In this document: in pieces, positions 1 to 64,000 of the stretch
Position numbering within the stretch: the stretch's first letter is position 1
How the letters are laid out: the number at the start of each line of letters is the position of its first letter
Source: Desulfurococcus amylolyticus Z-533
Lineage (GTDB): Archaea > Thermoproteota > Thermoprotei_A > Sulfolobales > Desulfurococcaceae
DNA: 64,000 bases
Assembly: GCF_000513855.1 (NCBI RefSeq)
Contig: NZ_KI911318.1
Coordinates: 1,179,327 to 1,243,326, forward strand
Direction: 5' to 3'
The notes under the pieces: generated by a model
The model's database searches: none
Seen by the model: only the letters and a program-made list of their open reading frames with translations
Told to the model about the DNA's origin: nothing
Position numbers and translations under genes: made by a program

Positions 1-100
1 GCTCGGGGAAAATCCACTGAATTAGAGGGCGTCGGCTTCTTAACCCTTTGATATGTTCTCAAGCTCTTTAAGTCTGCCCTCTATGTAGTTTAACCGAAAA

Positions 101-376
101 CTAGAGACCTCCCAGTATATCCTTAGCTTTCAACAAGCATTCTAACAGAGCCTTTGCAAGCATCACCCCTTTCTCGGTTAAAACATACTCCCCATTCTTC
201 TTAACAACCAGGCCTGCCTCGACCAGGAAGAGCATGTTATAGTATATTGTACTAGCCCCTAACCCAGCCTTAATGAAGTCTACTTTACGTTTAGCACCCA
301 TATACATTAAGACAAGTATCTTTGAGGGACCGGTTAACAGCTTTGTACGAGCTACCTCGCGCATGTCAAGCGACAT
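101..376 (-). CDS. winged-helix transcriptional regulator (small)
   Basis: A 91-residue basic protein whose middle part reads as a winged helix-turn-helix DNA-binding domain: a recognition helix (ASTIYYNMLFLVEAGLV) followed by a short beta wing (NGEYVLTEKG), the pattern of PadR/ArsR-like archaeal regulators. The start ATG lies about 28 nt after a TATA-like TTTATAATC, so the mRNA is probably leaderless. After the stop, another frame continues with a plausible coiled C-terminal tail (stop at 40), so the gene may be frameshifted. The target is unknown. The fold assignment is fairly safe; the role is inference. Confidence 0.7.
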   Translation of the reverse strand: MSLDMREVARTKLLTGPSKILVLMYMGAKRKVDFIKAGLGASTIYYNMLFLVEAGLVVKKNGEYVLTEKGVMLAKALLECLLKAKDILGGL

Positions 377-488
377 CTAATCCACCACTGATTATAAAAA
401 GCCACATGACGCCCCCTACACAATAATTACCTAGACGCTTCACCATAATAAAATTTATTAGTCTACCATATTATGAGTCATCAAAAGA

Positions 489-563
489 GGGCCCGTCGTC
501 TAGCTTGGTTAGGACGCCGCCCTGACACGGCGGAGGCCCGGGGTTCAAGTCCCCGCGGGCCCA
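489..563 (+). tRNA. tRNA-Val (GAC)
   Basis: Complete cloverleaf without intron: acceptor GGGCCCG pairs with CGGGCCC, anticodon stem CCGCC/GGCGG encloses the loop CUGACAC with anticodon GAC, and the T arm is CGGGG-UUCAAGU-CCCCG. Discriminator A, CCA not encoded. An AT-rich TATA-like box lies about 30 nt upstream. Confidence 0.96.
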
Positions 564-571
564 TTACTTCC

Positions 572-1729
572 TTATGCTATAAGGTCCTCTGTTCTCGAGT
601 CAAATAATAATGCTTTACTCCAATCTAGCTTAAGCGTTACAACTGAACCCATCTGTATCTTCATCCTTGCCGGTGACACAGCCCTTATCAGCTCCTCTCT
701 TATCTTAATAGTCACGATATTCTCTGTACCAGTTGGCTCCACCACTAAGACCTCGCCACTTATATCACCTAAGGATTTATCAGCATTATCCTCAACTATT
801 TCAACGTACTGTGGACGTATACCAAGTACTATCTCGGATACACCCTTAGATTCTATCCTCTCACCTATTGTCGGGTCTATGGGTACCCTTATACCGAGTA
901 ATTCTAGGAGATACCTCGTCTTAACTGGTTCTATTATCCCTATTCCTTTTACAGCCTTGATCTCCTCGTTGGTAACCCTGAATAAGCCTTTTACCAGGTT
1001 TATGGGTGGCGTGCCAATGAATCCTGCTACAAATATATTAGCAGGCCTGTAGTAGAGCTCATCAGGCGTACCAATCTGTCTAACCCTGCCGCCCTCCATT
1101 ACTGCTATCCTGTCAGACATAGTCATAGCCTCAACCTGGTCATGGGTAACGTATACCGTGGTTATACCCAGTGTTTTCTGAAGCTTCTTCAGCTCAGCCC
1201 TCATCAAGAGTCTTAACTTGGCATCTAGATTACTTAAAGGCTCGTCAAGTAACCAGACCTTTGGCTTTCTCACCAGTGCTCTGGCTAGTGCAACCCTTTG
1301 TTGCTGGCCTCCTGATAACTGGCTTGGTCTTCTATCGAGTAAATGATCTATGCTGAGGAACCTAGCCATTTCAACAACCATTTTATTAATATCTTCCCTT
1401 GTTAACCCAAGCTCTTTCCTCCTCACCTCTAGTGGGAAAGCTATGTTCTCGAAAACCGTCATATGAGGATATAAAGCATAGTTCTGGAAAACCATTGCTA
1501 CATCTCTATCCTTCGGATGCGTCATCGTTACATCCTTGTCCCCGATGTATATTTTTCCCTCATCAGGGAATTCAAGGCCAGCTATGAGTCTCAGCGTCGT
1601 TGATTTACCGCACCCCGAAGGCCCCAAAATAGTGAAGAACTCGCCGTCGTTGATCACAAGGGAGACATTATTTACAGCGATAATCCTACCATATCTTTTA
1701 ACCACATTCTCCAGCCTAACACTAGGCAC
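572..1729 (-). CDS. ABC transporter ATPase, MalK/UgpC type
   Basis: ATP-binding subunit of a sugar-class importer. From the GTG start it is 385 residues: Walker A GPSGCGKST near residue 30, Q-loop QNYALYPHMT, signature LSGGQQQRVALARAL, Walker B VWLLDEPLSNLD, switch His in VYVTHDQ, then a C-terminal TOBE/OB-type regulatory region typical of the CUT1 subfamily. A longer frame opens 12 codons upstream, but those codons overlap a TATATATA box at 1750-1760; the GTG at 1729 sits at the leaderless distance from it. No permease or binding-protein gene is nearby, so it probably energises transporters encoded elsewhere. The substrate cannot be told. Confidence 0.93.
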   Translation of the reverse strand: MPSVRLENVVKRYGRIIAVNNVSLVINDGEFFTILGPSGCGKSTTLRLIAGLEFPDEGKIYIGDKDVTMTHPKDRDVAMVFQNYALYPHMTVFENIAFPLEVRRKELGLTREDINKMVVEMARFLSIDHLLDRRPSQLSGGQQQRVALARALVRKPKVWLLDEPLSNLDAKLRLLMRAELKKLQKTLGITTVYVTHDQVEAMTMSDRIAVMEGGRVRQIGTPDELYYRPANIFVAGFIGTPPINLVKGLFRVTNEEIKAVKGIGIIEPVKTRYLLELLGIRVPIDPTIGERIESKGVSEIVLGIRPQYVEIVEDNADKSLGDISGEVLVVEPTGTENIVTIKIREELIRAVSPARMKIQMGSVVTLKLDWSKALLFDSRTEDLIA

Positions 1730-1749
1730 GATGATACACCAATAGACCA

Positions 1750-1760
1750 CTATATATAAA
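1750..1760 (-). promoter_or_regulatory. TATA box of the ABC ATPase gene
   Basis: The minus strand reads TTTATATATAG, about 25 nt before the GTG at 1729. The spacing argues for a leaderless transcript starting at that GTG and against the upstream ATG at 1765. Confidence 0.6.
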
Positions 1761-1820
1761 AACATAAATCAACCATTAAAAATATTATGATTAATGTACC
1801 CCCAGATATTTTGCATCAAC

Positions 1821-1905
1821 CTAGTCAAACCCAGGCCTTTTATGCTTCACTACCTCACCATTCACGAGAGTAGGTGGTACTTGTCCTTGAAATAAAGAGC
1901 CTCGG
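1821..1905 (-). pseudogene. possible C-terminal remnant of an unidentified gene
   Basis: In the gap between the ABC ATPase and tRNA-Trp the minus strand has an open stretch ending at 1821 that reads as a sensible protein tail (GQVPPTLVNGEVVKHKRPGF). Another frame just upstream reads MNQYEYFMEKPRLF, so the region looks like a frameshifted, truncated coding remnant. The parent family was not recognised. Low confidence. Confidence 0.3.
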
Positions 1906-1968
1906 TTTCTCCATGAAGTACTCATACTGATTCATGTACACCATAATTCTCCTACAGAATAAAAGTAG

Positions 1969-2112
1969 TGGGCCCGAGGGGATTCGAACCCCTGACCTAC
2001 GGGTCACTCCCTCCAGACCTCAGTCATCCCAAACGGTCGCTCTGACCCATAGTGATCTGGAGCATCGGCCGCCAGAGGCGTCCGCCGCTCTGCCTGGCTG
2101 AGCTACGGGCCC
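1969..2112 (-). tRNA. tRNA-Trp (CCA) with two introns
   Basis: The 144-nt gene folds only if two introns are removed. Acceptor GGGCCCG/CGGGCCC, D stem GCUC/GAGC and T arm AGGGG/CCCCU are intact. Taking out 18 nt (2064-2081, after position 30) and 52 nt (2005-2056, canonical 37/38 position) restores anticodon stem GCGGG/CCCGU with loop CUCCAGA, anticodon CCA, in a 74-nt tRNA. At the 37/38 site CUCC can pair with GGAG, with a UGA bulge before the CCCGU strand, as expected for splicing endonuclease. The identity rests on this two-intron solution; no single-intron solution gave a paired anticodon stem. Confidence 0.8.
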
Positions 2113-2279
2113 ACTACAAGTCATCAATACTAGGTTATTGGACAAAGGCGTTTAAATCTTTTTCACACAGGGGCAGCACGTGTTCCCATAAACAATTCTT
2201 TCATTGTTAGAACCATATTTAAAAAGAGTTGAACCATTATTTTTATAGAGGCAGAGCAATGAAACGGTGATGATGAGGC

Positions 2280-2777
2280 TTGAAGTACCCACTCGACAGG
2301 ATATGTGTGAAGAGTGGCGTGCTCTGTGCCAGCTGCCAAAGGAAGGTGGAGTCAGGTACTGTCAGGGAAGATGAAATACCAGTGATGAGGATACTCATGG
2401 ATCTAGAGGAAGAGTTAAAGTTTCTTAAGAAAGGAGAGTATGTCCGTTCCTTTAGGATCAGTAACCAGGTAATAGTAATGCTTAGAAACGGCTTTGAACC
2501 CGGCGAAATAAGCGAGCTGGAGAGAGAACTCTCACAGAAGCTGGGGGACAGGGTTAAAGTAGTTATTGAGACAGGCGACGTCAAGCGATTAATAGAACAA
2601 CTAATTGCTCCAGCATCACTGATAGGCGTAAACCAGGTATGGCTACCAAGCGGCAGTGAAATGCTTAATGTTAGAGTATCAAAGAGAGATAGAAGGATAT
2701 TAGGGAGAAACAGGGAGGAATACGAGAAACTATTATCAAGCCTGCTCGGTGTTGAAACCCGAATAATTTTTGAATAA
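2280..2777 (+). CDS. NusA-like KH-domain RNA-binding protein
   Basis: A 165-residue archaeal protein resembling the short NusA homologues of archaea: an N-terminal Cys motif (CVKSGVLCASCQ), a KH-like middle containing EPGEISELERELSQKLGD, and a C-terminal second KH-like unit. The family is thought to bind RNA and is often called transcription elongation factor NusA, though it lacks the bacterial N-terminal polymerase-binding part. The TTG start at 2280 is preceded by GAGG at a short distance; no ATG fits the frame. It converges on truD with a two-base gap. Family fairly clear, function inferred. Confidence 0.7.
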   Translation: MKYPLDRICVKSGVLCASCQRKVESGTVREDEIPVMRILMDLEEELKFLKKGEYVRSFRISNQVIVMLRNGFEPGEISELERELSQKLGDRVKVVIETGDVKRLIEQLIAPASLIGVNQVWLPSGSEMLNVRVSKRDRRILGRNREEYEKLLSSLLGVETRIIFE

Positions 2778-2779
2778 AT

Positions 2780-3892
2780 CTAGTTTAAGACTAGCTTCTC
2801 CTTAAATAACTCCCTCAGTACAATCGTAGCGTATAACCCAGGTTCCAACATAAACACTAATCTACATACATCACCAGCACAAGACATCCGTGTGTTCAAC
2901 GGTTTGAACAACCCATTCCTATAATAGCAGGGAAGACTCCTCGCCTCCTCTAGCATGAGCCCTTCCTCGCTGAATATACCACTATATAATTCAATGCTTT
3001 CAATACAGCCGGGCATAGGGTATTCCTTATCGAGATCCATGAATCCCTTCTCCTCAATTATCTTATTGAGTAATAAGTTATACAGGTATCCGGCGTACGC
3101 ATCAATAATTATCTCGTTAAGAGCCCTGAGAACATTCTTCAACCCTAAGCCGTTGTATCCAGCCCTAACATATCTACCCTCATAGTAGAAGCCGGTGAAA
3201 TCCCTCCTTATCCTTTTTACTATGGCTTCCAAATCCTCCCCAGGATACATGGTATCAAGAAGAATTCTTGAGAAATAGTTCTCACGTCTTTTTACGACGT
3301 ATTTACCTAGTAAATGTGTATTATACCTCTTTACACCAAATCTCTGGTATCCATAGTAGGCCGGGAGCCCATGCCTACTGATCAGCTCGAGGATCCTTTT
3401 CATGACTTCTTGCTGACGCTCATCAAGGCCTTGGATGAGTACTTCAAACTCATTACCCTTGAATATTTCCCTGCCCGGCTTAAACCTCGTGTATCCAGCT
3501 ATCTCGAAAACCACTTTGTCTCCCTGTATAGGGAAAATCCTCTCATCCACCAGCAGTCTCTTAATGTAGAAGTATGAAGTGGTAGTCGCGTTCTTATCCT
3601 TTAATCCATGGAAATGAATATTGTCAACCGGGATATCTAGCTTCCTCGAGAGTATTCTTAGGGCCTCAAAGGTATCAAGACCTCTCTTTACAACCCTTAC
3701 AACAATATATCCTTCCTTACCATGGAGATCCACTCTTTTAACCAGGTATCCTTCATCAATGACTTCACGGACTATAAAGCTTGAAGGCGTTATTCTATAT
3801 TCATGATTCACCGAGAGGCTTGTTAAAGAATATTTCAACCCGGATACATAGTCCAATGGATGTGGATATATCCGCCCGGTGTCTGAATCCAT
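2780..3892 (-). CDS. truD: tRNA pseudouridine(13) synthase TruD
   Basis: Makes pseudouridine in tRNA (position 13 in bacteria; archaeal and eukaryotic Pus7-type members can have other targets). At 370 residues it has the diagnostic TruD motif HFHGLKDKNATTTS around residue 95, with the catalytic Asp in GLKDKNA, and a second conserved block YYGYQRFGVKRYNTHLLGK near residue 210. ATG start. Its end nearly meets the convergent NusA-like gene. Pth2 lies upstream on the same strand, 28 nt away, so the two are probably cotranscribed. Confidence 0.95.
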   Translation of the reverse strand: MDSDTGRIYPHPLDYVSGLKYSLTSLSVNHEYRITPSSFIVREVIDEGYLVKRVDLHGKEGYIVVRVVKRGLDTFEALRILSRKLDIPVDNIHFHGLKDKNATTTSYFYIKRLLVDERIFPIQGDKVVFEIAGYTRFKPGREIFKGNEFEVLIQGLDERQQEVMKRILELISRHGLPAYYGYQRFGVKRYNTHLLGKYVVKRRENYFSRILLDTMYPGEDLEAIVKRIRRDFTGFYYEGRYVRAGYNGLGLKNVLRALNEIIIDAYAGYLYNLLLNKIIEEKGFMDLDKEYPMPGCIESIELYSGIFSEEGLMLEEARSLPCYYRNGLFKPLNTRMSCAGDVCRLVFMLEPGLYATIVLRELFKEKLVLN

Positions 3893-3920
3893 TATAGGGG
3901 GCCTCTTTTAAATAATTCCA

Positions 3921-4268
3921 TCACAGAAGCTTTAAGCCACCTGTTAGCTTGTCAACCCTATCATCGGGCGCTGGACCTATAGCTACAGCCGTTATTGTGC
4001 CTGGGGGAAGCTCTGTCAACCCAGCATCCCTCACTATTGAGGCAGGTAACCCATTAGATATTGCCTCCATATATATCTTCACCAACTCTTCCTCCCCTCT
4101 TACCTTAACAACTATCTTCTTCTGCCCACTATTCCACCACTCATTAAACCACTCTCTATGGTTATAATAGGCTTCGAACGCAGCTATAACTGATGCATGG
4201 GCGACCTGGGCAGCTATCTTACCCTTACTCATCTCCAGGTCGCTTCTAACCACTATAACCTGTTTCAT
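3921..4268 (-). CDS. pth2: peptidyl-tRNA hydrolase Pth2
   Basis: Releases peptides from peptidyl-tRNA dropped by ribosomes. The 115-residue length, the N-terminal MKQVIVVRSDLEMSKGKIAA with the following AQVAHAS, and the C-terminal AIGPAPDDRVDKLTGGLKLL are the signature of the archaeal/eukaryotic Pth2 family (unrelated to bacterial Pth). It is followed by truD on the same strand. Divergent from the zinc-ribbon/aEF1B pair across a 128-nt promoter gap. Confidence 0.97.
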   Translation of the reverse strand: MKQVIVVRSDLEMSKGKIAAQVAHASVIAAFEAYYNHREWFNEWWNSGQKKIVVKVRGEEELVKIYMEAISNGLPASIVRDAGLTELPPGTITAVAIGPAPDDRVDKLTGGLKLL

Positions 4269-4396
4269 ATGTTAACCCCTACACTAACTTAACTCACCAG
4301 GCACAGCATGGGCTCTAATTGGGAAATAAGGGACTAATATTTTTAATCCCATTAACCATAATCAATAGAGATGTCTCGCTTAAAAAGGTGGTTTAA

Positions 4397-4618
4397 ATGT
4401 CGCAGTATGTGCTTAAGCAGAACGAGCCAGGGATAAGAATAGAGGAGGCAGCCTCTCCACTCATATGTGATAGCTGCCATAGGTTAATGGAGCCAGGCGA
4501 GTATGGTGTAGAATTCTACTGTCCAAACTGTGGAAAAGTATTAATTAAGAGATGTAAAAAATGTAGAAAACTAGTAGTCGAATATACTTGTCCAAACTGT
4601 GGATTCAGAGGTCCATGA
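4397..4618 (+). CDS. small zinc-ribbon RNA-binding protein
   Basis: A 73-residue protein with four CxxC pairs (CDSCH, CPNCG, CKKCR, CPNCG) forming two zinc ribbons, the archaeal family of small zinc-finger proteins predicted to bind RNA. In many archaea it precedes the elongation factor 1-beta gene, as here, with an 11-nt gap and GAGGTGG between them. A TATA-like taatatttttaatcc lies upstream. The molecular role is not established. Confidence 0.85.
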   Translation: MSQYVLKQNEPGIRIEEAASPLICDSCHRLMEPGEYGVEFYCPNCGKVLIKRCKKCRKLVVEYTCPNCGFRGP

Positions 4619-4629
4619 GGTGGTGGTCG

Positions 4630-4902
4630 ATGGCTCAGGTACTGGTAATAGTTAGAGTACTACCCGAAGACGTGGAGACACCACTGGATGAATTAAGGAA
4701 GAGAATAGCCAGCGCGCTCCCTGAGGGATACGAGTTAAAGATGTGGGATGAAGAGCCAATAGCGTTCGGGTTAAAGGCATTGAGGCTGGCAATAATAATG
4801 CCTGAGCAAACAGAGGGCGGTACTGAGACGCTTGAGAACCTTATAAGCCAGGTACAAGGAGTAAGCCAAGTCGAGGTTGAGTATGTGAATAGGTTGTCCT
4901 AG
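4630..4902 (+). CDS. ef1b: elongation factor 1-beta (aEF1B)
   Basis: Guanine nucleotide exchange factor for aEF1A. The 90-residue domain (VLVIVRVLPEDVETPLDELR..., ...EPIAFGLKALRLAIIMP near residue 50) is the complete archaeal form, equal to the C-terminal domain of eukaryotic EF1-beta. The ATG at 4630 follows GAGGTGGTGG at good distance; a longer reading from 4588 overlaps the zinc-ribbon gene and is not needed. Confidence 0.95.
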   Translation: MAQVLVIVRVLPEDVETPLDELRKRIASALPEGYELKMWDEEPIAFGLKALRLAIIMPEQTEGGTETLENLISQVQGVSQVEVEYVNRLS

Positions 4903-5041
4903 ATTCGATTTTGTCTAAACAACCTTAAACAGTATCAAATAATCAATCCTCTTCTAAGTAGGTGATCCGTATATTAATGAAAATAGTGATATATCCATTT
5001 TGAAGGTAATCTCAATGAAGCCGGAACAAGGGTGATGACCT

Positions 5042-5698
5042 ATGGCTAGGCCAAGGATACTTATCATTGGGGGAGGTAAGGTAGCCGAACATCTCATCAC
5101 GCTCTTCAATATCCATGAGGAAGCTGAAGAAGTAATCGTTGTCGACAAAGACCCAAGGAGAAGAAGTATTTTTGAGAAAATCGGCGATGTACTGGTTCTA
5201 GAAGGGGACGCCACCGATATTGGGATCTATAACGAGATAAATATGAAGGATATCACGGTCATACTAGCCCTGACGAACAGTGATGAAGTGAATTTAATGG
5301 TGCTTGCAATAGCTAAGTCATTCAATATCCCTATTAGGATTGGAAGGTTCACAGACTCCAAGATCGCTGAATTAGTTTCCAGTCTTGGACTAGGTATACC
5401 AATAGTGCAACCTGTTGTAGTGGCTAATATAATAGCCCAGATAATCTCATCGATCTCGAATGGAAAGGTTATCGGAAACGTAGGGGAGGATAAAATGCTA
5501 ATGGTCTCGATAAGTGAAGCCGACCCTGTTGCTGAAAGCAGTATCGGAAACATAGATTTAGGGGAAGATGGAAAGATAATATTACTATTTGATGGCTTGA
5601 AACTCAAGATCCCAGAGCACTCGGATATATTGAAGCCTGGAAATATCCTCTTTATACTGGCAAGAAATGAGGAGGTAATTAGGAAGATTAAAGGCTAG
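5042..5698 (+). CDS. trkA: TrkA-type potassium uptake NAD-binding protein
   Basis: Cytoplasmic regulatory subunit of a Trk/Ktr potassium transporter. Residues 1-125 form an RCK/TrkA-N Rossmann domain (ILIIGGGKVAEHL at the start, acidic VVDKD at the end of strand 2, EGDATD for the next turn); residues 140-218 form a TrkA-C domain. The likely partner is the TrkH-type membrane subunit at 12390-13853. The ATG follows a GGGTGATGA ribosome binding site. Monocistronic in appearance. Confidence 0.93.
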   Translation: MARPRILIIGGGKVAEHLITLFNIHEEAEEVIVVDKDPRRRSIFEKIGDVLVLEGDATDIGIYNEINMKDITVILALTNSDEVNLMVLAIAKSFNIPIRIGRFTDSKIAELVSSLGLGIPIVQPVVVANIIAQIISSISNGKVIGNVGEDKMLMVSISEADPVAESSIGNIDLGEDGKIILLFDGLKLKIPEHSDILKPGNILFILARNEEVIRKIKG

Positions 5699-5703
5699 CT
5701 GGT

Positions 5704-5751
5704 TCGGCGAGTAACTGCTTCATCACATCTCATACCATCAAAACTCATCAC
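5704..5751 (-). ncRNA. possible C/D box sRNA
   Basis: On the minus strand two GUGAUGA boxes (5745-5751 and 5720-5726) are spaced like C and C-prime boxes. Each is followed after about 12 nt by a D-like tetramer, AUGA and CCGA, both off consensus (CUGA). No promoter at the proper distance was seen. Weak candidate; the gap between trkA and the MscS gene otherwise shows nothing. Confidence 0.25.
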
Positions 5752-5847
5752 AGCCACTAATAGGGGAGTAGTCATGGATCCCTTATTACACGGGGAAACT
5801 CTATATATTTCTTTGATGGTATATAATATAAGGAGTAATTATAGATT

Positions 5848-6672
5848 ATGGGAGGCACACCGATGAATCCCGGCATCCAGGACACGGGAATAAACGTTGC
5901 AAGCATTAGTTTATTCATTATTATATTGCTGACAGCAATATTGATAAGGGTAATTACGTCACGATTACTGAGCTCGCTTTCTGAACGTGGAAGCATTTCA
6001 GGTAATGTACGAGATATCTCCATAAGGATCATCGATATTGTACTAGTGGTAATATTGATTAGTACAGCCGTCATGCTATTTATTCCACAGTATTGGGGAA
6101 TACTTACAATCTTCGGGCTTCTAGGTCTAGTAGCCTTAGTGCTCTTCATACACCCGTTGATCTCATATATATCGATGATAATACTTCAAATGGAGTTACC
6201 ATTGAAGAATAGGTACTATGAGATATCAATGCCGGGTATCCAAAAACCGTTAACCGGTAAAATATTGAAGATAACGTCGAGAAATACTGTTGTCCAGGAT
6301 ATACATGGGGTCGAGCATTATATACCAAACATACAGTTAATACGGGCTATCTTCAAGCCGCTGCCTCCACAGTTAACCCTCAGAGTAGTTGTTGATTTAC
6401 CTGGTGAGGGCATCAATATGAACTATTTAAGCGAGCTAGATAGGCAGATCACAGAGAAGTTAGAGGAGTACAGACACCCAGGTTTCAAGGATTTGAGGAA
6501 GATAGTTTTAGCTAAAGTATCAAACAACCGCTTAGAATACCTTGTAACACTCTATCCTGTTCAAGCAACTATAAGGGATGAAGATGTGAGAAAAGCTATG
6601 ATCGAGTTAGTTTCAACGCTCTCCAAGACCCTTGAGGGTAAAGCCAGCGGTATCAACGTGATGAGCGATTAA
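5848..6672 (+). CDS. MscS-like membrane channel protein
   Basis: A 274-residue membrane protein with three predicted hydrophobic segments (about residues 18-36, 61-80 and 86-112) followed by a beta domain of mechanosensitive-channel type (TGKILKITSRNTVVQDIHG and EHYIPNIQLI, residues 140-165) and a soluble C-terminal part. This is the layout of short MscS-family proteins, which release solutes or ions on membrane tension. A TATA-rich stretch (tatataatataagg) precedes the ATG. Tail to tail with the methylthiotransferase gene. Confidence 0.78.
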   Translation: MGGTPMNPGIQDTGINVASISLFIIILLTAILIRVITSRLLSSLSERGSISGNVRDISIRIIDIVLVVILISTAVMLFIPQYWGILTIFGLLGLVALVLFIHPLISYISMIILQMELPLKNRYYEISMPGIQKPLTGKILKITSRNTVVQDIHGVEHYIPNIQLIRAIFKPLPPQLTLRVVVDLPGEGINMNYLSELDRQITEKLEEYRHPGFKDLRKIVLAKVSNNRLEYLVTLYPVQATIRDEDVRKAMIELVSTLSKTLEGKASGINVMSD

Positions 6673-6718
6673 CTGCTTTAAAGGAGTAGAGTGTCTCCGT
6701 TCACAGCTTTGTAGAGTA

Positions 6719-8017
6719 CTACTTACTCTCCAGGAATCTCCCCCTTAGATCGAAAAATGTAGCATTGTCTACGAGCACCCTGATCCATCTACCATAATCT
6801 AGAGCGGGGTCTCCGCTCTTACCTGTTACCACTACCGGGATATAGTTTTCAAGCCTACAAATCCATGTATTCGAATGCTCCGTGGTGAAACATTCCACTT
6901 CTTTTCCAACGTATTTTAAACGTATTTTCAAGCCAACCTCTTCTATGACCTGTAGGGCCCTTAGAACCCTTTCCTTCTTAACTCTGGTTGGTACCTGGGG
7001 TAGTGACGCTGAATAAGTCAGCGGTCTTATACTATAACCTGCCAAGTGAACTCTTTCAAACTCTAGTTCCCTTATAACTTTAAGGGTCTCGTTGAAGTCT
7101 TCCTCATCCTCCATGGGATGTCCAACGATGATATCGGTTGCAATACTTACACCAGGTATCCTTGATTTAACCTCATTAACTATCTCGATATACTCCTCCA
7201 CGCTATAGTTGCGGCGCATTACACTAAGTACTTTATTGCTTCCTGATTGCAGAGGTATGTGGAGGAACCTATATACCTTGCTGGATTCATTGATAGCATC
7301 TATTAAATCATCAAGGATGTAGCGTAAGTGCTCCGGGTTTATCATACCTATTCTAATCATGTATCCACCACTGACTCTTCTACTCACCTCCTTAACCAGC
7401 TCCGGAAGCTTCCGTGTCTTATAGAGGTCCAAGCCATATGTACCTAGATCCATACCCGTCAACTGTATCTCTACTGCCCCGTTTCTAACTGCTCTCTCCA
7501 CTGCTTTTACAACAGCATCGATACCATGGCTGACGAGGACGCGTCTAGCATGCTTGGTTATACAAAAGCTGCAATTGCTTAGACAGCCCTCCTGTATTGG
7601 TATCGGGGCGATCCTATCTTCTACATGAATTCCTATTCTATCTCTTTCCCTTAATCCATCAATCAATATAACCTTACCCCGCGTCTTCAGGACTTCTGTG
7701 ATCAAGGCAGAATTCTGGGGCGAAACAAGGCTGGCCTCAGGTGCTATCTTTAACACCGTGTATGGTTCGGCCTTGGCCATACATCCGGCTACAATTAGCT
7801 TCTTACCTGTTCTACTAGCTACTTCATACAGCTCCCTTATCCTTTTAACCATGTGGTATTCTGTATCCAGTCTCACAATACATGTATTGATTATAAGGGT
7901 ATCAGCATCTTCGATACTGTTAACTAATTCGTGTCCCTCGCGCAGAATATTCTCCACCATCAATGCTTCATCGCTCTTATTCAGGGCACATCCATAGGTC
8001 TCAATATACACCCTCAT
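6719..8017 (-). CDS. tRNA methylthiotransferase (MtaB/CDKAL1 type)
   Basis: Radical SAM enzyme that adds a methylthio group to t6A37 of ANN-decoding tRNAs. At 432 residues it shows the UPF0004 domain (MRVYIETYGCALNKSD at the start, with two more Cys around residues 46 and 80), the radical SAM cluster motif CLSNCSFC near residue 144, and a C-terminal TRAM-like region (VGKEVECFT...). Archaeal e-MtaB members have this architecture. Divergent from the aIF2-beta operon across a 110-nt gap with TATA boxes. Confidence 0.93.
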   Translation of the reverse strand: MRVYIETYGCALNKSDEALMVENILREGHELVNSIEDADTLIINTCIVRLDTEYHMVKRIRELYEVASRTGKKLIVAGCMAKAEPYTVLKIAPEASLVSPQNSALITEVLKTRGKVILIDGLRERDRIGIHVEDRIAPIPIQEGCLSNCSFCITKHARRVLVSHGIDAVVKAVERAVRNGAVEIQLTGMDLGTYGLDLYKTRKLPELVKEVSRRVSGGYMIRIGMINPEHLRYILDDLIDAINESSKVYRFLHIPLQSGSNKVLSVMRRNYSVEEYIEIVNEVKSRIPGVSIATDIIVGHPMEDEEDFNETLKVIRELEFERVHLAGYSIRPLTYSASLPQVPTRVKKERVLRALQVIEEVGLKIRLKYVGKEVECFTTEHSNTWICRLENYIPVVVTGKSGDPALDYGRWIRVLVDNATFFDLRGRFLESK

Positions 8018-8130
8018 ACCAGCACCCGTTTCCAGCCATCCCCGGCGTAAAGATACCTGATATCCTGCTTCTTCATAAGATTACATATATATAACCCTAT
8101 TATATCATCCATGGAGCATAGGTGTGTAAA

Positions 8131-8556
8131 TTGAGTAGGCAGAGCCTACCAGGATATGAGAAACTAGTTGAGAGGGCCTTTGAGAAGCTTGGAGGCAAGC
8201 GTGGGAGCGGCGAAGTATTTGAGATGCCCCATGCCGACGTACTCGTCATCGGGAGTAAAACAGTTGTGCAAAATTTCAGGCAGATAGCCAGCGTGCTTAA
8301 TAGGGATGAAGAGTTATTAAAGAGGTACTTCATGAAGGAGTTGAATGTGCCAGGCTCAATCAATGAAGCTGGCCAACTGGAATTAAAGGGCAAGTTTAAT
8401 CCGCAGGCAATCAATCAGTTACTAGTAAGGTTTGTAGAGAGGTATGTTAAGTGTAGCACATGTGGTTCAGTACATACAAGGTTAACTAAGAAGGGAAAGG
8501 TATTCGTGCTTAGATGCGATGCATGCGGTGCTGAGACAACTCTTCCAGCATTTTAA
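8131..8556 (+). CDS. translation initiation factor aIF2 subunit beta
   Basis: Subunit of the aIF2 GTPase that delivers initiator Met-tRNA. The 141-residue form has the central alpha/beta domain (MPHADVLVIGSKTVVQNF, FMKELNVPGSINEAGQL) and the C-terminal zinc ribbon CSTC...CDAC. The TTG at 8131 is preceded by aGGTGt at 6 nt spacing; a GTG at 8122 would overlap that site. First gene of a dense translation operon running to 11733. Confidence 0.95.
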   Translation: MSRQSLPGYEKLVERAFEKLGGKRGSGEVFEMPHADVLVIGSKTVVQNFRQIASVLNRDEELLKRYFMKELNVPGSINEAGQLELKGKFNPQAINQLLVRFVERYVKCSTCGSVHTRLTKKGKVFVLRCDACGAETTLPAF

Positions 8557-8565
8557 GGTGTAATC

Positions 8566-8892
8566 ATGGAGAACCGAGGGAAGGAAAGGGTTAAGACCTA
8601 TGTTAAGAAACAAGTTGTCGATGGAGAGGTAATCATTGCAGCATGTGATGAAAACATTCTGGGACTACACCTAGTAGACGAGAACATTAAGGCTAACTTC
8701 TACGTTGACCCCTACTTCTATAAAGGCGAACTATTAGATCTCGAGGAAGCAGTTAAAATACTTGCTACAGCAACCATCGGTAATATAGTGGGGGAGCAAA
8801 TAGTCCAGGCTGCATTAGAGATGGGATTAATCCATCCTGAAGCAGTTTTAAGAATAAAGGGCATACCCATAGCTCTTTTCATGAGGATTTAA
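8566..8892 (+). CDS. DUF424 family protein
   Basis: A 108-residue archaeal protein of the DUF424 family (KANFYVDPYFYKGELLDLEE and TIGNIVGEQIVQAALEMGLI are its typical blocks). The function is not known; its constant company with aIF2-beta and NMD3 suggests a role in translation or ribosome assembly. Gap of 9 nt from aIF2-beta; ATG follows AAGGTG. Confidence 0.85.
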   Translation: MENRGKERVKTYVKKQVVDGEVIIAACDENILGLHLVDENIKANFYVDPYFYKGELLDLEEAVKILATATIGNIVGEQIVQAALEMGLIHPEAVLRIKGIPIALFMRI

Positions 8893-8907
8893 TAGGGGTA
8901 TAATGTT

Positions 8908-9978
8908 TTGAGTAATACTCGTTTCTGCGTTAAATGCGGGAGGGAATTCAAACAGGAGGATTTAATCAACAGCTTATGCGTTAATTGCTACCTAAAGTAC
9001 CATGGAGTCTTCAAGGAAACCCCTCATGTAGAACTGACAATATGCCCTAAATGCGGTTCATGGTATTTTAAGGGGGCATGGCATCCTTCCCTAGACATAA
9101 GGGAGGTTATAAGGAGGGAGCTACTGGCGGATCTCCATAGATTCCTATATGAGAATATAAGTGTAATCGAGGTTGACGTGGTTTCCGACATATACAAGAT
9201 CAACGCTGGTGAATATGGTGTTAAAGCGATATTCACCATGGAAGTCAATGGAAGACATGTTGTCAAGGTAAACCAGGTAGTAATTACAAAGCTTAGATAT
9301 AGAACCTGCGATAAATGCATGAGGAGAACAACTGGTTCACATAAAGTACTCGTACAGGTGAGGTTTGAACCACTAGAAAACATAGAAGGGCTGCGACGCG
9401 AGGTCATGGAGTTACTACGTGATCTTGAAATAGGTGAAAGTATCATCGAAGTAATGGAGCTACGGGAGGGTTTAGACATAAAATTCGAAGATATAGTGTC
9501 CCCGAGGAAATATGTTAACATATTGGTAAAGAAATATGGGGCTAAGACCTCGGAGTCGTTTAAGTCGACGAAATACGATTTCCAAGAGGGTAAATGGAGC
9601 GGAGTGATGACTATATCGGTAAGGATACCCGCAATCAGAGAGAACGACATAGTGAGATACAGGGGTAAACTAGGTATTGTTAAACAAGTTGAAAACGGTG
9701 TCATTAGAATCCTCATCCTGGAGACAGGGGAAGAAGTGGAAGCTCGTCTCTCAGAGTACTGGGACAGAGTGCTCGAAAAGCCCGGTGGGATCTATATAGA
9801 TGAACGAGTATTCACTGTAATAGCCATAGACAAGTCAACAATATATCTCCTAAACGAGGAAACAGGTGAGTTGAGAGAGGCATCCTTAACCCCAGCTAAT
9901 TATGGGTTAAAGCCGGGTGATAAAGTTATAATATTGAGTGATGGTGAAAGAGAACTAGTAGTAAAAAAGGAGGGGTGA
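8908..9978 (+). CDS. NMD3-family ribosome biogenesis protein
   Basis: Archaeal homologue of NMD3, the adaptor that binds the large ribosomal subunit in eukaryotes. The 356-residue protein starts with CxxC pairs (CVKCGREF, CVNCY, CPKCGSWYFKG) and another at CDKCMRRT, the zinc-binding N-terminal signature, followed by eIF5A-like and OB-like C-terminal parts (DIVRYRGKLGIVKQVENG). The TTG start follows GGGGTATAATG. The stop overlaps the start of aIF1A by 4 nt. Confidence 0.9.
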   Translation: MSNTRFCVKCGREFKQEDLINSLCVNCYLKYHGVFKETPHVELTICPKCGSWYFKGAWHPSLDIREVIRRELLADLHRFLYENISVIEVDVVSDIYKINAGEYGVKAIFTMEVNGRHVVKVNQVVITKLRYRTCDKCMRRTTGSHKVLVQVRFEPLENIEGLRREVMELLRDLEIGESIIEVMELREGLDIKFEDIVSPRKYVNILVKKYGAKTSESFKSTKYDFQEGKWSGVMTISVRIPAIRENDIVRYRGKLGIVKQVENGVIRILILETGEEVEARLSEYWDRVLEKPGGIYIDERVFTVIAIDKSTIYLLNEETGELREASLTPANYGLKPGDKVIILSDGERELVVKKEG

Positions 9979-10325
9979 GGTGTCTGAGTAAGAAGCATCA
10001 AAAACAGGGAGATGAGCATGGTGGAGAGATACCACTACCCAACCCTGATGAGGGGACGATAATATGTGGTGTAGTAAGGCATCTAGGCGGAGACTATCTC
10101 ATAGCTAAGTGCCTCGATGGAGTCGATAGAAAGATAAGGATACCTGGTAAACTAAGGAGGAAGGTATGGATAACCGAGGGAGATATTATCCTGGTGGGGC
10201 TCTGGGATTTTTCAACGGAAAAAGGTGAAGTAGTATATAAGTACGGTAAGAACGAGGTAAACAAACTGGTTGAGAAGGGGGTAGTGCCGAAGGAGTTCAT
10301 CGATGCATTAAGTGAACTCATATGA
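9975..10325 (+). CDS. translation initiation factor aIF1A
   Basis: Initiation factor of the S1/OB fold that binds the ribosomal A site. The 116-residue protein has a basic N-terminal tail, the OB core (EGTIICGVVRHLGGDYLIAK, RKIRIPGKLRRKVWI, GDIILVGLWDF) and a short C-terminal helix. The GTG start overlaps the NMD3 stop and follows a strong GGAGG; the exact start is uncertain because other starts in the tail are not excluded. Confidence 0.93.
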   Translation: MRCLSKKHQKQGDEHGGEIPLPNPDEGTIICGVVRHLGGDYLIAKCLDGVDRKIRIPGKLRRKVWITEGDIILVGLWDFSTEKGEVVYKYGKNEVNKLVEKGVVPKEFIDALSELI

Positions 10326-11125
10326 GCGACGACATAGATAAATTACTCAGGAAAAAGGAGGAGCCCCGTAGAAAAGATAAAGACCTTTTTGAAACGGTTG
10401 AAGAGGTCTTTGATACAGCCACAGTCATGACTATCATTGAATTAATAAGGAAGAAAATAATTAAGAAGCTAAATGGTGTCGTGAACACTGGTAAAGAGGC
10501 CAGGGTGTATCTTGGAATAGGGTATAATGGAGAATACCTAGCCGTGAAGATATATTTAACTAGCACGGCAGAGTTCAAGAAGGGAATATACAAGTATATC
10601 ATGGGGGATCCACGCTTTAGAGACGTCAAGATCAAGGATACAAGGACACTTGTATATGTTTGGACAAGGAAAGAATATAGAAACCTGAAAAGACTCTATG
10701 AAGCAGGGGTAAAGGTCCCCAGGCCCGTGGCATTCCTGAACAATGTCTTAGTAATGGAGTTCCTTGGCGAGAACGGAAATAGATATCCACTCCTTATAGA
10801 AGCCTACAAGGAGCTGGAAGTTGAAGAGCTCAAGCACGTTTACCACCTTATATTAGATGAGGTAGTGAAAATATATTGTAAAGCCGGGTTAGTACACGGT
10901 GATCTCTCAGTGTATAATATAGTTGTGACCCCAGGGCTCGACATAGCTATAATAGATGTTGGCCAAGCAGTGGATTTATCCCATCCAAACTCCGAGGAAT
11001 TCTTAATCAGGGACATCGAGAATATAAACAGGTTTTTCAGGGAGGAAACAGGTATAAGTACATATAGTCTAGAGGAAATACTGGAGGCTGTTAAAGAATG
11101 CAGGACAATGAAAAAGGAAGATTAA
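10322..11125 (+). CDS. rio1: Rio1 serine protein kinase
   Basis: Atypical kinase/ATPase of small-subunit maturation. In 267 residues: ATP-binding loop GKEARVY, catalytic Lys in YLAVKIYL, hinge MEFLGENG, catalytic loop LVHGDLSVYN (Asp and Asn present) and metal-binding IIDVGQAV near residue 215. The Rio1 class is indicated by GKEARVYLG and by following aIF1A, the usual archaeal order. Overlaps aIF1A by 4 nt and the KH gene by 28 nt. Confidence 0.95.
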   Translation: MSDDIDKLLRKKEEPRRKDKDLFETVEEVFDTATVMTIIELIRKKIIKKLNGVVNTGKEARVYLGIGYNGEYLAVKIYLTSTAEFKKGIYKYIMGDPRFRDVKIKDTRTLVYVWTRKEYRNLKRLYEAGVKVPRPVAFLNNVLVMEFLGENGNRYPLLIEAYKELEVEELKHVYHLILDEVVKIYCKAGLVHGDLSVYNIVVTPGLDIAIIDVGQAVDLSHPNSEEFLIRDIENINRFFREETGISTYSLEEILEAVKECRTMKKED

Positions 11126-11733
11126 TTCCTGGAGTAACTAGGCTCTACGAGAAACTCCCCTTGGAAAGGATTGGAGTCCTTCTCGGTGATAACGGGAGAG
11201 TTAAGAAGGAGATAGAGGTTAAGACACGCACAATTCTAACCGTTGACTCTGAGACCGGTAGCGTCATAATTGAGCCGGCTTTTCCAGAGACCACTTCACT
11301 AGAATTGATGAAGGCCAGGGATATCGTTAGAGCTGTAGCATACGGGTTCAGCCCTGAGAGGGCTTTTAAACTGTTCGACGAAGACCAGATATTATTAGTA
11401 ATAGATGTTAGACAATATGTTGGAGACAAACCCAACCACGTTAAGAGGGTTCTTGGTAGGGTAATAGGTGAGGATGGGAAGGCTAGAAGAGTCCTAGAAG
11501 AGGCAACAGGCACCTATATATCCGTGTATGAGCCCTACGTCGCTATAATAGGGGATTACGAATCAGCTAACATAGCCCGTACAGCTATAGAGATGCTGGT
11601 TGAGGGTAGAACTCATGCGACAGTATATAAATACGTGGAAAGGGAGATGTTCGCAGTGAGGAAACGCAGGATGCGGGAGCTGTGGGTGAAGGGGCCTGAA
11701 TTAGATACCGGCGGAAAGGAGAGGGATAGTTGA
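11098..11733 (+). CDS. KH-domain ribosome assembly protein (Pno1/Dim2-like)
   Basis: A 211-residue protein with two KH-like units: the first around EKLPLERIGVLLGDNGRVKK (residues 18-38), the second with the GxxG loop in VLGRVIGEDGKARRVLEE (residues 115-135). Archaeal homologues of Pno1/Dim2 have this form and follow rio1; in eukaryotes the protein helps mature 18S rRNA with Rio kinases. Last gene of the operon. Confidence 0.92.
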   Translation: MQDNEKGRLIPGVTRLYEKLPLERIGVLLGDNGRVKKEIEVKTRTILTVDSETGSVIIEPAFPETTSLELMKARDIVRAVAYGFSPERAFKLFDEDQILLVIDVRQYVGDKPNHVKRVLGRVIGEDGKARRVLEEATGTYISVYEPYVAIIGDYESANIARTAIEMLVEGRTHATVYKYVEREMFAVRKRRMRELWVKGPELDTGGKERDS

Positions 11734-11808
11734 GCCAGTAATATTCAATCATTCATCCTGAATGCATGCAAATAACCAGTCGTCCTAGGTTGCTTCGCAA
11801 TCGCTTTC

Positions 11809-12228
11809 CTATATTATTAAAAGGTAGAGTGCAATAGCTATAAGGGCTACCGAGATCGCCTTCTTCAATGTAAGTTCTTCATGGAGTAGTATAACTGAAA
11901 ATAATATGATGAATAATATACTGGATCTATCGAGCATTGCGACAATAGATGTATCACCTTTTTGTAGTGCGAGAAAGTAGAATATCCATGAAAGACCGCC
12001 TGCCACACCGCTTAGAATTATGAAGATGTATTCCATACTCGTCATTCTCCCTACGTAGGCTACACCCCTGAAGTACAGCATTATGCTTACAGCGAATACA
12101 GTCATTACAATTGATCGAAGCGCTGTCGCAGTTATTGAGTCAACGTTTTGCAAGCCTATTTTAGCCAGTATCGTTGCCAATGCAGCCGCTAAAGCATCTA
12201 ACAATGCATATATAATCCATGACTCCAT
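11809..12228 (-). CDS. EamA/DMT-family half-size membrane protein
   Basis: A 139-residue hydrophobic protein with four to five predicted membrane helices, equal to one EamA repeat (ends with FSVILLHEELTLKKAISVALI, the typical EamA closing motif). Full drug/metabolite transporters have two such repeats, so this one would need to dimerise, as in EmrE-like short forms. The substrate is unknown. ATG follows TTGGTG. Confidence 0.85.
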   Translation of the reverse strand: MESWIIYALLDALAAALATILAKIGLQNVDSITATALRSIVMTVFAVSIMLYFRGVAYVGRMTSMEYIFIILSGVAGGLSWIFYFLALQKGDTSIVAMLDRSSILFIILFSVILLHEELTLKKAISVALIAIALYLLII

Positions 12229-12274
12229 TTTTACACCAATGAGGCCGTATGCTTTATTTTGTTAATAAGTATTA

Positions 12275-12365
12275 CCGATGAAGAGAGAATCCGGGTAAGA
12301 ACCTGAATATTGGGGGTGCTGAGAGGCCCGCATAGCTGAGGGTTCAATGCTAACACAGCTCACTA
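12275..12365. other. GC-rich structured intergenic stretch
   Basis: Between trkH and the EamA gene the composition turns GC-rich and repeats CTGA motifs (gaacctga, tgctgaga, agctgagg). GAACC at the left can pair with GGTTC at the right around an inner GGG/CCC stem, suggesting an RNA fold, but no known class was matched on either strand. Confidence 0.25.
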
Positions 12366-12389
12366 ATTAACTGATTTGATATCATGTTT

Positions 12390-13853
12390 TCAACTAGTGA
12401 ATGATTTGATCATGCCTCTATGTACTAGGTAACTAGTTAGAACGATCAATGGTAAGTACTCGGTTTTTCCGAGATACATTCCAGCCATTAATGCTATTTT
12501 AACCAATAGAGGCGTTGAGGAAGAGATTATACCGGTGGATAATCCAACACAACCAGTGGCTGAGGCAGCCTCGAATATGGCGTCGAGAAAGTCCGTGCCC
12601 GGTAAAACTATCTTTGTCATCGATGCTATGAGGAATACGGTAATTAAATGTAATAGTATTATGAGCAGTGCCCCAGAGACCTCCTCTTCTTCAAGTGTCT
12701 TGCCATCTATTACCACATGTAGGTTCACCCTTTCACGGAGTAGTGTTGACGTACTATATGAGCTGAGTTTCCTCAGCAGGACGATTAACCTGTACACTTT
12801 TATACCTCCAGCCGTTGAAAACGTCATACCACCTATAATCATTGCAACTACAAGGATGATTTTCACCCCGTTGGGGAAGCCGGCTACATTTCCAATATTG
12901 AAGCCTGTTGTAGTCATAGCGGAAATAGTGTTGAAGAATCCGAGCAAAATTGAGTACGTGAGACCCTCGTTGTGAAGCATGAAAACGAGCGTGGCTAGCA
13001 GGGAGAGTATGCATAGTGAAATAAAGTAGTATTTAACCTCATCGCTTCTAAGCACATCCTTGAATCTAAAGTCTAGTAGCTGGCTTAAAGCGAGGAAATT
13101 CATGCCGCCGATCACCATAATAAATATAGCGGGTATAACGCTGAAGGGTGCATAATCATATAGTGCTTCATAATTCATTGAGTAATTACTCATTCCGCCA
13201 GTAGCTATAGCCGTCATCGTGTGAATGATGGCATCGTAGAAATCTACACCAGAGTAGTAGAGTAAGACTATGCCGGCCAATGTGAATACCATGTATATCT
13301 CTATAATCCTCCTTGCAGTACTTCTAAGGGTACGCATTACCCTTACGGGCCTCTCTAAACCATATAGTGTATAGCCGAATTTCCAGAAGAAGGGTATGAT
13401 CACCATTGCGAAGACTACGAAGCCTAGCTCACCACTCCACTGCATTAGAGCCCTCCACCAATTGATACTCTTCTTTAAGTGATCTATATCGTTTAAGACA
13501 GTAAACCCTGTACCTGTAAACCCCGAGATACTTTCAAACAATGCATCAATAAACGATATATTGATTTCCCGCATTAACGGCAATGCAGCCAGAAACGGTA
13601 TTACGAGCCACGAAGCCGTTGAAACAATATAAGCCTCAAGGAAGCCCATTTCACGAACACTGTTAAACCTGGTTAAGACAATGACACCGGAGAAGCCTAT
13701 GCTAATATAGAGTATGGAGAAGAACAGGAAGTTCATGGAAACCGGTTCACCACTAAGTAGATCAACAATCGGCACACTTAATATCATTAAACCCACAATC
13801 AGTAAAAGGCTTAGAAGCCCGGTGGCTATAGACACCATCTTCATAGAAACCAC
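12390..13853 (-). CDS. trkH: TrkH-type potassium transporter membrane subunit
   Basis: Ion-conducting subunit of a Trk potassium uptake system: 487 residues, about ten hydrophobic segments, and the repeated pore motifs of the family (SISGFTGTGFTVL near residue 110, TAIATGGMSNYSMN near 220, SAMTTTGFNIGNV near 315, SATGCVGLSTGI near 440). The cytoplasmic partner is probably the TrkA protein at 5042-5698, 6.7 kb away. Confidence 0.95.
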   Translation of the reverse strand: MVSMKMVSIATGLLSLLLIVGLMILSVPIVDLLSGEPVSMNFLFFSILYISIGFSGVIVLTRFNSVREMGFLEAYIVSTASWLVIPFLAALPLMREINISFIDALFESISGFTGTGFTVLNDIDHLKKSINWWRALMQWSGELGFVVFAMVIIPFFWKFGYTLYGLERPVRVMRTLRSTARRIIEIYMVFTLAGIVLLYYSGVDFYDAIIHTMTAIATGGMSNYSMNYEALYDYAPFSVIPAIFIMVIGGMNFLALSQLLDFRFKDVLRSDEVKYYFISLCILSLLATLVFMLHNEGLTYSILLGFFNTISAMTTTGFNIGNVAGFPNGVKIILVVAMIIGGMTFSTAGGIKVYRLIVLLRKLSSYSTSTLLRERVNLHVVIDGKTLEEEEVSGALLIILLHLITVFLIASMTKIVLPGTDFLDAIFEAASATGCVGLSTGIISSSTPLLVKIALMAGMYLGKTEYLPLIVLTSYLVHRGMIKSFTS

Positions 13854-14239
13854 ACACTATCTCTATCAACGAGTTTAAATATCTCCAATCTCATTAAGTA
13901 TAATATAAGCATTTAAAAACAATGTAATGAAAACACAGCATGTTATTAAAGCTTTCATACCTCAACCCAGTAATATGATGTTCAGACCCAAATACTATTT
14001 AACCAGTGGGAATCCCCTGAAATCAACCCCGATGAATTCCACATATTCATTACCAGCTCCACGCCATGGTGTTCATATCAGATGATCCAACTAAGCAAAA
14101 ACTCTACCAGCTTAAAGTGTCTTCTTCAAGTTTTCCATGATATCAATATAGCATCTCCTAGTAGCAATATGATAGTCGATAATCCCCCGGTTGAAACCAG
14201 CTACTGGAAACCTTAGAATAGGAGACTGAAAAGGAAAGG
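13854..14239. other. 386-nt gap; possible small coding remnant
   Basis: No intact gene. On the minus strand a short open stretch ending at 14112 reads GFNRGIIDYHIATRRC then YIDIMENLKKTL, which could be a truncated gene end, but the family was not recognised. The trkH promoter (AT-rich, 13860-13920) is at the left side. Confidence 0.3.
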
Positions 14240-14314
14240 CGGGCCCGCGGGGATTCGAACCCCGGGCCTCCGGCTTAGAAGGCCGGCGCCCTATCCTGGC
14301 TAGGCGACGGGCCC
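14240..14314 (-). tRNA. tRNA-Arg (UCU)
   Basis: 75-nt cloverleaf without intron: acceptor GGGCCCG/CGGGCCC, anticodon stem CCGGC/GCCGG around loop CUUCUAA (anticodon UCU), T arm CGGGG/CCCCG with UUCGAAU loop, discriminator G. A TATA-like AAAATATATAA lies about 30 nt upstream on the minus strand. Confidence 0.96.
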
Positions 14315-14386
14315 AGCCGATAAATCATTATCTTAGCAGAGGGAATTATATATTTTAATCTAAATTGAAAACCTAGTCCATTATCA

Positions 14387-14814
14387 TGAAGCCCCATGAT
14401 CCTAGAGAATGCTGTTGTAGTTGCTACCGCACCTGTTAGCAACTCGAAAAACGCACACCCAAGTACAGTAACTACAGCGAGTCCCCCTTTCACTCTTCCT
14501 ACTAGTGGTTCAAGCGCATCTACGATTACCTCCGTTAGCCCTGCCTTCTCAAAAACCGTACCCATTAATACGAATAAACACACCCCCATGCTCGTCATGA
14601 ATAGGGTGGAGAAGAGATATGATGAGAATACTATAGCATCCGGCTTTCCATGAGAAGAAGATAGGTATCTAATTATATCCTCTATATTGCTGAGTATGTA
14701 CCTGGGATCATGTTCATAAATGCCTCCTACCTTATCCTCAACATGTTTCTGTCTAATATTTACCTGTTCAACAATATTTATATCCATGGATGAATCATTG
14801 AATTCTATAAACAC
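14387..14814 (-). pseudogene. TRAP transporter large permease (DctM/fused type) remnant
   Basis: The segment after about residue 55 reads like the middle of a TRAP large permease: FMTSMGVCLFVLMGTVFEKAG then GGLAVVTVLGCAFFELLTGAV and ATTTAFSRIM. A full large permease subunit exceeds 400 residues; only about 85 are here. Similarity stops at about 14390, beside the tRNA-Arg promoter, and the frame then runs through the tRNA gene itself, which is not credible coding. No other TRAP gene is near. A dead fragment, perhaps cut by integration at the tRNA. Confidence 0.7.
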
Positions 14815-14963
14815 ACCCTTTTATGTTCGTGGTGCCGAGGTCGATAGATATAATTCTAAACAATAATATTCACCCGTCTCAGCATCGAAGTCCATCAGGA
14901 ATAGCATACATATAGAGGTTTTGATAAAACAGCAATAAAACTGATTTTATTCCAGGCAGGACT

Positions 14964-17690
14964 CTATTGTCTACACAATATATTCTTTAACGCATTCATG
15001 ACCTCTTCTTTTTTAATGTCACGGGTTTTTCTCAGTGTTACATGGTCTGGTTTACCGCCTCCCTTAATGCCTTTCCCCGTTAACTCCTCTGTGATTCTCC
15101 TTAAGTCTATGTTCTTCTTTACTGCTTTCTCGGGTTTAACCGCTATTTCGATCAGTTCGCCAGTATCTATGGTAGTAAGTACCCCGTGTTTTAGTGAGAG
15201 TTCTTCAAGTACTTGTTTAACTAGTTTCTCATCGCTGATGGGTAGCTCTACATATACCGTATCAATGCCGCAGATGTTTATCTCCTCGGTAAGGGCCTTC
15301 GATATAATGGTCTTTCCCATGAGATCCCTGTATTTATCAAGTACCTCTAGCGTCTTATCGTACTCTCTCTTAATCTTCTTTACAGCAGAAGCCAGATCTC
15401 CCTGCTTAGAGCCCAGGATTGATAGGGCTTCTCCGATCTCGTTTTCCAGTAAGTGTATTTTATCAACTAGCCTCGTTGACGCTATGAACTCCAACCTGAT
15501 TACTCCATCCTGTATTCTCTCGGCATTAATTATTTTCACGCCGCCTACTTCACTAGTGTTAAACACATGGGTTCCGAAGCAGGCCTGTGCATCCCAGCCA
15601 GGTATCTCAACTATTCTGAGGATTGGAGAGTATATTGCGCCACCCTGGTATATCTTCAACCCGTACTTGTTCTCGGCCTCGAATTTACCCGTGTAGTGGA
15701 ACCTTAGATCCACTCTGTCCTCGATTATCCTGTTAGCCAGCTCCTCTATCTTCCTCACATCTTCCGATGTAAGGGACTTATGGTGTGTTATATCCAGCCT
15801 AGCCTTCTCAATGGTTTTCTCAGCACCGGCCTGCCATACATGGTCGCCAAGTATATACCTTGCTGCGGCGAGTATAATATGTGTTGCAGTGTGGTGCTTC
15901 ATTAACCTATATCTCCTATACCAGTCTATTACCACCCTAACCATAGTATTCTCATTGATCTCCACGGGCTCCTTCAATACATGTATTATTACATCGCCAA
16001 CTTTCCCAACGTATTCAACCTCATATCCTCTTCCATTCACCTCGATGAAGCCTGTATCGTGTTCCTGGCCTCCGGCCCACGGGTACATAACCGTTCTATC
16101 CAGGATAAGGTATTTTCCTCTAACCCCTATCACCTTAGCATTAACACTGGTTAGATACGGGTTCTCATGGAAAACCCTATATGTAGCAGGGAATCCAGAG
16201 GCCCATTTAACCACGTCCTCGGGAAACTCATGCTCCTTCTCCTTCACCAACACGCCTGGAGAGGAATGTCTCTGAGCTATTCTAGAGTAGAAGTCACCCG
16301 GTATCTCTACTTTTACACCATGTTCCCTGGCTCTTTCAGCAACGAATTCAGGGGGTATTCCATGTGAATCATATATTGTGATGAGGTCTTCCAGTAAGAG
16401 TTCTCTTTTCTTTTTAAGCAGCTTATCGACGATGTCTATTCCACGGCTGACGGCATCTATGAACTTAGAGGTCTCCATGGTTACTACATCCAGTATATAG
16501 TCTCTGTGCTTCTCGAACTTGCCATATATGTAGTCGTTCTTCCAGTATTTTACCTGGCGATCCAGTAATTCCTGGACCACATCTGTGAGCCTGCTGGGTT
16601 CGACGCCGAGCCTGGCGAGGTTTCTGAGGAGACGCCTAATCACGAGTCTAGCCAGGTATCCCTCACCAGTATTCGATGGAACCACACCATCCGAGAGCAT
16701 GAGGCTTATTGTCCTGGCATGGTCTAGAGCACTATATAAATATATTGTCTTCACGAATTCATCCACGTAGTCTCCGAACCCTAATTCACGAAGTAGCCTC
16801 TCATACTCATGTATGCCTCCAATTTCCTTATCGCTCAACAAGTAAACAGCTTTCTTCAATACATCGTAGCTGGGCTCCTCGACCCCGAGTACATCCTTGT
16901 ACTCGTTAACCAGCCTACCATATATTGCATGGAAGCCTGTCGGCGTCTTCTGGGTGAACCACGCTATTCTCTCTATACCATACCCGCAGTCAACGACTAA
17001 GACGGGGTTTTCCACGTATTTACCATCAACAACCTTGTACATCATGTGCACTAGTGTTGCTAACTCCATGCCGTCAACCAATACCTCTGGGGCAGGCCCA
17101 GCATTACCCCCGCCCTCCCACCATCCCTCCTTAAACACCAGGTCGTCGAGGTCTATGCCTATCTCCTTATTAAAGAACTCTATTGTGTTATCCAGTATCC
17201 CCTCAACCCAGTAAACGAATTTACCCGGTTTATTAAAAGCATGCATCCCACCCATTTCAAAACTGGTTAAATGCCGTCCAAAGGTTAACCCCACGTTATC
17301 TATATCACTCAGCCTTATAGATGGTTGGATTATAACTAGTGGATTATATGGGGGATCAACAATACCATCTGTAACAGCAGGCTGGAATACCACTATTGAT
17401 GCTATGGTTAAATAGAGGTCATTTCTCCATCTGGCTAGAACTGGATAGGGATCCACTACGCCGTGCCCCTTTGACTTGAGGAACCCTATAAACTTCTCCC
17501 TTACCTCCTGGAGGCTTAAGGGCCTCACTCTTTTATAATCCTTGTAGAGGAACTCATATTTGCTGCAAGGCCTATCCGGGCAAGTATCCCTTGGAATCCT
17601 GCTCCATAAAACACCCTCCTCACATCTCTTGCAGGTGTATTTCTCATAGCCATACCTGCGGAGATAGTCGAAGCTTATATTTTTAGACAT
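14964..17690 (-). CDS. alaS: alanyl-tRNA synthetase
   Basis: Class II synthetase charging tRNA-Ala. The 908-residue archaeal form has an N-terminal zinc-binding extension (CKRCEEGVLW...CPDRPCSKYEF), the class II catalytic core with motif 1 (FLKSKGHGVVDPYPV) and the SFEMGGMHAF block, the editing domain with HHTATHIILAA and the distal CFGTHV metal ligands, and a C-terminal DHHA1-like domain (GGGKPDHVT near residue 880). Full length. Downstream of the P1 gene on the same strand with a 110-nt gap. Confidence 0.98.
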   Translation of the reverse strand: MSKNISFDYLRRYGYEKYTCKRCEEGVLWSRIPRDTCPDRPCSKYEFLYKDYKRVRPLSLQEVREKFIGFLKSKGHGVVDPYPVLARWRNDLYLTIASIVVFQPAVTDGIVDPPYNPLVIIQPSIRLSDIDNVGLTFGRHLTSFEMGGMHAFNKPGKFVYWVEGILDNTIEFFNKEIGIDLDDLVFKEGWWEGGGNAGPAPEVLVDGMELATLVHMMYKVVDGKYVENPVLVVDCGYGIERIAWFTQKTPTGFHAIYGRLVNEYKDVLGVEEPSYDVLKKAVYLLSDKEIGGIHEYERLLRELGFGDYVDEFVKTIYLYSALDHARTISLMLSDGVVPSNTGEGYLARLVIRRLLRNLARLGVEPSRLTDVVQELLDRQVKYWKNDYIYGKFEKHRDYILDVVTMETSKFIDAVSRGIDIVDKLLKKKRELLLEDLITIYDSHGIPPEFVAERAREHGVKVEIPGDFYSRIAQRHSSPGVLVKEKEHEFPEDVVKWASGFPATYRVFHENPYLTSVNAKVIGVRGKYLILDRTVMYPWAGGQEHDTGFIEVNGRGYEVEYVGKVGDVIIHVLKEPVEINENTMVRVVIDWYRRYRLMKHHTATHIILAAARYILGDHVWQAGAEKTIEKARLDITHHKSLTSEDVRKIEELANRIIEDRVDLRFHYTGKFEAENKYGLKIYQGGAIYSPILRIVEIPGWDAQACFGTHVFNTSEVGGVKIINAERIQDGVIRLEFIASTRLVDKIHLLENEIGEALSILGSKQGDLASAVKKIKREYDKTLEVLDKYRDLMGKTIISKALTEEINICGIDTVYVELPISDEKLVKQVLEELSLKHGVLTTIDTGELIEIAVKPEKAVKKNIDLRRITEELTGKGIKGGGKPDHVTLRKTRDIKKEEVMNALKNILCRQ

Positions 17691-17799
17691 GGTTTTAACT
17701 AACCTCTCTCTAACTTAGGATACCTAATAGTAAGGAAGCAAATTAAGTTTTCGTAAAATCCTAAAAATCTTTATCCTCTCGTAAACAATGCCATTATTT

Positions 17800-18123
17800 T
17801 CAACCGAATAGTGCTGAGAAACCTTCTGAGAGGGCTTCCTCACTAAGCTCCTTAGACTCCTCCTTCTTCTCCTCTTCACCCTTCTTCTCTTCACCAGCAG
17901 GCGCAGCCGCTGGGGCCGCTTGAACTGGGGCAGCTGCCACAGGTGCTACAGAAGCCTGTTCAAGGACCTTGGCTATGTCAATGTTTTTAATGGCTGCAAC
18001 CAGAGACTTCACCCTAACTTCATCTACTTCAACACCGGCTGCTTCAAGCACCTTCTTCACATTTTCCTCGCTTATCTCTTTTCCAGCCTTATACAGCAAT
18101 AAAGACGCATATATATACTCCAT
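17800..18123 (-). CDS. rpl12: ribosomal protein P1 (L12-type stalk protein)
   Basis: Stalk protein that binds translation GTPases. 107 residues: N-terminal dimerisation helices ([20 protein letters not shown]), an Ala/Pro hinge and the acidic C-terminal tail ending SEGFSALFG. The last 68 nt, through the stop codon, are identical to the end of the P0 gene. A TATA box at 18161-18172 and GGAGGTG before the ATG show it has its own promoter, consistent with separation from P0 by the repeat element. Confidence 0.97.
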
Positions 18124-18160
18124 ACACCCTGCACCTCCACTTGTTCAAAGCATTACTGCA

Positions 18161-18172
18161 GGATTTAAATCT
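18161..18172 (-). promoter_or_regulatory. TATA box of the P1 gene
   Basis: The minus strand reads AGATTTAAATCC about 40 nt before the P1 ATG, leaving room for a short leader with GGAGGTG. It supplies a promoter after the break in the operon. Confidence 0.5.
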
Positions 18173-18305
18173 AGAAAGTAGCTTTTAAAGCTTCATCATG
18201 CCTCCCAGGCAAGAATTTAGAGGCAGCAAACATTCATCCTAACCAACATCCGTTGCCCCTAGAGGTCTGATCGTGGTGTTTTGAGATGGTTTAGTTTGTC
18301 CTCTA

Positions 18306-18590
18306 GAGGGTTCGGGTCTGGTGAATTCCTGTGATTGCCTGTAGATATTTCTGGCTACCTGCTTCATCCCATTATTTCTTATTCCCCTGCTCCGTCCGGC
18401 TTCATTCTTCACAATAGTGGAATACCCCGTATACCCGCCCAGAGAATACCGGGAGAAACTATTCAGGCTCCACGGGAGAAAAGTAAAAGGTAATAGTCAT
18501 CGAGGAAAACTAGTGAAGACACCGAGAAGATAAAACACATCCAAAAATATTTACAAGAATTCAGAAAGGATTTAGAACCCGCAACAGGCT
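18306..18590 (-). repeat. duplicated intergenic element, copy 1
   Basis: Nearly the same sequence occurs at 50013-50288 in the same orientation. Positions 18306-18508 are identical base for base over 203 nt; the remaining part toward P0 differs by small indels and substitutions. The element touches the P0 stop codon. On the minus strand it contains a TATA-like box (18541-18558, AAATATTTTTGG) about 25-35 nt ahead of the identical block, so that block may be transcribed. A 57-codon GTG frame (18412 to 18239, starting VKNEAGRSRGIRNNGMKQ) crosses its left edge. Nature unknown: ncRNA gene, mobile element or relic. Confidence 0.9.
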
Positions 18591-19588
18591 CAACCGAATA
18601 GTGCTGAGAAACCTTCTGAGAGGGCTTCCTCACTAAGCTCCTTAGACTCCTCCTTCTCCTCTTCACCCTTCTCCTTCTTCTCGCCTTCCTGTTTAACTGG
18701 TGCTGGAGCCTGTTTAACCTCTATACCCAGCTCTGGAGCATACCTTGCTACCTCAACTGCTAAAGCGTTGGCTTTGGCAACAGCCGATAAGAATACCATT
18801 TCAGCCGTCTCAGGTGTTATAAAGCCTGTTTCCACAGCTAGTGATAAGGCGTGCCTGTGAGCCCTTGATATAACTAGTGGTAGTACTTCTGGCTCCGGTA
18901 ATGCTACTTCAACAGCTATCTTTAAGGCGTCGAGGTGAGCCGCCATAATGTTGTTTCTATACTCGTCTAGATTTAGTATGAGTTTATCGCCTGGTATAAC
19001 AATACCCTCATAAGCTATCTTAGGTCTAAGCCGTATCTCTTTTAATGCCAGCCCCAGTTTCTGGAGCAGGCTAGCTAGATCACCAGAGACAACATCACCT
19101 GGTTTAGCCACTACTGTATCCTTAGCTACATAGACAACATTTCCCTGGACCTTGGTTGGTATCTTGAGCCTTCCGAATACACTTAGCATGGGGCCCGGAG
19201 GTATACCAGTGTTACCCTCAGGTATGATTATCTCCCTATCTGTTTTCTCACCGGGCTTAAAGTATGATTTAGTTACATGAGCGTCCATCAGCATTGCAAG
19301 CTCGAACGCATTCATATTGGTGAATACAACCAGTATTTGACCAGTGAGATACTCTTTAAACGGCTCCGGGTTCAAGCCAGCCTTTTTTAAAGCGATCTCC
19401 AGCAGTCTCGGCTTGACCACCCTCAACTCCGCTTTACCATACAGCTTCTTCCTCAGCATTTGAATATGGTTGGCTGGAATACCGGTTATATCCGCTATAG
19501 CGAAAGCTTTACTGGTCTTGATCAGGTTAACGAGTTCCTCTACTACCTTAATCTTCCACTCAGGTATCTTCCTAGCTGTAAGAGACAT
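18590..19588 (-). CDS. rpl10: ribosomal protein P0 (L10)
   Basis: Stalk base protein that binds 23S rRNA and carries P1 dimers. 332 residues: rRNA-binding L10 domain (KTSKAFAIADITGIP, LRKKLYGKAELRVVKPRLLE), the archaeal insertion domain (GNTGIPPGPMLSVFGRLKIP), helices that bind P1, and an acidic tail ending SEGFSALFG. The ATG at 19588 follows GGTGA, which overlaps the L1 stop. Last gene of nusG-L11-L1-P0 before the repeat element. Confidence 0.97.
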   Translation of the reverse strand: MSLTARKIPEWKIKVVEELVNLIKTSKAFAIADITGIPANHIQMLRKKLYGKAELRVVKPRLLEIALKKAGLNPEPFKEYLTGQILVVFTNMNAFELAMLMDAHVTKSYFKPGEKTDREIIIPEGNTGIPPGPMLSVFGRLKIPTKVQGNVVYVAKDTVVAKPGDVVSGDLASLLQKLGLALKEIRLRPKIAYEGIVIPGDKLILNLDEYRNNIMAAHLDALKIAVEVALPEPEVLPLVISRAHRHALSLAVETGFITPETAEMVFLSAVAKANALAVEVARYAPELGIEVKQAPAPVKQEGEKKEKGEEEKEESKELSEEALSEGFSALFG

Positions 19589-19593
19589 ATTAA

Positions 19594-20241
19594 TCACCTG
19601 TACACTTCTACCGGCATACCCATTGTAGTCTTAAAAACAAGCTTGGCAATGTTACCAGCACCTGATGGAAGCCTCTGCTCTATCACTGATAAAACAGCCA
19701 GTGCGTTTTCAGCGAGATCCACCGGACTCATGTCTTCTGCACCTATCGGAACCATTATCTGCGGTTGATCCTTAACCCTTGCCACAACGGTATTCATGTA
19801 TCTCTTTATGAGGGCTGATATATTAGCGGAAGCAGGTACCGGGATAGGTGCCTTACCCCTGGGACCCAGGGCCGGACCCAGAGTACGCCCTGTTAAAGCC
19901 ATCAAATCCGTTCTAACCAAGACCCAGTCACATTGACCAGCTATTTTCTTCGCCTGTTTCTTGCTTAAGCCCTGGAGATCCTGACTCGTTAACACTATTT
20001 TAGCACCTGCCTCCCTTGCTTTAACCGCTAGCTCTTCATCCCCTATCACACATACGCTTAACTCTTTACCTCTGCCCTTAGGTAGCGTTATAAACTCCCT
20101 TATTTTCCCAGCCTGCCCCTTCACATCGATATCTCTTAGCACTACTATCATTTCAACACTCTGCTTAAACCTCCTACCTTTCCCAAGGGCTAGCGCCTTC
20201 TCTATGGCGTTAACCAGTGATTCACGAGTATACACAGGCAT
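19594..20241 (-). CDS. rpl1: ribosomal protein L1
   Basis: Large-subunit L1-stalk protein. 215 residues with the L1 signature blocks KGRGKELSVCVIGDEELA and GPRGKAPIPVPA. Start codon shares a base with the L11 stop region, showing translational coupling. In archaea L1 can repress its own operon by binding a leader that mimics rRNA; no such leader was identified here. Confidence 0.97.
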   Translation of the reverse strand: MPVYTRESLVNAIEKALALGKGRRFKQSVEMIVVLRDIDVKGQAGKIREFITLPKGRGKELSVCVIGDEELAVKAREAGAKIVLTSQDLQGLSKKQAKKIAGQCDWVLVRTDLMALTGRTLGPALGPRGKAPIPVPASANISALIKRYMNTVVARVKDQPQIMVPIGAEDMSPVDLAENALAVLSVIEQRLPSGAGNIAKLVFKTTMGMPVEVYR

Positions 20242-20753
20242 TATTGACCACCCTTACTCCACTCTTCTTCATACCTAGATAAGATTTCATCGTAAACACC
20301 TTCATCAACTAGTTTCTGAACCTCCTTCGGATCCTTTCCATCAACAGTTATACCTATGGATCTAGCCGTGCCCAAGACTGTTTTAACAGCTGCCCTCAGC
20401 GTTTTAGCTGTTAGTGAATCCCTCTTCAATATGGCAACTTTAACAACCTGCTCAAACGATATATTGCCTATCTTCTGATGAGCCGGGTCACCTGTAGGCT
20501 GCTTTGCACCAGCCTCCTTCATTAATAGAGCCGTTGTAGTTGGTATGCCAACCCTTACCTCGAACTCCTTGGTGTCGATGTCTATTGTTATCTCAACCGG
20601 AACTGATAACCCCTCAAAATCCTTTGTTGCATCATTAATCGCTTTCACAACCTGGGGTATGTTAACCTTGTATGGGGATAGGGTAGGCCCTAGGGGTGGG
20701 CCTGGTGTAGCCTTCCCTCCCTCAACCATTACCCTTATGGTTTTCTTCACCAT
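20241..20753 (-). CDS. rpl11: ribosomal protein L11
   Basis: 170 residues, with the N-terminal domain ([20 protein letters not shown]) that contacts the GTPase centre and the C-terminal rRNA-binding domain ([19 protein letters not shown]). Ends within the L1 start; two bases after NusG. Full length for archaea. Confidence 0.97.
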
Positions 20754-20755
20754 TC

Positions 20756-21247
20756 CTACACACCCTTACTTATCTTCTTAACATAATCACCTGGTATTGT
20801 AATAGGTATTGTGAAAGCGGCCTCTAAAATATTCACTGTAAGCATGTTTTTATTTCTATCTATGCCCGCTATCCTGGCACGCATACCCCTGAACGGGCCC
20901 CTCGTGATCTCTACTTCATCACCCACGTTAAGTTCCTCTATAACTGGTTTAGGCTTCAAAAGCTTCTCGAATTCCTCGTAGGACACCTTAATCGGCCTAC
21001 CGGCTTTAATATACCTGATATCGGAGATGACCTTGTAGAGTTCGCCTAGCCTCTCAACCTCAATGAACACGTAGCCCCTTACATTTGGAGGTATGATGAT
21101 GCTTCCAATACTGGTTTCCTCTCCCCTCGCCCGCATCTCATCGATCCTCATACCTATAATTAAAGCAGTATCCAGTTCTCTGCCCAGTGTTGTTTTCACC
21201 GCGTATATCTTCGCCGCACCTCCACTGGACTCCTGTGATTCACTCAT
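20756..21247 (-). CDS. spt5: transcription elongation factor Spt5/NusG
   Basis: Universal elongation factor that closes the RNA polymerase clamp with Spt4. 163 residues: NGN domain ([40 protein letters not shown]) and a C-terminal KOW motif ([20 protein letters not shown]). The ATG at 21247 follows GGGTGATC; a GTG three codons upstream overlaps that site. It sits between secE and rpl11, the classic arrangement. Confidence 0.96.
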
Positions 21248-21252
21248 GCCGA

Positions 21253-21432
21253 TCACCCAGTGTAGGGGTAGAGAAACGTGTAAAATATCATTCTTATAGC
21301 GAATGAGATGCCGCCTACTATGGCTAGCCCGAGTAAGCTTATCTTTAATATGGTCCAGTACTCATCCCACTCGGGCTTCGTAGCTATTAGTAAAATCCTC
21401 TTCCAAGCCTCTACTAGCTCACGTAAATCCAA
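21253..21432 (-). CDS. secE: SecE/Sec61-gamma preprotein translocase subunit
   Basis: A 59-residue protein found by reading the gap between ftsY and nusG: an amphipathic helix (RELVEAWKRILLIATKPEWD) and one membrane helix (ISLLGLAIVGGISFAIRMIF), the SecE/Sec61-gamma layout including the conserved KP-E-(F/W) turn. Start TTG at 21432, eight nt after GGGGTG. Stop TGA overlaps the nusG ribosome binding site. Clamps SecY (48487-49926) in the translocation channel. Confidence 0.95.
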   Translation of the reverse strand: MDLRELVEAWKRILLIATKPEWDEYWTILKISLLGLAIVGGISFAIRMIFYTFLYPYTG

Positions 21433-21449
21433 GTCATTACACCCCTATT

Positions 21450-22340
21450 TCACTGTAAACCAGTTAAAATCCTCTCAACGTATTCGATTGGGTTAAAAGG
21501 TTTTAAATCCTTATAGTCCTGTCCAACCCCTATGAATAACACTGGTTTCTTTAAGATGTAGACTAGGCTTAATGGTACGCCTCCTTCTTCATAGGCGTCG
21601 ACCTTCGTAACCACTACGCAGTCAACGCCAACAGCCTCATTAAAGAACCTGGCTTGCTCTAATGCATCGTTACCTGTTAAAGCATCTACAACAAGTATTT
21701 TTACATCGGGCTTGGCAACTCTTACAATCTTCTTAAGCTCGTTCACCAAGTCAACGTCGACATGCATTCTCCCAGCTGTATCAATTAGGAAGACGTTGAA
21801 ACCCCTGTTCAATCCATACTGTATTGCATCATAGACCAGGGCAGCCGGATCCGAGCCGTATTTACCAGTGAAAACAGGGATACCCGTTCTCTCTGAGTGT
21901 ATCTTCAACTGCTCCTGGGCTCCAGCCCTGAAAGTATCTGCCGCAACCATTAGGGGTTTAAGCCCGTTCTCCCTCATGTATACAGCTACTTTAGCTATAG
22001 TGGTTGTCTTCCCCACGCCGTTAACCCCAAGAAAGACTAATTTCAATGGCTTCCTACTATTAGCCAAACTGAGTAAGTCAATGTTATTTAACCCGGTGAA
22101 GTAGCTCAACAATATCTCCCTTAACGCCTTTACGAGTTCCTCTCTACTCTTAATCGATCCCTCCTCAACACGCATCGTTAACTCCGAGGCTATGTTCTCA
22201 GCTACTTCATAGGCCACATCATTGGCTACAAGGTTGAGCTTAAGCTCTTCAATCGACTCCAGTAGCTTCTCCCTTGATGAGAGGAGGGATGATGCTGTCT
22301 CAATAAACCTGGAGAATACTTCCCTCAGCTTCTTGAACAA
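21450..22340 (-). CDS. ftsY: signal recognition particle receptor FtsY
   Basis: GTPase receptor that docks SRP-ribosome complexes at the membrane. 296 residues: an N-domain helical bundle, then the G domain with GVNGVGKTTTIAKVA (G1, near residue 105), DTFRAGAQEQL (insertion box), DTAGRMHVD (G3) and TKVDAYEEGG (G4). The acidic A domain is very short, as in other crenarchaea. Follows prefoldin alpha by 5 nt and precedes secE by 17 nt. Confidence 0.97.
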   Translation of the reverse strand: MFKKLREVFSRFIETASSLLSSREKLLESIEELKLNLVANDVAYEVAENIASELTMRVEEGSIKSREELVKALREILLSYFTGLNNIDLLSLANSRKPLKLVFLGVNGVGKTTTIAKVAVYMRENGLKPLMVAADTFRAGAQEQLKIHSERTGIPVFTGKYGSDPAALVYDAIQYGLNRGFNVFLIDTAGRMHVDVDLVNELKKIVRVAKPDVKILVVDALTGNDALEQARFFNEAVGVDCVVVTKVDAYEEGGVPLSLVYILKKPVLFIGVGQDYKDLKPFNPIEYVERILTGLQ

Positions 22341-22345
22341 CTACC

Positions 22346-22816
22346 TTATCCTCCACCCTTGCTCTGAGATCCACCGTACCCACGGGATAACAACTGTTGT
22401 AGCCTATTTAATTCCTCTAGTACAACACTATACCTCTTCTGTAATTCCCCTAGTACTCTCTCAACATTACTACTTCTCTTTGAAATAATCTCCAACGCTT
22501 TAGCCTTATCTGCTTTCAAATAATAGCCCAGCCCTAAGTGTACCAGTATCCCCTTGCTCCACTCCTTGTTTATTACTGCAGGTATCATCGCTGAGGATAA
22601 CCTATCGAGGATTATATAGCCTTCCCCACCATCCTCAGGCAGGTTCTTAAGAGTCTCTAAGGCGAGTTGCAGCTCTCTCTGCTGTGTTAGATAAGTGTTT
22701 ATTGTTGAGGCAAGTATATTGGCATACTCTCTTAACTCGTTAAACCTCACTAATATTTCCTCTAATTGAATCCTTCCAGCCTCCTTTACTTCCTTAGCAT
22801 CGCTCCCAGAGTTCAT
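22346..22816 (-). CDS. pfdA: prefoldin subunit alpha
   Basis: Chaperone subunit that hands unfolded proteins to the thermosome. 156 residues forming two long coiled-coil arms (RIQLEEILVRFNELREYANI at one end, LGELQKRYSVVLEELNRLQQ at the other) around a beta hairpin (ILVHLGLGYYLKAD). Overlaps the LX stop by 4 nt. Confidence 0.94.
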   Translation of the reverse strand: MNSGSDAKEVKEAGRIQLEEILVRFNELREYANILASTINTYLTQQRELQLALETLKNLPEDGGEGYIILDRLSSAMIPAVINKEWSKGILVHLGLGYYLKADKAKALEIISKRSSNVERVLGELQKRYSVVLEELNRLQQLLSRGYGGSQSKGGG

Positions 22817-23073
22817 GGCTTCACAATCCTCTCAGAGTTTGCTACCTGTCTTATGAATGGATCCCTCGAGGCACTTGGATCTATTTCCTCGATTCTCTCT
22901 ATTCTTATATGATACCTCTTCACCTTATGGTTACTCCCCAGTATAGAATATACTTTCTCTAACACCTCTTTCTCACTTACACCTCTTACATCCTTCGTGA
23001 ACCTCTGCCAAGTAGGGTATCTATCATGGCTTATCAACATGTAGCCTGTAACCCTATATGTTTTAACCTCCAC
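22813..23073 (-). CDS. rplX: ribosomal protein LX (L18a/L20a)
   Basis: 86 residues; the archaeal LX family, equal to half of eukaryotic eL20. Typical blocks are YRVTGYMLISHDRYPTWQRF and HIRIERIEEIDP. Shares one base with the aIF6 stop, overlaps prefoldin alpha by 4 nt. Confidence 0.94.
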   Translation of the reverse strand: MEVKTYRVTGYMLISHDRYPTWQRFTKDVRGVSEKEVLEKVYSILGSNHKVKRYHIRIERIEEIDPSASRDPFIRQVANSERIVKP

Positions 23074-23762
23074 TACTCCCCACCTCCAAACCCCTTTCTA
23101 ATCCTAAGTATCTCGGGACCCGTTGTATTGCCTCCTACAATTATACCGTGGTTATTGGCTAATAAACCACTCTTCACAAACGGTATTCCAGCGTTCACGG
23201 TTGCCCTTTCAACCCTTACCTTTAGGATTTCCTCTATGGTTTTTAAATCCCCATCACTAGCATCAGGGTGTACCACCCCACCCTGGTCATTTACTACGAG
23301 GAGGCTACCCGGTATTTCCAGGTTTAATAAGGGTAACTGAACTATTTCCACACCGAGGACACTACTTAAATCCCTTACAACATCTCTCTCAAACAACGTG
23401 CTTGCAATACACCCCTTGTTATTACATACTAGTAGGTTCCCGAGCGCAGTGAACCTCGAGCCCGAGACATAGTGCACGATATCTATACCCTGCTCCCTAA
23501 TCTGTTTTCTAAGAGACCCCAACTCATCATCGAATATTATCCTCGGCAGAATGATCGCGCTATCGTTCCCAGCTATGAAGACACCATTCAACACTGTGCC
23601 AGCTATCCTGGACTCGATTATTCCCTTAACCTTTAATACCTCGATCATTTCCCTTTGATCACTACTACCTATCCCAGGGGGAAGAACCAGCATCTTACTA
23701 TTCGTATACGCGTAGACCCCTATATTCGAGTTACCGAAGAAACTCATCCTGGTAATCTCCAA
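23073..23762 (-). CDS. translation initiation factor aIF6
   Basis: Ribosome anti-association factor that binds the large subunit. 229 residues of the five-fold alpha/beta propeller; repeats are visible in NSNIGVYAYTNSKMLVLPPG, AGNDSAIILPRI, CNNKGCIAS, VNDQGGVVHPDASD and ANNHGIIVGGNTTGPE. The TTG at 23762 matches the usual N terminus better than the ATG five codons inside. A TATA-like TATAAATATAT lies about 40 nt upstream. Confidence 0.96.
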   Translation of the reverse strand: MEITRMSFFGNSNIGVYAYTNSKMLVLPPGIGSSDQREMIEVLKVKGIIESRIAGTVLNGVFIAGNDSAIILPRIIFDDELGSLRKQIREQGIDIVHYVSGSRFTALGNLLVCNNKGCIASTLFERDVVRDLSSVLGVEIVQLPLLNLEIPGSLLVVNDQGGVVHPDASDGDLKTIEEILKVRVERATVNAGIPFVKSGLLANNHGIIVGGNTTGPEILRIRKGFGGGE

Positions 23763-23841
23763 TTAAAACCACCGACCCTTCCTGAAACACTGAGAAATAT
23801 ATTTATAGCTAGAGGATTAAATAGTTCTTTAAGTATTCAAG

Positions 23842-24120
23842 CTACTTAACTCTCTTGAGAAAAACCCTGGCCTCCTTCTCATTCTTATTGAACCTTATTT
23901 CAACAACTACTCTTCTAGGGGGTTTCTCGCGTCCACACGACCATATATACTTATTTAACTCCGGATCTAATATTATTTTTTCAGCATCCTTAAAGTGCCT
24001 GGCAACATATTTTCTCACCAATCTAATAGCTCTATCAGCCCTGTTCATGCGGCGTCCAAAGTATACCCTCTTCAATGGTATTACATGCACAGATTTAACC
24101 ATACCCCCGGATTCGCTCAT
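23842..24120 (-). CDS. rpl31e: ribosomal protein L31e
   Basis: 92 residues with the eL31 blocks VHVIPLKRVYFGRRMNRADR, AIRLVRKYVARHFKDAEKI and EVRVFLKRV-like end. Follows L39e by 13 nt in a typical archaeal L39e-L31e-aIF6-LX order. Confidence 0.96.
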   Translation of the reverse strand: MSESGGMVKSVHVIPLKRVYFGRRMNRADRAIRLVRKYVARHFKDAEKIILDPELNKYIWSCGREKPPRRVVVEIRFNKNEKEARVFLKRVK

Positions 24121-24133
24121 AGCTCAACCACCC

Positions 24134-24292
24134 CTAAATATTCTTAAGCTTACTCCTTCTCCAGTTCCTGAGGCTGAACCCCCTCCTAACCCTTAGACGG
24201 GTCTTAGCCGACACCCAGATCGGTATAGCCCTATTAGACTTCAAAGCAGCTGCAAGCCTAAGCTTCCTGGCAACGTGTTTGAATCTAGCCAT
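24134..24292 (-). CDS. rpl39e: ribosomal protein L39e
   Basis: A 52-residue, very basic protein found in the gap between the PDCD5 and L31e genes: begins MARFKHVARKLRLAAALKSN, has the eL39 blocks AIPIWVSAKTRLRVRR and ends NWRRSKLKNI. It lines the exit tunnel. ATG follows AGGTGTTTAAAC. Too short for usual automatic cut-offs but unambiguous. Confidence 0.97.
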   Translation of the reverse strand: MARFKHVARKLRLAAALKSNRAIPIWVSAKTRLRVRRGFSLRNWRRSKLKNI

Positions 24293-24302
24293 GTTTAAAC
24301 AC

Positions 24303-24656
24303 CTATTTCCTCTTGAATTCTATCCTCGGTTCTCTATGTGTCTGCTCATATATTTCTGATAAAAGCCTCTTTAAAAACTCATCTGTTATAGGTATCTTCA
24401 CACGCCCGCTTTGAGCCAGCGCTATTAACTGTTGTTCAAGCATTTCCGCGAGCTCTGGTTTAACAAGTCTTAAATTATTAAGTCTCTCCCTAGCCTCTGG
24501 TGTAAGGATCTTTCTGAGTGCTGCATCTATCATTTGACGTCTCTGCTTCTCTTCCTCCATACGGCGCTGCAGCTCAGCCAGCTTCCTCCTTCTTATAGCC
24601 TCAAGCTCCTCATCATATCCCTCGTTACCGTATTCGCTCCCAGTGTCTGAAGGCAT
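24303..24656 (-). CDS. PDCD5/TFAR19-family DNA-binding protein
   Basis: 117 residues, acidic and charged N terminus, then the three-helix core ([40 protein letters not shown]) of the archaeal DNA-binding family related to human PDCD5. Almost always next to S19e in archaea, as here. Biological role unclear; nucleic-acid binding is family knowledge. Confidence 0.93.
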
Positions 24657-24686
24657 CTAGTGGTCCCCGGGGCAATTATATTCTTA

Positions 24687-25160
24687 TTAATGACTTGTTG
24701 GGGGAAGATACTTTGAAAGCTCTGGATTAGCACGACTCAGCTCCGAGAGTATCTCGAAGCTCAGCCTATCAAGCAGTGACTTCCCCTGAGGCGTGAGAAT
24801 TCTACCCTTCCTTGTCCTTCTCACTAGCTGTGCCTGCTCTAATTGCTGCAGTATCTTCCTGATCGCGTTGCCAGGAGCTCTAACAGTTCTCTCGGGGCGA
24901 ACACCCCTGTTCTTCCTTCCACCATATTCTCTTCTAAGCTCCGTTAATCCCACTGGTTCACCGGCTTTATAGAGCTTCCTCAGTATGCTCGCCGCCCTGT
25001 AATACCACCATTCCGGATTAGTAGGCGGCTTCTCCTTATGCGAGCTGGTTTTAACAAACATGCTCCATGTAGGCGGCTTTACCTCTGGTACGTTTGCTTT
25101 CAAATACTCTACGAGCCTCTCAATTAGCTTGTCAGCTGGAACCTCTAATGCCGTAACCAT
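24687..25160 (-). CDS. rps19e: ribosomal protein S19e
   Basis: 157 residues with the eS19 signature EWWYYRAASILRKLYKAG and GRKNRGVRPERTVRAPGNAI, followed by IRKILQQLEQAQLVRRTRKG and RILTPQGKSLLDRLS. Small-subunit head protein. 52 nt after the YhbY gene on the same strand. Confidence 0.97.
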   Translation of the reverse strand: MVTALEVPADKLIERLVEYLKANVPEVKPPTWSMFVKTSSHKEKPPTNPEWWYYRAASILRKLYKAGEPVGLTELRREYGGRKNRGVRPERTVRAPGNAIRKILQQLEQAQLVRRTRKGRILTPQGKSLLDRLSFEILSELSRANPELSKYLPPTSH

Positions 25161-25211
25161 TTACTCAATCACCCTATTGTAATCACTAAGTCTACATGCT
25201 TTAAAATACTT

Positions 25212-25511
25212 TTAACCATCCCCTTCACCCCTTATAAGCGTGATAGTGAAGCCCCTGACCTCGTATATCTTCCCACCTGTTAAACCAGCTATCTCCTCAG
25301 CCAGTCTATGTATATCGAAGCCCTCGCTCCTCCTATAGGATTTCAACACCTTTATCTTCACCACGCCGTGTTTCCGGAGCCTTAGCCTGACCTCCTCAAT
25401 GAATCCCTGGGTTACCCCATTCTTACCTAGCTGTACATCGACTTTACCGGCTATCCTCAGCTTGATCTTCTCCCTGAGGCCTTTATCATATATCTCCTCA
25501 CCCATCCACAT
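25212..25511 (-). CDS. YhbY/CRM-domain RNA-binding protein
   Basis: 99 residues of the CRM (CRS1-YhbY) fold: IKLRIAGKVDVQLGKNGVTQ then GFIEEVRLRLRKHGVVKIKV, with the GxxG-like KNG loop. Such single-domain proteins bind ribosome precursors. The gene overlaps the 3-prime end of the RNase P gene by about 55 nt; ATG at 25511 follows AGGTG, GTG at 25520 is an alternative. Confidence 0.9.
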   Translation of the reverse strand: MWMGEEIYDKGLREKIKLRIAGKVDVQLGKNGVTQGFIEEVRLRLRKHGVVKIKVLKSYRRSEGFDIHRLAEEIAGLTGGKIYEVRGFTITLIRGEGDG

Positions 25512-25789
25512 TGCAGACACCTATAGACCAACCTGGACGACTTGCCACTACCCCTCACTCTTACACTAAGTGTTAAACCAGGTATTAATGGTATATGACA
25601 CCTCCTGCAATAACCCCTCCTAATGTACCTGGGAGGCTTAATCCTGGCTTTCCCAGCTATCTTAAGCATTATCTCGATGTATCTCCTCGCTAACTCGAAA
25701 TCTCCTTCTCTAGCCCTTTCTACTGAGTACTTGTAGAGCAGTATCACCCGTTCCCTAGCAATCTCCCTTATATATTTTTCCCTATTCAA
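25457..25789 (-). CDS. rnp4: RNase P protein component 4 (Rpp21)
   Basis: Protein subunit of RNase P, which trims tRNA 5-prime ends. About 110 residues from the TTG at 25789: N-terminal helices (YIREIARERVILLYKYSVER, ARRYIEIMLKIAGKARI) and a C-terminal zinc ribbon (CRRCHIPL...CLQCGWVRRY). A GTG at 25834 opens the frame 15 codons earlier, but this lies on the TATA box; the TTG sits at leaderless distance. The partner Rnp1 is at 57104-57382. Confidence 0.9.
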   Translation of the reverse strand: MNREKYIREIARERVILLYKYSVERAREGDFELARRYIEIMLKIAGKARIKPPRYIRRGYCRRCHIPLIPGLTLSVRVRGSGKSSRLVYRCLQCGWVRRYMIKASGRRSS

Positions 25790-25811
25790 GAACCAGACCC
25801 CGCGTGGTGGA

Positions 25812-25826
25812 GTTATATAATTATAT
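25812..25826. promoter_or_regulatory. shared bidirectional TATA region (rnp4 / nep1)
   Basis: The near-palindromic TATATAATTATATT lies about 25 nt before the TTG of rnp4 on the minus strand and about 25 nt before the TTG of nep1 on the plus strand. Only 54 nt separate the two start codons, so one AT box probably serves both leaderless transcripts. Confidence 0.5.
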
Positions 25827-25843
25827 TCCACCACGGTATTAAA

Positions 25844-26548
25844 TTGGAGAGAAAGGTGATCGAGCTGGGGAGGCTTAAGATAATACTCGTGGAAGCAGCA
25901 TTAGAGACCATACCTCCAAGCATTGCATCACACCCAGTAGTGCTTAAAAACGCTGGTAAAAGAGGGAAAAGTCCCCATGAGATACTACTCGATGTAAGCA
26001 TACATTACCACGCCATGAAGAAACTCCCATTGAAGCATAAGCGGGGCAGGCCGGATATCATACATTTAAGCCTGTTAGAGGCGTTGGAGAGCCCATTAAA
26101 TAAAACCGGTAAAATGGAGATATACATACACACGATACAGGGGCACGCTATCTTCATTGATTCATCAACCAGGATCCCGAGGAACTACAATAGGTTCACA
26201 GGGTTAATGGAGCAGTTATTTAAGGAGGGAGAGGTTCCACCAGGCTCAGAGAAGCCGTTGCTCTATATCAAGACAATGCCGCTTGACTCGTTAATCAAGG
26301 CTATTGGGGCAAAGGGGCTGATACTCTTAAGTGAATCCTGCGTCCAGAGTAGCCTCGACAATGTGGTTGGGGAGGCATTGGACAATGGATTCGCCATAGG
26401 TATAGGTGGATTCCCCCATGGAGACTTCGAGGAGGACACTGTGAAACAGGCAGTCAAGTGTTACTCGATATATAGAGGCCCCCTTGCAACATGGATCGTG
26501 GTGTCAAGGATAATAGCTAGCGCTGAGAGATTACTCGGCATACTTTAG
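25844..26548 (+). CDS. nep1: rRNA pseudouridine methyltransferase Nep1 (Emg1)
   Basis: SPOUT-class enzyme that N1-methylates pseudouridine in 16S rRNA helix 35. 234 residues with Nep1 blocks: LILVEAALETIP-like start, RGRPDIIHLSLLEALESPLN near residue 67, RIPRNYNRFTGLMEQLF near 107, and the knot GLILLSESC...GFAIGIGGFPHGDF. TTG start at leaderless distance from the shared TATA box; a GTG five codons later is the alternative. Confidence 0.96.
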   Translation: MERKVIELGRLKIILVEAALETIPPSIASHPVVLKNAGKRGKSPHEILLDVSIHYHAMKKLPLKHKRGRPDIIHLSLLEALESPLNKTGKMEIYIHTIQGHAIFIDSSTRIPRNYNRFTGLMEQLFKEGEVPPGSEKPLLYIKTMPLDSLIKAIGAKGLILLSESCVQSSLDNVVGEALDNGFAIGIGGFPHGDFEEDTVKQAVKCYSIYRGPLATWIVVSRIIASAERLLGIL

Positions 26549-26691
26549 ACGCAGATTTACTAATCCCAGTTAAGATCCTAGTCGAGATAATAACTTCGTT
26601 ATCTACCAGTGGGTTACATCAACCAACTCAATCCTGCTTAAATATCTTGTATTTCCTAGTATTTATCTTGAAGCCTTATCGGAGATGCCTT

Positions 26692-29193
26692 ATGCAGTCG
26701 AGCAAGGTTGATACTGATATAAGAGATCCCTTTATAGAGTTTGTCAAATGGAGTAGTCTCGACGTAAACGAGAACGCTAATAAATACATGGGTCCAGGCA
26801 GCTTCTTCAGCTACCTGCTCGAGGAATACATGAAGCGCGACATACTAGGCTTGCTTCCAAGTCACATCCTTAAAGCACATAGGGATGGATTAATATATAT
26901 TCACAAACTACCCCAGAGCATATACATACCCTACTGCACCGGGCATAGTATGGCAAGGCTACTTGAGAAAGGCTTGAAGACCCCTACAGTCATCTCCCGT
27001 CCAGCAAGACACTTCGACACATTCGTAGACCACGTGGCTAACTACCTGATCACACTCCAGCACTATTTCACAGGGGCGCAGGCTTTCTCCAGCGTCGAGT
27101 GGTACGCGGGTCCATTCATAAGGAGCGATGGATTAGACTACCGAGGGGTAAAGCAGAATATCCAGAGGCTACTCTATAATTTAAACTATCCAACCAGGAT
27201 AGGTTTGCAAACCCCCTTCACGAACTTCACGATAATAATGGATGCATCGAGGAAAGCCCTCGAAGGAGACTACGCCGTCTACGATGGTAAGAAAACCGAG
27301 CCCCTTGGGGCATATGAGAAGGAGGCTAAAATCTTTCTCTTAGCCCTTTTCGAGAACTATATGAATGGGGACAGCGTAGGGCAACCATTTACATTCCCAA
27401 TTCCCACCCTAATGACCACATCTAAACTACTCTGGGAGGATCCAGAGATATATGAAGCGGTATTCAAGACGGCTGCAAAACGCGGAAGCTTCTACTGGTT
27501 AAACACTAGGGTAGTAGACCCGGACGCCAGTTATGCAATGTGCCTGCATAGCGGTGAGAAGATACTCATCAACAACGATGGCGAAGTACACGAGCTGACG
27601 ATGGGAGAGCTGGTGGAGAAGTACGCTGGTGGAGTAGAGGCCGTGGACCCGGATGGGGCGACATGGTATAAGCCGGCTAGGGAGTTCAAGGTGCTGGCGT
27701 TCAACCCCGAAACAGGCGAGGTAAGCTGGAGGCCTGTGAAGAGAATCCTAGTGAAGAAGTCTAGGAAAGCCGTCAGAGTCCAGCTTAGTAATGGCAGGGG
27801 CTTTGTGGCCACGCCAGACCACCCAGTACTGGTCTACAGGAGGAACCACAGGAGATACGAGCTGAGGAAGGCCAACGACATACCGAAAGACAGTAAGCTA
27901 CCAGTGTTACAGGCGGAAATCAGTGGTGAATACGTAGAGCTCAAAGGGGAAGTCGAGCTAGTGGTAGATGAGGAAAACCCCTCAATCGAGGCTTGGAAAC
28001 ATAGGATGAAGACAGGAAGTGTTGTGTGGGTCAGTATTAAGAGCATAGAAGAGGTGGAGCTTGAAAACGATGAACTGTTCGTCGACGTGGAGGTAGATGG
28101 GCCCCACTACTTCGTCCACAGCGGGGGCGTGATAACCCACAACTGCTGCAGGATTAGTATTCAGAAGAACGAGCTTCTCTACGCATACAACGGTGGCTTA
28201 ACGTTCTCTTTAAGCTCGATTAAAAAAGACGTTGAGGAAGCTAGGGAAGAATATTGGAACAAGCTTGAGAAGCAGAAGTTCGGCGGGCTGTGGGCAATGC
28301 CCGATATAACTGGGAGCGTAAATGTTGTAGATATCAATATTCCGAGGCTGGCTCTAGAGGCTAGAGGTAATGACACCAGATTCTGGGAGCTCTACGATGA
28401 GGCCTTGAAGCTGGTTAGGGAGGCTGTAGACTGGTTTAGAGCTAGGTATGTGAAAATATTGAAAGAATACCCGAATTTCTACTATATGATCACAGAATAT
28501 ATGCCTGAATTCCCCTCATCGCACTTCAACACCATAGGATTAATAGGGCTACCCGAGGCAGCCGCCATACTGCTGCAAGAGCCGAAGCTCTGGCTAGACG
28601 GAAATAGGAGCGATTGGCTCCGAGCAACAGAGTTGATGAGGAAGATAGTCGAGCACGCCACTAATACTGCTAGAAGATGGATGCGGGAGTCGGGCACCCC
28701 ATGGAATGTTGAGGAGGTCCCAGCCGAGTCAGCCTCACCCAAGATGGCGGCTCTAGACATGAAGCTATACCCTGAACTAGCAGATTACTTACCAGACTCT
28801 GATAACCCTGTATACTCGACCAGTATAGCCCCATACTATACCCCTGAAATGGAGCTCCCCGATAGAATCGAGGTTGAGGCAAGAGTCCAGAAGTACTTCA
28901 CGGGGGGCGTGATGATGCATATATTTCTAGCCGAGGAACCCGAGCCAGACGCATTGGCGAAGCTGGCTAAGAGAATCATGGATACCGATATCGTGTACTG
29001 GAGCTTCACCCCTGCATTAACATATTGCCCATCATGCGGGAGAACATACACCGGGTTATATAAATCCTGCCCGAGATGTGGAAACGAGAACATCGAGGTA
29101 TGGAGCAGGATTATAGGTTACTATAGGCCAATAAAGAACTGGAACCCCCAGAGGAGGAAGGAGTTCTGGACACGGAATCACTACGTCTTCTAA
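26692..29193 (+). CDS. nrdD: anaerobic ribonucleoside-triphosphate reductase NrdD (with intein)
   Basis: Oxygen-sensitive glycyl-radical enzyme that reduces NTPs to dNTPs. The 833-residue precursor splits into a 283-residue N part, a 201-residue intein and a 349-residue C part. The NrdD part has SRPARHFDTFVDHVANY, the CCRI cysteine pair right after the intein, a C-terminal zinc site (CPSCGRTYTG...CPRCGN) and the glycyl-radical loop RIIGYYRPIKNWN near the end. ATG at 26692 follows GGAGA; the frame opens 15 codons earlier but overlaps a TTAAATATC promoter. The gap upstream has an inverted repeat AGATAA/TTATCT (26585-26604). First gene of nrdD-nrdG-thyX. Confidence 0.95.
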   Translation: MQSSKVDTDIRDPFIEFVKWSSLDVNENANKYMGPGSFFSYLLEEYMKRDILGLLPSHILKAHRDGLIYIHKLPQSIYIPYCTGHSMARLLEKGLKTPTVISRPARHFDTFVDHVANYLITLQHYFTGAQAFSSVEWYAGPFIRSDGLDYRGVKQNIQRLLYNLNYPTRIGLQTPFTNFTIIMDASRKALEGDYAVYDGKKTEPLGAYEKEAKIFLLALFENYMNGDSVGQPFTFPIPTLMTTSKLLWEDPEIYEAVFKTAAKRGSFYWLNTRVVDPDASYAMCLHSGEKILINNDGEVHELTMGELVEKYAGGVEAVDPDGATWYKPAREFKVLAFNPETGEVSWRPVKRILVKKSRKAVRVQLSNGRGFVATPDHPVLVYRRNHRRYELRKANDIPKDSKLPVLQAEISGEYVELKGEVELVVDEENPSIEAWKHRMKTGSVVWVSIKSIEEVELENDELFVDVEVDGPHYFVHSGGVITHNCCRISIQKNELLYAYNGGLTFSLSSIKKDVEEAREEYWNKLEKQKFGGLWAMPDITGSVNVVDINIPRLALEARGNDTRFWELYDEALKLVREAVDWFRARYVKILKEYPNFYYMITEYMPEFPSSHFNTIGLIGLPEAAAILLQEPKLWLDGNRSDWLRATELMRKIVEHATNTARRWMRESGTPWNVEEVPAESASPKMAALDMKLYPELADYLPDSDNPVYSTSIAPYYTPEMELPDRIEVEARVQKYFTGGVMMHIFLAEEPEPDALAKLAKRIMDTDIVYWSFTPALTYCPSCGRTYTGLYKSCPRCGNENIEVWSRIIGYYRPIKNWNPQRRKEFWTRNHYVF
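27541..28143 (+). other. mini-intein in NrdD
   Basis: In-frame protein intron of 201 residues: Cys1 in CLHSGEKILI (block A), TPDH at residues 91-94 (block B), VDVEVDGPHYFVHS (block F) and the end GGVITHN with penultimate His and last Asn (block G), followed by Cys+1. No LAGLIDADG endonuclease blocks fit into the 85 residues between B and F, so this is a splicing-only form. Removing it joins DASYAM to CCRI, the expected NrdD sequence. Confidence 0.93.
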
Positions 29194-29235
29194 ACACCGA
29201 CTCGTTTTCTTGATTTTCTCGTCTGGTGGTTTCTC

Positions 29236-29988
29236 ATGCTCATCAAACTGATTGGTAGCGGGTGGAAGAATACCAGCCTAGTTGACGTCCACGGCTCCGT
29301 AACCTTTACGCTATGGCTCTGCATGTGTAACTTGAAGTGTCCATTCTGCCATAACTGGAGGCTTGCAAGCAATGAGGGTTCAATATGTAAGCCCCTAGAC
29401 ATCAGTAGGCTCCTCGATGATCTCTCAGCGAGCAGGAGCTTCATAGACTATCTTCATGTAACCGGTGGAGAACCACTGCTCCAATACACTGGCCTATCAT
29501 GGTTGTTTAAGGAGGCTAAGGAGATGGATGTGGCAACTAGTTTAAACAGTAATCTAACCCTTTACATGCCCCTTAAGAAGCTGGTGGATCAAGGCGTCAT
29601 TGACCATGTTGCAACAGACCTTAAGACCCCTTTCGACGAGTTATCAGGCCTCGGCGATGCATCGAATATATTATTTAAACAGTTCACGGAGTCGTTGAGA
29701 CTCATAGTTGAGAAAAACATCCCCCTCGAGCTTAGGATACCGGTTGCCAAAAACTTAACGTTCAAGACGCTGGAGAAGACACTGGAATCCATCATGCCTA
29801 CCCTCAGTAAACACGTGGAAAATACCGTTGTCATTGTGAACCCCCTCCTATCAAAGCCTCTCACTAATCCCCGTAGCGTAGAGTGGTGTGATAAATACTG
29901 TATGCCCAGCGAGGTAGAACTTGAAGGAGTCGCAGGTGTTTTTAGAAGGCTCGGGTTTAAGACCTTTATTAAAGAGGTGCCGAGGTAA
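29236..29988 (+). CDS. nrdG: anaerobic RNR activase NrdG (radical SAM)
   Basis: Generates the glycyl radical on NrdD. 250 residues; radical SAM motif CMCNLKCPFCHNW (CxxxCxxC from the second Cys) near residue 33 and the SAM-binding GGEP in VTGGEPLLQ near residue 78. It is longer than bacterial NrdG and resembles the archaeal PflA-like form. Lies 42 nt after nrdD and overlaps thyX by one base. Confidence 0.92.
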   Translation: MLIKLIGSGWKNTSLVDVHGSVTFTLWLCMCNLKCPFCHNWRLASNEGSICKPLDISRLLDDLSASRSFIDYLHVTGGEPLLQYTGLSWLFKEAKEMDVATSLNSNLTLYMPLKKLVDQGVIDHVATDLKTPFDELSGLGDASNILFKQFTESLRLIVEKNIPLELRIPVAKNLTFKTLEKTLESIMPTLSKHVENTVVIVNPLLSKPLTNPRSVEWCDKYCMPSEVELEGVAGVFRRLGFKTFIKEVPR

Positions 29989-30887
29989 TGGAGAAATACC
30001 TACCGCGGGCCCTCCTCGTTGCACATTTACCTGATACAAGTAGGATTATAGCATCTGCTTCAAAGCTCACCCTATCACCAAGAGACTTCACCTCGATTAC
30101 CGGGGATATGGATTATGTGAAAACCGAGGAGTGGATCAGGGAACTGGTTAAACGGGGCCATGGCTCTCCACTTGAGCACTCGATATTCATATTCGAAGTG
30201 ATATGTAGCAGGGTTTGCAGTCATCAACTAGTTAGACACAGACACGCCTCGTTCTCACAGCTGTCTCAGAGATACAGTGATAAATACCTGAGAAACATGG
30301 TGACGAAAATATTCGAGCACACCGGCAGAAATCCACGGGAAGCCGGTTTCAGAGAATACGTTGAGGCTATAGAGGGATTCCTAGATGCTGATCCAGGTTT
30401 CACCGAGTTATTGGAAGTCGTAGCTGAGGCGTTCATAATCCCGCCCAGCACGGTAAGGCTTAAGGATAAAGAATCCCTCAGGGCCATTATACAAGGAGTT
30501 AAATCCTACTATAAGGCACTCCTCAACGGGATTCCATATGAGGATGCAAGATACCTACTACCCCAGGCTGTGAAAACCAGGCTACTTGTATCAATGAATG
30601 CCAGAGAGCTCATCGAGGTATTTATTCCACTGAGAACATGTGCCAGGGCACAGTGGGAGATACGCAGCATAGCCTGGCAGATACTAGGTGAGCTGAATAA
30701 GGTTGAACCATTATTATTCAAGTACGCTGGCCCACGGTGCATCCTACAAGACAATAGAAGTAGGAGTAAGCCATGTACACTTAAAGATTACCTTGAGGGA
30801 GCATGCACACCCACCTTGGAGAGATGCCCGGAACTAGTGCCAAGGGAAAAAATACGGGAATGTATAAGTACCGCCTTAATAATTTAA
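29988..30887 (+). CDS. thyX: flavin-dependent thymidylate synthase ThyX
   Basis: Makes dTMP from dUMP using FAD and methylene-tetrahydrofolate. 299 residues with the ThyX motif RHRHASFSQLSQRYS near residue 84, LEHSIFIFEV before it and TRLLVSMNARELIEVF later. Forms an operon with nrdD-nrdG, joining the two steps of anaerobic dNTP supply. The C-terminal 30 residues are Cys-rich (ILQDNRS...CTLKDYLEGAC), which is unusual but seen in some archaeal forms. Confidence 0.95.
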   Translation: MEKYLPRALLVAHLPDTSRIIASASKLTLSPRDFTSITGDMDYVKTEEWIRELVKRGHGSPLEHSIFIFEVICSRVCSHQLVRHRHASFSQLSQRYSDKYLRNMVTKIFEHTGRNPREAGFREYVEAIEGFLDADPGFTELLEVVAEAFIIPPSTVRLKDKESLRAIIQGVKSYYKALLNGIPYEDARYLLPQAVKTRLLVSMNARELIEVFIPLRTCARAQWEIRSIAWQILGELNKVEPLLFKYAGPRCILQDNRSRSKPCTLKDYLEGACTPTLERCPELVPREKIRECISTALII

Positions 30888-30943
30888 CATTCATACCCAG
30901 TATCGGTGATTATACATCTAGCGGTGGTCCTAGTTTCCAAGAC

Positions 30944-31126
30944 CTATAACGGGCCGTGGAAAGGGGGGCTTCGGGCTTCATAGGGTTTGATATCGAGTCC
31001 TCTGCGCTTGGCTTCACTGCCCTCGGTATCCATATCACTGGGCTCCGCTCGCTCGGGGTGACCCCAGCCCACGGCTCGCCCCTCATAGCTTTTCGAGGTC
31101 ATAGCTGTGGGAAACCCCCGCACCCC
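30944..31126 (-). mobile_element. TnpB (IS200/IS605-type) C-terminal relic 1
   Basis: The minus strand reads GVRGFPTAMTSKSYEGRAVG, then WGHPERAEPSDMDTEGSEA and a stop at 30944: 60 codons that look like the variable C-terminal tail of an archaeal TnpB after its zinc finger. A stop codon closes the frame just upstream, so only the tail survives. High local GC contrasts with the AT-rich flanks. Confidence 0.6.
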
Positions 31127-31587
31127 GATTCACTTTCAACATACTCACTCTTCAATAAAAGAGTTCTATACCAACCTTCATAAACCTAAAAGTATGAAAA
31201 CAGAAACAACAATCTGAGGCTATCGGTACAAGTATAAACCTGGACAGTATAGGATCACTGCTGGACATTTATGGAGCGGAGAACGCTTACACTCATCTAA
31301 TACTAGCCCTTATTACACTTTCTATCGTTGATTGTGGTTATAAATACAGTTTTCTAGAGGATGCCATCTTCAAGAAAGCGTCGAGAAGATTCACAGCGGT
31401 ATATAAGTCAGTATCCTCCAAATGCTAGCTTGTAGCTTACAGCTGAAAGCCTGCTTTTAAGGCTGAAGGATGGTGTTTCAAACGAATAGAAGAAGCATGT
31501 GTTGAAATAACAAAGGTGCCCAGCCAATAATACCTACCTCCATGGATAAGACAACGTACAAGGGATCCGGATACATCGGGTAGAATA
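31127..31587. other. 461-nt gap with a decayed open frame
   Basis: No intact gene. On the plus strand 31198-31428 is open for 76 codons without a usual start (reads DSIGSLLDIYGAENAYTHLI then LALITLSIVDCGYKYSFLED), perhaps the remains of a small gene; family not recognised. Nothing else seen. Confidence 0.3.
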
Positions 31588-31663
31588 TGCGGCGGCCGGG
31601 ATTTGAACCCGGGATCTCCGGCTTGGAGGGCCGGCGTCCTAGTCCAGGCTAGACGACCGCCGC
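31588..31663 (-). tRNA. tRNA-Gly (UCC) with C33
   Basis: 76-nt cloverleaf: acceptor GCGGCGG/CCGCCGC, anticodon stem CCGGC/GCCGG, loop CCUCCAA, T arm CCGGG/CCCGG. With this stem the anticodon is UCC and the base before it is C instead of the near-universal U33. No intron. Confidence 0.93.
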
Positions 31664-31884
31664 AACCAATAATCTCTTAGAATCTTGATAGGTTTTAAAA
31701 CATTCTTATTCAATAACCACTCCCTCCTTAATTAAGGATGCGTCTTACGTATTGGATACTTGAACAAAAATAAACAGGCTTAACCCCAGGAAGTATTACC
31801 GAGGTGTAGAGCCGTAATTCAACCGTTTACACCACTAGTTTACAACATGGATTCAATGAAGCTATTAAGCTTTATATCATAGGT

Positions 31885-31896
31885 GATATATTAAAA
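31885..31896 (+). promoter_or_regulatory. TATA-like box upstream of the C/D sRNA candidate
   Basis: GATATATTAAAA lies about 28-33 nt before the predicted sRNA start, the spacing expected for archaeal transcription. No protein gene starts nearby on this strand. Confidence 0.4.
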
Positions 31897-31918
31897 TCCT
31901 TGATGTGAATACTCTTTA

Positions 31919-31980
31919 CCATAGTGATGAAAAGAGGGTCTCATGAGCCCTGCAGTGATGAAAGCCGGAAAATCTGACCC
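31919..31980 (+). ncRNA. probable C/D box sRNA
   Basis: Order of boxes: C GUGAUGA (31924-31930), 12-nt guide, D-prime-like AUGA (31943-31946), spacer, C-prime GUGAUGA (31955-31961), 12-nt guide AAGCCGGAAAAU, D CUGA (31974-31977). Total about 60 nt, as in archaeal 2-prime-O-methylation guides, with a promoter at the right distance. The D-prime box is off consensus. A 9-nt inverted repeat (GGGUCUCAU with AUGAGACCC at 31989-31997) covers the first guide. Confidence 0.55.
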
Positions 31981-31997
31981 TTTACTCGATGAGACCC

Positions 31998-32110
31998 AAA
32001 TACATCCTTTATCAATACCAGTGGTGGTGAGACCTCTATTACCAAGATATCTTTTAGAAGAGCACCCCCACTAACAGTGATTCTGAGTACTTCTGACCTC
32101 CTCCCCCACC
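31998..32110. other. spacer between the sRNA candidate and TnpB relic 2
   Basis: Nothing recognised except the conserved IS right-end segment acctcctccccc at its right side, which joins relic 2. Confidence 0.3.
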
Positions 32111-32287
32111 CTAAAGGGCGAGGCTTTCGGTTGTAATCCCGTTAACGGGGTTGACCCTTGGTGCTGGCTTAATAGCTTCACCTGTGCTTCATGGAGCCCA
32201 GTCGAGAAGGATGCTACGCTCCTCCAATCTGGGGATCAAAGGGCATAAGGCTATAAGCCTCAATCCAGCGTACTTGATACTGACAAG
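32111..32287 (-). mobile_element. TnpB (IS200/IS605-type) C-terminal relic 2 with right end
   Basis: The minus strand reads LIPRLEERSILLDWAP, a stop, then GEAIKPAPRVNPVNGITTES and LAL before TAG at 32111, i.e. a frame-damaged TnpB tail. It is followed by the IS end CTCGCCCTTTAGGGTGGGGGAG with its CCCTTTAGGG half-palindrome. Relic 3 at 41408 repeats the TTESLAL-stop and the same end. In intact elements this region also encodes the omega RNA. Confidence 0.65.
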
Positions 32288-32314
32288 TGTAGGGCTAGAG
32301 AGGCCTAGAGTGCA

Positions 32315-32686
32315 ATGATAATGCTGGATCCATCTGTATACTTGTACAGTGGAGTGATAGGTGTATTAATAGTAGTGCTACTATTCATATTCTCCCTATT
32401 CGAGTTGAAGGGATTAGTGAAAATATTCTTCACGGTAGTCGCCCTAATACTCATTACGTTACATTATATTATTATATATAATGTATCCCATTACGAAAGA
32501 CTCACATTATATCCATTTACAATACTAGAGGAGACAGATATGGGGGGAAGCGTCTCCCCTGACATCGGGCAGGTAACAATACTAGCACTAATTATTCTCT
32601 GGCGGAAAGAGCTCCTCGGATTATTACAGGGGAAAACTACGGGGGGAGAAAATAGTGTACCCTCTTCTAACACTCGACCCCAGTAA
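32315..32686 (+). CDS. hypothetical membrane protein
   Basis: 123 residues with hydrophobic segments at about 10-27, 34-55 and 85-102 and a charged C-terminal tail; family not recognised. Begins 28 nt after the TnpB relic and overlaps sfsA by 32 nt, so both may be read from one transcript. Could be a lineage-specific gene. The start ATG ATG-like cluster (ATGATAATG) leaves a two-codon ambiguity. Confidence 0.6.
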   Translation: MIMLDPSVYLYSGVIGVLIVVLLFIFSLFELKGLVKIFFTVVALILITLHYIIIYNVSHYERLTLYPFTILEETDMGGSVSPDIGQVTILALIILWRKELLGLLQGKTTGGENSVPSSNTRPQ

Positions 32687-33380
32687 GATATTCGAGTGCA
32701 CCATAATTAAACGGCTCAACCGCTTCACAGTGTTAGTCGAAGCCGGTGATGGATTGATCCAGGCACACCTCAACAACACCGGCAGGCTATATGGAATACT
32801 CGAACCCGGGAGGCGGGGCGTGCTCATAAATATAAATGGTGTCAAGCTCAGGCACAGGCTTCTAGGTGTCTACAATAATAAGGAAGTAATCCTATTGGAT
32901 ACCAATATGCAGGAGAAAGCGTTTCTGAAGGCAGCCGAGTCAGGGTTGATACCATGGTTGAACCCCTGTAGCCTTATTAAGAGAAACATAAGGATTAATC
33001 AGGCTGTGATAGACTTCCTGTTTAAATGCGGGAACACCATGGTATTCATTGAGTTAAAGAGCGCCGTGATGAATCTAAACGGTTATTCCGGGTATCCGGA
33101 TGCACCCACTGAGCGAGGTAGGAGACAGATAAGGGTTCTCAGCGAGCTAGCCTCAACAAGTGTTAAATCAATAGTTGTGTTCGTGTCCAGTGTACCAGGT
33201 GCAAGAGGCTTTAAGCTGTATTGCGGTTTCGATAAGGAAATAGGAAGGGTTGTCCGGGATGCTGTAGCTAAAGGAGTATTGTTTAAGGCTGTGTCGATAA
33301 GCTTTAACCACTCAACCTACAGCATAGTGCTTGAAAACCCGGATTTAACAGTGGATCTTTGGAGTATGTGCGAAGAGTAG
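32655..33380 (+). CDS. sfsA: SfsA family protein
   Basis: 241 residues of the SfsA family (sugar fermentation stimulation protein; a predicted nuclease-like fold with OB-type N terminus). Blocks: FTVLVEAGDGLIQAHLNNTG with RLYGILEPGRRG near residue 25-57 and FIELKSAVMNLNGYSGYPDA then PTERGRRQIRVL near 133-165, containing the catalytic-looking ExK pair. Physiological role is unclear. GTG start inside the preceding gene. Converges on the alcohol dehydrogenase gene. Confidence 0.9.
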   Translation: MYPLLTLDPSKIFECTIIKRLNRFTVLVEAGDGLIQAHLNNTGRLYGILEPGRRGVLININGVKLRHRLLGVYNNKEVILLDTNMQEKAFLKAAESGLIPWLNPCSLIKRNIRINQAVIDFLFKCGNTMVFIELKSAVMNLNGYSGYPDAPTERGRRQIRVLSELASTSVKSIVVFVSSVPGARGFKLYCGFDKEIGRVVRDAVAKGVLFKAVSISFNHSTYSIVLENPDLTVDLWSMCEE

Positions 33381-33382
33381 AT

Positions 33383-34387
33383 TTAAGCTACATCTAGTAC
33401 TAGTTGCCCTAAGTGTCCCCCCTTCTTTAACTCTATTAATGCCTCATTGGCCTCGCTAAGCCTATAGGTTTTCACTTCAGGCTTCACACCGTGTCTACTG
33501 GCTACCTCTAGGAACTCTCCTACATCCTTCCTAGTTACATTCGCAACGCTTTTAACTTCTTTCTCATGCCATAGGAGGCTGTAGTCCAGCTGCTCGATTG
33601 GAGTCATATATATCTCAGCCAATACTACTCTCCCACCCTTATCTATCTTCTTCAATGCCTCAATGAAGACGCTGGACACAGGTGCATACACTATTGCGGC
33701 ATCGAGTCTACGCGGGGGCTCCTCACTTGTTGAGCCAGCCCATTCGGCACCGTTCTCGAGAGCCTTCTCTATCTTCCACCTATTACTCGTGAACACGTAT
33801 ACTCTTAAGCCAAGCCTCCTAGCCACCTGTAGAACAAGGTGTGCGGCTGCACCGTAGCCAAATAGACCCAGGGTTGCATCACCCTTACCAAGAAGCCCCG
33901 TTAGCTTTAGGGATCTATAGCCTATTGCACCAGCACACATTAATGGAGCTGCATGAGTGTCATCTATTCCATCAGGTATCCTATGTATGAAGCCTGCCTT
34001 TGCAACCATGTACTCAGCGTACCCGCCGTCCACACTGTAGCCTGTGAATAAAGCATTTTCACAGAGATTCTCGAGACCTCTTCTACAATACCTGCATTCA
34101 CCACAAGCATAGTATAGCCATGGAACTCCAACACGCTCTCCCCTCCTAACTCCTTCAACCCCATCACCTACATCTTCTACTACACCGATTACCTGGTGCC
34201 CGGGTATCAGTGGGAGCTTTACAGGTTTCAACTCGCCTTCAACAATGTGGAGATCCGTCCTACACACGCCGCATTTGAGGATCCTTATCAAGACCTCGCC
34301 TCTACCGGGGCTTGGTTTCTCGACATCCATATATTTCAACGGCCTTGACTCGACAGGAGCTGGAGAATAGAGAACCATCGCTCTCAA
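33383..34387 (-). CDS. zinc-dependent alcohol dehydrogenase (MDR family)
   Basis: 334 residues. GroES-like catalytic domain with zinc ligand Cys in CGVCRTDLH, GHQVIGVVEDVGDGV, the structural zinc loop CGECRYCRRGLENLC, then the NAD(P) Rossmann domain (LGLFGYGAAAHLVLQVA; the usual GxGxxG reads GYGAAA). Oxidises or reduces alcohols/aldehydes; the substrate cannot be told. The TTG at 34387 has AGGTG at suitable spacing; GTG 34396 and ATG 34381 are alternatives. Confidence 0.92.
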   Translation of the reverse strand: MRAMVLYSPAPVESRPLKYMDVEKPSPGRGEVLIRILKCGVCRTDLHIVEGELKPVKLPLIPGHQVIGVVEDVGDGVEGVRRGERVGVPWLYYACGECRYCRRGLENLCENALFTGYSVDGGYAEYMVAKAGFIHRIPDGIDDTHAAPLMCAGAIGYRSLKLTGLLGKGDATLGLFGYGAAAHLVLQVARRLGLRVYVFTSNRWKIEKALENGAEWAGSTSEEPPRRLDAAIVYAPVSSVFIEALKKIDKGGRVVLAEIYMTPIEQLDYSLLWHEKEVKSVANVTRKDVGEFLEVASRHGVKPEVKTYRLSEANEALIELKKGGHLGQLVLDVA

Positions 34388-34497
34388 CGTATACACCTTA
34401 CAATCTCAAGCCTGTGTTCTCTAATCTGTGAAACACTATTTAAACCTTGGATAGTAATGTTTTAAAAACCTTGATCCATATGATTCATATCCGGACT

Positions 34498-34607
34498 GCC
34501 GCCGTAGTATAGCCCGGTCAAGTATGCGGGCCTCTCGAGCCCGTGACACCCTAAGGCCCGTTGAGGAGAGGGTGCGGGAGACCCGGGTTCAAATCCCGGC
34601 GGCGGCA
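34498..34607 (+). tRNA. tRNA-Glu (CUC) with variable-loop intron
   Basis: Acceptor GCCGCCG/CGGCGGC, anticodon stem CGGGC/GCCCG, loop CUCUCGA (anticodon CUC), T arm CCGGG/CCCGG. Between the anticodon stem and T stem lie 39 nt where 4 are expected; removing 35 nt (34548-34582) between two GAC copies gives variable loop UGAC and a 75-nt tRNA. The inserted part can form a CACCCU/AGGGUG hairpin, compatible with a non-canonical bulge-helix-bulge intron. Confidence 0.9.
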
Positions 34608-35920
34608 CTCCTCTTATTCATCAACTGTTTCAACCAGTGCACCATAGTGGATCCTATAATGATGTAGAAGCTTGTTGTTAAGGCAAGCGAGTAGGCTACG
34701 TAGAAGGCCGGATCAAAGATCATTAGAGTAATGGAGTCCAGGAGCCTCCATATATTCACATCTGGATTCTCAATGTGTACATGACTCCACCAGCTCGTGG
34801 GAAACGCCACAGGCCATAACCCTATCCATATATATGTAAATAATAAGAGGGGCTTAGATACAGCGTTCTCCCCGGCTACCAGTAGCAGAGATATATAGGC
34901 TATTAGTGGAACCAGGTATTGGTGGTTCACCCTCCAGTAGAAAGCAGTAAAAGCAATGTACGCGAGTGAGACACATAGGAGTAAAGTACTCCCCTGCTTA
35001 TAGTATAGTAGTAGGAGTGAGAGGGTTATAACAGTGAAGAAAACCCACCATGACTCAATAACCCAGATGTAACCCCTGAAATTATACGTGATGAGGCTTG
35101 ATAAACCGTTGAAACTATATACAACGGGCTCAGTATATCCAGGCTTAGATGATTCTAGCAATGCATTAAGCAGTGATCCCATCGTGCCCGGGCTAGCAAT
35201 GATGAATGGGGTGAAGGGGACTAATGCACCTGTTAAAACCACCATGATATACTTTAATGAAGCCCCCGATAAACCATGCTTCTTGAAGACATCGGTAATC
35301 AACACTAGCAGTGAAGGCAGGATAGTCTGCTTAACGGAGACCGAGAACCCAGCGATGAACAACCCGGCTAACATATGCCTGCCATCCATGTACATGTATA
35401 ACCCAAGGAGCAGGAAGAATAAAGCCATGTTATCAAACATGCCATATATCGCTGAGATATATATGGTCATCGGGTTCAATAAGTATAGTAAGGAAGCAAT
35501 CGCTGCCACCAGCCTACTCGTCGAAAAAATCCTTCTAGCAGTATAGTAGATCATGATCCCTGTTAGAACATCAAATAATGAGAAGACAGATTTAACAATC
35601 CCACACCACGATGGGGAGGCATATATATTCAACCCGTGATCCCTGACCACCTTCACAGGATCCGGTGCTATAAGTCTTAAAGGAGCCAATATGAGGAGGA
35701 GTACAGGTCCATAAATATACTTCCATGGATACGGCCAGTTATTGCCGGGTGCCTCAAGGTAGTTGTAATCATAGAAGTGGAAACCATGGTGTAGAAAGGT
35801 ATCTGCGAAACCAGCGAACTGAACCACGTCACTACCACAGGTAGTCCATAGGAAAGGGACTCTAACAAGCATACCCACTAATACAATGAGCAATAGTATA
35901 ACCGTGTCAACCCTACTCAT
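34589..35920 (-). CDS. predicted GT-C membrane glycosyltransferase
   Basis: 443 residues with about ten membrane helices. After the first helix comes a loop with acidic residues (TTCGSDVVQFAGFADTFLHH) and YPWKYIYGPV, the pattern of GT-C enzymes that use polyprenyl-phosphate sugars (mannosyltransferase-like). Next gene on this strand is a GT4 glycosyltransferase, so a glycan pathway is likely. The last residues (SAAAGI) are encoded across the 3-prime end of tRNA-Glu. ATG at 35920 follows TAGGTG. Confidence 0.75.
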   Translation of the reverse strand: MSRVDTVILLLIVLVGMLVRVPFLWTTCGSDVVQFAGFADTFLHHGFHFYDYNYLEAPGNNWPYPWKYIYGPVLLLILAPLRLIAPDPVKVVRDHGLNIYASPSWCGIVKSVFSLFDVLTGIMIYYTARRIFSTSRLVAAIASLLYLLNPMTIYISAIYGMFDNMALFFLLLGLYMYMDGRHMLAGLFIAGFSVSVKQTILPSLLVLITDVFKKHGLSGASLKYIMVVLTGALVPFTPFIIASPGTMGSLLNALLESSKPGYTEPVVYSFNGLSSLITYNFRGYIWVIESWWVFFTVITLSLLLLYYKQGSTLLLCVSLAYIAFTAFYWRVNHQYLVPLIAYISLLLVAGENAVSKPLLLFTYIWIGLWPVAFPTSWWSHVHIENPDVNIWRLLDSITLMIFDPAFYVAYSLALTTSFYIIIGSTMVHWLKQLMNKRSAAAGI

Positions 35921-36056
35921 GGAATACACCTAAACCACATGATCCACATGATTCAACAATCATATTATTACTAGAATAAGGTGCGGCCATGAACATATAT
36001 AATTGGAGTGAACACCTAGGGATAAACGGCAGGATTAAACACCCTATTCACGTTAC

Positions 36057-37310
36057 CTATCCAGCATCCAGGAGGCCACGTATTTTATCGGCTAGAGCTT
36101 TCTCGAACACTCTGGAATCGTATTCTATACTCCTAGATAGCGAGAGATCATGATATTTACTCCATAACACCTTATCGTGCATCAGGCTCTTCAACAGCTC
36201 TGAGAGCTCCCTTATCGATGAATAGCCTAACCCATAATACCCGTTGACTAATACATCCCTATAGCTCCCACTATTCCTATTCACTATAACTGGGATCCCG
36301 GCTGCCATGGCTTCAACCACGGCAATACCGAAGTGCTCGCCTACTGTGGCATGTACAAATATCTTGGATGAGCAAAGGTTCTCGATCAACGTCTCCCTGG
36401 ATGCGTTAAGGTATAGTTCTAGCCTTACCCTGTGTTTCACGGCAAGCCTCCTTAGATGTGTTAAGTAGTTGATATTTCCCCTTGTTAACGCGCCTATGAT
36501 CTTCAACGTAGGCCGCTCCTCCAGTAAGGCTATAGCTCTTATAACGTCATCATGCCTTTTCTCACTACTCACTCTACCAACCATAACCACGCTATTCTCT
36601 CTTTCATCGAACCCTTTTCTCCCGCAGCTGAGGAGGTCCTCGATGTATACTGGTGGATGTAATACTAGTGGCTCAACGCCATATAATTCCCTAAGTATAT
36701 CCCCCGTATACTCCGAGTTAGTTATAACGAGATCCGTGTGTAGGAATGGGTCTTCAGGGATGCTTGCCTCCAGTAGTTTCAGGTATATAGCCCAGTAAGC
36801 GTTCCAGAAAACCGTTGAGAAGTACTTCCTAGAGTAAGATACAGCATCACGACAGTAGGACTCTATCTTCCTGCTCTTAAAACTACTACAATTCTCTGTG
36901 GCCACATAGATGCTGTGGGGGAAGTGAATGTATTTAACCAGCTTAAAGCCGATAACCCTCTTTAACTCATCGATCCCCTTAGAGCCCTCGTTATCTATGA
37001 AGACCAGGTCCGGTCTGCGATATTTCACTGCTTTCTCAACGACTATATTACCAAGTTGCATCTGGTAGAGTCCGAATACCTGTGGAAACCACTTGAATAA
37101 ACTATACACTTCCACATCGCTTAAGCCCTGTACACCTGTAATAAAACCCCCCAGCCTAATGGGGGCGAGACCGGCAAGTAGAACCCTGTAGCCAACCCTC
37201 TTCAATACTATTGAAGCCCGTATCTTTACTACTTCAGCCCCACCAATAATGGTTGTAAATGGTCCTACTACAGCCAGTGGATCATTAACCAAGCCGACCC
37301 ACTCTACCAT
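36057..37310 (-). CDS. glycosyltransferase family 4/GT-B protein
   Basis: 417 residues, GT-B fold. The N-terminal half carries GPFTTIIGGAEVVKIR (acceptor side, like MSHXGGAE motifs); the C-terminal half has VVMVGRVSSEKRHDDVIRAI near residue 240 and the donor-binding EHFGIAVVEAMAAGIPVIVN near residue 330. Transfers a sugar from a nucleotide-sugar, probably to a lipid- or protein-linked glycan, as archaeal Alg2/PimA-like enzymes do. The middle (residues 90-200) is unusually long. Confidence 0.9.
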   Translation of the reverse strand: MVEWVGLVNDPLAVVGPFTTIIGGAEVVKIRASIVLKRVGYRVLLAGLAPIRLGGFITGVQGLSDVEVYSLFKWFPQVFGLYQMQLGNIVVEKAVKYRRPDLVFIDNEGSKGIDELKRVIGFKLVKYIHFPHSIYVATENCSSFKSRKIESYCRDAVSYSRKYFSTVFWNAYWAIYLKLLEASIPEDPFLHTDLVITNSEYTGDILRELYGVEPLVLHPPVYIEDLLSCGRKGFDERENSVVMVGRVSSEKRHDDVIRAIALLEERPTLKIIGALTRGNINYLTHLRRLAVKHRVRLELYLNASRETLIENLCSSKIFVHATVGEHFGIAVVEAMAAGIPVIVNRNSGSYRDVLVNGYYGLGYSSIRELSELLKSLMHDKVLWSKYHDLSLSRSIEYDSRVFEKALADKIRGLLDAG

Positions 37311-37367
37311 CAAGTCTTAGATAGTTGAAACGGTGTTTAAAACCATGAATTAGAAACTAGCTGGTAT

Positions 37368-37913
37368 TTAATAAATTTTAGAGGAGCTGTTATCGAGCTT
37401 GGGCGGTGTTACACCTCGCTGTCCCTGATACTTACCCGTGTAAGGCTTGTACACAGGGCTACTGGTCCTCGCCAGTATTAAGTGGAGGAATCTCTGACCC
37501 GGATAAACCTTAACCGGTACCGTGCTACCTACGAGTTCAATGGTTATATTCCCCTTGAACCCGGCATCTATCACTGTCGGCGGAATGTATAAGCCGAAGC
37601 GGGCAAAAGTACTTCTAAGATTCACCAAGCCCACTAGGTCATGGGGGAACTCAACATACTCAAGGGTCGTGGTTAAAACATGCTCCAACGGGTTTATCAC
37701 GAACCCATCGCCTCTAACCCTATAGCACTCTAACACGTTGTCAACCCCGTCCCTCGAGGTATCAACTACACTGTTCTCCCTCTTGAACCTACAGAATTCG
37801 TCCCCGAACCTTAAGTCCACTCCATTCTCCCTCACTGTATCATCGAATAACGGGTCTATAATCAGGAGCTTCTTCTCGATGTAAACCCGGATATCCCAGT
37901 CGCTTAGAATCAT
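37368..37913 (-). CDS. dcd: dCTP deaminase
   Basis: Converts dCTP to dUTP, feeding dUMP to ThyX. 181 residues with MILSDWDIRVYI, NGVDLRFGDEF, GLVNLRSTFARFGLYIPPTV and IDAGFKGNITIELVGST, which includes the catalytic Glu of the Dcd/dUTPase trimer family. Two bases before the nucleotidyltransferase stop, so translationally linked with it, although the functions differ. Confidence 0.95.
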   Translation of the reverse strand: MILSDWDIRVYIEKKLLIIDPLFDDTVRENGVDLRFGDEFCRFKRENSVVDTSRDGVDNVLECYRVRGDGFVINPLEHVLTTTLEYVEFPHDLVGLVNLRSTFARFGLYIPPTVIDAGFKGNITIELVGSTVPVKVYPGQRFLHLILARTSSPVYKPYTGKYQGQRGVTPPKLDNSSSKIY

Positions 37914-37915
37914 TC

Positions 37916-38641
37916 TTACTCCCTCCTTCTAAGTGGCTGAGGTGATTCATGGAATATTTCATGGATCGCCCTGGACGCCTCCTCTAACTCCTTGAATGTA
38001 TCTATAGCCTTCCAGAATACACCAGTATATCTCACCGTACCTAGCACTCCATCCCGGGCCATGGCAGGGAACGCTGTTTTCTCCAAGTCCCCTTTCTCTG
38101 GGAAGTATCTTAAAGCCTCAGGGTTTAAAGCGTATACTCCGGCATTGATCCAGTAGTCACTTAACTGGGGCTTCTCAACAAATCCCTTAACCCTGTCTTC
38201 ATCCTCTATTTCGAGGACACCATATGGGCTTGGCAGAGGTATCGATGCTATTACACCAAGATACCTTGAACCCTCAAGTTTCTCGACTAGCTTTAGCGGG
38301 TTGAGATTGGTAATTATATCTCCGTTGATAACTAGGAATGTGCCGTTCCTGGATAAGACATGCTCAGCGTTCTTAATGGCTCCCCCAGTCCCCAAGGGTT
38401 CATCCTCAACTACGTATGTAACCCTCACGCCAAGCCTGCTCCCACTACCAATATATTCTATTATCTTCTCCTTCCTATAGCCAACTAGGAGAATTATCTC
38501 CCTAAACCCATACTTTTTCAACCACTCGATCTGCCATTCCAGGATAGGTTTATCCCCAACCGGGATCATTGGCTTAGGAACGTCATCCGTGTATGGTCTA
38601 AGCCTTTTACCATATCCTCCAGCCAGGATCACGGCGAGCAT
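37916..38641 (-). CDS. sugar-1-phosphate nucleotidyltransferase
   Basis: 241 residues of the NTP_transferase family: MLAVILAGGYGKRLRPYTD (nucleotide loop), VPKPMIPVGDKPILEW, NGDIITNLNP (metal Asp) and GFVEKPQLSDYWINAGVYAL. Such enzymes make GDP-mannose or dNDP/UDP-glucose; the C-terminal hexapeptide domain of the long forms is absent. Likely supplies the adjacent glycosyltransferases. The ATG at 38641 follows GGTG at 7 nt; the longer reading upstream is a hydrophobic artefact. Confidence 0.9.
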   Translation of the reverse strand: MLAVILAGGYGKRLRPYTDDVPKPMIPVGDKPILEWQIEWLKKYGFREIILLVGYRKEKIIEYIGSGSRLGVRVTYVVEDEPLGTGGAIKNAEHVLSRNGTFLVINGDIITNLNPLKLVEKLEGSRYLGVIASIPLPSPYGVLEIEDEDRVKGFVEKPQLSDYWINAGVYALNPEALRYFPEKGDLEKTAFPAMARDGVLGTVRYTGVFWKAIDTFKELEEASRAIHEIFHESPQPLRRRE

Positions 38642-38778
38642 TCTAATACACCACATTAGTATCCATCCAAGACGTAAGATAAAAATAATTAACACAGTAC
38701 AGAACTCCCTCAAGATAGCGAACACCCTCTGGCTCGTAGAAAACCTAATAAACCCCTGTTTAATCAATTAATAATGGC

Positions 38779-38851
38779 GCCGCCGTAGCTCAGCTGGGAG
38801 AGCGCCCGGCTGAAGACCGGGATGTCCGGGGTTCAAGTCCCCGCGGCGGCA
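38779..38851 (+). tRNA. tRNA-Phe (GAA)
   Basis: 73-nt cloverleaf without intron: acceptor GCCGCCG/CGGCGGC, anticodon loop CUGAAGA with anticodon GAA, T arm CGGGG/CCCCG with UUCAAGU loop, discriminator A. Confidence 0.97.
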
Positions 38852-38921
38852 TACCATGACTCATCCTCCCACTGTCTTTATATTCTTCAGTAATCTAATC
38901 CAAGTCTAGGTGGTCAAAGTC

Positions 38922-39488
38922 TTGGTAAAGATAATCATTGTCCCGTTAACAAGCTATGGTGTACTCGAGTATCTCGACGCGTTAAGGGATTTACTAGTGG
39001 ATTCATTAAAGAGGGCCGGTGTTAAAGTAGGGGCATACGTGTGGAGCGAGGTTTTAAAGCCGCCTGTAAAATGCTTCAACTGGGAGAGGAAGCAGTACCT
39101 GGCGAGATGTGTAATAGATCACATCCGCTCATACCTTCAGTTAGCCGGGGTTAACGAGGACTCAATAGTGATTGGGATAGGCTATTTAGATGGGTATGAA
39201 GAGGGCTTGAACTTTGTCTTCGGTGAGGCTGTGCCAGGTAATAGTACAGCATTAGTGTTTACTAGGAGGCTCCGCCAGGAATACTATGGTTTACAACCAG
39301 ACTTCAACCTGTACTTTAATAGACTGGTTAAGGAAGTAGTGCATGAAGTAGGGCACCTGCTAGGATTAAACCACTGTAGTAACCAGGGTTGTGTCATGAG
39401 TTTCAGTAATAGTGTTGTGGAAGTCGATGCCAAGTCGAGGTTTTTCTGCGAGGGATGCGCTAGGAGGATAAGAGAGTTAAATATCTAG
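38922..39488 (+). CDS. amzA: archaemetzincin
   Basis: Zinc metalloprotease-like protein. Residues near 137-150 read HEVGHLLGLNHC, the metzincin HExxHxxGxxH site, followed by CSNQGCVMSFSNS with the family Met turn and CEGCARR, the structural zinc cysteines. Archaemetzincin cleaves few known substrates. TTG at 38922 with GGTG upstream; GTG at 38910 is the alternative. Its end overlaps the convergent archease gene by 12 nt. Confidence 0.93.
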   Translation: MVKIIIVPLTSYGVLEYLDALRDLLVDSLKRAGVKVGAYVWSEVLKPPVKCFNWERKQYLARCVIDHIRSYLQLAGVNEDSIVIGIGYLDGYEEGLNFVFGEAVPGNSTALVFTRRLRQEYYGLQPDFNLYFNRLVKEVVHEVGHLLGLNHCSNQGCVMSFSNSVVEVDAKSRFFCEGCARRIRELNI

Positions 39489-39944
39489 GACGAAGTAAGC
39501 CACCCACTTATCCTCCTGCTTCAATATCCTCATTAAGTTATATGTTGGAGACTTCACCTCAACCCTGGCCTCATGTCTTAAGGGATTGAATTCCTCACAT
39601 AGTACCCGTGCCTTGAGCTTGTATGATAAATCCCCATTAATCCTCTCAATACTTAATTCTTCCACACCTATGCTTCCGCACATTAGTTTCTCACTGTAAT
39701 ATAATAACAGAAGGGACTCAAGCCATTTATATAGTAAATTCTCCATGTCAAAGCCATCAACCTCTAGCCTCTTCTCCACGGCTGGTCTAAGGTGATCAAT
39801 ATTAGTCATCGAGTCGAATAACGCTAACCCGCTGTTCTCGAATAACTCTAGGATGTCCTTACCATAGGCTCTAACATATATATCGCTCATGTGCTCGAGA
39901 AAATCGAACCTGCCATTTCTCGATGCAATCACTTCCTCTCCCAT
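39477..39944 (-). CDS. archease
   Basis: Activator of the RtcB RNA ligase that joins spliced tRNA halves; relevant because tRNAs and cbf5 in this window carry introns. 155 residues from the ATG at 39944: RFDFLEHMSDIYVRAYGKD at the start (archease metal-binding His/Asp), NLLYKWLESLLLLYYSEK in the middle and a Cys/Asp-poor end KWVAYFVLDI. An earlier opening of the frame crosses AT-rich promoter sequence and is not real. Confidence 0.92.
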   Translation of the reverse strand: MGEEVIASRNGRFDFLEHMSDIYVRAYGKDILELFENSGLALFDSMTNIDHLRPAVEKRLEVDGFDMENLLYKWLESLLLLYYSEKLMCGSIGVEELSIERINGDLSYKLKARVLCEEFNPLRHEARVEVKSPTYNLMRILKQEDKWVAYFVLDI

Positions 39945-40003
39945 AAAAGACCGCCCAGCCCCATTTACCCTTAGAAATAAATGGCGATGGTATCTCTTAA
40001 TAT

Positions 40004-40040
40004 CAATTTTAAAGATAAATTTAATTAATATAAATAAAAT
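40004..40040. promoter_or_regulatory. divergent promoter region archease / RuBisCO
   Basis: Between the ATGs at 39944 and 40067 an AT-rich block holds TTTAAAATTG on the minus strand (40004-40014) and TTAATTAATATAAATAAAAT on the plus strand (40021-40040), TATA boxes at suitable distances for the two genes. Confidence 0.45.
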
Positions 40041-40066
40041 TAACTTTACAAAAACGGGTGAAGTTG

Positions 40067-41404
40067 ATGAGTGGGAAATTCGAGTTTGAAACATACCACG
40101 AGTACATAGACAAGAACTATACTCCTGACCCCAGCAACGATGTAATAGCTGTATACAGGGTTAAGCCTGCACAGGGATTCACTATTGAGGACGCTGCAGG
40201 GGGCGTAGCTGCTGAGAGTAGCACTGGTACGTGGACCAGCCTTTACAATTGGTACGATGTAGGGAGAGTTAGAAGGCTGAGTGGTAAAGCATACTACTTC
40301 AAAGACCTTGGCGATGGATCATGGATTGTGAAAATAGCATACCCAGTGGAGTTATTCGAGGAAGGAAATATACCGGGCCTGCTGGCATCCATAGCTGGAA
40401 ACATATTTGGTATGAAGCGTGTTGAAGGATTAAGACTCGAGGACATATATCTCCCCAAGAAATTCCTCGAGTCATTTAAGGGACCCAGTAAGGGATTAAA
40501 TGGTGTTAGAGAGATATTCGGGGTAAAGGATAGGCCTATAGTAGGCACGGTGCCGAAGCCCAAGGAGGGTTACTCACCGGAGGAAGTGGAGAAGCTGGCT
40601 TTAGAGTTGCTAAGCGGTGGATTAGACTACATAAAAGACGATGAAAACCTGACCAGCCCAAGCTTCTGTAGGTTCGAGGCCAGAGCTAAGGCCATTATGA
40701 AGGTTATTGATAAAGTAGAGAAAGAGACAGGTGAGAGAAAAGTCTGGTTCGCCAATATTACCTCCGATATACGTGAAATGGAGAAGAGGCTGAGGCTTGT
40801 AGCAGACTACGGTAACCCATACATAATGGTTGATGTCGTGATCACCGGGTGGAGCGCACTGACATATATCAGGGATCTAGCAGAGGAGTATGGACTAGCA
40901 ATACATGGGCACAGAGCAATGCATGCAGCCTTCACCAGGAATCCATACCACGGCATCTCAATGTACGTGCTGGCTAAATTATACAGAATCATAGGAATAG
41001 ACCAACTACACATTGGCACAGCCGGGGCAGGAAAACTCGAAGGCGGGAAGCTAGACGTTATAAGATACGCTAAAATACTGAGAGAGATACACTTCAAGCC
41101 AGACCCAGATGACATATACCACCTAGAGCAACCAATGCACCACATCAAGCCGGCAATGCCTGTCTCATCAGGTGGTTTACACCCAGGCAACCTCCCACCA
41201 GTAATAGAGGCTCTGGGTACAAACCTGGTGCTACAAATAGGTGGTGGGGTAATAGGTCATCCAGACGGGCCTAGAGCCGGAGCACTGGCTGTTAGACAGG
41301 CACTAGAGGCAATAATGAATAATATTCCACTAGACGAGTACGCTAAGACACATAGAGAGCTGGCAAGAGCACTGGAGAAATGGGGCTTTACAAAACCCAT
41401 CTAG
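40067..41404 (+). CDS. rbcL: RuBisCO large subunit, form III
   Basis: Carboxylates ribulose-1,5-bisphosphate; in archaea it acts in AMP salvage rather than the Calvin cycle. 445 residues: N-terminal FEFETYHEYIDKNYTP, KVGTVPKPK-like PIVGTVPKPKEGYSPEE, the metal-site GGLDYIKDDENLTSPSFCR (carbamylated Lys then Asp-Asp-Glu), HGHRAMHAAFTRNPYHGI, and PVSSGGLHPGNLPP with QIGGGVIGHPDGP. Length and sequence fit form III. AMP phosphorylase and ribose-1,5-bisphosphate isomerase are not in this window. Followed at once by TnpB relic 3. Confidence 0.97.
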   Translation: MSGKFEFETYHEYIDKNYTPDPSNDVIAVYRVKPAQGFTIEDAAGGVAAESSTGTWTSLYNWYDVGRVRRLSGKAYYFKDLGDGSWIVKIAYPVELFEEGNIPGLLASIAGNIFGMKRVEGLRLEDIYLPKKFLESFKGPSKGLNGVREIFGVKDRPIVGTVPKPKEGYSPEEVEKLALELLSGGLDYIKDDENLTSPSFCRFEARAKAIMKVIDKVEKETGERKVWFANITSDIREMEKRLRLVADYGNPYIMVDVVITGWSALTYIRDLAEEYGLAIHGHRAMHAAFTRNPYHGISMYVLAKLYRIIGIDQLHIGTAGAGKLEGGKLDVIRYAKILREIHFKPDPDDIYHLEQPMHHIKPAMPVSSGGLHPGNLPPVIEALGTNLVLQIGGGVIGHPDGPRAGALAVRQALEAIMNNIPLDEYAKTHRELARALEKWGFTKPI

Positions 41405-41407
41405 CCG

Positions 41408-41450
<43 letters not shown>

Positions 41451-41506
41451 CATTTTTACACTACCCTTATTTATTAGAGGGCCTTGCTGATACTCTATAA
41501 AGCTTT

Positions 41507-41826
41507 TTAATCTACGTATAATCTTCCACCTTTAAGCACATAGTAACGGGTCGCCCCATATTCAGCCTTCATCTCTGTAGTGGTTATTAATATGGCTGTC
41601 CCATCCTTGGCCATTTCTTTGAAGACCCCTAGAACTCTCTCAGCACTATATTCATCGAGGTTTGAAAACGGTTCATCAGCTACTATTGACGCCGGCTTCT
41701 TAACCAATGCCCTTGCAATAGCTACTCTCTGCCCCCGCTTAACTCGTGGGGAAACCTATTCTCTAACCCCTTGATCTCCAGTAGCTCCATCACCTTCATG
41801 ATGATTTTCCACCCGGCCTCACGAGG
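41507..41826 (-). pseudogene. ABC transporter ATPase fragment
   Basis: C-terminal half of an ABC ATPase. Reading the minus strand: EAGWKIIMKVMELLEIKGLE, PHELSGG, a frameshift, then RVAIARALVKKP, Walker B SIVADEPFSNLD and TTTEMKAEYGATRYYV to a stop at 41507. The signature LSGGQ is broken by a lost base pair set at about 41740 and the Walker A half is absent. Dead gene; it abuts the pcp fragment head to head at about 41827. Confidence 0.85.
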
Positions 41827-41828
41827 AT

Positions 41829-42287
41829 ACCCTGGGGCTGGCTCCCGGGACTCAATGCGTTAGGATCGATAGAGTCGCATTAAGCCTGATGAATGCGAGA
41901 ATACCTGATAACGATGGCGTGAAGCCTGAGGATGAACCAATTGAACCCAGGGCCCCCACAGCTTACCTGGCAACAATACCTGTAAAGAAGATAGTTAGGA
42001 AACTAACTGAGGAAGGCATGCCGGCTGTTGTATCCAATACTGCTGGCACATATGTATGCAACTTAGTATTCTACGGGTTACTGCATCATGGATACACTTA
42101 TGGCTATCCCTTGAGAGCCGGGTTTATCCATCTACCCTACCTACCAGAGCAAGCTGCCAAAATGGAGTCGCATAGTGTTCCGCCGAGTATGAGTCCCGAA
42201 TTAATGATCAAAGCGGTTAAAGTAGTCATCGAGTCCATAATAAGTGGGGACACAACCGGGCAAAATAACCCTAGATATAGATATTAG
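41829..42287 (+). pseudogene. pyroglutamyl peptidase (Pcp) fragment
   Basis: Removes N-terminal pyroglutamate when intact. The frame reads GLAPGTQCVRIDRVALSLMN, ARIPDNDGVKPEDEPIEP, SNTAGTYVCNLVFYGLLHH (catalytic Cys) and GFIHLPYLPEQ (catalytic His). The first 75 or so residues of a normal 200-215-residue Pcp are missing, and the catalytic Glu of the ERVA motif reads Asp (RIDRVA). Its left edge meets the inverted ABC fragment, so a rearrangement cut both. Confidence 0.8.
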
Positions 42288-42344
42288 AGTAATAAGATGT
42301 GTCAACGCACCGCACTAAAAACAACTTCCCGGAGGGACGTGTCA

Positions 42345-43235
42345 ATGGAGTACATCGAGAAGATAGTCGAGGGGTACAGGCTTAGAATCTACATTATCAA
42401 CAAGCTATTGATCGGTATACCATTGGACATAGGTCCCAGGATACTATATATCGCCCCCCTTGAGAAGCCCGAGTTCAATTTATTCAGTATAATACCAGAT
42501 ATCAGTATTGAAACACCCGAGGGCACCTGGAAAATACATGGGGGACATAGGCTCTGGACATCGCCTGAAGCCATGCCGCGTTCCTACTCACTTGACGATA
42601 AACCAGTTGAATTAAGGATTGAGAGAGATGAGATCGAGATCGTCGGCAACCCGGAGCGTGCTAACAATGTTTTAAAGAAGATACGTGTTACACCGGGTGA
42701 AGAAGACTACTCGGTGAAAGTAGTCCATGAAATAATCAATATAGGTAGATGGCCACTGGAGTTCTCGTGCTGGGCTATCTCAGTTATGAGGGGTAATGGA
42801 TTCGCTATAATACCATTTAAGCCGAGGCAGGTGGATCACCACGGCCTACTCCCAGATAGATTTATTGTGGCATGGCCGTACACTAGGCTAGATGACCCGA
42901 GGATTAAGCTTAGAGGTAGCTACATCATAGTACATCAAGACCCAGGTGTTAAAAACCCGGTTAAAATAGGTGCTAGAGCCAATCCCTCATGGATCGCGTA
43001 CTGGGTGGAGGAATACTTGTTCAAGAAGTCTTTCAGAGAAGAAGACGCTGTATACCCCGACTTCGGCTCGAGTGTAGAAGTATACACTAATGATAGATTC
43101 CTGGAGCTAGAGACCCTTGGCCCCTTAAGGAGAATAGAACCAGGGAGATCAAACATCCATGTTGAGACATGGAGTGTGAAAAGAATTGGGGGTCTGAGAC
43201 CCCATGAAAAAATATTGGAGGAGAAACTAGGGTAG
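42345..43235 (+). CDS. galactose-mutarotase-like fold protein
   Basis: 296 residues resembling the aldose-epimerase/DUF4380 group: early GPRILYIAPLEKPEFNLFSI and HGGHRLWTSPEAMPRSY, central EIINIGRWPLEFSCWAISVM, and the end SVEVYTNDRFLELETLGPLR with ETWSV. Proteins with this beta-sandwich bind sugars; whether it is an enzyme is not known. ATG at 42345 follows GGAGGGACG. Convergent and overlapping by 9 nt with the subtilase gene. Fold assignment moderately sure. Confidence 0.7.
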   Translation: MEYIEKIVEGYRLRIYIINKLLIGIPLDIGPRILYIAPLEKPEFNLFSIIPDISIETPEGTWKIHGGHRLWTSPEAMPRSYSLDDKPVELRIERDEIEIVGNPERANNVLKKIRVTPGEEDYSVKVVHEIINIGRWPLEFSCWAISVMRGNGFAIIPFKPRQVDHHGLLPDRFIVAWPYTRLDDPRIKLRGSYIIVHQDPGVKNPVKIGARANPSWIAYWVEEYLFKKSFREEDAVYPDFGSSVEVYTNDRFLELETLGPLRRIEPGRSNIHVETWSVKRIGGLRPHEKILEEKLG

Positions 43236-44462
43236 ACTTAACGCGTATTGGACTGCGCTGTACGCATCCACTAGTCCATACCCGGTGTAAACGTCGAAGC
43301 CTGGAGAACCTAGATCATATGCTGTAGATGTCAGGACTTTATAAATAGCGTCGAAGCCCAGCCAGCTTTTACCAGCAGCATACCTCATGGCTTCTATAAC
43401 TGCCACAACACCTGTTACATGCGGGGTAGCCATTGATGTACCGCTTAGATAAGCGTATTTTTTATTCGGGTACGTAGATAATATGTTGACTCCGGGCGCC
43501 GCCACATCAACCTCCGGTCCATCACTACTCCATGATGGTGTATTACCGTTTGAATCCACTGCTGCAACAGCTATCACCCATGGGTATCTAGCTGGGTAGT
43601 TAACGTTATCTGTACTTGGGTTTCCATCGCCAGAGTTACCTGCTGCAACAATCTGTATAGCGCCTTGCTGGTAAGCCCAGTTTGATGCATCCCTTAACAC
43701 GCTATTATCGCTTGAGGAACCAAGCGACATGCTGAGTATGTATGCTCCAGCCTTCACAGCTTCCACTATTCCCTCAGCTATATCTGTAACGCTCCCGCTT
43801 CCTGAGTCATAGAGTACTTTAACCGCTATCAGGGTCACGTTTGGTGCTACACCTGCTACGCCCGCACCATTTATAGTCGCCGCAATTATCCCGGCTACAT
43901 GTGTTCCATGCCCGTTTCCATCCATGCAGTTACTTAGTGAAGTACCCCTATAAGTGGTTGAGCCAGTTGTCCTTATACAGTATGCAACCCTGCCATAGAG
44001 GTCCGGATGGGTGTAATCAATACCTGTGTCAAGGACAGCTACGACTACTCCCCTACCGAATGTATACCTGCCATAGTATTTATAATAGTAGTCCCAGACA
44101 TCCGTTATGCCGATCATGTACATGTTCCACTTGATGTCACCATAATAGTCGCTTATGCCGAAAGCCCTGGCCTCTATATCTTTCTCAATGTATCTAATAC
44201 CCGGCAGGCTTTTAACACGGGTTATCAATGACTCAGGTATCTCGACAACCAGTATCTTTAGATCCCTGATCTCTTTCACTGGTGATACCCCGAGTTTCCT
44301 CAACAGGTTCTGCCTAGAGGTTTCATCCCTATATCCTATCACTACTCTTACCTTGTTTGAGCCCCCATTGACTATTAACGCCTCTGATTCGTTAGAGAAT
44401 ACTAGTGGGATTAATAGTAGAGCCAGTACTACTATTAATAAGACATATTTATTGTACACCAT
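43227..44462 (-). CDS. secreted subtilisin-like serine protease (S8)
   Basis: 411 residues: signal peptide (KYVLLIVVLALLLIPLVFS), an I9-type propeptide (VRVVIGYRDETSRQNLLRKL to about residue 98), then the S8 domain with Asp145 (VAVLDTGIDY), His185 (GNGHGTHVAG), oxyanion Asn276 (VAAGNSGDG) and Ser343 (SGTSMATPHV). All catalytic residues present, so probably an active extracellular peptidase supporting growth on peptides. No cell-wall anchor is seen. ATG at 44462. Confidence 0.96.
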   Translation of the reverse strand: MVYNKYVLLIVVLALLLIPLVFSNESEALIVNGGSNKVRVVIGYRDETSRQNLLRKLGVSPVKEIRDLKILVVEIPESLITRVKSLPGIRYIEKDIEARAFGISDYYGDIKWNMYMIGITDVWDYYYKYYGRYTFGRGVVVAVLDTGIDYTHPDLYGRVAYCIRTTGSTTYRGTSLSNCMDGNGHGTHVAGIIAATINGAGVAGVAPNVTLIAVKVLYDSGSGSVTDIAEGIVEAVKAGAYILSMSLGSSSDNSVLRDASNWAYQQGAIQIVAAGNSGDGNPSTDNVNYPARYPWVIAVAAVDSNGNTPSWSSDGPEVDVAAPGVNILSTYPNKKYAYLSGTSMATPHVTGVVAVIEAMRYAAGKSWLGFDAIYKVLTSTAYDLGSPGFDVYTGYGLVDAYSAVQYALSLP

Positions 44463-44604
44463 GGCCCCACCCAGATTTAAATCACATACAGTAATCAGTG
44501 GGATACTTTATAAATTTTTCTATCTAGAGAATAAGCCGGATCCATAACACTGACCGAGAAGCATATCGGGGAGCTAGTAGGTAGGGAAAACCGAGAAACA
44601 CTAT

Positions 44605-44834
44605 TCATCTACAATATCTACCCTTCAACCATGAATAGAATATCAACGCTATTAACAGTACCACGATCACTCCAAAAATCATCGTAATATGGATTAACCC
44701 TGTGAACGCATCACCCACCACTGTTACTGTGGTAATCGCCGACTTACATTCATCAACAATCACTGTGGCTGTATAGATTAACTCCTTTATCCCCTCGACT
44801 GCCCCGCAGATAACGTAAACCCTGAATAGATGCG
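44605..44834 (-). pseudogene. C-terminal remnant of a membrane-anchored protein
   Basis: The minus strand is open from about 44834 to the stop at 44605 and ends with one membrane helix and a basic tail (IHITMIFGVIVVLLIALIFY then SWLKGRYCR), preceded by a Thr/Val-rich stretch. This is the form of the end of an anchored surface protein, but start and upstream domains are missing; the fragment begins beside an IS-end-like hairpin. Not an intact gene. Confidence 0.5.
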
Positions 44835-44837
44835 GGG

Positions 44838-44885
44838 AACCCCCACCCTAAAGGGAACCCCAGCCCTTTAGGGCAGGGGTCAGAG
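44838..44885. repeat. IS-end-like inverted repeat
   Basis: CCCTAAAGGG and CCCTTTAGGG face each other across AACCCCAG. The same decamer occurs at the TnpB-associated ends at 32111 and 41422, so this is probably another IS200/IS605 end relic. Confidence 0.5.
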
Positions 44886-44991
44886 CTTAAAACCCCTTTA
44901 CACTCCACCGAGAAAAAAGATAAACCATAACTCCCATGAACTTAGGGGTAATTCCAGGGTAACTACCAAAAATCTAATAAATAAGGGATGA

Positions 44992-45075
44992 CGCCGGGGG
45001 CGGGATTTGAACCCGCGCGGGCGTGAGCCCACTGGCTCTCAAGGCCAGCCCCTTAGACCGCTCGGGCACCCCGGC
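44992..45075 (-). tRNA. tRNA-Ser (UGA)
   Basis: 84-nt class II tRNA with long variable arm (GGGCUCACGCCC). Acceptor GCCGGGG/CCCCGGC, anticodon stem CUGGC/GCCAG around loop CUUGAGA (anticodon UGA), T arm GCGGG/CCCGC, discriminator G. No intron. Confidence 0.96.
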
Positions 45076-45080
45076 GCTCC

Positions 45081-45662
45081 TCATGGTTTAAGATATAGGA
45101 GGATATAGCCTTTTTTACTTTTCGCATCGACGATGTTGTAACTCTCCCTTGCTTTCTCAGCCAGGTACTCTCCTCCTCTAGCTAGCACGAACTGTGCGAA
45201 GCCGTCTTCGGTCAGGTATCTTCTAGCTCCTAAAACTATGTCCTCCACTATCCTCATTCCTGCTGAGAGTGGGGGATTGGAGTATATGGCATTGAACTTC
45301 ATTCCTTCTACAGGCTTATACCTATCACCCTGGAGGACTACTACCCTATCCTCTACATTATTCCTTGAGGCGTTTAAACGAGCCACCTTGACTGCTAATG
45401 GGTTTACATCAGTCATATATACTTCGAGCAAGGGGTTCAACTTAGCTACCACTATACCTATCACTCCATAGCCACACCCTATATCTAGTACCACGCCGCT
45501 CCTCGGCACCATGATGTTCTCGAGGAGTAGTCTTGTCCCATCATCCAAGCTGGATCCCGAGAAGAGACTCGTGTAAGATATGAACTCGAATGTATAGCCG
45601 TGAATAGTGAAGGAAAAGAGCTTCCTCTCGCCTGGCTGGCCAGGCTTATAGTAGTGCGTCAT
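45081..45662 (-). CDS. RsmC-like class I SAM methyltransferase
   Basis: 193 residues: KLFSFTIHGYTFEFISYTSL and a short lead, then the SAM fold with LDIGCGYGVIGIVVAKLNP, MTDVNPLAVKVARLNA and SNPPLSAGM, the NPP(x)-type active site of small-domain rRNA guanine-N2 methyltransferases. The ATG at 45662 overlaps the cbf5 stop (GGATGA), so the two RNA-modifying genes are coupled. The exact target is not known. Confidence 0.88.
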   Translation of the reverse strand: MTHYYKPGQPGERKLFSFTIHGYTFEFISYTSLFSGSSLDDGTRLLLENIMVPRSGVVLDIGCGYGVIGIVVAKLNPLLEVYMTDVNPLAVKVARLNASRNNVEDRVVVLQGDRYKPVEGMKFNAIYSNPPLSAGMRIVEDIVLGARRYLTEDGFAQFVLARGGEYLAEKARESYNIVDAKSKKGYILLYLKP

Positions 45663-46717
45663 CCCGGCTGCCCCTTCCTCCATGCGGGGGGATAGATCCC
45701 TGTAGGCATTACCACCCTCCGGGTCCTCGCCACCACACCCTTCTTCATCCCAGCTATCTCCTTTGCACTATATAGCGCCGTACCCAGCGCCACCAGCTCG
45801 CCTTTAAGCGTTAGGATAGCTACAGTTTTATTTCTCTCAACATTACTTGTTAACCTCGCGATGCCTGGTACAGCTAGATTGGCTCCATGAGCTATTGCGT
45901 CTACAGCTGTATCAAGTATCATTATCTTCGGTAGGTGAGCTATCGATGTCTCAACCGGGAGTATTATCCTCCTGATGTATCTCTCATCCCCGCTACTCCT
46001 CCATAATGCAAGTGCCTCGCTGATATCCTGCAGCCTAACCAGTGTTTCATCCTCTCTATAAGGACCTGTACGGGTTCTACGTAGCTCCCTCATGTGTGCC
46101 CCGGTGCCAAGCATTAATCCGATATCGTGTGCAAGTTTCCTCATGTATGTACCTGGATCGCTTAAAACCCTCACAAGTATGAATCTATCCCTGATCTCCA
46201 GTAACTCGATTTCATATATCCTCCTGACCCTAATACTTCTCTTAACACTGGATCTCAGCGGCGGCTTCTGGTATATATCGCCCTTAAAGTACTCTACAAC
46301 CATTTTAACACTGGACTCCCTGGCATCCCCATGTAACTGTATAACCATTACGTATTCCTTAACACTATGTATCACGTTCCCAATGACCTTCGTACTATTC
46401 GCTAGCCCGATTGGTAGAACACCGGTCACCTTGGGGTTTCCCCGCCCCTAAAGGGGCTCCAGGGTGCCCCCGTGACCGGCTTTCTCCAGATTGAACATTT
46501 TCTTGACCCATGCCACGACCTCGTGACTCGTCGGCCCCGGTGGTTTATCAAGGTTTATCACACCGTAGTTTATGTGATCGTTTACCTTTCTCTCATATGG
46601 TAGTACCCCGTGGTCTGGGCTTGTCTCAGCATCTCTTAGTACTATCCATTCATTCCTGTAGCCAGCTCTCGCTGTTATGTAATCTATGAAGGATAACCCC
46701 TTCTCAACCAGGTCCAT
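45659..46717 (-). CDS. cbf5: Cbf5 (rRNA/tRNA pseudouridine synthase), split by an intron
   Basis: Catalytic subunit of H/ACA RNPs. Coding sequence is 46717-46459 joined to 46437-45659 (345 residues). Before splicing the frame has TAG at 46448-46450 inside the catalytic loop; removing 21 nt restores GHGGTLDPKVTG with the catalytic Asp. Other blocks are NYGVINLDKPPGPTSHEVVA, the TruB-type VSDPGTYMRKLAHDI-like core (VLSDPGTYMRKLAHDIG) and a C-terminal PUA domain (IARLTSNVERNKTVAILTLK). GGTG precedes the ATG. Follows L14e and overlaps the methyltransferase gene. Confidence 0.95.
46438..46458 (-). other. 21-nt bulge-helix-bulge intron in cbf5
   Basis: The pre-mRNA can form inner helix GCCCC/GGGGC, a 4-bp central helix CCCU/GGGG, and 3-nt bulges GGA and AAA; cleavage after the second base of each bulge joins CUGG to ACCCC and gives Thr-Leu-Asp-Pro-Lys. 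Crenarchaeal cbf5 genes are known to carry such introns at this site, cut by tRNA splicing endonuclease. The length is a multiple of three, so the stop codon is the only coding damage without splicing. Confidence 0.88.
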
Positions 46718-46786
46718 TATACTACACCTTCCCTGGTGGAGAGAAAATATTTAAAGAAAATATTAATTATTTCGCCGAGACCCAGC

Positions 46787-47077
46787 TTAAATAGGCGTCA
46801 GCTTCGGCTTTACATGCTCCACCATATAATCTGTTAAACCATTTTCACCGATGGCCTTTAAAACCTCTTCATCACTAGCGCCTCTGGGTATCTTAATTGA
46901 TTTATCTGTGGGCTCCAAGTGCTTTATGTTCACCTTTCTCCTCTTAACTCCTGTCAGTGACTTAGGCCCTGTTACTAAGACGAAGTTATCATCTATTATG
47001 TCTACTATAATGCATTTCCTGCCTGCTTCCCTACCTGCTGTTTTAACACATATCCTACCTATTTCTATCGCGGGCAT
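46787..47077 (-). CDS. rpl14e: ribosomal protein L14e
   Basis: 96 residues with the KOW-like eL14 start [40 protein letters not shown] and [18 protein letters not shown]. The ATG at 47077 follows GGGGTGTTTAAA; the frame opens three codons earlier without a site. In the usual archaeal order cmk-L14e-cbf5. Confidence 0.96.
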
Positions 47078-47105
47078 TTTAAACACCCCTCTACTCCTTT
47101 AAACA

Positions 47106-47663
47106 CTATTCACTCATACTACCATGTTTCTCTTTTAAAATCTTATCTATTATAGACTTAATAATGTTAAACGCCTCCTCGACCCCGATTAGCTTTGTGT
47201 TTATAGTTAAATCGAATATCGAGGTATCATATATGTCTATCCCGTAGTATTCCATGAACCTTCTTCTCTGAGAATACTCCCTTATAAGGGTCTCAGCCAA
47301 CGCTTTACCCAGGGGAGTGTTGTCACGGCCGGCTACACGGAGTATCCTGAGCGTGAGGGGAGCTGTAACATATATCTTTAAGTCAACGATGTCAGATACT
47401 ATCCAGGCTGCTAGATGCCCATCGATAACGATGTCATCACTGTCCCTAACTGTTTCAAGGGTCATCCTATCTATCTCGAGGTCTATAGAGGGATCCTCCA
47501 ACGCTATCCTACTCAACTCCTCCAGGCTTACCCCTTTTCTCCTAGCATACTCCCTGAACAATGAGCCAGCCGAGAAGTATTTCAACCCATAGTATTCGGC
47601 AACGCGTTTAGCCTGGGTCGTCTTACCACTACCAGGCGGCCCGCTAAAAACTATCTTAACCAA
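47106..47663 (-). CDS. cmk: cytidylate kinase
   Basis: Phosphorylates CMP/dCMP. 185 residues of the archaeal short form: P-loop SGPPGSGKTTQAKRVAE, YFSAGSLFREYA, DGHLAAWIV and the lid RDNTPLGKALAETLIRE. Sits between L34e and L14e as in most archaea. Confidence 0.95.
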   Translation of the reverse strand: MVKIVFSGPPGSGKTTQAKRVAEYYGLKYFSAGSLFREYARRKGVSLEELSRIALEDPSIDLEIDRMTLETVRDSDDIVIDGHLAAWIVSDIVDLKIYVTAPLTLRILRVAGRDNTPLGKALAETLIREYSQRRRFMEYYGIDIYDTSIFDLTINTKLIGVEEAFNIIKSIIDKILKEKHGSMSE

Positions 47664-47691
47664 TTTAAGACACCGCTAGAGGGAACAGGGG

Positions 47692-47964
47692 TTAGAGTGC
47701 TTGCCTCACAGCCTCCCTTATACCCCTTGCAAGGCACTCGTGACATATATAGCCACCATAGGGCCTCTCAGGACGCTTCTCGGTCTTAGCTAGTTTACGG
47801 AGCTCCACCGGCCTTAGAGCTGGAACCCCGTTGAGTGGTCTACCACATATAGCACACCTAGCCGCATTAGGCCTCCTCTTCTCATAATGCACACTGACAT
47901 CTCCGCCAGGTGTTTTAACAATAATTCTTCTCCAACTCCTATTCCTATACATTGGCCTAGGCAT
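47692..47964 (-). CDS. rpl34e: ribosomal protein L34e
   Basis: 90 residues: MPRPMYRNRSWRRIIVKTPG, zinc-type pair CAICGRPLNGVP and CHECL near the end, matching archaeal eL34. 28 nt after cmk's start region on the same strand. Confidence 0.96.
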   Translation of the reverse strand: MPRPMYRNRSWRRIIVKTPGGDVSVHYEKRRPNAARCAICGRPLNGVPALRPVELRKLAKTEKRPERPYGGYICHECLARGIREAVRQAL

Positions 47965-48028
47965 CGATGCCTCACCATAAGCATTTCTAGCTCTAGAGTA
48001 ATAATTTACGAGAGGTTCTTAAATTTTA

Positions 48029-48484
48029 CTAGGGTGGTTGTCTTGATTCCAGCCTAATGCTCCTTGAGACCAGGTATATTGGTACAGCGAAGCCGATTAA
48101 GGCTATAATGTATATATGCGTGTAGTAAATGCCTCTCTCAGTGTTTAAACCAGAGAGGAATGGTACCGACACGGGTATATCCACGTACTGGGTTGAACGA
48201 GCTATTAGCGAGACGACTAGTATCATCAGCGTATAGACTAGCGAGAAGACGGATATATGTATTACGAAGAGAAGGAGCATTCTCCTCCTCGCAGACCTAT
48301 ATAGAGCCCTATACTTCCTAAGCCTCCTCACATCCCCCTTGCTCCTAGGGGTTTCGGGAACCTGTATACTCTGGTATGTCTTAACAGCTTCACTGAAATA
48401 TGGATGATTCCTAACAGCTTTAATAAGCAGGGATATTAATATGGCTGATGAAATGGAGACGAGTAAAACAATCGTTGTGATCAT
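48029..48484 (-). CDS. EMC3/TMCO1-family membrane protein (DUF106)
   Basis: 151 residues with three membrane helices (about 1-21, 69-95 and 122-142) and a charged coiled cytosolic loop (RLRKYRALYRSARRRMLLL). Archaeal DUF106 proteins belong to the Oxa1 superfamily with EMC3, TMCO1 and GET1, and are thought to insert membrane proteins next to SecY; the gene here starts 2 nt after the secY stop region, supporting this. Confidence 0.9.
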   Translation of the reverse strand: MITTIVLLVSISSAILISLLIKAVRNHPYFSEAVKTYQSIQVPETPRSKGDVRRLRKYRALYRSARRRMLLLFVIHISVFSLVYTLMILVVSLIARSTQYVDIPVSVPFLSGLNTERGIYYTHIYIIALIGFAVPIYLVSRSIRLESRQPP

Positions 48485-48486
48485 TA

Positions 48487-49926
48487 CTACTCTCCCACAA
48501 GGCGCCTTAGCAACGGGTATGCCTCGAGAGTTCTCTCGTAAGCTATTAACGCGTAGTACTGCTGCAGGATACCTATAGCCAGCAGTATCCCGGTGCCAGT
48601 ACCATAGGCTCCTAATGCATCCGCTAGCACAGCTATCGCTGCAACAATAAGGCTTGAAAGCACTGTCAAGGGATAAATGTACTTGGCTAGTATTTTCTCA
48701 AGAATCTTCGGGTTGTTTCTTAACCCTGGAACCTCGAATCCACTACTAATTAATTGTTCAGCCTGTGCAGCCGGGTTTAATCCAGCGACCTCGACCCACA
48801 TCAACCCGAATAGGACTGCCAGTATGAAGACCAGTAAACTATACACTATTAGATGAGCCGGATCGGATAGAGCACTATATAAGCCATTAGGCGATGCGAG
48901 GTAGTATGCTAATCCACCGACAAGCCTACCTGAGGTATCGTATCTAGCTAATAGGTCAACAAAGCTCGGGGGCACCACTGACGCAAGGTAAACCCTGAAC
49001 AATGTTGCGAAGACAAGTATGTTAGCGTAAAGTATACCTACAAATAACACGGGTATATTGGTTACATAGAGGAACTGGAGCGGTATCTTGGTCTTAATGC
49101 TCTGCAACCTCGGTGATGTAACGGGTATTTCGACCTTCATATTGCTCAAGTATACAAGGATAAACATTATAACTATAGTAGCTATGAGTCCAACAAGGTC
49201 TCTACCGCCGGGCCTGAACAATACATTACCTAAGCCACCACCACTGCTTATCACCTGGATCATGTATGGTATGAAGCCTATTGGCTGCCCCTGATAAGTC
49301 ACAGTGCTGAAGATATTCCAGAATATAGTTGTAGCAACACCAGCCAGTATGAACAGCGAGACACCGGAGCCTATACCCCAGCCTTTTTGAATCGTCTCAT
49401 CCAGGACTATTACAAGGTAGGATGCAACGAATAATTGGAGCCACACTATTAAGCGGACATGCCATCCAGCACTACAAGCTGTCACAGGATTACCCAGAGG
49501 CATCCAGTACCTGCATGACAAGACGTACATTCCGGCCTCGAAGGCCGCCAGTATAACGGCTAGGGTTTTCTGGGAAGCAGTGAAAACCTTCCTGTCCTCG
49601 GGATCCGTTAAATCAAGGTTGATCAACTTAGCACCCACAAGGATCTGAATTATCAAGCCTGCCGTTACAATAGGCCCTATACCGAGCTCCATTAACGTAC
49701 CCCTGTTGGACGCGAATATTATCTGTATTAATAATATCTGCTCAGGTCCAGCATAGGATATACCGTAGAGCGGTGTATTAGCCATTATCATGTAGACTAT
49801 TAAAGCCACACCGGTCCAGAACAGCCTCTCATACATCGAGGGCTTGCCCTGCGGCTTAACCGCTGTAGGTAGATAATCCGCTATTTTAGCCATCACCCTG
49901 AGTAAACCCATTCCCCAAACCCCCAT
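48487..49926 (-). CDS. secY: preprotein translocase subunit SecY
   Basis: Central channel protein of the Sec translocon. 479 residues with ten membrane helices; recognisable blocks are TPLYGISYAGPEQIL (plug region follows helix 1), GIGPIVTAGLIIQIL, QKGWGIGSGVSLFILAG and GLNPAAQAEQLISSGFEVPG with RNNPKILEKILAKYI. In other archaea secY directly follows L15; here a repeat lies between, and secY has its own TATA box (49947-49956). ATG at 49926; inner ATGs at 49911 and 49893 are possible. Confidence 0.97.
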   Translation of the reverse strand: MGVWGMGLLRVMAKIADYLPTAVKPQGKPSMYERLFWTGVALIVYMIMANTPLYGISYAGPEQILLIQIIFASNRGTLMELGIGPIVTAGLIIQILVGAKLINLDLTDPEDRKVFTASQKTLAVILAAFEAGMYVLSCRYWMPLGNPVTACSAGWHVRLIVWLQLFVASYLVIVLDETIQKGWGIGSGVSLFILAGVATTIFWNIFSTVTYQGQPIGFIPYMIQVISSGGGLGNVLFRPGGRDLVGLIATIVIMFILVYLSNMKVEIPVTSPRLQSIKTKIPLQFLYVTNIPVLFVGILYANILVFATLFRVYLASVVPPSFVDLLARYDTSGRLVGGLAYYLASPNGLYSALSDPAHLIVYSLLVFILAVLFGLMWVEVAGLNPAAQAEQLISSGFEVPGLRNNPKILEKILAKYIYPLTVLSSLIVAAIAVLADALGAYGTGTGILLAIGILQQYYALIAYERTLEAYPLLRRLVGE

Positions 49927-49946
49927 CCATCACTGTAGTATAAGCC

Positions 49947-49956
49947 CAATATTTAG
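49947..49956 (-). promoter_or_regulatory. TATA box of secY
   Basis: The minus strand reads CTAAATATTG about 25 nt before the first ATG of secY, giving a leaderless or nearly leaderless transcript. It compensates for the separation of secY from L15 by the repeat element. Confidence 0.5.
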
Positions 49957-50012
49957 TCTAGACTAGACTCTATAATGAGTCGTGAGGGGCTTATTAAATT
50001 CATTTCATTATG

Positions 50013-50288
50013 GAGGGTTCGGGTCTGGTGAATTCCTGTGATTGCCTGTAGATATTTCTGGCTACCTGCTTCATCCCATTATTTCTTATTCCCCTGCTCC
50101 GTCCGGCTTCATTCTTCACAATAGTGGAATACCCCGTATACCCGCCCAGAGAATACCGGGAGAAACTATTCAGGCTCCACGGGAGAAAAGTAAAAGGTAA
50201 TAGTCATCGAGGAAAGCGAGTGAAGACACCGAGAGAATAAAACATAATCCAAAAATATTTAAAAAGAATTCAGAACCTGCAACAGGCT
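50013..50288 (-). repeat. duplicated intergenic element, copy 2
   Basis: Second copy of the element at 18306-18590, same orientation; 50013-50215 is identical to 18306-18508. It ends 32 nt after the L15 stop. The TATA-like box (50249-50266, CTTTTTAAATATTTTTGG on the minus strand) is conserved better than in copy 1. The GTG frame beginning VKNEAGRSRG (50119) is cut after 39 codons at the left border, so the shared part is not a conserved complete protein. Confidence 0.9.
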
Positions 50289-50320
50289 AAGAGTGCTGGA
50301 TGTTCTAAAATATAGAAATC

Positions 50321-50788
50321 CTAGGTTGCACTACCCGCTTCAAGCTCCTCGAGGAGTATTACTTTGCCCCCTGCTTCCTCGATTTTTCTCTTAGCCTCCT
50401 CTGTTATCTCCCTAGCTATAACCTTTAAACCCCTGGTAACCTTACCAGAGCCTAGTACTTTGTCGAAACCCATTTCGACGGTATTTAACACTATTAGTCC
50501 ATCCTCGATGATTGCCTTACCGTTGGAGGCCAGCCTCCACGCTAATTCATCTAACTCGCCAACATTAATGGTTACATTCTCATGGATTCTACTACGAGGC
50601 CTGAAGCCGTGTTTACCATACCAGTTTGGAGCATGCTTTATTATCCAGATGTATTTATGCTTATGGAAGCCTACAGCACCGAATCCACCACGCGAACCAC
50701 TTTTCCTATGCTGCCCAACCCTACCCCAACCCATTGTTCTCGTGCGACCCTGGAGTTTCCTGGATTTCTTACCTTTTCTAACGACCAT
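50321..50788 (-). CDS. rpl15: ribosomal protein L15
   Basis: 155 residues; basic N terminus [20 protein letters not shown], glycine-rich [19 protein letters not shown] and the uL15 end [20 protein letters not shown]. Last ribosomal gene before the repeat and secY. Confidence 0.97.
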
Positions 50789-50799
50789 AATCTATCACC

Positions 50800-51288
50800 T
50801 CATAGCATTCTCTCAATTAATTCATTTATTTTTTCACCACGGTATCCAAGCTCACCCTTCATATTGAAGGGTTTTTTACTGGATCCATCGAATCCTCCAC
50901 GCGGCGGATGCAGCCTGAAAACCGGTTTTACAATGTTTTCAAGCTTGTGGAGCACTAATTTACCCTCCAATAATGCCTCCGCGAATCCTTCAATATCTTT
51001 AATGCCTTGCTCCGCGAAGACTTTGGCAATATATTCATCTGTTATCCTTATGCCGCCGGAGGCTCTTCCACGAGCCTTGAACAGTTTTACTAGCGTGGGC
51101 TTATTTATCTCACCCCATGTAACCCAGTCCTTCACTTTTTCAAGCATTCCTTCAAGACCTGGTTGTTCTGCTGGATATATTACTAGGTGGTATTTCTTAT
51201 GGAGCCTTAGGAGTTTCAGCGTGTACTCGACGTCAGGCGGTGTATCGGACTGCCCCCTTATTCTTAAGATAGCGTAAAGCTTAACCAT
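50800..51288 (-). CDS. rpl30: ribosomal protein L30
   Basis: 162 residues, long archaeal/eukaryotic form (uL30): KLYAILRIRGQSDTPPDVEY then TLKLLRLHKKYHLVIYP, and FRLHPPRGGFDGSSKKPF near the end. Between S5 and L15 with short gaps. Confidence 0.97.
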   Translation of the reverse strand: MVKLYAILRIRGQSDTPPDVEYTLKLLRLHKKYHLVIYPAEQPGLEGMLEKVKDWVTWGEINKPTLVKLFKARGRASGGIRITDEYIAKVFAEQGIKDIEGFAEALLEGKLVLHKLENIVKPVFRLHPPRGGFDGSSKKPFNMKGELGYRGEKINELIERML

Positions 51289-51299
51289 CCAGCACCACC

Positions 51300-51944
51300 T
51301 CAGGCCTTTAGCCAGTCAACCGGTGTAACGAATCTATATGTGTTATATAATGCGTTGACAACGGCCTTGGCGAAATTAAGCGTCGTCCTTGTCTCGCCGA
51401 AACTCTCCGTCCACACGTCCCTGAGCCCAGCCAGCCTTAAAACCACTTTAGCCACATCTCCTGCTACAAGCCCTGTTCCACGTGGTGCAGGCTTCAATAC
51501 CACTTCTACACTACCGCTTTTACCCCTGACTGTGAATGGGACGCTATGGGGTTCGCCGCACCTGCACTCCCAGCTCCCGCATCCTCTTCTCACAGGGGTG
51601 ATATTCAGCTTGGCATTCCTTATGGCCTTCGCTAATGCGTCAACGTATTGCTTAGCCTTACCGGTCCCAATGCCGACAAAGCCGTTTTCATTACCGATGA
51701 CTACTACAACCAGGAACCTGGTTCTCCTACCTGCATCAGTCATCTTCTGAACTATCTTGGTATCGATCCTCTCATACTTTAAATCGGGTAGGAGGTAGTC
51801 CACTATCTCCGGTTCTAGCAGCGGAAGGTTTCTATCGAATACCTCCTTTAAACTAGTTATCTTACCCTCTAAAACCATTTTTCCTACACGTGTCCTGGGA
51901 ACCCATTTCTCTAAGGCAGCTTTATCAACCGCGCTCGCGGACAC
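51300..51944 (-). CDS. rps5: ribosomal protein S5
   Basis: 214 residues: double-stranded RNA-binding-like domain ([20 protein letters not shown] then [17 protein letters not shown]) and the C-terminal [20 protein letters not shown]. The archaeal insert CGSWECRCG is present. The GTG at 51944 has GAGGTG upstream; GTG 51953 also opens the frame. Confidence 0.96.
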
Positions 51945-51949
51945 ACCTA

Positions 51950-52540
51950 TCACCTCTTATAAGCCTCCAAGATCTTGTTTTTAACCTCTTCAAAGTGCGA
52001 GGGGAGGTCCTCTGGCTGTAAACCATTGGCTAGATACCTTGAAAACCTTTTCTCAAGCAATCCATTCTCCCTCAGTATCTTAGCATATGATGCTATGTGC
52101 TCGCCCCTGATTCTCTCCTCGCTGGGGGCTACTTCCCCACCCATTGGCACCTTGAGCCCGGCATCGTTGGCTGCCTTTATAGCTGCAAACACTAATGCCC
52201 CTTTAACGGGTCTATGTAACCCTATATCTGGTACAGCGTATTCAACCCCCTTCTCAAGGGCCCTTAAAGCAGCCAGCAACCCTGTTAAATAGGCTGCAGA
52301 GGTATTACATGTACCTGCTTTCCACCCGAATCTCTTCCTTAACTCGTTTGAGTGGGCTGCAGCTATGATTACATCCCCCTCTGGCTTAGCCGTGGCTACC
52401 TGCACCCATATATAGTTCAACGTCTTCCTAACAATGAAACGGGGATGCCCCGATACAATCATTCTATATCTCTTGTAGTAATTAGTCTTACCCTCCCTTC
52501 TCCTTCTCCTTGGAACCTTATACCGGGGACCCTTAGCCAT
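51950..52540 (-). CDS. rpl18: ribosomal protein L18
   Basis: 196 residues, archaeal/eukaryotic long form (uL18) binding 5S r[43 protein letters not shown] and [20 protein letters not shown]. Stop near the S5 start. Confidence 0.97.
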
Positions 52541-52555
52541 GCCTCACCAACCCCT

Positions 52556-53014
52556 CTATTTAACCTCCTTCAAGATATTGTTTTCCTTAAGGTGTAGCTT
52601 CAGAGATGAAAGAGAGTTAAAGTATCCTCCCTTAGCAAGCATATATAGCCTCCTATATGTTTTTGCATCGATAAGCTTCCTATCCCTCAGGTATCTAAGA
52701 TACCTCCTTATCTTCCTTATCTTATTCATCCATACCTCCTTCTCATCCAGCCTAGCGGTCTTACTCCCCTTCCTCTTACCATGTCCCCTTCTCCTTCCCT
52801 TAACCCTCTGCTTATGCCTAACCTTGGAGCTATAGCCTGCTATACCGTGTTTGGGGGCAACCCATATAGCCCCCTCCTTGATCAGCCTCCTCACATCCTC
52901 CCTTGTTATGGCTGCCTCGATATCCTCTATTCTACCAGGATCCACTCTAATCCTCGACACACCCACGCCAAGTAGATCAGCTGCCAATCTTTTCTGGAGT
53001 GTTAGGTCACTCAT
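52556..53014 (-). CDS. rpl19e: ribosomal protein L19e
   Basis: 152 residues: LTLQKRLAADLLGVGVSRIR, the basic RHKQRVKGRRRGHGKRKGSK loop and the long helix (WMNKIRKIRRYLRYLRDRKL). The ATG at 53014 follows GGGTGC. Overlap with L32e is negligible. Confidence 0.97.
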   Translation of the reverse strand: MSDLTLQKRLAADLLGVGVSRIRVDPGRIEDIEAAITREDVRRLIKEGAIWVAPKHGIAGYSSKVRHKQRVKGRRRGHGKRKGSKTARLDEKEVWMNKIRKIRRYLRYLRDRKLIDAKTYRRLYMLAKGGYFNSLSSLKLHLKENNILKEVK

Positions 53015-53015
53015 G

Positions 53016-53429
53016 TTAAGCACCCTGTGTTAACTGTGTTGTTTTAGGTGGATTAGCTACTTTAAAGCCTTTTGAGGCAGCTATCCTGTATAGTTCAATA
53101 GCCTTCCTTAATCCAACGCTCCCACCAATGTATACTATGTATCTGGCTGGATCCAGTCCCTCGAGGTCTCTTGGATTATTAATCACAACTGGCTCCAAGC
53201 CTGATGGATGGAGCCCCCTGACCAGGCTCGGTCCTCTATATCCTATTTTAACTAGGGGCGGGTATCCTTTAAGCTGGTGCTTCACCTTGTTGTCTATCCC
53301 CTTTGGCTTCCTCCACTTAAGGTCGTTCTTGAACTTCGGTTTCTTCCACCATAGATACCTGAGGAAAACCGGCCTCCTCTTATTCATTTCCTGTCTTAAC
53401 CTGAGTAAACGATCCAGCCCCGTGCTCAT
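53016..53429 (-). CDS. rpl32e: ribosomal protein L32e
   Basis: 137 residues with the eL32 core RRPVFLRYLWWKKPKFKNDL, RKPKGIDNKVKHQLKGYPP-type block and VKIGYRGPSLVRGLHPSGLE. Overlaps L6 by 4 nt. Confidence 0.97.
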   Translation of the reverse strand: MSTGLDRLLRLRQEMNKRRPVFLRYLWWKKPKFKNDLKWRKPKGIDNKVKHQLKGYPPLVKIGYRGPSLVRGLHPSGLEPVVINNPRDLEGLDPARYIVYIGGSVGLRKAIELYRIAASKGFKVANPPKTTQLTQGA

Positions 53430-53980
53430 AAGGCCTCACCCTTCTCATAAATATATATTCCATCCATGAAAACACGTCTATCTCTATCAGTGACCCTAGT
53501 AGCCCTCTCAATTGATGCAGCCGTTAACCCAACCTCCTCAATATCGACTCCCTCAATAATTATATCCTCACCACTCACCTTCACCTTGGCATTACCGTAT
53601 ATCTTGGCTATCCTATCTGATTTCTCCCCCATGAAATTCCTTATCCTGACAACCTTGTTCTTCTCATCAACAGATACTGTGATCGGGAAGTGAGAGAATA
53701 TTATCTTTAACTTGTAGCGGTAGCCCCTTACAACACCTGTAATCATGTTACGTATATGCGCAGCAATCGTCCCAACTAGGGCCTTCTGCTTCCTATCAGC
53801 AACAAATGTTTCAACGATGACAACCCTGTCCTCAAGCCTTATGAATACTCCTCTGGCATGACTGAAGTCCCTTGTAATAATGCCCTTGGGCCCCTTAACT
53901 GTTACCCTTAAGCCATCCACTTCAACAGTGACGTTCTCAGGGATCTCTACTTTCTCAGCGACATGAAACACCCTGACCAT
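53426..53980 (-). CDS. rpl6: ribosomal protein L6
   Basis: 184 residues, two repeated beta/alpha domains: VEIPENVTVEVDGLRVTVKG with KGIITRDFSHA, and NFMGEKSDRIAKIYGNAKVK with SIERATRVTDRDRRVFMDGI. Archaeal uL6 of normal length. Confidence 0.97.
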   Translation of the reverse strand: MVRVFHVAEKVEIPENVTVEVDGLRVTVKGPKGIITRDFSHARGVFIRLEDRVVIVETFVADRKQKALVGTIAAHIRNMITGVVRGYRYKLKIIFSHFPITVSVDEKNKVVRIRNFMGEKSDRIAKIYGNAKVKVSGEDIIIEGVDIEEVGLTAASIERATRVTDRDRRVFMDGIYIYEKGEAL

Positions 53981-53991
53981 ACATACATCAC

Positions 53992-54384
53992 CTAGTAACA
54001 GTATGCAAGTAATACCCCACCGGTTTGTTTTTCAACAGCCTCCTTGTGAGAGAGGACACCATAAGGTGTTGACACTATTATTACACCTATATTATATGCT
54101 GGTAGGTATCTCTTAAGCCACTCAGGGAACTCGGCGAGCTCGCGGTGTTTAACAGGGTATCTAGGCTTGATAACGCCGATCTTATTTATCCTGCCGAGCA
54201 ACTGTATCTTTATCTTACCCCATCTACCATCATCAATGTACTCGAACTCGCCGATATAGCCCTCCCTTTGGAGGACCTTTAAGACGTTTAGCGTCAGCTT
54301 TGAGGCGGGCCATATAACTACTTCCTTCTTAGCCCTTATCTCGGCATTATATATTGCTGAAAGAGCATTTGCAAGCGTATCCAT
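53992..54384 (-). CDS. rps8: ribosomal protein S8
   Basis: 130 residues: [20 protein letters not shown] at the start, [20 protein letters not shown] and the conserved end [20 protein letters not shown] with [10 protein letters not shown]. The ATG at 54384 follows GGTGGTC; the frame opens three codons earlier. Confidence 0.97.
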
Positions 54385-54405
54385 GACCACCATGGCTTAA
54401 CACCC

Positions 54406-54570
54406 CTACTCATATTTCTTGAAGCCTATTACGGAGGCTACTTCTCTAAAACACTGCCTGCACAGGTAAAGCCCGTAAGCCTGTATGACCGCGTCACGTG
54501 AACCGCATCTCCTGCAAACCTGTACCCCACGCCCGTGCTTGTATATTTTTGGAGGTTTATACTTAGCCAT
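54406..54570 (-). CDS. rps14: ribosomal protein S14 (zinc type)
   Basis: 54 residues found in the gap between S8 and L5: MAKYKPPKIYKHGRGVQVC, two CxxC pairs (CRRCGS and CRQCF) binding zinc, and the end ASVIGFKKYE. ATG follows GGTGGTTTAA. Short but unmistakable uS14. Confidence 0.97.
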   Translation of the reverse strand: MAKYKPPKIYKHGRGVQVCRRCGSRDAVIQAYGLYLCRQCFREVASVIGFKKYE

Positions 54571-54579
54571 TTAAACCAC

Positions 54580-55143
54580 CTACTCACTAACTATTTCAAC
54601 GCCGAATAATTGTTTTAAAAGCACCATTGCCTCCAGCTTGTTCACCCTATGCCTCCTCGGTACACGGGATCTAGCTCGCTTACGCCTCATCACCCTGTAT
54701 CCGGGTCTCTCAATAGTTATGGCTACATCCATTCCGAATACCCCTATCTCTGGATCATATCTTACACCAGGCATGTGTATGTGTTCCTTAACGCCTATAC
54801 TGACATTCCCGTAGTCATCGAAGCTTGACTCCCTTACTCTGTACCCTATGGTCTCGAATACTTTCCTCAGGAATTCAATAGCTTTCCCCCTTCTCAACGT
54901 GACTACAACGGCTATGTTATCGCCCTTCTTGATCCCGAAGTCCTTAATGGTCTTCTTGGCCTTCCTTGGGACAGGCTTCGCACCTGTTAACTCCTCAAGC
55001 ACTTTCATAGCCTTTGGAAGCCTATCGGATTCAGTACCTACACCTATGTTAACTGTTACCTTAGCTATGAAAGGCTTAAGCATTGGATTACTATTCCATT
55101 TCTCGAGGATCCTGCTTTCAACATCCTGTGTGAGGATACTCAT
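54580..55143 (-). CDS. rpl5: ribosomal protein L5
   Basis: 187 residues: [40 protein letters not shown] and [20 protein letters not shown]. Binds 5S rRNA. ATG at 55143 overlaps the S4e stop (TAATG) and has GAGGGTG upstream; ATG 55149 is two codons earlier. Confidence 0.97.
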
Positions 55144-55901
55144 TACCATGCACCCTCAGGCAGTTTTATTAATGGTTTTTCAACACCTATTGGGAATATG
55201 TAGTCCAAGCTAGTCTGGAACTTATTGCCTTGCTTATCTTCAAGCGTGACTATACTCCTATATCTCCTCATGCCCTTGTGTATCGATACAATCTTACCCA
55301 CTCTCCCAACGTTTCTACCACCGGACACTATCGCTATAACACCCTCTTTCAAGGGGACATAGTCGAGGATTTGTTGAACAGGTATTGATAACTTTAACAC
55401 GCCTAGTGTATCATACGTGTCTTCAACAGGATTTCTTGGATCATTGACCCTAATTAACACGTTTCGTCCATCATGCAGGTTTAACTGTATATGACCGTTC
55501 TTCACCGTGGTCTTATTCTCTATCCTGCACAGCTTGAAGGATGCCTCCTCCCTCGATATCTCAATCAACCCCAGTACCCTGGTTGGTACTGGGATGACCC
55601 TGTAGTATTTATCGACCCCCACGATCTCGATTACATCCATTACGCCGACAGGGAACTTGTAATCTCTCCTCACTCTCCCATCGATCTTAAAGTATCCCTC
55701 GGCTATGAGCCTCCTAGCCTCCTTACCTGTTTTAGCATAACCCAGCACATCTCTGACAAGGATTAATAGTGGAAGCGACCTAGATATGGGGTGTGGGCCG
55801 GGCGATGACTTAACGACCCACCTATACTCCTTCCTAAGTATAGGCCAATACCTAGGCGCGTTGATCGCTTTTAAATGTCTGCTACCACCCATGCTACCCA
55901 T
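55143..55901 (-). CDS. rps4e: ribosomal protein S4e
   Basis: 252 residues: [20 protein letters not shown], an S4-type RNA-binding domain ([20 protein letters not shown]), the central eS4 domain and a KOW motif ([20 protein letters not shown]). ATG at 55901 follows GAGGTGG. Confidence 0.97.
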
Positions 55902-55903
55902 TT

Positions 55904-56305
55904 CTAAGCCACCTCTTGACTGTGCTCACTACTAGTACCAGCCTTCCTCCGCTCAATTATCTCAAGCCTTCTTTTATCACTTAGATCAGCCTTTATAATC
56001 ATGACTTTACTAGGATGAATCGGAATGTAAACCGGCGATCCATCAGCCTTCTTTCTCTGCACACCCTCGATGAACACCCTGACGCGTTTCAAGTCGACTT
56101 CTACAACCTTCCCCTCATGCCCTTTAAACTCCCCCCTCATGATCCTAACAGTATCGCCTTGTCTAACCGGCAACCTCTTCACGCCAAGTTTCTGACGCAG
56201 TTCATCTGAGAGTGGTGCATTAAATAATTTATGCCTTAGGTGGAGGGGCATTAAAGCCAACTGCTTCCTCTGCTTACCGGGCTTAATAGAATTTGTTAAC
56301 GGCAT
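55904..56305 (-). CDS. rpl24: ribosomal protein L24
   Basis: 133 residues: [20 protein letters not shown] lead, KOW domain [20 protein letters not shown] with [20 protein letters not shown] and [16 protein letters not shown] 56305 follows GAGGAGGTG; upstream opening is inside L14. Confidence 0.97.
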
Positions 56306-56318
56306 AGTATACACCTCC

Positions 56319-56747
56319 TCACACAATCATTGATGCAAGATTAGCTATCTGGGGCCATCTCTCGGCTGCCTCCCTGGCTATAGGCCCCCTGATCTCCGTG
56401 CCCTTAGGCGTGCCCTCAGGCGTCAATATCACTACAGCGTTATCCTCGAAGGCAACCCATGTACCATCAGGCCTCTTATAGGGTCTCCTTTGACGCACCA
56501 CTATAGCCTTAAACACTTTCTTCCTCATTTCTGGAATACCCTTCTTAACGCTCACGACAACTAGGTCTCCAACACCGGCTGGCGGAACCCTTCTCAGTCT
56601 ACCATGGTATCCAGGGACACCTATGATCATTACCTCCTTTGCCCCACTGTTATCAGCTGCCTTAGCTATAGACATCACTTGGAGGCCAGTGTTCACCCTC
56701 CGCCTCGAGAAGGCTGGTTTACCGGCTACAGCTCTCTTTGCACCCAT
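56319..56747 (-). CDS. rpl14: ribosomal protein L14
   Basis: 142 residues: [40 protein letters not shown] and the C-terminal [23 protein letters not shown] overlaps the S17 stop (TGATG). Confidence 0.97.
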
Positions 56748-57097
56748 CACTCACCACCTCGTTTGATCACTCCTAGGACTACAAAGGCAACTGTTTTTGC
56801 GAGGGAACGTGTTTCACCGATCACTACTGTATCGCCTTCTTTAACATCTATGCATGGAGGTAGGTGGGCATGTATGTTCCTATGGCGTTTCTCATATCTC
56901 ATGTATTTCTTCACGTAGTGTAAGTACTCATGTCTAACAACAACAGTCCTTTGCATCTTCTTCTTGGCTACAACACCTGTTAAAATTACTCCCCTAACCT
57001 TAAGTCTTCCATGCCAGGGGCACTTGGGGTCATTACATATTTTCTCGGGGGGATTAATACCCGTTATACCTATGTTATTAACCCTGCTCTGACTCAT
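56747..57097 (-). CDS. rps17: ribosomal protein S17
   Basis: 116 residues, archaeal long form (uS17) with [20 protein letters not shown] lead, [20 protein letters not shown] and [20 protein letters not shown]. Confidence 0.97.
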
Positions 57098-57103
57098 GGA
57101 AAC

Positions 57104-57382
57104 CTACCTCGAAACCATTTTCAATCTATCCCAGGGTCTACCAATAATCGTAGACCCTTTAATAACCACGGCTTCCCCGTCAGGGAGCATGAACTCGAGT
57201 ATACTGTTGAACTTAAAAATCCTCACCCTTCTACCAGATGGAGTCTCAATAACAAGGGTTTTCAACGTCTCATCAACCACCTTACCCTTCAACCCCACAA
57301 GCGATGGATCAGGATACTGTAGGATCCTGACCTCCAGTCCTATGAGCTCATGGTAGGCAATGTTCCTACTATTCACCCTCAT
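57104..57382 (-). CDS. rnp1: RNase P protein component 1 (Rpp29/Pop4)
   Basis: 92 residues forming an Sm-like barrel: [40 protein letters not shown] and [14 protein letters not shown]. Subunit of RNase P; placed between L29 and S17 as is usual in archaea, though the SUI1-like aIF1 gene often found here is absent. Overlaps L29 by 4 nt. Confidence 0.95.
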
Positions 57383-57627
57383 GACGCCTGACCCTCTGAA
57401 CCAGTTTCTCCACTAGTAGTGCTTGCCTCGCTCACGGATACACCACCTTCCTCATTGATCACCGTTAATATCCTCGCGATATCGCGCCTCACATTCCGTA
57501 TTCTAGCAGTATTTGTCAGAGTACCCATTTTAGCCTGGAGCCTTAGCTTAACCAGCTCTAGCCTTAATTCATTTAGTTTCCTAAGCCTCTCCTCCGGGGC
57601 CATCCTCCTTATCTCACTTGCCTTCAC
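57379..57627 (-). CDS. rpl29: ribosomal protein L29
   Basis: About 82 residues: helices [20 protein letters not shown] and [18 protein letters not shown], plus an unusual Ser/Thr/Gly/Glu-rich tail ([17 protein letters not shown]) of about 20 residues beyond the normal uL29 end. GTG at 57627 is chosen for its spacing from GAGGGTG; GTGs at 57633 and 57636 also fit. Confidence 0.95.
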
Positions 57628-58285
57628 TACCACCACCCTCTGTTGTCTTAGCTGGCTTTAAAGCCTCCAGTTCCTCGGGTTTCAGGGTCTTTATCTCAAC
57701 GTGGTCGGGCATCCTTATACCTGGTTTAACAATGACGACTTCAACACCGAATATACCAGGCTTTAAGAGCGCTTTGACTACTGCCCTGTCAACCATGTAT
57801 TCCACTGGCTCACCAGCCTTATACACTTTCCCGGCCTTGAGCTTCTCATATGTTGCCCTTTCGCCCCTCAGCTTACCGCTTATAATGATCTCGGCACCAA
57901 TTGCACCAGCATCCATCACCCTTTTAAGCATATACATCATTACCCGGCGGAAAGGTATCTCTTTCTCCAGTGCTCTAACAATTCTGAATGCCACCACCCT
58001 AGCGTTTAAATCAGGGTCTATTACAGGCGATATCGTTATGTTAACATTGTCGAGGCCAAATTTATTCTGGAGTATCGTGGACAGCTTCTTTATAACGCTA
58101 CCTCCCCTACCTATTAGTCTACCAGGGTACTCAGCATGTATGACTACACGATAGCCCGTTGGAGTCCTATATAACTCTACATCAGCGTATCCTGCATCCT
58201 TGAAGTAGTGTGCTAGAAACTCATCGATCATTAGTTTCTTCAACCCGTATTCAAGGAAGTATGATTTAACCCGGGGCCCGACCAT
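57614..58285 (-). CDS. rps3: ribosomal protein S3
   Basis: 223 residues: KH domain ([20 protein letters not shown] with KKLSTILQ) and the C-terminal S3 domain ([20 protein letters not shown]). Ends with an acidic/Gly-rich tail ([11 protein letters not shown]) overlapping L29. Confidence 0.97.
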
Positions 58286-58287
58286 GC

Positions 58288-58761
58288 TTAGCCAACCTCC
58301 TTAACGATAACCTCCAGGTTACTCATTCTACGGAACTTAGGAGTGGCCCGACCGAAAGCACGCGGCATATACCTCTTTAACGTGATCCCTTTATGGGCCG
58401 CTATATGGATTATCACCAGTTTATCCTTATCAAGCCCCTTGTTTTCAGCATTAGCCTCAACATTCCTGAGGACTTCCAAAGTATATCTAGCCCCCTTAAC
58501 AGGGTATCTGCCAATAGGCCACTTAAACCTATCAGCTAAACCCTTCTTATGGCTCAGCTTTCCATGATACCTTCTGAATGGGACAGCCTGCTTCATTTTC
58601 ACGACGTCTTCGAGGAACTTGATGGCCTCGCTCAACTTCATTCCTTTAAGCGTGTAAGCTATTTCACGCATATATTTTATCGAGACAGGTATATCATACC
58701 TGACTGCCTTAGCGATTTTTGATTCATCCTCGAGTTTTACAGAGTAATGCCATGTAGGCAT
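58288..58761 (-). CDS. rpl22: ribosomal protein L22
   Basis: 157 residues, long archaeal uL22: KAVRYDIPVSIKYMREIAYT, FRRYHGKLSHKKGLADRFKW and HIAAHKGITLKRYMPRAFGR. Two nt before S3. Confidence 0.97.
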   Translation of the reverse strand: MPTWHYSVKLEDESKIAKAVRYDIPVSIKYMREIAYTLKGMKLSEAIKFLEDVVKMKQAVPFRRYHGKLSHKKGLADRFKWPIGRYPVKGARYTLEVLRNVEANAENKGLDKDKLVIIHIAAHKGITLKRYMPRAFGRATPKFRRMSNLEVIVKEVG

Positions 58762-58774
58762 ACATATAACACCT

Positions 58775-59218
58775 CTACTTCATGGCTACGAAGCGACTTG
58801 CCCTCGTAGCCTTAAGTCCTGGCTCACCATGAGTAACCTTCTTGGTAGTGGGACTGAACTCACCAAGGTAATGGCCTATCATCTCCGGCGTGATTTTAAC
58901 TGGGATAAACTCTTTCCCGTTATACACAGCAATCGTCAACCCCACCATCTCCGGTAGAACCACCATATCCCTTACATGCGTCTTTATCACGGCTTTCCTA
59001 GCTAGCTCAGGGTTCCTGGCTATCTTCCTTATCTTCGCAAGCAGCTTTATCTGGGCCTTTGTTAAACCTCTTTTCAAGCTTCTTCTCTGCCTAGCCGGTA
59101 GCAACATCACGAGTTCATCCATCGACATATTTAAGAGTTCCTCAAGGCTCTTACCTCTATACTTGAACTTCCTCCATTCCACCGGGAGATCCTGTAAATT
59201 CACCGCCAAATCCATCAT
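58775..59218 (-). CDS. rps19: ribosomal protein S19
   Basis: 147 residues: [20 protein letters not shown] (archaeal lead), [20 protein letters not shown] and [18 protein letters not shown]. Starts 36 nt after the VWA gene; a TTAAAAAT box inside the vwa end and GAGGGG before the ATG could serve the downstream ribosomal genes. Normally S19 directly follows L2. Confidence 0.97.
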
Positions 59219-59254
59219 CCCCTCACACGTTAAGCACTAACGTAATAGACACTA

Positions 59255-61165
59255 CTAGACTCTATTTTTAAGATTTATCCTCCTTTTTAAAATGTTTGCT
59301 ATGTTCTCAGGGTTCTCGACAACCACTACATCGCATCCCTCTTTCCTGTACTTCTCTATAGTTTCCTCCTCGATGCTACGTGGTACTACGATGATCACCT
59401 TCAATCCCTTCTTAACAAGCTCGCCCGCCACGATCCATGGGTCTACATCGGGGATCGTCTGCTTTAAGTCGCTGAATAACACCATGGTCCTAGAGTTGCT
59501 TCTCAGAGCTAACTCGCCGGCTCTCCTTAATGCATCAGATATATTAGTATACCCCTTGAATCCCTCCGTATATAGTTTCTCTAGGAAGCCTGCGAGCATC
59601 CGGGCAGTCTTCTTAACTGGGGATCTATATACATTGCTTCTCTCACTAAACAACACTATGTATGAGACGCTTGGGAATAACACTGCCAGAGAGAGGATCG
59701 ACCATAGAGCGAACCTAGCCATGCTACCACTTACATCTACAATGCCTATCATGCGTTGCCTTCTCCTATGTCTCCTGTAGACTATTTCATTACTTAAACG
59801 AATCCTCTTATACACCGTGCCCCTGGTGTCAAGCCTACCCCTTAAACCTGTCTTCTCGATCCTCCGCGCATGACCCTCCCCGCCCTTCATGTAGTTCAAC
59901 AGCCTCATGCCAATGGCTATTGCCCGCTTCACGAGGGCTTGATCAATGACTCCACTCCTGGAATACTCCTCGGTGAGCTTTATCGAGATAAGCTCTATTA
60001 GGTCGAAGCCCATCCCCCTACCAAGATGGAACAATAGCTTCTTCTCATCGCCTACAATAATACTCTCGAGCACTGGCCTGTACATAGGCTCCAGCATAGA
60101 TGGATCAATCCTCTCAGCGATGTATAAGGCGTACACCTTGAAGGAGGTATCACGGGTCAACATGTACTCCACATAACTCCCTATAACCTCCCCCAGCATT
60201 ATCTTGCTGGCGAGAGCTTTATCCAGGCTACCAAGGCTCTTTAACTCCATTAATGATAAGGGGTTAAGGCGCCTATAGAAATCGGCATCCCTCACCCTTT
60301 GTCTAAGCCCTCTTAAAACCCCCCATCTTTCCTTCAATGGGAGCTCCTCTATTCTTTCAACAAGCACCCTTTCCTTTCCTTTCACATACTCGGCAGCGTT
60401 ATCCATATATTGAAGTAGATGCGGGGGTATATCCGCTTTAACCCCTTTAAGAACCCTCCCTAATACTTTCTCGAGTCTACGTGCATCGTTGAACGAAGGC
60501 GTCCATCCCTCTACTATACGCCTCCTCAACTCACCGATTATCCTATTATCCACGCTATGGTTGAACCCGTAGAACTTCTCGGCTAGAGATACTAGGTCCT
60601 CTATCTTAACACTATTCAATAAGTCCTCGGTGAGTACTTTACTCCAGAGCCTACTAGGTATCTCACCGAGGAACCGCTTTATATCATTTAACTCTAACCT
60701 ATATGTGGAGCCAGCCCGATACCTCGACAACTCGTCTCTATCGACTACTAGGGAGCCATTGGATCGCTTCTTCAGAATCCCTGCCTTCCTCATCCATATG
60801 TATGTGAGTATCTCTCTCCTCGAAGACTCCTCGCTGAGCATACTGCTAATGGTTAAAAACCGTGTCCTACCTAGCCTCCTGTATAGTTTCTCATCCAGTG
60901 CAAATAACTCCACTGTACCGCTTGGCTCACCCTGCGTTCTATCTGTGAGTCCTAGGGATTCAATCAGTTTACCCCTTAACTCAGCGAGGAGGATGGGATT
61001 ACTGGTGATCATTGAGAGGGCAAGCTTCATTCCAATATATAATACCACTTTGTCGATGGAGGCCTTCTTAAACTCCCCTAGGGTCTCCTTAAGCTCATCT
61101 AGTTCAACCCGGATCCTCTCATCGATGAGCCTTCTCAACTCTTCAACGTTATCCGAGTATCTCAT
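59255..61165 (-). CDS. VWA/CoxE-like protein
   Basis: 636 residues; N-terminal 460 are helical and charged with no recognised domain; residues 470-636 form a von Willebrand A domain with the MIDAS start GIVDVSGSMARFALW (DxSxS), a Thr in EGFKGYTNISDALRR and Asp in VLFSDLKQ. Such CoxE-like proteins work with MoxR AAA+ ATPases in metal insertion or complex assembly; here moxR directly precedes with a 17-nt overlap. The location inside the ribosomal cluster raises the possibility of a role in ribosome or RNP assembly (inference). Confidence 0.88.
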   Translation of the reverse strand: MRYSDNVEELRRLIDERIRVELDELKETLGEFKKASIDKVVLYIGMKLALSMITSNPILLAELRGKLIESLGLTDRTQGEPSGTVELFALDEKLYRRLGRTRFLTISSMLSEESSRREILTYIWMRKAGILKKRSNGSLVVDRDELSRYRAGSTYRLELNDIKRFLGEIPSRLWSKVLTEDLLNSVKIEDLVSLAEKFYGFNHSVDNRIIGELRRRIVEGWTPSFNDARRLEKVLGRVLKGVKADIPPHLLQYMDNAAEYVKGKERVLVERIEELPLKERWGVLRGLRQRVRDADFYRRLNPLSLMELKSLGSLDKALASKIMLGEVIGSYVEYMLTRDTSFKVYALYIAERIDPSMLEPMYRPVLESIIVGDEKKLLFHLGRGMGFDLIELISIKLTEEYSRSGVIDQALVKRAIAIGMRLLNYMKGGEGHARRIEKTGLRGRLDTRGTVYKRIRLSNEIVYRRHRRRQRMIGIVDVSGSMARFALWSILSLAVLFPSVSYIVLFSERSNVYRSPVKKTARMLAGFLEKLYTEGFKGYTNISDALRRAGELALRSNSRTMVLFSDLKQTIPDVDPWIVAGELVKKGLKVIIVVPRSIEEETIEKYRKEGCDVVVVENPENIANILKRRINLKNRV

Positions 61166-62066
61166 TGACTAATTCCTCATCCTCTGGATTCTTATAGAGC
61201 ACAGCCCGTCCGGCTTCACGTAGTTCTTCCTCACTAGCCTTGCTCTTACCCTTGATATTGGATAACAACGCGGTTAGAGTGAGCCATGCAACCGTGTCGG
61301 AGATCCCGGGCTTGTATACTGCTTTACTCCTCAGCTTCCTAACAGATTCAAGAGCCTTAAATATCACCGCATCACTGAGCCTACTGCTTAAGCCACCTAG
61401 TTTCAACTCCACTATTTCATACTCCTCTTCCATGGATGGATACTGGAACTCTATCCTAACAACCCTCCTTAGGAAGGCATCACTGAGCTCTCCCTGGGCG
61501 ATATCGTAGGGGTTGCTTGTGAATACTACTTGGAACCCTGATCCATTCTGCCTGTAAACCCTCTTCAACTCCGGTATTATTATCCTTCTTTTATCAATGA
61601 TATCTAACAAGAGATTCTGGAACTCCTCACTACTTCTCCTTATCTCATCTATTAGGACACCGGTCTCCATTATTAAGCCGGCTAGCAACGGCCTAGGTAT
61701 GAAGCTCTCCTCATTAAAACCCTTTGACATGGCTATTGCCGGGTGGAAGTCCCCTATGACCCTGTACTCATCATAGTTTTCGCTACATGGGAGTATAAAG
61801 GGTTTCCTACCGCTCCATAAATATAATATGGCCTCACCTATCTCGGTCTTACCGGTACCCGGAGGACCCTCGTAGAGGACGGGCCTGTTATTGATGAAGG
61901 CTGAGATAGTTAGGTAAACAACATAGGGTTTAACCACGAGCTTAAACTCTTCCCTTAAAGCTCTTATCATCCCCTCGGGATCCCTGACGGGTTGCCTAGC
62001 CTCAATCACCTGGCCATATATATCATAAACCTTTCTAACAATGAGATCCATGGAATCGGCTACCAT
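61149..62066 (-). CDS. MoxR-type AAA+ ATPase
   Basis: 305 residues: Walker A LYEGPPGTGKTEIGEAIL near residue 70, Walker B TGVLIDEIRRSSEEFQNLLL, sensor 1 VVFTSNPYD and sensor 2 region with SDAFLRRVVRIEF (Arg finger). The typical MoxR Walker B DEINR reads DEIRR. Probably remodels a target together with the VWA protein encoded downstream. It starts 94 nt after L2, so it may have its own promoter or be read from the L4-L23-L2 transcript. Confidence 0.92.
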   Translation of the reverse strand: MVADSMDLIVRKVYDIYGQVIEARQPVRDPEGMIRALREEFKLVVKPYVVYLTISAFINNRPVLYEGPPGTGKTEIGEAILYLWSGRKPFILPCSENYDEYRVIGDFHPAIAMSKGFNEESFIPRPLLAGLIMETGVLIDEIRRSSEEFQNLLLDIIDKRRIIIPELKRVYRQNGSGFQVVFTSNPYDIAQGELSDAFLRRVVRIEFQYPSMEEEYEIVELKLGGLSSRLSDAVIFKALESVRKLRSKAVYKPGISDTVAWLTLTALLSNIKGKSKASEEELREAGRAVLYKNPEDEELVNEILG

Positions 62067-62160
62067 GATTACAACCCATTCAATAATGTGGAAGCGTTAA
62101 ACATTATCCAATTACAAGGAAGTAGTTAAAGGGATTTATTAAATAATGTCTACGAAAAGA

Positions 62161-62880
62161 CTAGCCCTTTCTCCTACCCGTCCTCCTAGCAGCTATGTGC
62201 CCTACCTTTCTACCTGGTGGAGTATTACGTGCCACTGTGCTCGGCCTACCCACATGCTGGTGGCTACCACCACCATGGGGATGGAACGCTGCATTCATTG
62301 CTACGCCTCTAACCTTAGGCCACACGCGACTTTTAGCGCTCCACTTATAATATGCTGCACCAGCTTTCAATAAGGGCTTCTCTAATCTACCGCCCCCAGC
62401 TATCACGCCGATCATGGCTCTGGACTCGTTGGGGACCTCGATTACTCTACCACTCGGTAGTTGAACCTGTGTTTTACCGCCAGCTCTGCCAACAATAACG
62501 GCGTATGTACCACTTGCTCGGACAAATTTACCTCCATCACCAGGCCTCTTCTCTATATTTGCAACCTGCATTCCCTCGGGGATCGTGCCTACCGGGAGTA
62601 TATTGCCGTTGACGGGCTTGGCTCCAGGACCTATCTCTATTATTTGACCAGCATACATTCCCTCTACAGCGGGAACGTAGAATACTAGCCCCGTCTCCAG
62701 TTTAACCTGGGCCAGAGGCACCCATCTACCGGGGTCATGGACTAAGTCCTCTACTACAGCTTTATAGGTTTTAGAGGGGTCTAGCAACGGGTATCTGGCT
62801 GGTGCTACATGTATGTGATCAGGTGTCTTGAATACCGGGGAAGCCTTACCCCTTCTCTGAGGTATAATCCTCTTACCCAT
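62161..62880 (-). CDS. rpl2: ribosomal protein L2
   Basis: 239 residues: SPVFKTPDHIHVAPARYPLL lead, GPGAKPVNGNILPVGTIPEG, the peptidyl-transferase-near loop AMNAAFHPHGGGSHQHVGRP with the conserved His, and a basic end ARRTGRRKG. Confidence 0.98.
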   Translation of the reverse strand: MGKRIIPQRRGKASPVFKTPDHIHVAPARYPLLDPSKTYKAVVEDLVHDPGRWVPLAQVKLETGLVFYVPAVEGMYAGQIIEIGPGAKPVNGNILPVGTIPEGMQVANIEKRPGDGGKFVRASGTYAVIVGRAGGKTQVQLPSGRVIEVPNESRAMIGVIAGGGRLEKPLLKAGAAYYKWSAKSRVWPKVRGVAMNAAFHPHGGGSHQHVGRPSTVARNTPPGRKVGHIAARRTGRRKG

Positions 62881-62891
62881 ATATCACCACC

Positions 62892-63161
62892 CTAGATTAA
62901 TCCCAGCTGTGAAGCAACCTCACTAGCCTTATACTCTGGGGCTAGTTTAACATATGCCTTCTTCTCCCCTCTCGGGGTAATGAGCGTCCTGACATCCTCG
63001 ACCTTGACGTTAAATAATTCCTCGACAGCCCTCTTAATCTCGGTCTTGCTTGCATCTATATCTACAATGAATGTCAAAGTGTTCTGTTTATCGATGAGCG
63101 TTAAAGCTTTCTCGCTTTGGAGAGGCCTAATAATGACCTTGTATAGTCTATCCATACTCAT
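62892..63161 (-). CDS. rpl23: ribosomal protein L23
   Basis: 89 residues: [40 protein letters not shown] and [20 protein letters not shown]. Docking site for SRP at the exit tunnel. ATG overlaps the L4 stop. Confidence 0.97.
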
Positions 63162-63976
63162 AGCGGTCTCACCCTATATTTTGAAGCAAGCTCGTTAAGA
63201 GCCTTCATAGATATAACCGTTAACCTACCCGGCACACCACCTGGGGCCAGATGCAGGATGCTTAGATTCCCAGGTGTCGCTATATCTACCCCAGGAAGGT
63301 TCCTTACAGCTTTCGCAAGTGGTATACTGTAGCTTGACACAATAAATAATATACTGCGTGGCTCCACGTAGGTCCTCCCCCTCATCTTACCTCTACCAGC
63401 CCTTATACCCATGCCATCCAAGCTTCTCTCTACATCACTCCACAATCCTATCTTCTCCAGGTATTCCCTAACCTGTGTAGTTTTAGAAATACTTGACTCG
63501 GCTTCATCCACTATGATCACAGGAAGCCTGCCAGGTGTAAATACATGTCCCCTCTCCCTTACTAGCTCGGGTCTCGAGGTGGCCGCAAGCGCTGAGATTA
63601 TAGCCATAACTCTTTCCTTCTTATTCACCTCTTCATGTATCCTCTCATCGGGTCTCGGCGGAAACGCTGCATGTCCTTTTCTAGTGCTTACAACAAACCT
63701 TGCTGTACCATTGGGTAGCCTTGGCACCCTGGCTAAACCATATCCAACACCCCAGTATTTAGCCGTGGTTCTTTTACCAGCTAAGGGATCCCTTCCCTTC
63801 GGCTGCAGCATCGCAGTAAACGCTGATAGAAAGGCTCTTCTAATGAGGTCTCTACGTATTGGTACATTAAATAACTCCGGTAGCTCAATCTCGCCGACCA
63901 CGTTGCCGTTGACACCGTATACGTTGACCTTTATTTTCTCCTTAAAGGCTAATGGAGTAATTGTCTCGAGAGTCAT
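63158..63976 (-). CDS. rpl4: ribosomal protein L4
   Basis: 272 residues: [40 protein letters not shown] with [13 protein letters not shown], and [23 protein letters not shown] at 63976 follows GGTGGTGG; the L3 gene would follow beyond the window edge. Confidence 0.97.
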
Positions 63977-64000
63977 AACCACCACCTAAATGCCCTGCTT

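Follow-up and report, generated by a model that had tools for sequence, protein, structure and literature searches.

Why do two ribosomal protein operons in one archaeal genome carry the same intergenic DNA without a single difference? The window analysed here, 64,000 nucleotides of the Desulfurococcus amylolyticus Z-533 genome, holds a 203-nt block at 18306-18508 that recurs at 50013-50215 with 0 mismatches and, as a first-pass annotation had also stated, is oriented alike in both places with respect to its neighbouring genes. One copy separates the genes for ribosomal proteins P0 and P1, the other those for L15 and SecY (Table 1). Both had been placed just after the stop codon of the upstream gene; copy 1 abuts the P0 stop, and copy 2 starts about 32 nt past the L15 stop. 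Similarity extends past the blocks to 18590 and 50288, at about 83% and with indels, and the match of the second copy in a whole-genome BLAST search (E = 3e-122) is far beyond chance.

The same annotation took the pair for a two-copy element and proposed a BLASTN search of this and related genomes. That search, over the whole genome (1,307,099 bases, 1.307 Mb, in one contig), returned 24 pieces that merge into about 19 places, all intergenic and ranging from full copies down to short end fragments, so the element is not confined to two copies. None of the copies lies inside an ORF, and BLAST finds the repeat in neither of the two same-genus genomes (G001 and G002). Many copies together with a transposase and target-site duplications had been named as the marks of an ordinary insertion sequence derivative: about 19 copies were found, but the transposase and the duplications were not. 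Seven copies (L001-L006 and L011) have in common one deletion junction, between the right end and the small-ORF relic described below, and L015 and L020 have a second deletion form in common. Because the junctions recur at several loci, the shortened forms appear to have been copied after they arose.

Table 1. Elements, their parts and neighbouring genes in the window; positions are counted from its first nucleotide.
Feature	Position	Strand	Basis
Copy 1, non-autonomous element	18306..18590	- (tnpB-sense strand)	Own-genome BLAST family and alignment of copies
Copy 1 right end (RE), end of the putative omegaRNA 3' part, terminal ...GACCCGAACCC	18306..18420	-	Homologous to RE 3' of intact tnpB in L146, L158, L173 and others
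Copy 1 relic, 3' half of divergent small ORF (YPVYPPREYREKLFRLHGRKVK), then frameshifted	18423..18488	+	tblastn 55-59% to relatives' small ORFs; profile match
Copy 1 left end (LE), where identity to copy 2 falls to 83%	18509..18590	-	Alignments
Copy 2 of the element (L15/SecY gap)	50013..50288	-	BLAST and pairwise comparison
Copy 2 small-ORF relic	50130..50195	+	tblastn; profile match
Gene for ribosomal protein P0, lying upstream of copy 1; stop codon overlaps LE junction	18590..19597	-	ORF list
Ribosomal protein P1 (L12) gene	17800..18123	-	ORF list
Ribosomal protein L15 gene	50321..50788	-	ORF list
SecY gene	48487..49926	-	ORF list
P1 TATA-like box, outside element	~18182-18193	-	Conserved in same-genus genomes
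SecY TATA-like box, outside element	~49991-49999	-	Conserved in same-genus genome G001

Judged by its sequence, the repeat very probably arose, in MITE-like fashion, by internal deletion of a TnpB-only transposon (IS200/IS605 superfamily, IS1341-type) and was then mobilised or copied several times. A longer copy (L007, genome 523689-524292, 604 nt) has the same two ends and, between them, a tnpB relic: a 98-aa open frame in antisense that corresponds to the C-terminal zinc-ribbon part of TnpB (PF07282, E=6e-17). In genomes of the same family, intact tnpB has just upstream of it, and divergent from it, a small ORF whose end is matched by the middle of the repeat; the relic stands in the repeat in the same order and orientation as in those intact elements. 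In Staphylothermus sp. AUK316 (locus L084, the same as L146), the DNA 3' of tnpB reads ...GAGCGGGAGAATAAAGGATGAGGGAATGAAG...CAGACCCGAACCC and then gives way to host DNA; the start of the repeat, as its reverse complement, reads ...GAGCGGGGGAATAAGAAATAAGGGGATGAAG...CAGACCCGAACCC and matches this flank. The flank and small-ORF matches thus mark the start of the repeat as the transposon right end, its middle as a small-ORF relic and its far end as the left end. The right end aligns position by position with eight tnpB-linked right ends. What survives in both window copies is about 115 nt of right end, the small ORF's 3' half and the left end; deletion has removed tnpB and one scaffold hairpin, and the frames are broken. 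In the alignment of copies, the two ends are not inverted repeats beyond GGGTTC. The earlier suggestion of a mobile element was right in kind, since the copies, the relics and the end homology make this a dispersed, non-autonomous TnpB-transposon derivative. Elsewhere in the genome, a further small-ORF relic (GKHIIYPSKEYQEKLSKLHGKKGK) occurs without tnpB nearby (L116, genome 1255611-1255730), and at L040 (genome 571500-576500) a right-end fragment at 574130-574206 lies immediately against another kind of tnpB, truncated at its N-terminus (RuvC motif DVNENNVTLAVF), an arrangement of nested or recombined elements.

The likeness to IS1341-type (IS200/IS605) elements lies in a TnpB with PF07282, in the lack of terminal inverted repeats and target duplication, and in an RNA scaffold that overlaps and extends past the tnpB 3' end and stops exactly at the right end. 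Unlike them, the parent has a conserved divergent ORF of 47-50 aa where tnpA would be, and the window copies have no tnpB at all. Like classical MITEs, the repeat is short, dispersed, non-autonomous, intergenic and derived from a larger element, but it has neither terminal inverted repeats nor target-site duplications. The PATEs and core-deleted IS605 elements of Haloquadratum are also transposase-free, numerous and made by core deletion, and the study that described them likewise found mobility hard to square with a broken tnpA (PMC3119063). The repeat resembles PATEs as a multicopy, transposase-free IS605-type derivative produced by core deletion; however, PATEs are defined by near-terminal palindromes and the repeat keeps protein relics inside. 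On inspection of the copy alignment, any terminal hairpin is weak at most, with an imperfect AGG..TTC / GAA..CCT in the right end and none evident in the left. Work on the TnpB/reRNA of S. islandicus, which showed that a Thermoproteota TnpB uses RNA from the transposon right end, separates IS605 (tnpA plus tnpB) from IS1341 (tnpB-only) groups (PMC11043419); the right-end terminus is UUCAC there, in contrast to GAACCC in the Desulfurococcus repeat.

In related archaea the parent starts with the right end, whose covarying RNA scaffold ends ...CAGACCCGAACCC, and continues through tnpB and a divergent promoter region to the 47-50-aa ORF and the left end. A profile search with the small ORF matched 59 of the 214 genomes of the order (up to 14 matches in one), a figure that includes weak matches and possibly other small proteins. 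Scanning named genomes with the small-ORF alignment gave 57 loci, in Staphylothermus, Ignisphaera, Vulcanisaeta, Zestosphaera, Thermosphaera, Thermogladius and unclassified Desulfurococcales among others; a scan of the named genomes with the tnpB relic as query found nothing. At 48 of the 54 loci with room for it, across Thermoproteota, a tnpB, whether intact, broken or truncated where the contig stops, lies divergent from the small ORF, with a gap of 69-122 nt in 47 of the 48, and no close TnpA was found beside strong small-ORF/tnpB loci. The small ORF has no significant family in Pfam, NCBIfam or PDB sequences, and no relatives were found in plasmid and viral collections; a match to adiponectin (E=5e-4) was rejected as spurious, being a three-fold repeated weak match. 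AlphaFold2 models the monomer with confidence (pLDDT 91) as two strands plus one helix. The fold search returned weak matches, with a designed RIFT dimer the best (prob 0.51, E 0.8) and VapB/MazE antitoxins following at E>4, which hints at an AbrB/RIFT-like predicted fold. An AbrB-like DNA-binding role would be a guess that suits the divergent layout.

TnpB-only elements abound in archaea, which raises the question of how they move when TnpA is missing. Could the small protein be part of the answer? Its divergent position beside tnpB at the 48 loci makes it a concrete candidate partner. A search confined to open-access papers found no description of TnpB with an AbrB or divergent small protein, and on this limited evidence the tnpB and small-ORF module appears undescribed. 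Tentatively, and with somewhat more doubt than confidence, the parent may be an undescribed two-gene type of TnpB element of hyperthermophilic Thermoproteota, with one promoter region, no TnpA and the small protein as dedicated partner (a tnpB autoregulator or a movement factor), spreading and spawning trans-mobilised miniatures without a Y1 transposase. The repeat itself is ordinary in kind, and the conserved parent is the more notable by-product for specialists. Additionally, a 106-aa protein with similarity to the small ORF in its N-terminal part is encoded divergently beside a Y1 TnpA gene (L119, G159:C1, ~706096), hinting at a wider role of this domain beside IS200/IS605 genes.

The right end also carries a conserved RNA fold. 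Covariance folding of homologues, another check that the first-pass annotation had proposed, found covarying hairpins in the parent right ends: aligned with the two longest copies, the eight tnpB-linked right ends give a common fold of two hairpins plus one long-range pairing, with 95% of cells paired. Eight of the 18 pairs are changed on both sides, a number that none of the 500 shuffles attains and that slid registers do not approach. From its position and by analogy with published TnpB systems (PMC11043419, PMC12558985), the right-end RNA is probably an omegaRNA. In the seven short copies the deletion has removed the first hairpin; the second is perfect in L004 and L006 and broken in both window copies. 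Rfam models matched only tRNAs in the window and no RNA family at the repeat. The proposal of an ncRNA gene pair is therefore apt for the parent, whose right end would encode the omegaRNA, but not for the window copies, with one scaffold hairpin deleted and the other broken.

Where did the copies land, and what moved them? Among the 12 copies that retain both ends, no target-site duplication was found at the junctions. The left end lies at most 35 nt from the 3' end of a tnpB-sense gene in 9 of the 17 left-end copies, against a window background of 16% (binomial P = 4e-4); the count becomes 10 if L15 of copy 2, displaced by the simple gene caller, is included. This placement could reflect either target preference or survival bias, and the shortened form may accordingly prefer or merely tolerate sites at gene 3' ends. 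In L004, L005, L007 and L011 a host ORF continues into the element and terminates at a stop codon that lies about 19 nt in. One host ORF (L039:1475-2347) enters the left end, where it acquires the C-terminal residues ACCGF ahead of the element-supplied stop; at three other copies a gene ends at this same position within the element. Across the 17 copies there is no fixed motif outside the conserved AGCC left end, from which a TAM is not separable; one site compared with a sister genome is compatible with AGCC(T) being target-derived.

Y1 TnpA (PF01797) is absent from this genome and from 37 of 40 genomes of the family, and present in the other 3. IS1341-type elements lack tnpA by definition, so its absence limits what can be said of mechanism, not the filing of the repeat as an IS1341-type derivative. 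The shortened form would have been mobilised in trans or copied several times, at least seven loci having one deletion junction; it is this common junction that suggests trans-mobilisation. The source of the activity would now be gone, as the genome has neither an intact cognate tnpB nor Y1 TnpA. Amplification of miniature forms from one deletion implies that movement or copying took place in a genome without detectable Y1 TnpA. An intact 404-aa TnpB at 1304395 was rejected as a candidate parent, with no BLAST match to the repeat near it and a serine recombinase beside it. The surrounding locus (L035, genome 1303000-1307099) looks like an intact IS607-type element, with the 404-aa TnpB beside a 216-aa MerR/serine-recombinase TnpA.

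What do the insertions do to the genes around them? The first-pass annotation held that the downstream gene had acquired a promoter, but the TATA-like boxes of P1 and SecY lie outside the element and occur in same-genus genomes. In G002 the P1-P0 gap is short and free of insert and the P1 box (TTTTAAAGCTTC) is present, in an intergenic sequence whose divergence leaves the exact point of insertion uncertain; G001 retains the SecY box (TTTATTAAATTC) with no insert between L15 and SecY. Because the boxes occur in these insert-free gaps, both promoters are ancestral, and were neither created nor brought by the element. P1 and SecY transcription may thus start at their own older promoters. The TATA-like box reported ahead of the identical block does exist (AAATATTT), but it belongs to the repeat's own left end and is found in most copies.

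These observations bear on three other readings of the repeat. A regulatory RNA element or attenuator common to the P0/P1 and L15/SecY operons, coordinating synthesis of ribosome and translocon, would suit the perfect identity over 203 nt, the same orientation and the translation-related character of both operons, and an earlier proposal of a ribosomal/Sec regulatory relay ran along these lines. However, the family has about 19 copies at unrelated intergenic sites, some 17 of them beyond these two operons, the element is missing at both loci in the same-genus species, the promoters predate the insertions and no Rfam family lies at the repeat. Since the TnpB element also accounts for its content piece by piece, such a regulator is extremely improbable, and the perfect repeat in two ribosomal operons is explained without regulatory function. 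Equally hard to credit is the idea that a small mobile repeat of separate origin, with no relation to TnpB, picked up fragments of tnpB and of the small ORF: the short form was amplified without an evident transposase and no TnpA was found, as this would have it, but the position-by-position correspondence with the right ends of intact tnpB elements, and a small-ORF relic in the order and orientation of those elements, argue against it.

Could the copies instead serve as sources of omegaRNA in trans, their right-end transcripts, with the flank as guide, loading a TnpB encoded elsewhere that targets the empty allele or other sites, for homing or repression? The right ends keep the 3' part of the putative omegaRNA, L004 and L006 have a perfect scaffold hairpin, and read-through in the tnpB sense is likely where the left end follows a co-oriented gene, as in the 9 of 17 copies. 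But the genome lacks an intact cognate TnpB, its TnpB matches other than the IS607-type one at 1304395 being fragments or below the cut-off, and copies 1 and 2 have neither hairpin whole, so this activity is very unlikely, if a little less so than the two preceding readings.

For an internally deleted TnpB-transposon derivative, the perfect identity still calls for a cause. Copies 1 and 2 form a mosaic, with 0 differences over 203 positions and then 83% identity with indels in the left end, where copy 1 is nearest L005 (93%) and copy 2 nearest L003 (87%). This pattern favours gene conversion (or copying plus recombination with other copies) over selection. Of the causes offered earlier, recent duplication and gene conversion were right in kind, and selection explains the mosaic less well. 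The block would then go back to a recent gene conversion event, or to one copy having served as template for the other, rather than to functional selection, as far as two copies in one genome can indicate. The copies at P0/P1 and L15/SecY are probably inert spacers.

In G001 the P1-P0 gap holds a different inserted repeat, parts of which recur at about 9 other places in that genome. The window also has two occurrences (32101-32139 and 41420-41447) of another short repeat, CCCTAAAGGGCGAGGCTTTCGGTTGTAA-like, and since a version of it is found in the G001 gap, a different repeat occupies the same ribosomal gap in that species.

Follow-up and report, generated by a model that had tools for sequence, protein, structure and literature searches.

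The anaerobic ribonucleotide reductase gene (nrdD) of Desulfurococcus amylolyticus Z-533 carries an in-frame insert directly in front of a conserved cysteine pair, which raises the question of what this insert is, how it reached its position and whether the cell depends on its removal. The window, i.e. the whole stretch of 64,000 nucleotides that was analysed, contains the following features at this locus, all on the plus strand:

26692..29193, plus strand: nrdD, precursor of a class III (anaerobic) ribonucleotide reductase with intein, 833 aa (open reading frame, NCBIfam/Pfam)
26692..27540, plus strand: N-extein, last residues DASYAM, containing C82 (aligned with Cys125 of T. maritima)
27541..28143, plus strand: class 1 mini-intein, 201 aa (sequence, alignment, profile, fold)
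27541..27576, plus strand: splicing block A with the C1 nucleophile (sequence; C1 shared by all 9 same-site inteins)
27772..27831, plus strand: splicing block B with TPDH, limits approximate (sequence; D93-H94 invariant)
27982..28011, plus strand: remnant linker where same-site relatives hold a homing endonuclease (alignment; within the low-pLDDT residues 128-158)
28069..28119, plus strand: splicing block F, limits approximate (sequence; conserved columns)
28120..28143, plus strand: splicing block G with the His-Asn end (sequence; H200 and N201 are invariant)
28144..29193, plus strand: C-extein, first residues CCRI, with G809 aligned with the radical Gly621
28144-28149 (codons), plus strand: Cys pair aligned with C329/C330 of T. 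maritima (alignment; PMC4493059)
29236..29988, plus strand: radical-SAM gene, probably the nrdG activase (assigned by position and domain)
29988..30887, plus strand: thyX, flavin-dependent thymidylate synthase (domain search)

As judged from its sequence, the insert is very probably a splicing-competent class 1 mini-intein, representing an allele that has lost its endonuclease and its mobility, from a family of homing inteins directed at archaeal NrdD between Met and the Cys pair (M/CC site; the slash marks the point of insertion).

The host reading frame extends from an ATG at 26692 to a stop at 29193, and its product matched the NCBIfam model of the anaerobic ribonucleotide reductase (PRK08579) with 1100 bits at a cut-off of 585. 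The Pfam NRDD match (E=2.7e-142) was split into two stretches around the intein splicing domain. The NRDD domain, the glycyl-radical motif, the Cys pair and a nearby probable activase gene, which together characterise class III ribonucleotide reductases, were all detected. A pseudogene, a chance reading frame and an assembly chimera were considered and ruled out by the single contig, the intact frame and the exact restoration of the empty site; a chance origin of the intein-in-nrdD signal is excluded. The nrdD gene is followed by the probable nrdG and by thyX, the start of which shares one base with the stop of the preceding radical-SAM gene, forming a compact dNTP gene cluster.

The insert is in frame with nrdD from its first codon at 27541 to its last codon at 28141-28143, beginning with CLHSGEK and ending with GGVITHN before the host residues CCRI. 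The junctions read DASYAM/CLHS...ITHN/CCRI, and removal of the insert gives DASYAMCCRI. The Pfam model Intein_splicing matched above its cut-off both in the whole reading frame (E=2.3e-13) and with the intein alone (8.3e-15), as did the NCBIfam models of the N-terminal and the C-terminal intein splicing regions. All residues of a class 1 intein are present (C1, TPDH, HN and Cys+1), the TPDH motif lying in the segment which we take to be block B. Among nine same-site inteins 40 columns are invariant, including C1, D93-H94, H200 and N201, while the Thr of TPDH is replaced by Ser in some of these alleles. The AlphaFold2 model of the intein, built from 11 sequences, shows a HINT fold (mean pLDDT 82) with a stretch of pLDDT below 50 at residues 128-158, the place where relatives hold the endonuclease, and the best Foldseek matches of this model were solved inteins (E down to 9e-12). 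The model of the whole precursor (mean pLDDT 76.7; below 50 at residues 484-538; calculated without an intein-free control) is too uncertain for placing the intein in the barrel. No LAGLIDADG match was obtained in the 201-aa insert, and the insert is the sole intein match in the whole genome. The preliminary description, which had recognised a 201-residue intein with blocks A, B, F and G and no endonuclease between DASYAM and CCRI, thus agrees with the sequence, the domain models and the predicted fold, and its coordinates, boundaries and length were exact.

Splicing itself, which we infer from the complete set of these residues, would start with an acyl shift at C1, followed by transesterification onto the host Cys+1, cyclisation of Asn201 with release of the intein and ligation of the exteins to restore DASYAM-CCRI.

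Inteins usually sit in the most conserved motifs of their hosts. Among 629 four-residue stretches of 29 aligned NrdDs MCCR is one of 18 that are fully invariant, so by this measure the intein interrupts a motif that ranks among the best conserved of its host. When a profile built from 12 intein-free relatives was aligned to the NrdD of T. maritima (4coi; chain numbers as counted off in the printed alignment), MCCR fell on SCCR 328-331, and C82 and G809 of the window NrdD corresponded to Cys125 and Gly621, respectively. The T. maritima mutants C329A and C330A are inactive according to the available part of PMC4493059. The location of the +1 Cys in an essential motif of the host, which the preliminary description had assigned to the active-site region, is therefore well founded. 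In the NrdD of N. bacilliformis both cysteines matter as well, mutation of the second leading to cytosine. As to which of the two bears the radical, the alignment with MGCR of T4 would favour the second, whereas the formation of cytosine gives this residue the role of a redox partner (both from the same part of PMC4493059).

The thioredoxin-dependent T. maritima type, NrdDh, is described there by the motif SCCR or MCCR, a hydrophobic finger-loop tip and a thiol reductant, with bacterial phyla alone listed, and MCCR is the variant given for the bacterial NrdDh4. The window NrdD carries MCCR aligned with the NrdDh motif position, which concerns the motif only, i.e. one of the three NrdDh criteria. 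The same four residues are found in each of the 38 archaeal NrdDs with an empty site in the set of named loci (L059-L108); the motif therefore extends past the bacterial groups listed in the available part of PMC4493059.

The distribution of the intein was surveyed in 61 genomes including that of the window; 43 had an NrdD match (counted from the table) and 42 of these were read, G058 being left out. An intein at the M/CC codon was present in ten of the 42 NrdDs (G000, which is the window's genome, G006, G008, G009, G014, G016, G017, G020, G024 and G026; the intein-containing nrdD of G017 is split over two contigs). The site was empty in 32, including those of the two congeners (G001 and G002), where it reads DASYAMCCRL. 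The 50 named NrdD loci taken from genome contigs comprise ten complete inteins at M/CC, 38 empty sites and two further cases, of which one (L098) ends at a contig edge inside the intein and the other (L108) stops before the site. A class-wide search with an intein profile matched 14 of 229 genomes, 13 of them at the M/CC site of NrdD; the fourteenth match (G003) was partial and not at the site, the NrdD of this genome being intein-free. In a phylum-wide sample of 398 genomes ten matched the profile, and the five new ones (G394, G439, G276, G252 and G241) all have the intein between Met and CC, in NrdDs that are partly quite divergent.

In total 18 genomes from several archaeal families were read with an M/CC intein. 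In 17 of them the intein has 349-412 aa, and the window's copy is the only mini form. The comparison of insertion sites in related NrdDs, which the preliminary description had proposed, thus revealed the same codon in 18 genomes next to empty congeners, and the window's intein shares with the others both the insertion codon and a homologous splicing domain. The intein precursor gave no match when scanned against the genome contigs, and a scan of viral contigs for the family yielded 113 pattern matches but no relatives by tblastn.

A second NrdD intein site was noticed in the relatives (GMQ/CLS...GN/TPFTNF; 319-331 aa, Thr at +1). It is occupied in four of the 42 NrdDs read (G009, G014, G018 and G024), three of which also have an M/CC intein, and the second-site inteins are located at

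L051:711-1682
L052:634-1626
L056:3827-4819
L032:882-1838

Furthermore, one NrdD open frame of 2826 aa (L129, around G241:C7:311910-312818) contains at least three inteins, whole or partial, before TFPIPT, at M/CC and after NPLTG.

The mini-intein aligns with full-length same-site inteins as far as VDEE and resumes at about KTGSVVW, the alignment being taken up exactly at either side of the gap. Of the four same-site inteins scanned, G008, G020 and L101 carry a LAGLIDADG_3 domain in the part that the mini-intein lacks, and G014 does not. Decay of the endonuclease is visible at the same site, the first LAGLIDADG motif being altered in G020 and G016 and both motifs being lost in G014; where examined, the endonuclease region of the 17 longer inteins was either intact or decaying. 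It is established, according to the part of PMC6801210 available, that the endonuclease of a fixed intein decays and that a mini-intein remains. The simplest reading is a deletion of the endonuclease in the lineage of the window. The window's intein has no endonuclease of its own to move it, and no LAGLIDADG_3 gene (PF14528) able to mobilise it was found elsewhere in the genome above the cut-off of 22.5 bits. The genome holds one LAGLIDADG_3 match below the cut-off (14.6 bits; L130, G000:C1:512793-512933), located in a 429-aa frame.

At third codon positions the intein has a GC fraction of 0.662, more than any of the 48 other 201-codon stretches of reading frames in the window (maximum 0.572, mean 0.491, SD 0.043), suggesting a foreign origin; the exteins lie between 0.537 and 0.602. 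Horizontal acquisition of the intein is likely. The extein tree groups the window's NrdD with its two empty congeners, and the splicing-domain tree places the intein without support (UFBoot of 15-40 at the surrounding nodes), so that no donor could be assigned by tree, which leaves some room for a mini form that is ancestral or was transferred. In the latter case the endonuclease may have been lost elsewhere and the already shortened intein acquired from an unsampled relative through homologous recombination. The unusual third-position GC, the empty congeners and the unsupported position in the splicing-domain tree fit such an arrival; however, none of the other same-site inteins among the 18 read is a mini form, and no co-conversion tract was evident in the protein identity of the exteins. 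We consider it distinctly less probable than a loss within the lineage of the window.

The genome of 1.307 Mb is represented by one contig and is 99.78% complete. It gave no match to the catalytic family of class I/II ribonucleotide reductases (PF02867; the control was positive in 11 of 14 genomes), and a second NrdD was not found, leaving a single NrdD locus. Since no other ribonucleotide reductase was detected, dNTP synthesis must depend on splicing, as the preliminary description had claimed and as is now well supported. Unspliced NrdD is very unlikely to work because 201 residues part the Met from the Cys pair, and splicing would thus be needed for the dNTP supply of the cell. A dead insertion, i.e. 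a defective gene with an insert unable to splice, deserves next to no credence; no evidence for it was found, the frame is open, the catalytic residues are intact and the genome offers no other ribonucleotide reductase. The element presumably persists because only its exact loss at the M/CC codon leaves a functional enzyme.

The preliminary description had furthermore suggested that splicing could respond to the redox or oxygen state. Under such control oxidation would form a disulfide involving C1, Cys+1 or Cys+2 (or else C82) and keep the precursor unspliced, and reduction under anoxic conditions would free active NrdD. The precursor contains the cysteines C82, C284 (C1 of the intein), C485 and C486 and four more in a C-terminal zinc ribbon. 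As C1 is the only cysteine of the intein, a regulatory disulfide must use host cysteines, and C1 and the host pair do come together at the splice junction. Same-site relatives with extra cysteines exist, while G008, G009 and G439 have C1 alone. The entry 3nzm, a trapped DnaE intein, has a title that speaks of a redox trap, and in DnaBi1 of M. smegmatis a disulfide with the catalytic Cys forms and oxidation stops splicing, as given in the available part of PMC6195587.

Against this stand the missing second cysteine of the intein and the requirement of the host for CC, which was seen at all empty sites read; its presence is therefore no adaptation of the intein and is uninformative on regulation. 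Class 1 inteins ordinarily make use of Cys+1 as a nucleophile, and that of the window's intein is fixed by the host enzyme. Moreover, a strict anaerobe would rarely need such a gate. A redox response is possible by analogy, nothing in the sequence pointing to it, and gating of this kind appears very improbable. The same low estimate applies to a more elaborate scenario, in which the host's catalytic Cys pair would serve as splicing nucleophile and redox latch, a disulfide of C1 with C+1 or C+2 keeping the sole ribonucleotide reductase inactive and oxygen-safe and the endonuclease-free form being a domesticated switch. In this scenario reduction would free splicing just when the glycyl-radical enzyme can work. 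If true, redox-gated splicing would regulate the synthesis of DNA precursors at the post-translational level.

Splicing gated by temperature or substrate through intein-extein contacts appears somewhat less remote, though still improbable. It has a precedent in the RadA inteins of Pyrococcus and Thermococcus (available part of PMC5790916) and would suit a genus that is presumably hyperthermophilic, but the window's intein offers no residue-level evidence for it, and heat dependence alone would be no regulation in a cell that is always hot.

Taking the preferred reading of an endonuclease-deleted M/CC allele, the closest counterparts are the inteins of Desulfurococcaceae archaeon Bin S21 (L100/G008) and Thermoproteaceae archaeon Bin S10 (L101/G394), which share the insertion codon and a homologous splicing domain. 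With these and the nearest kin the window's intein is about 48-52% identical in the N part and 57-61% in the C part; both have 392-404 aa with a LAGLIDADG domain, whereas the window's intein has 201 aa without it. Among inteins of known structure the PolII mini-inteins of Pyrococcus (2lcj, 7oec and 5bkh) are the nearest in both sequence and fold; they are likewise endonuclease-free and hyperthermophilic but reside in another host gene and site, and their identity is about 20-23% when aligned by structure. Inteins of class II ribonucleotide reductases (e.g. NrdJ-1, 8ubs) share the type of host enzyme and a weak sequence similarity (E=1.2e-5), yet differ in reductase class and gene. Putative inteins in phage nrdD, mentioned in the available part of PMC3653736, occupy an anaerobic reductase gene as here, but in bacteriophages. 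The catalytic Cys of DnaBi1 could in principle form a disulfide like that of the window's intein; however, DnaBi1 is a class 3 intein with its own second Cys (PMC6195587, part available), whereas the window's intein is of class 1 with C1 only. The open-access literature, as distinct from most subscription journals and InBase, yielded no mention of inteins in archaeal NrdD.

The nrdD intein adds an ordinary new case to a known kind and is mildly interesting for its site and its essentiality. It shows that one intein family holds the essential cysteine-pair motif of the archaeal class III ribonucleotide reductase in many lineages, and the M/CC inteins make visible a series from the full homing element through decayed forms to an endonuclease-free form. 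With the window's copy comes a mini-intein that is compact and presumably heat-stable and, its host protein apparently being the sole ribonucleotide reductase, a natural case of survival depending on splicing.
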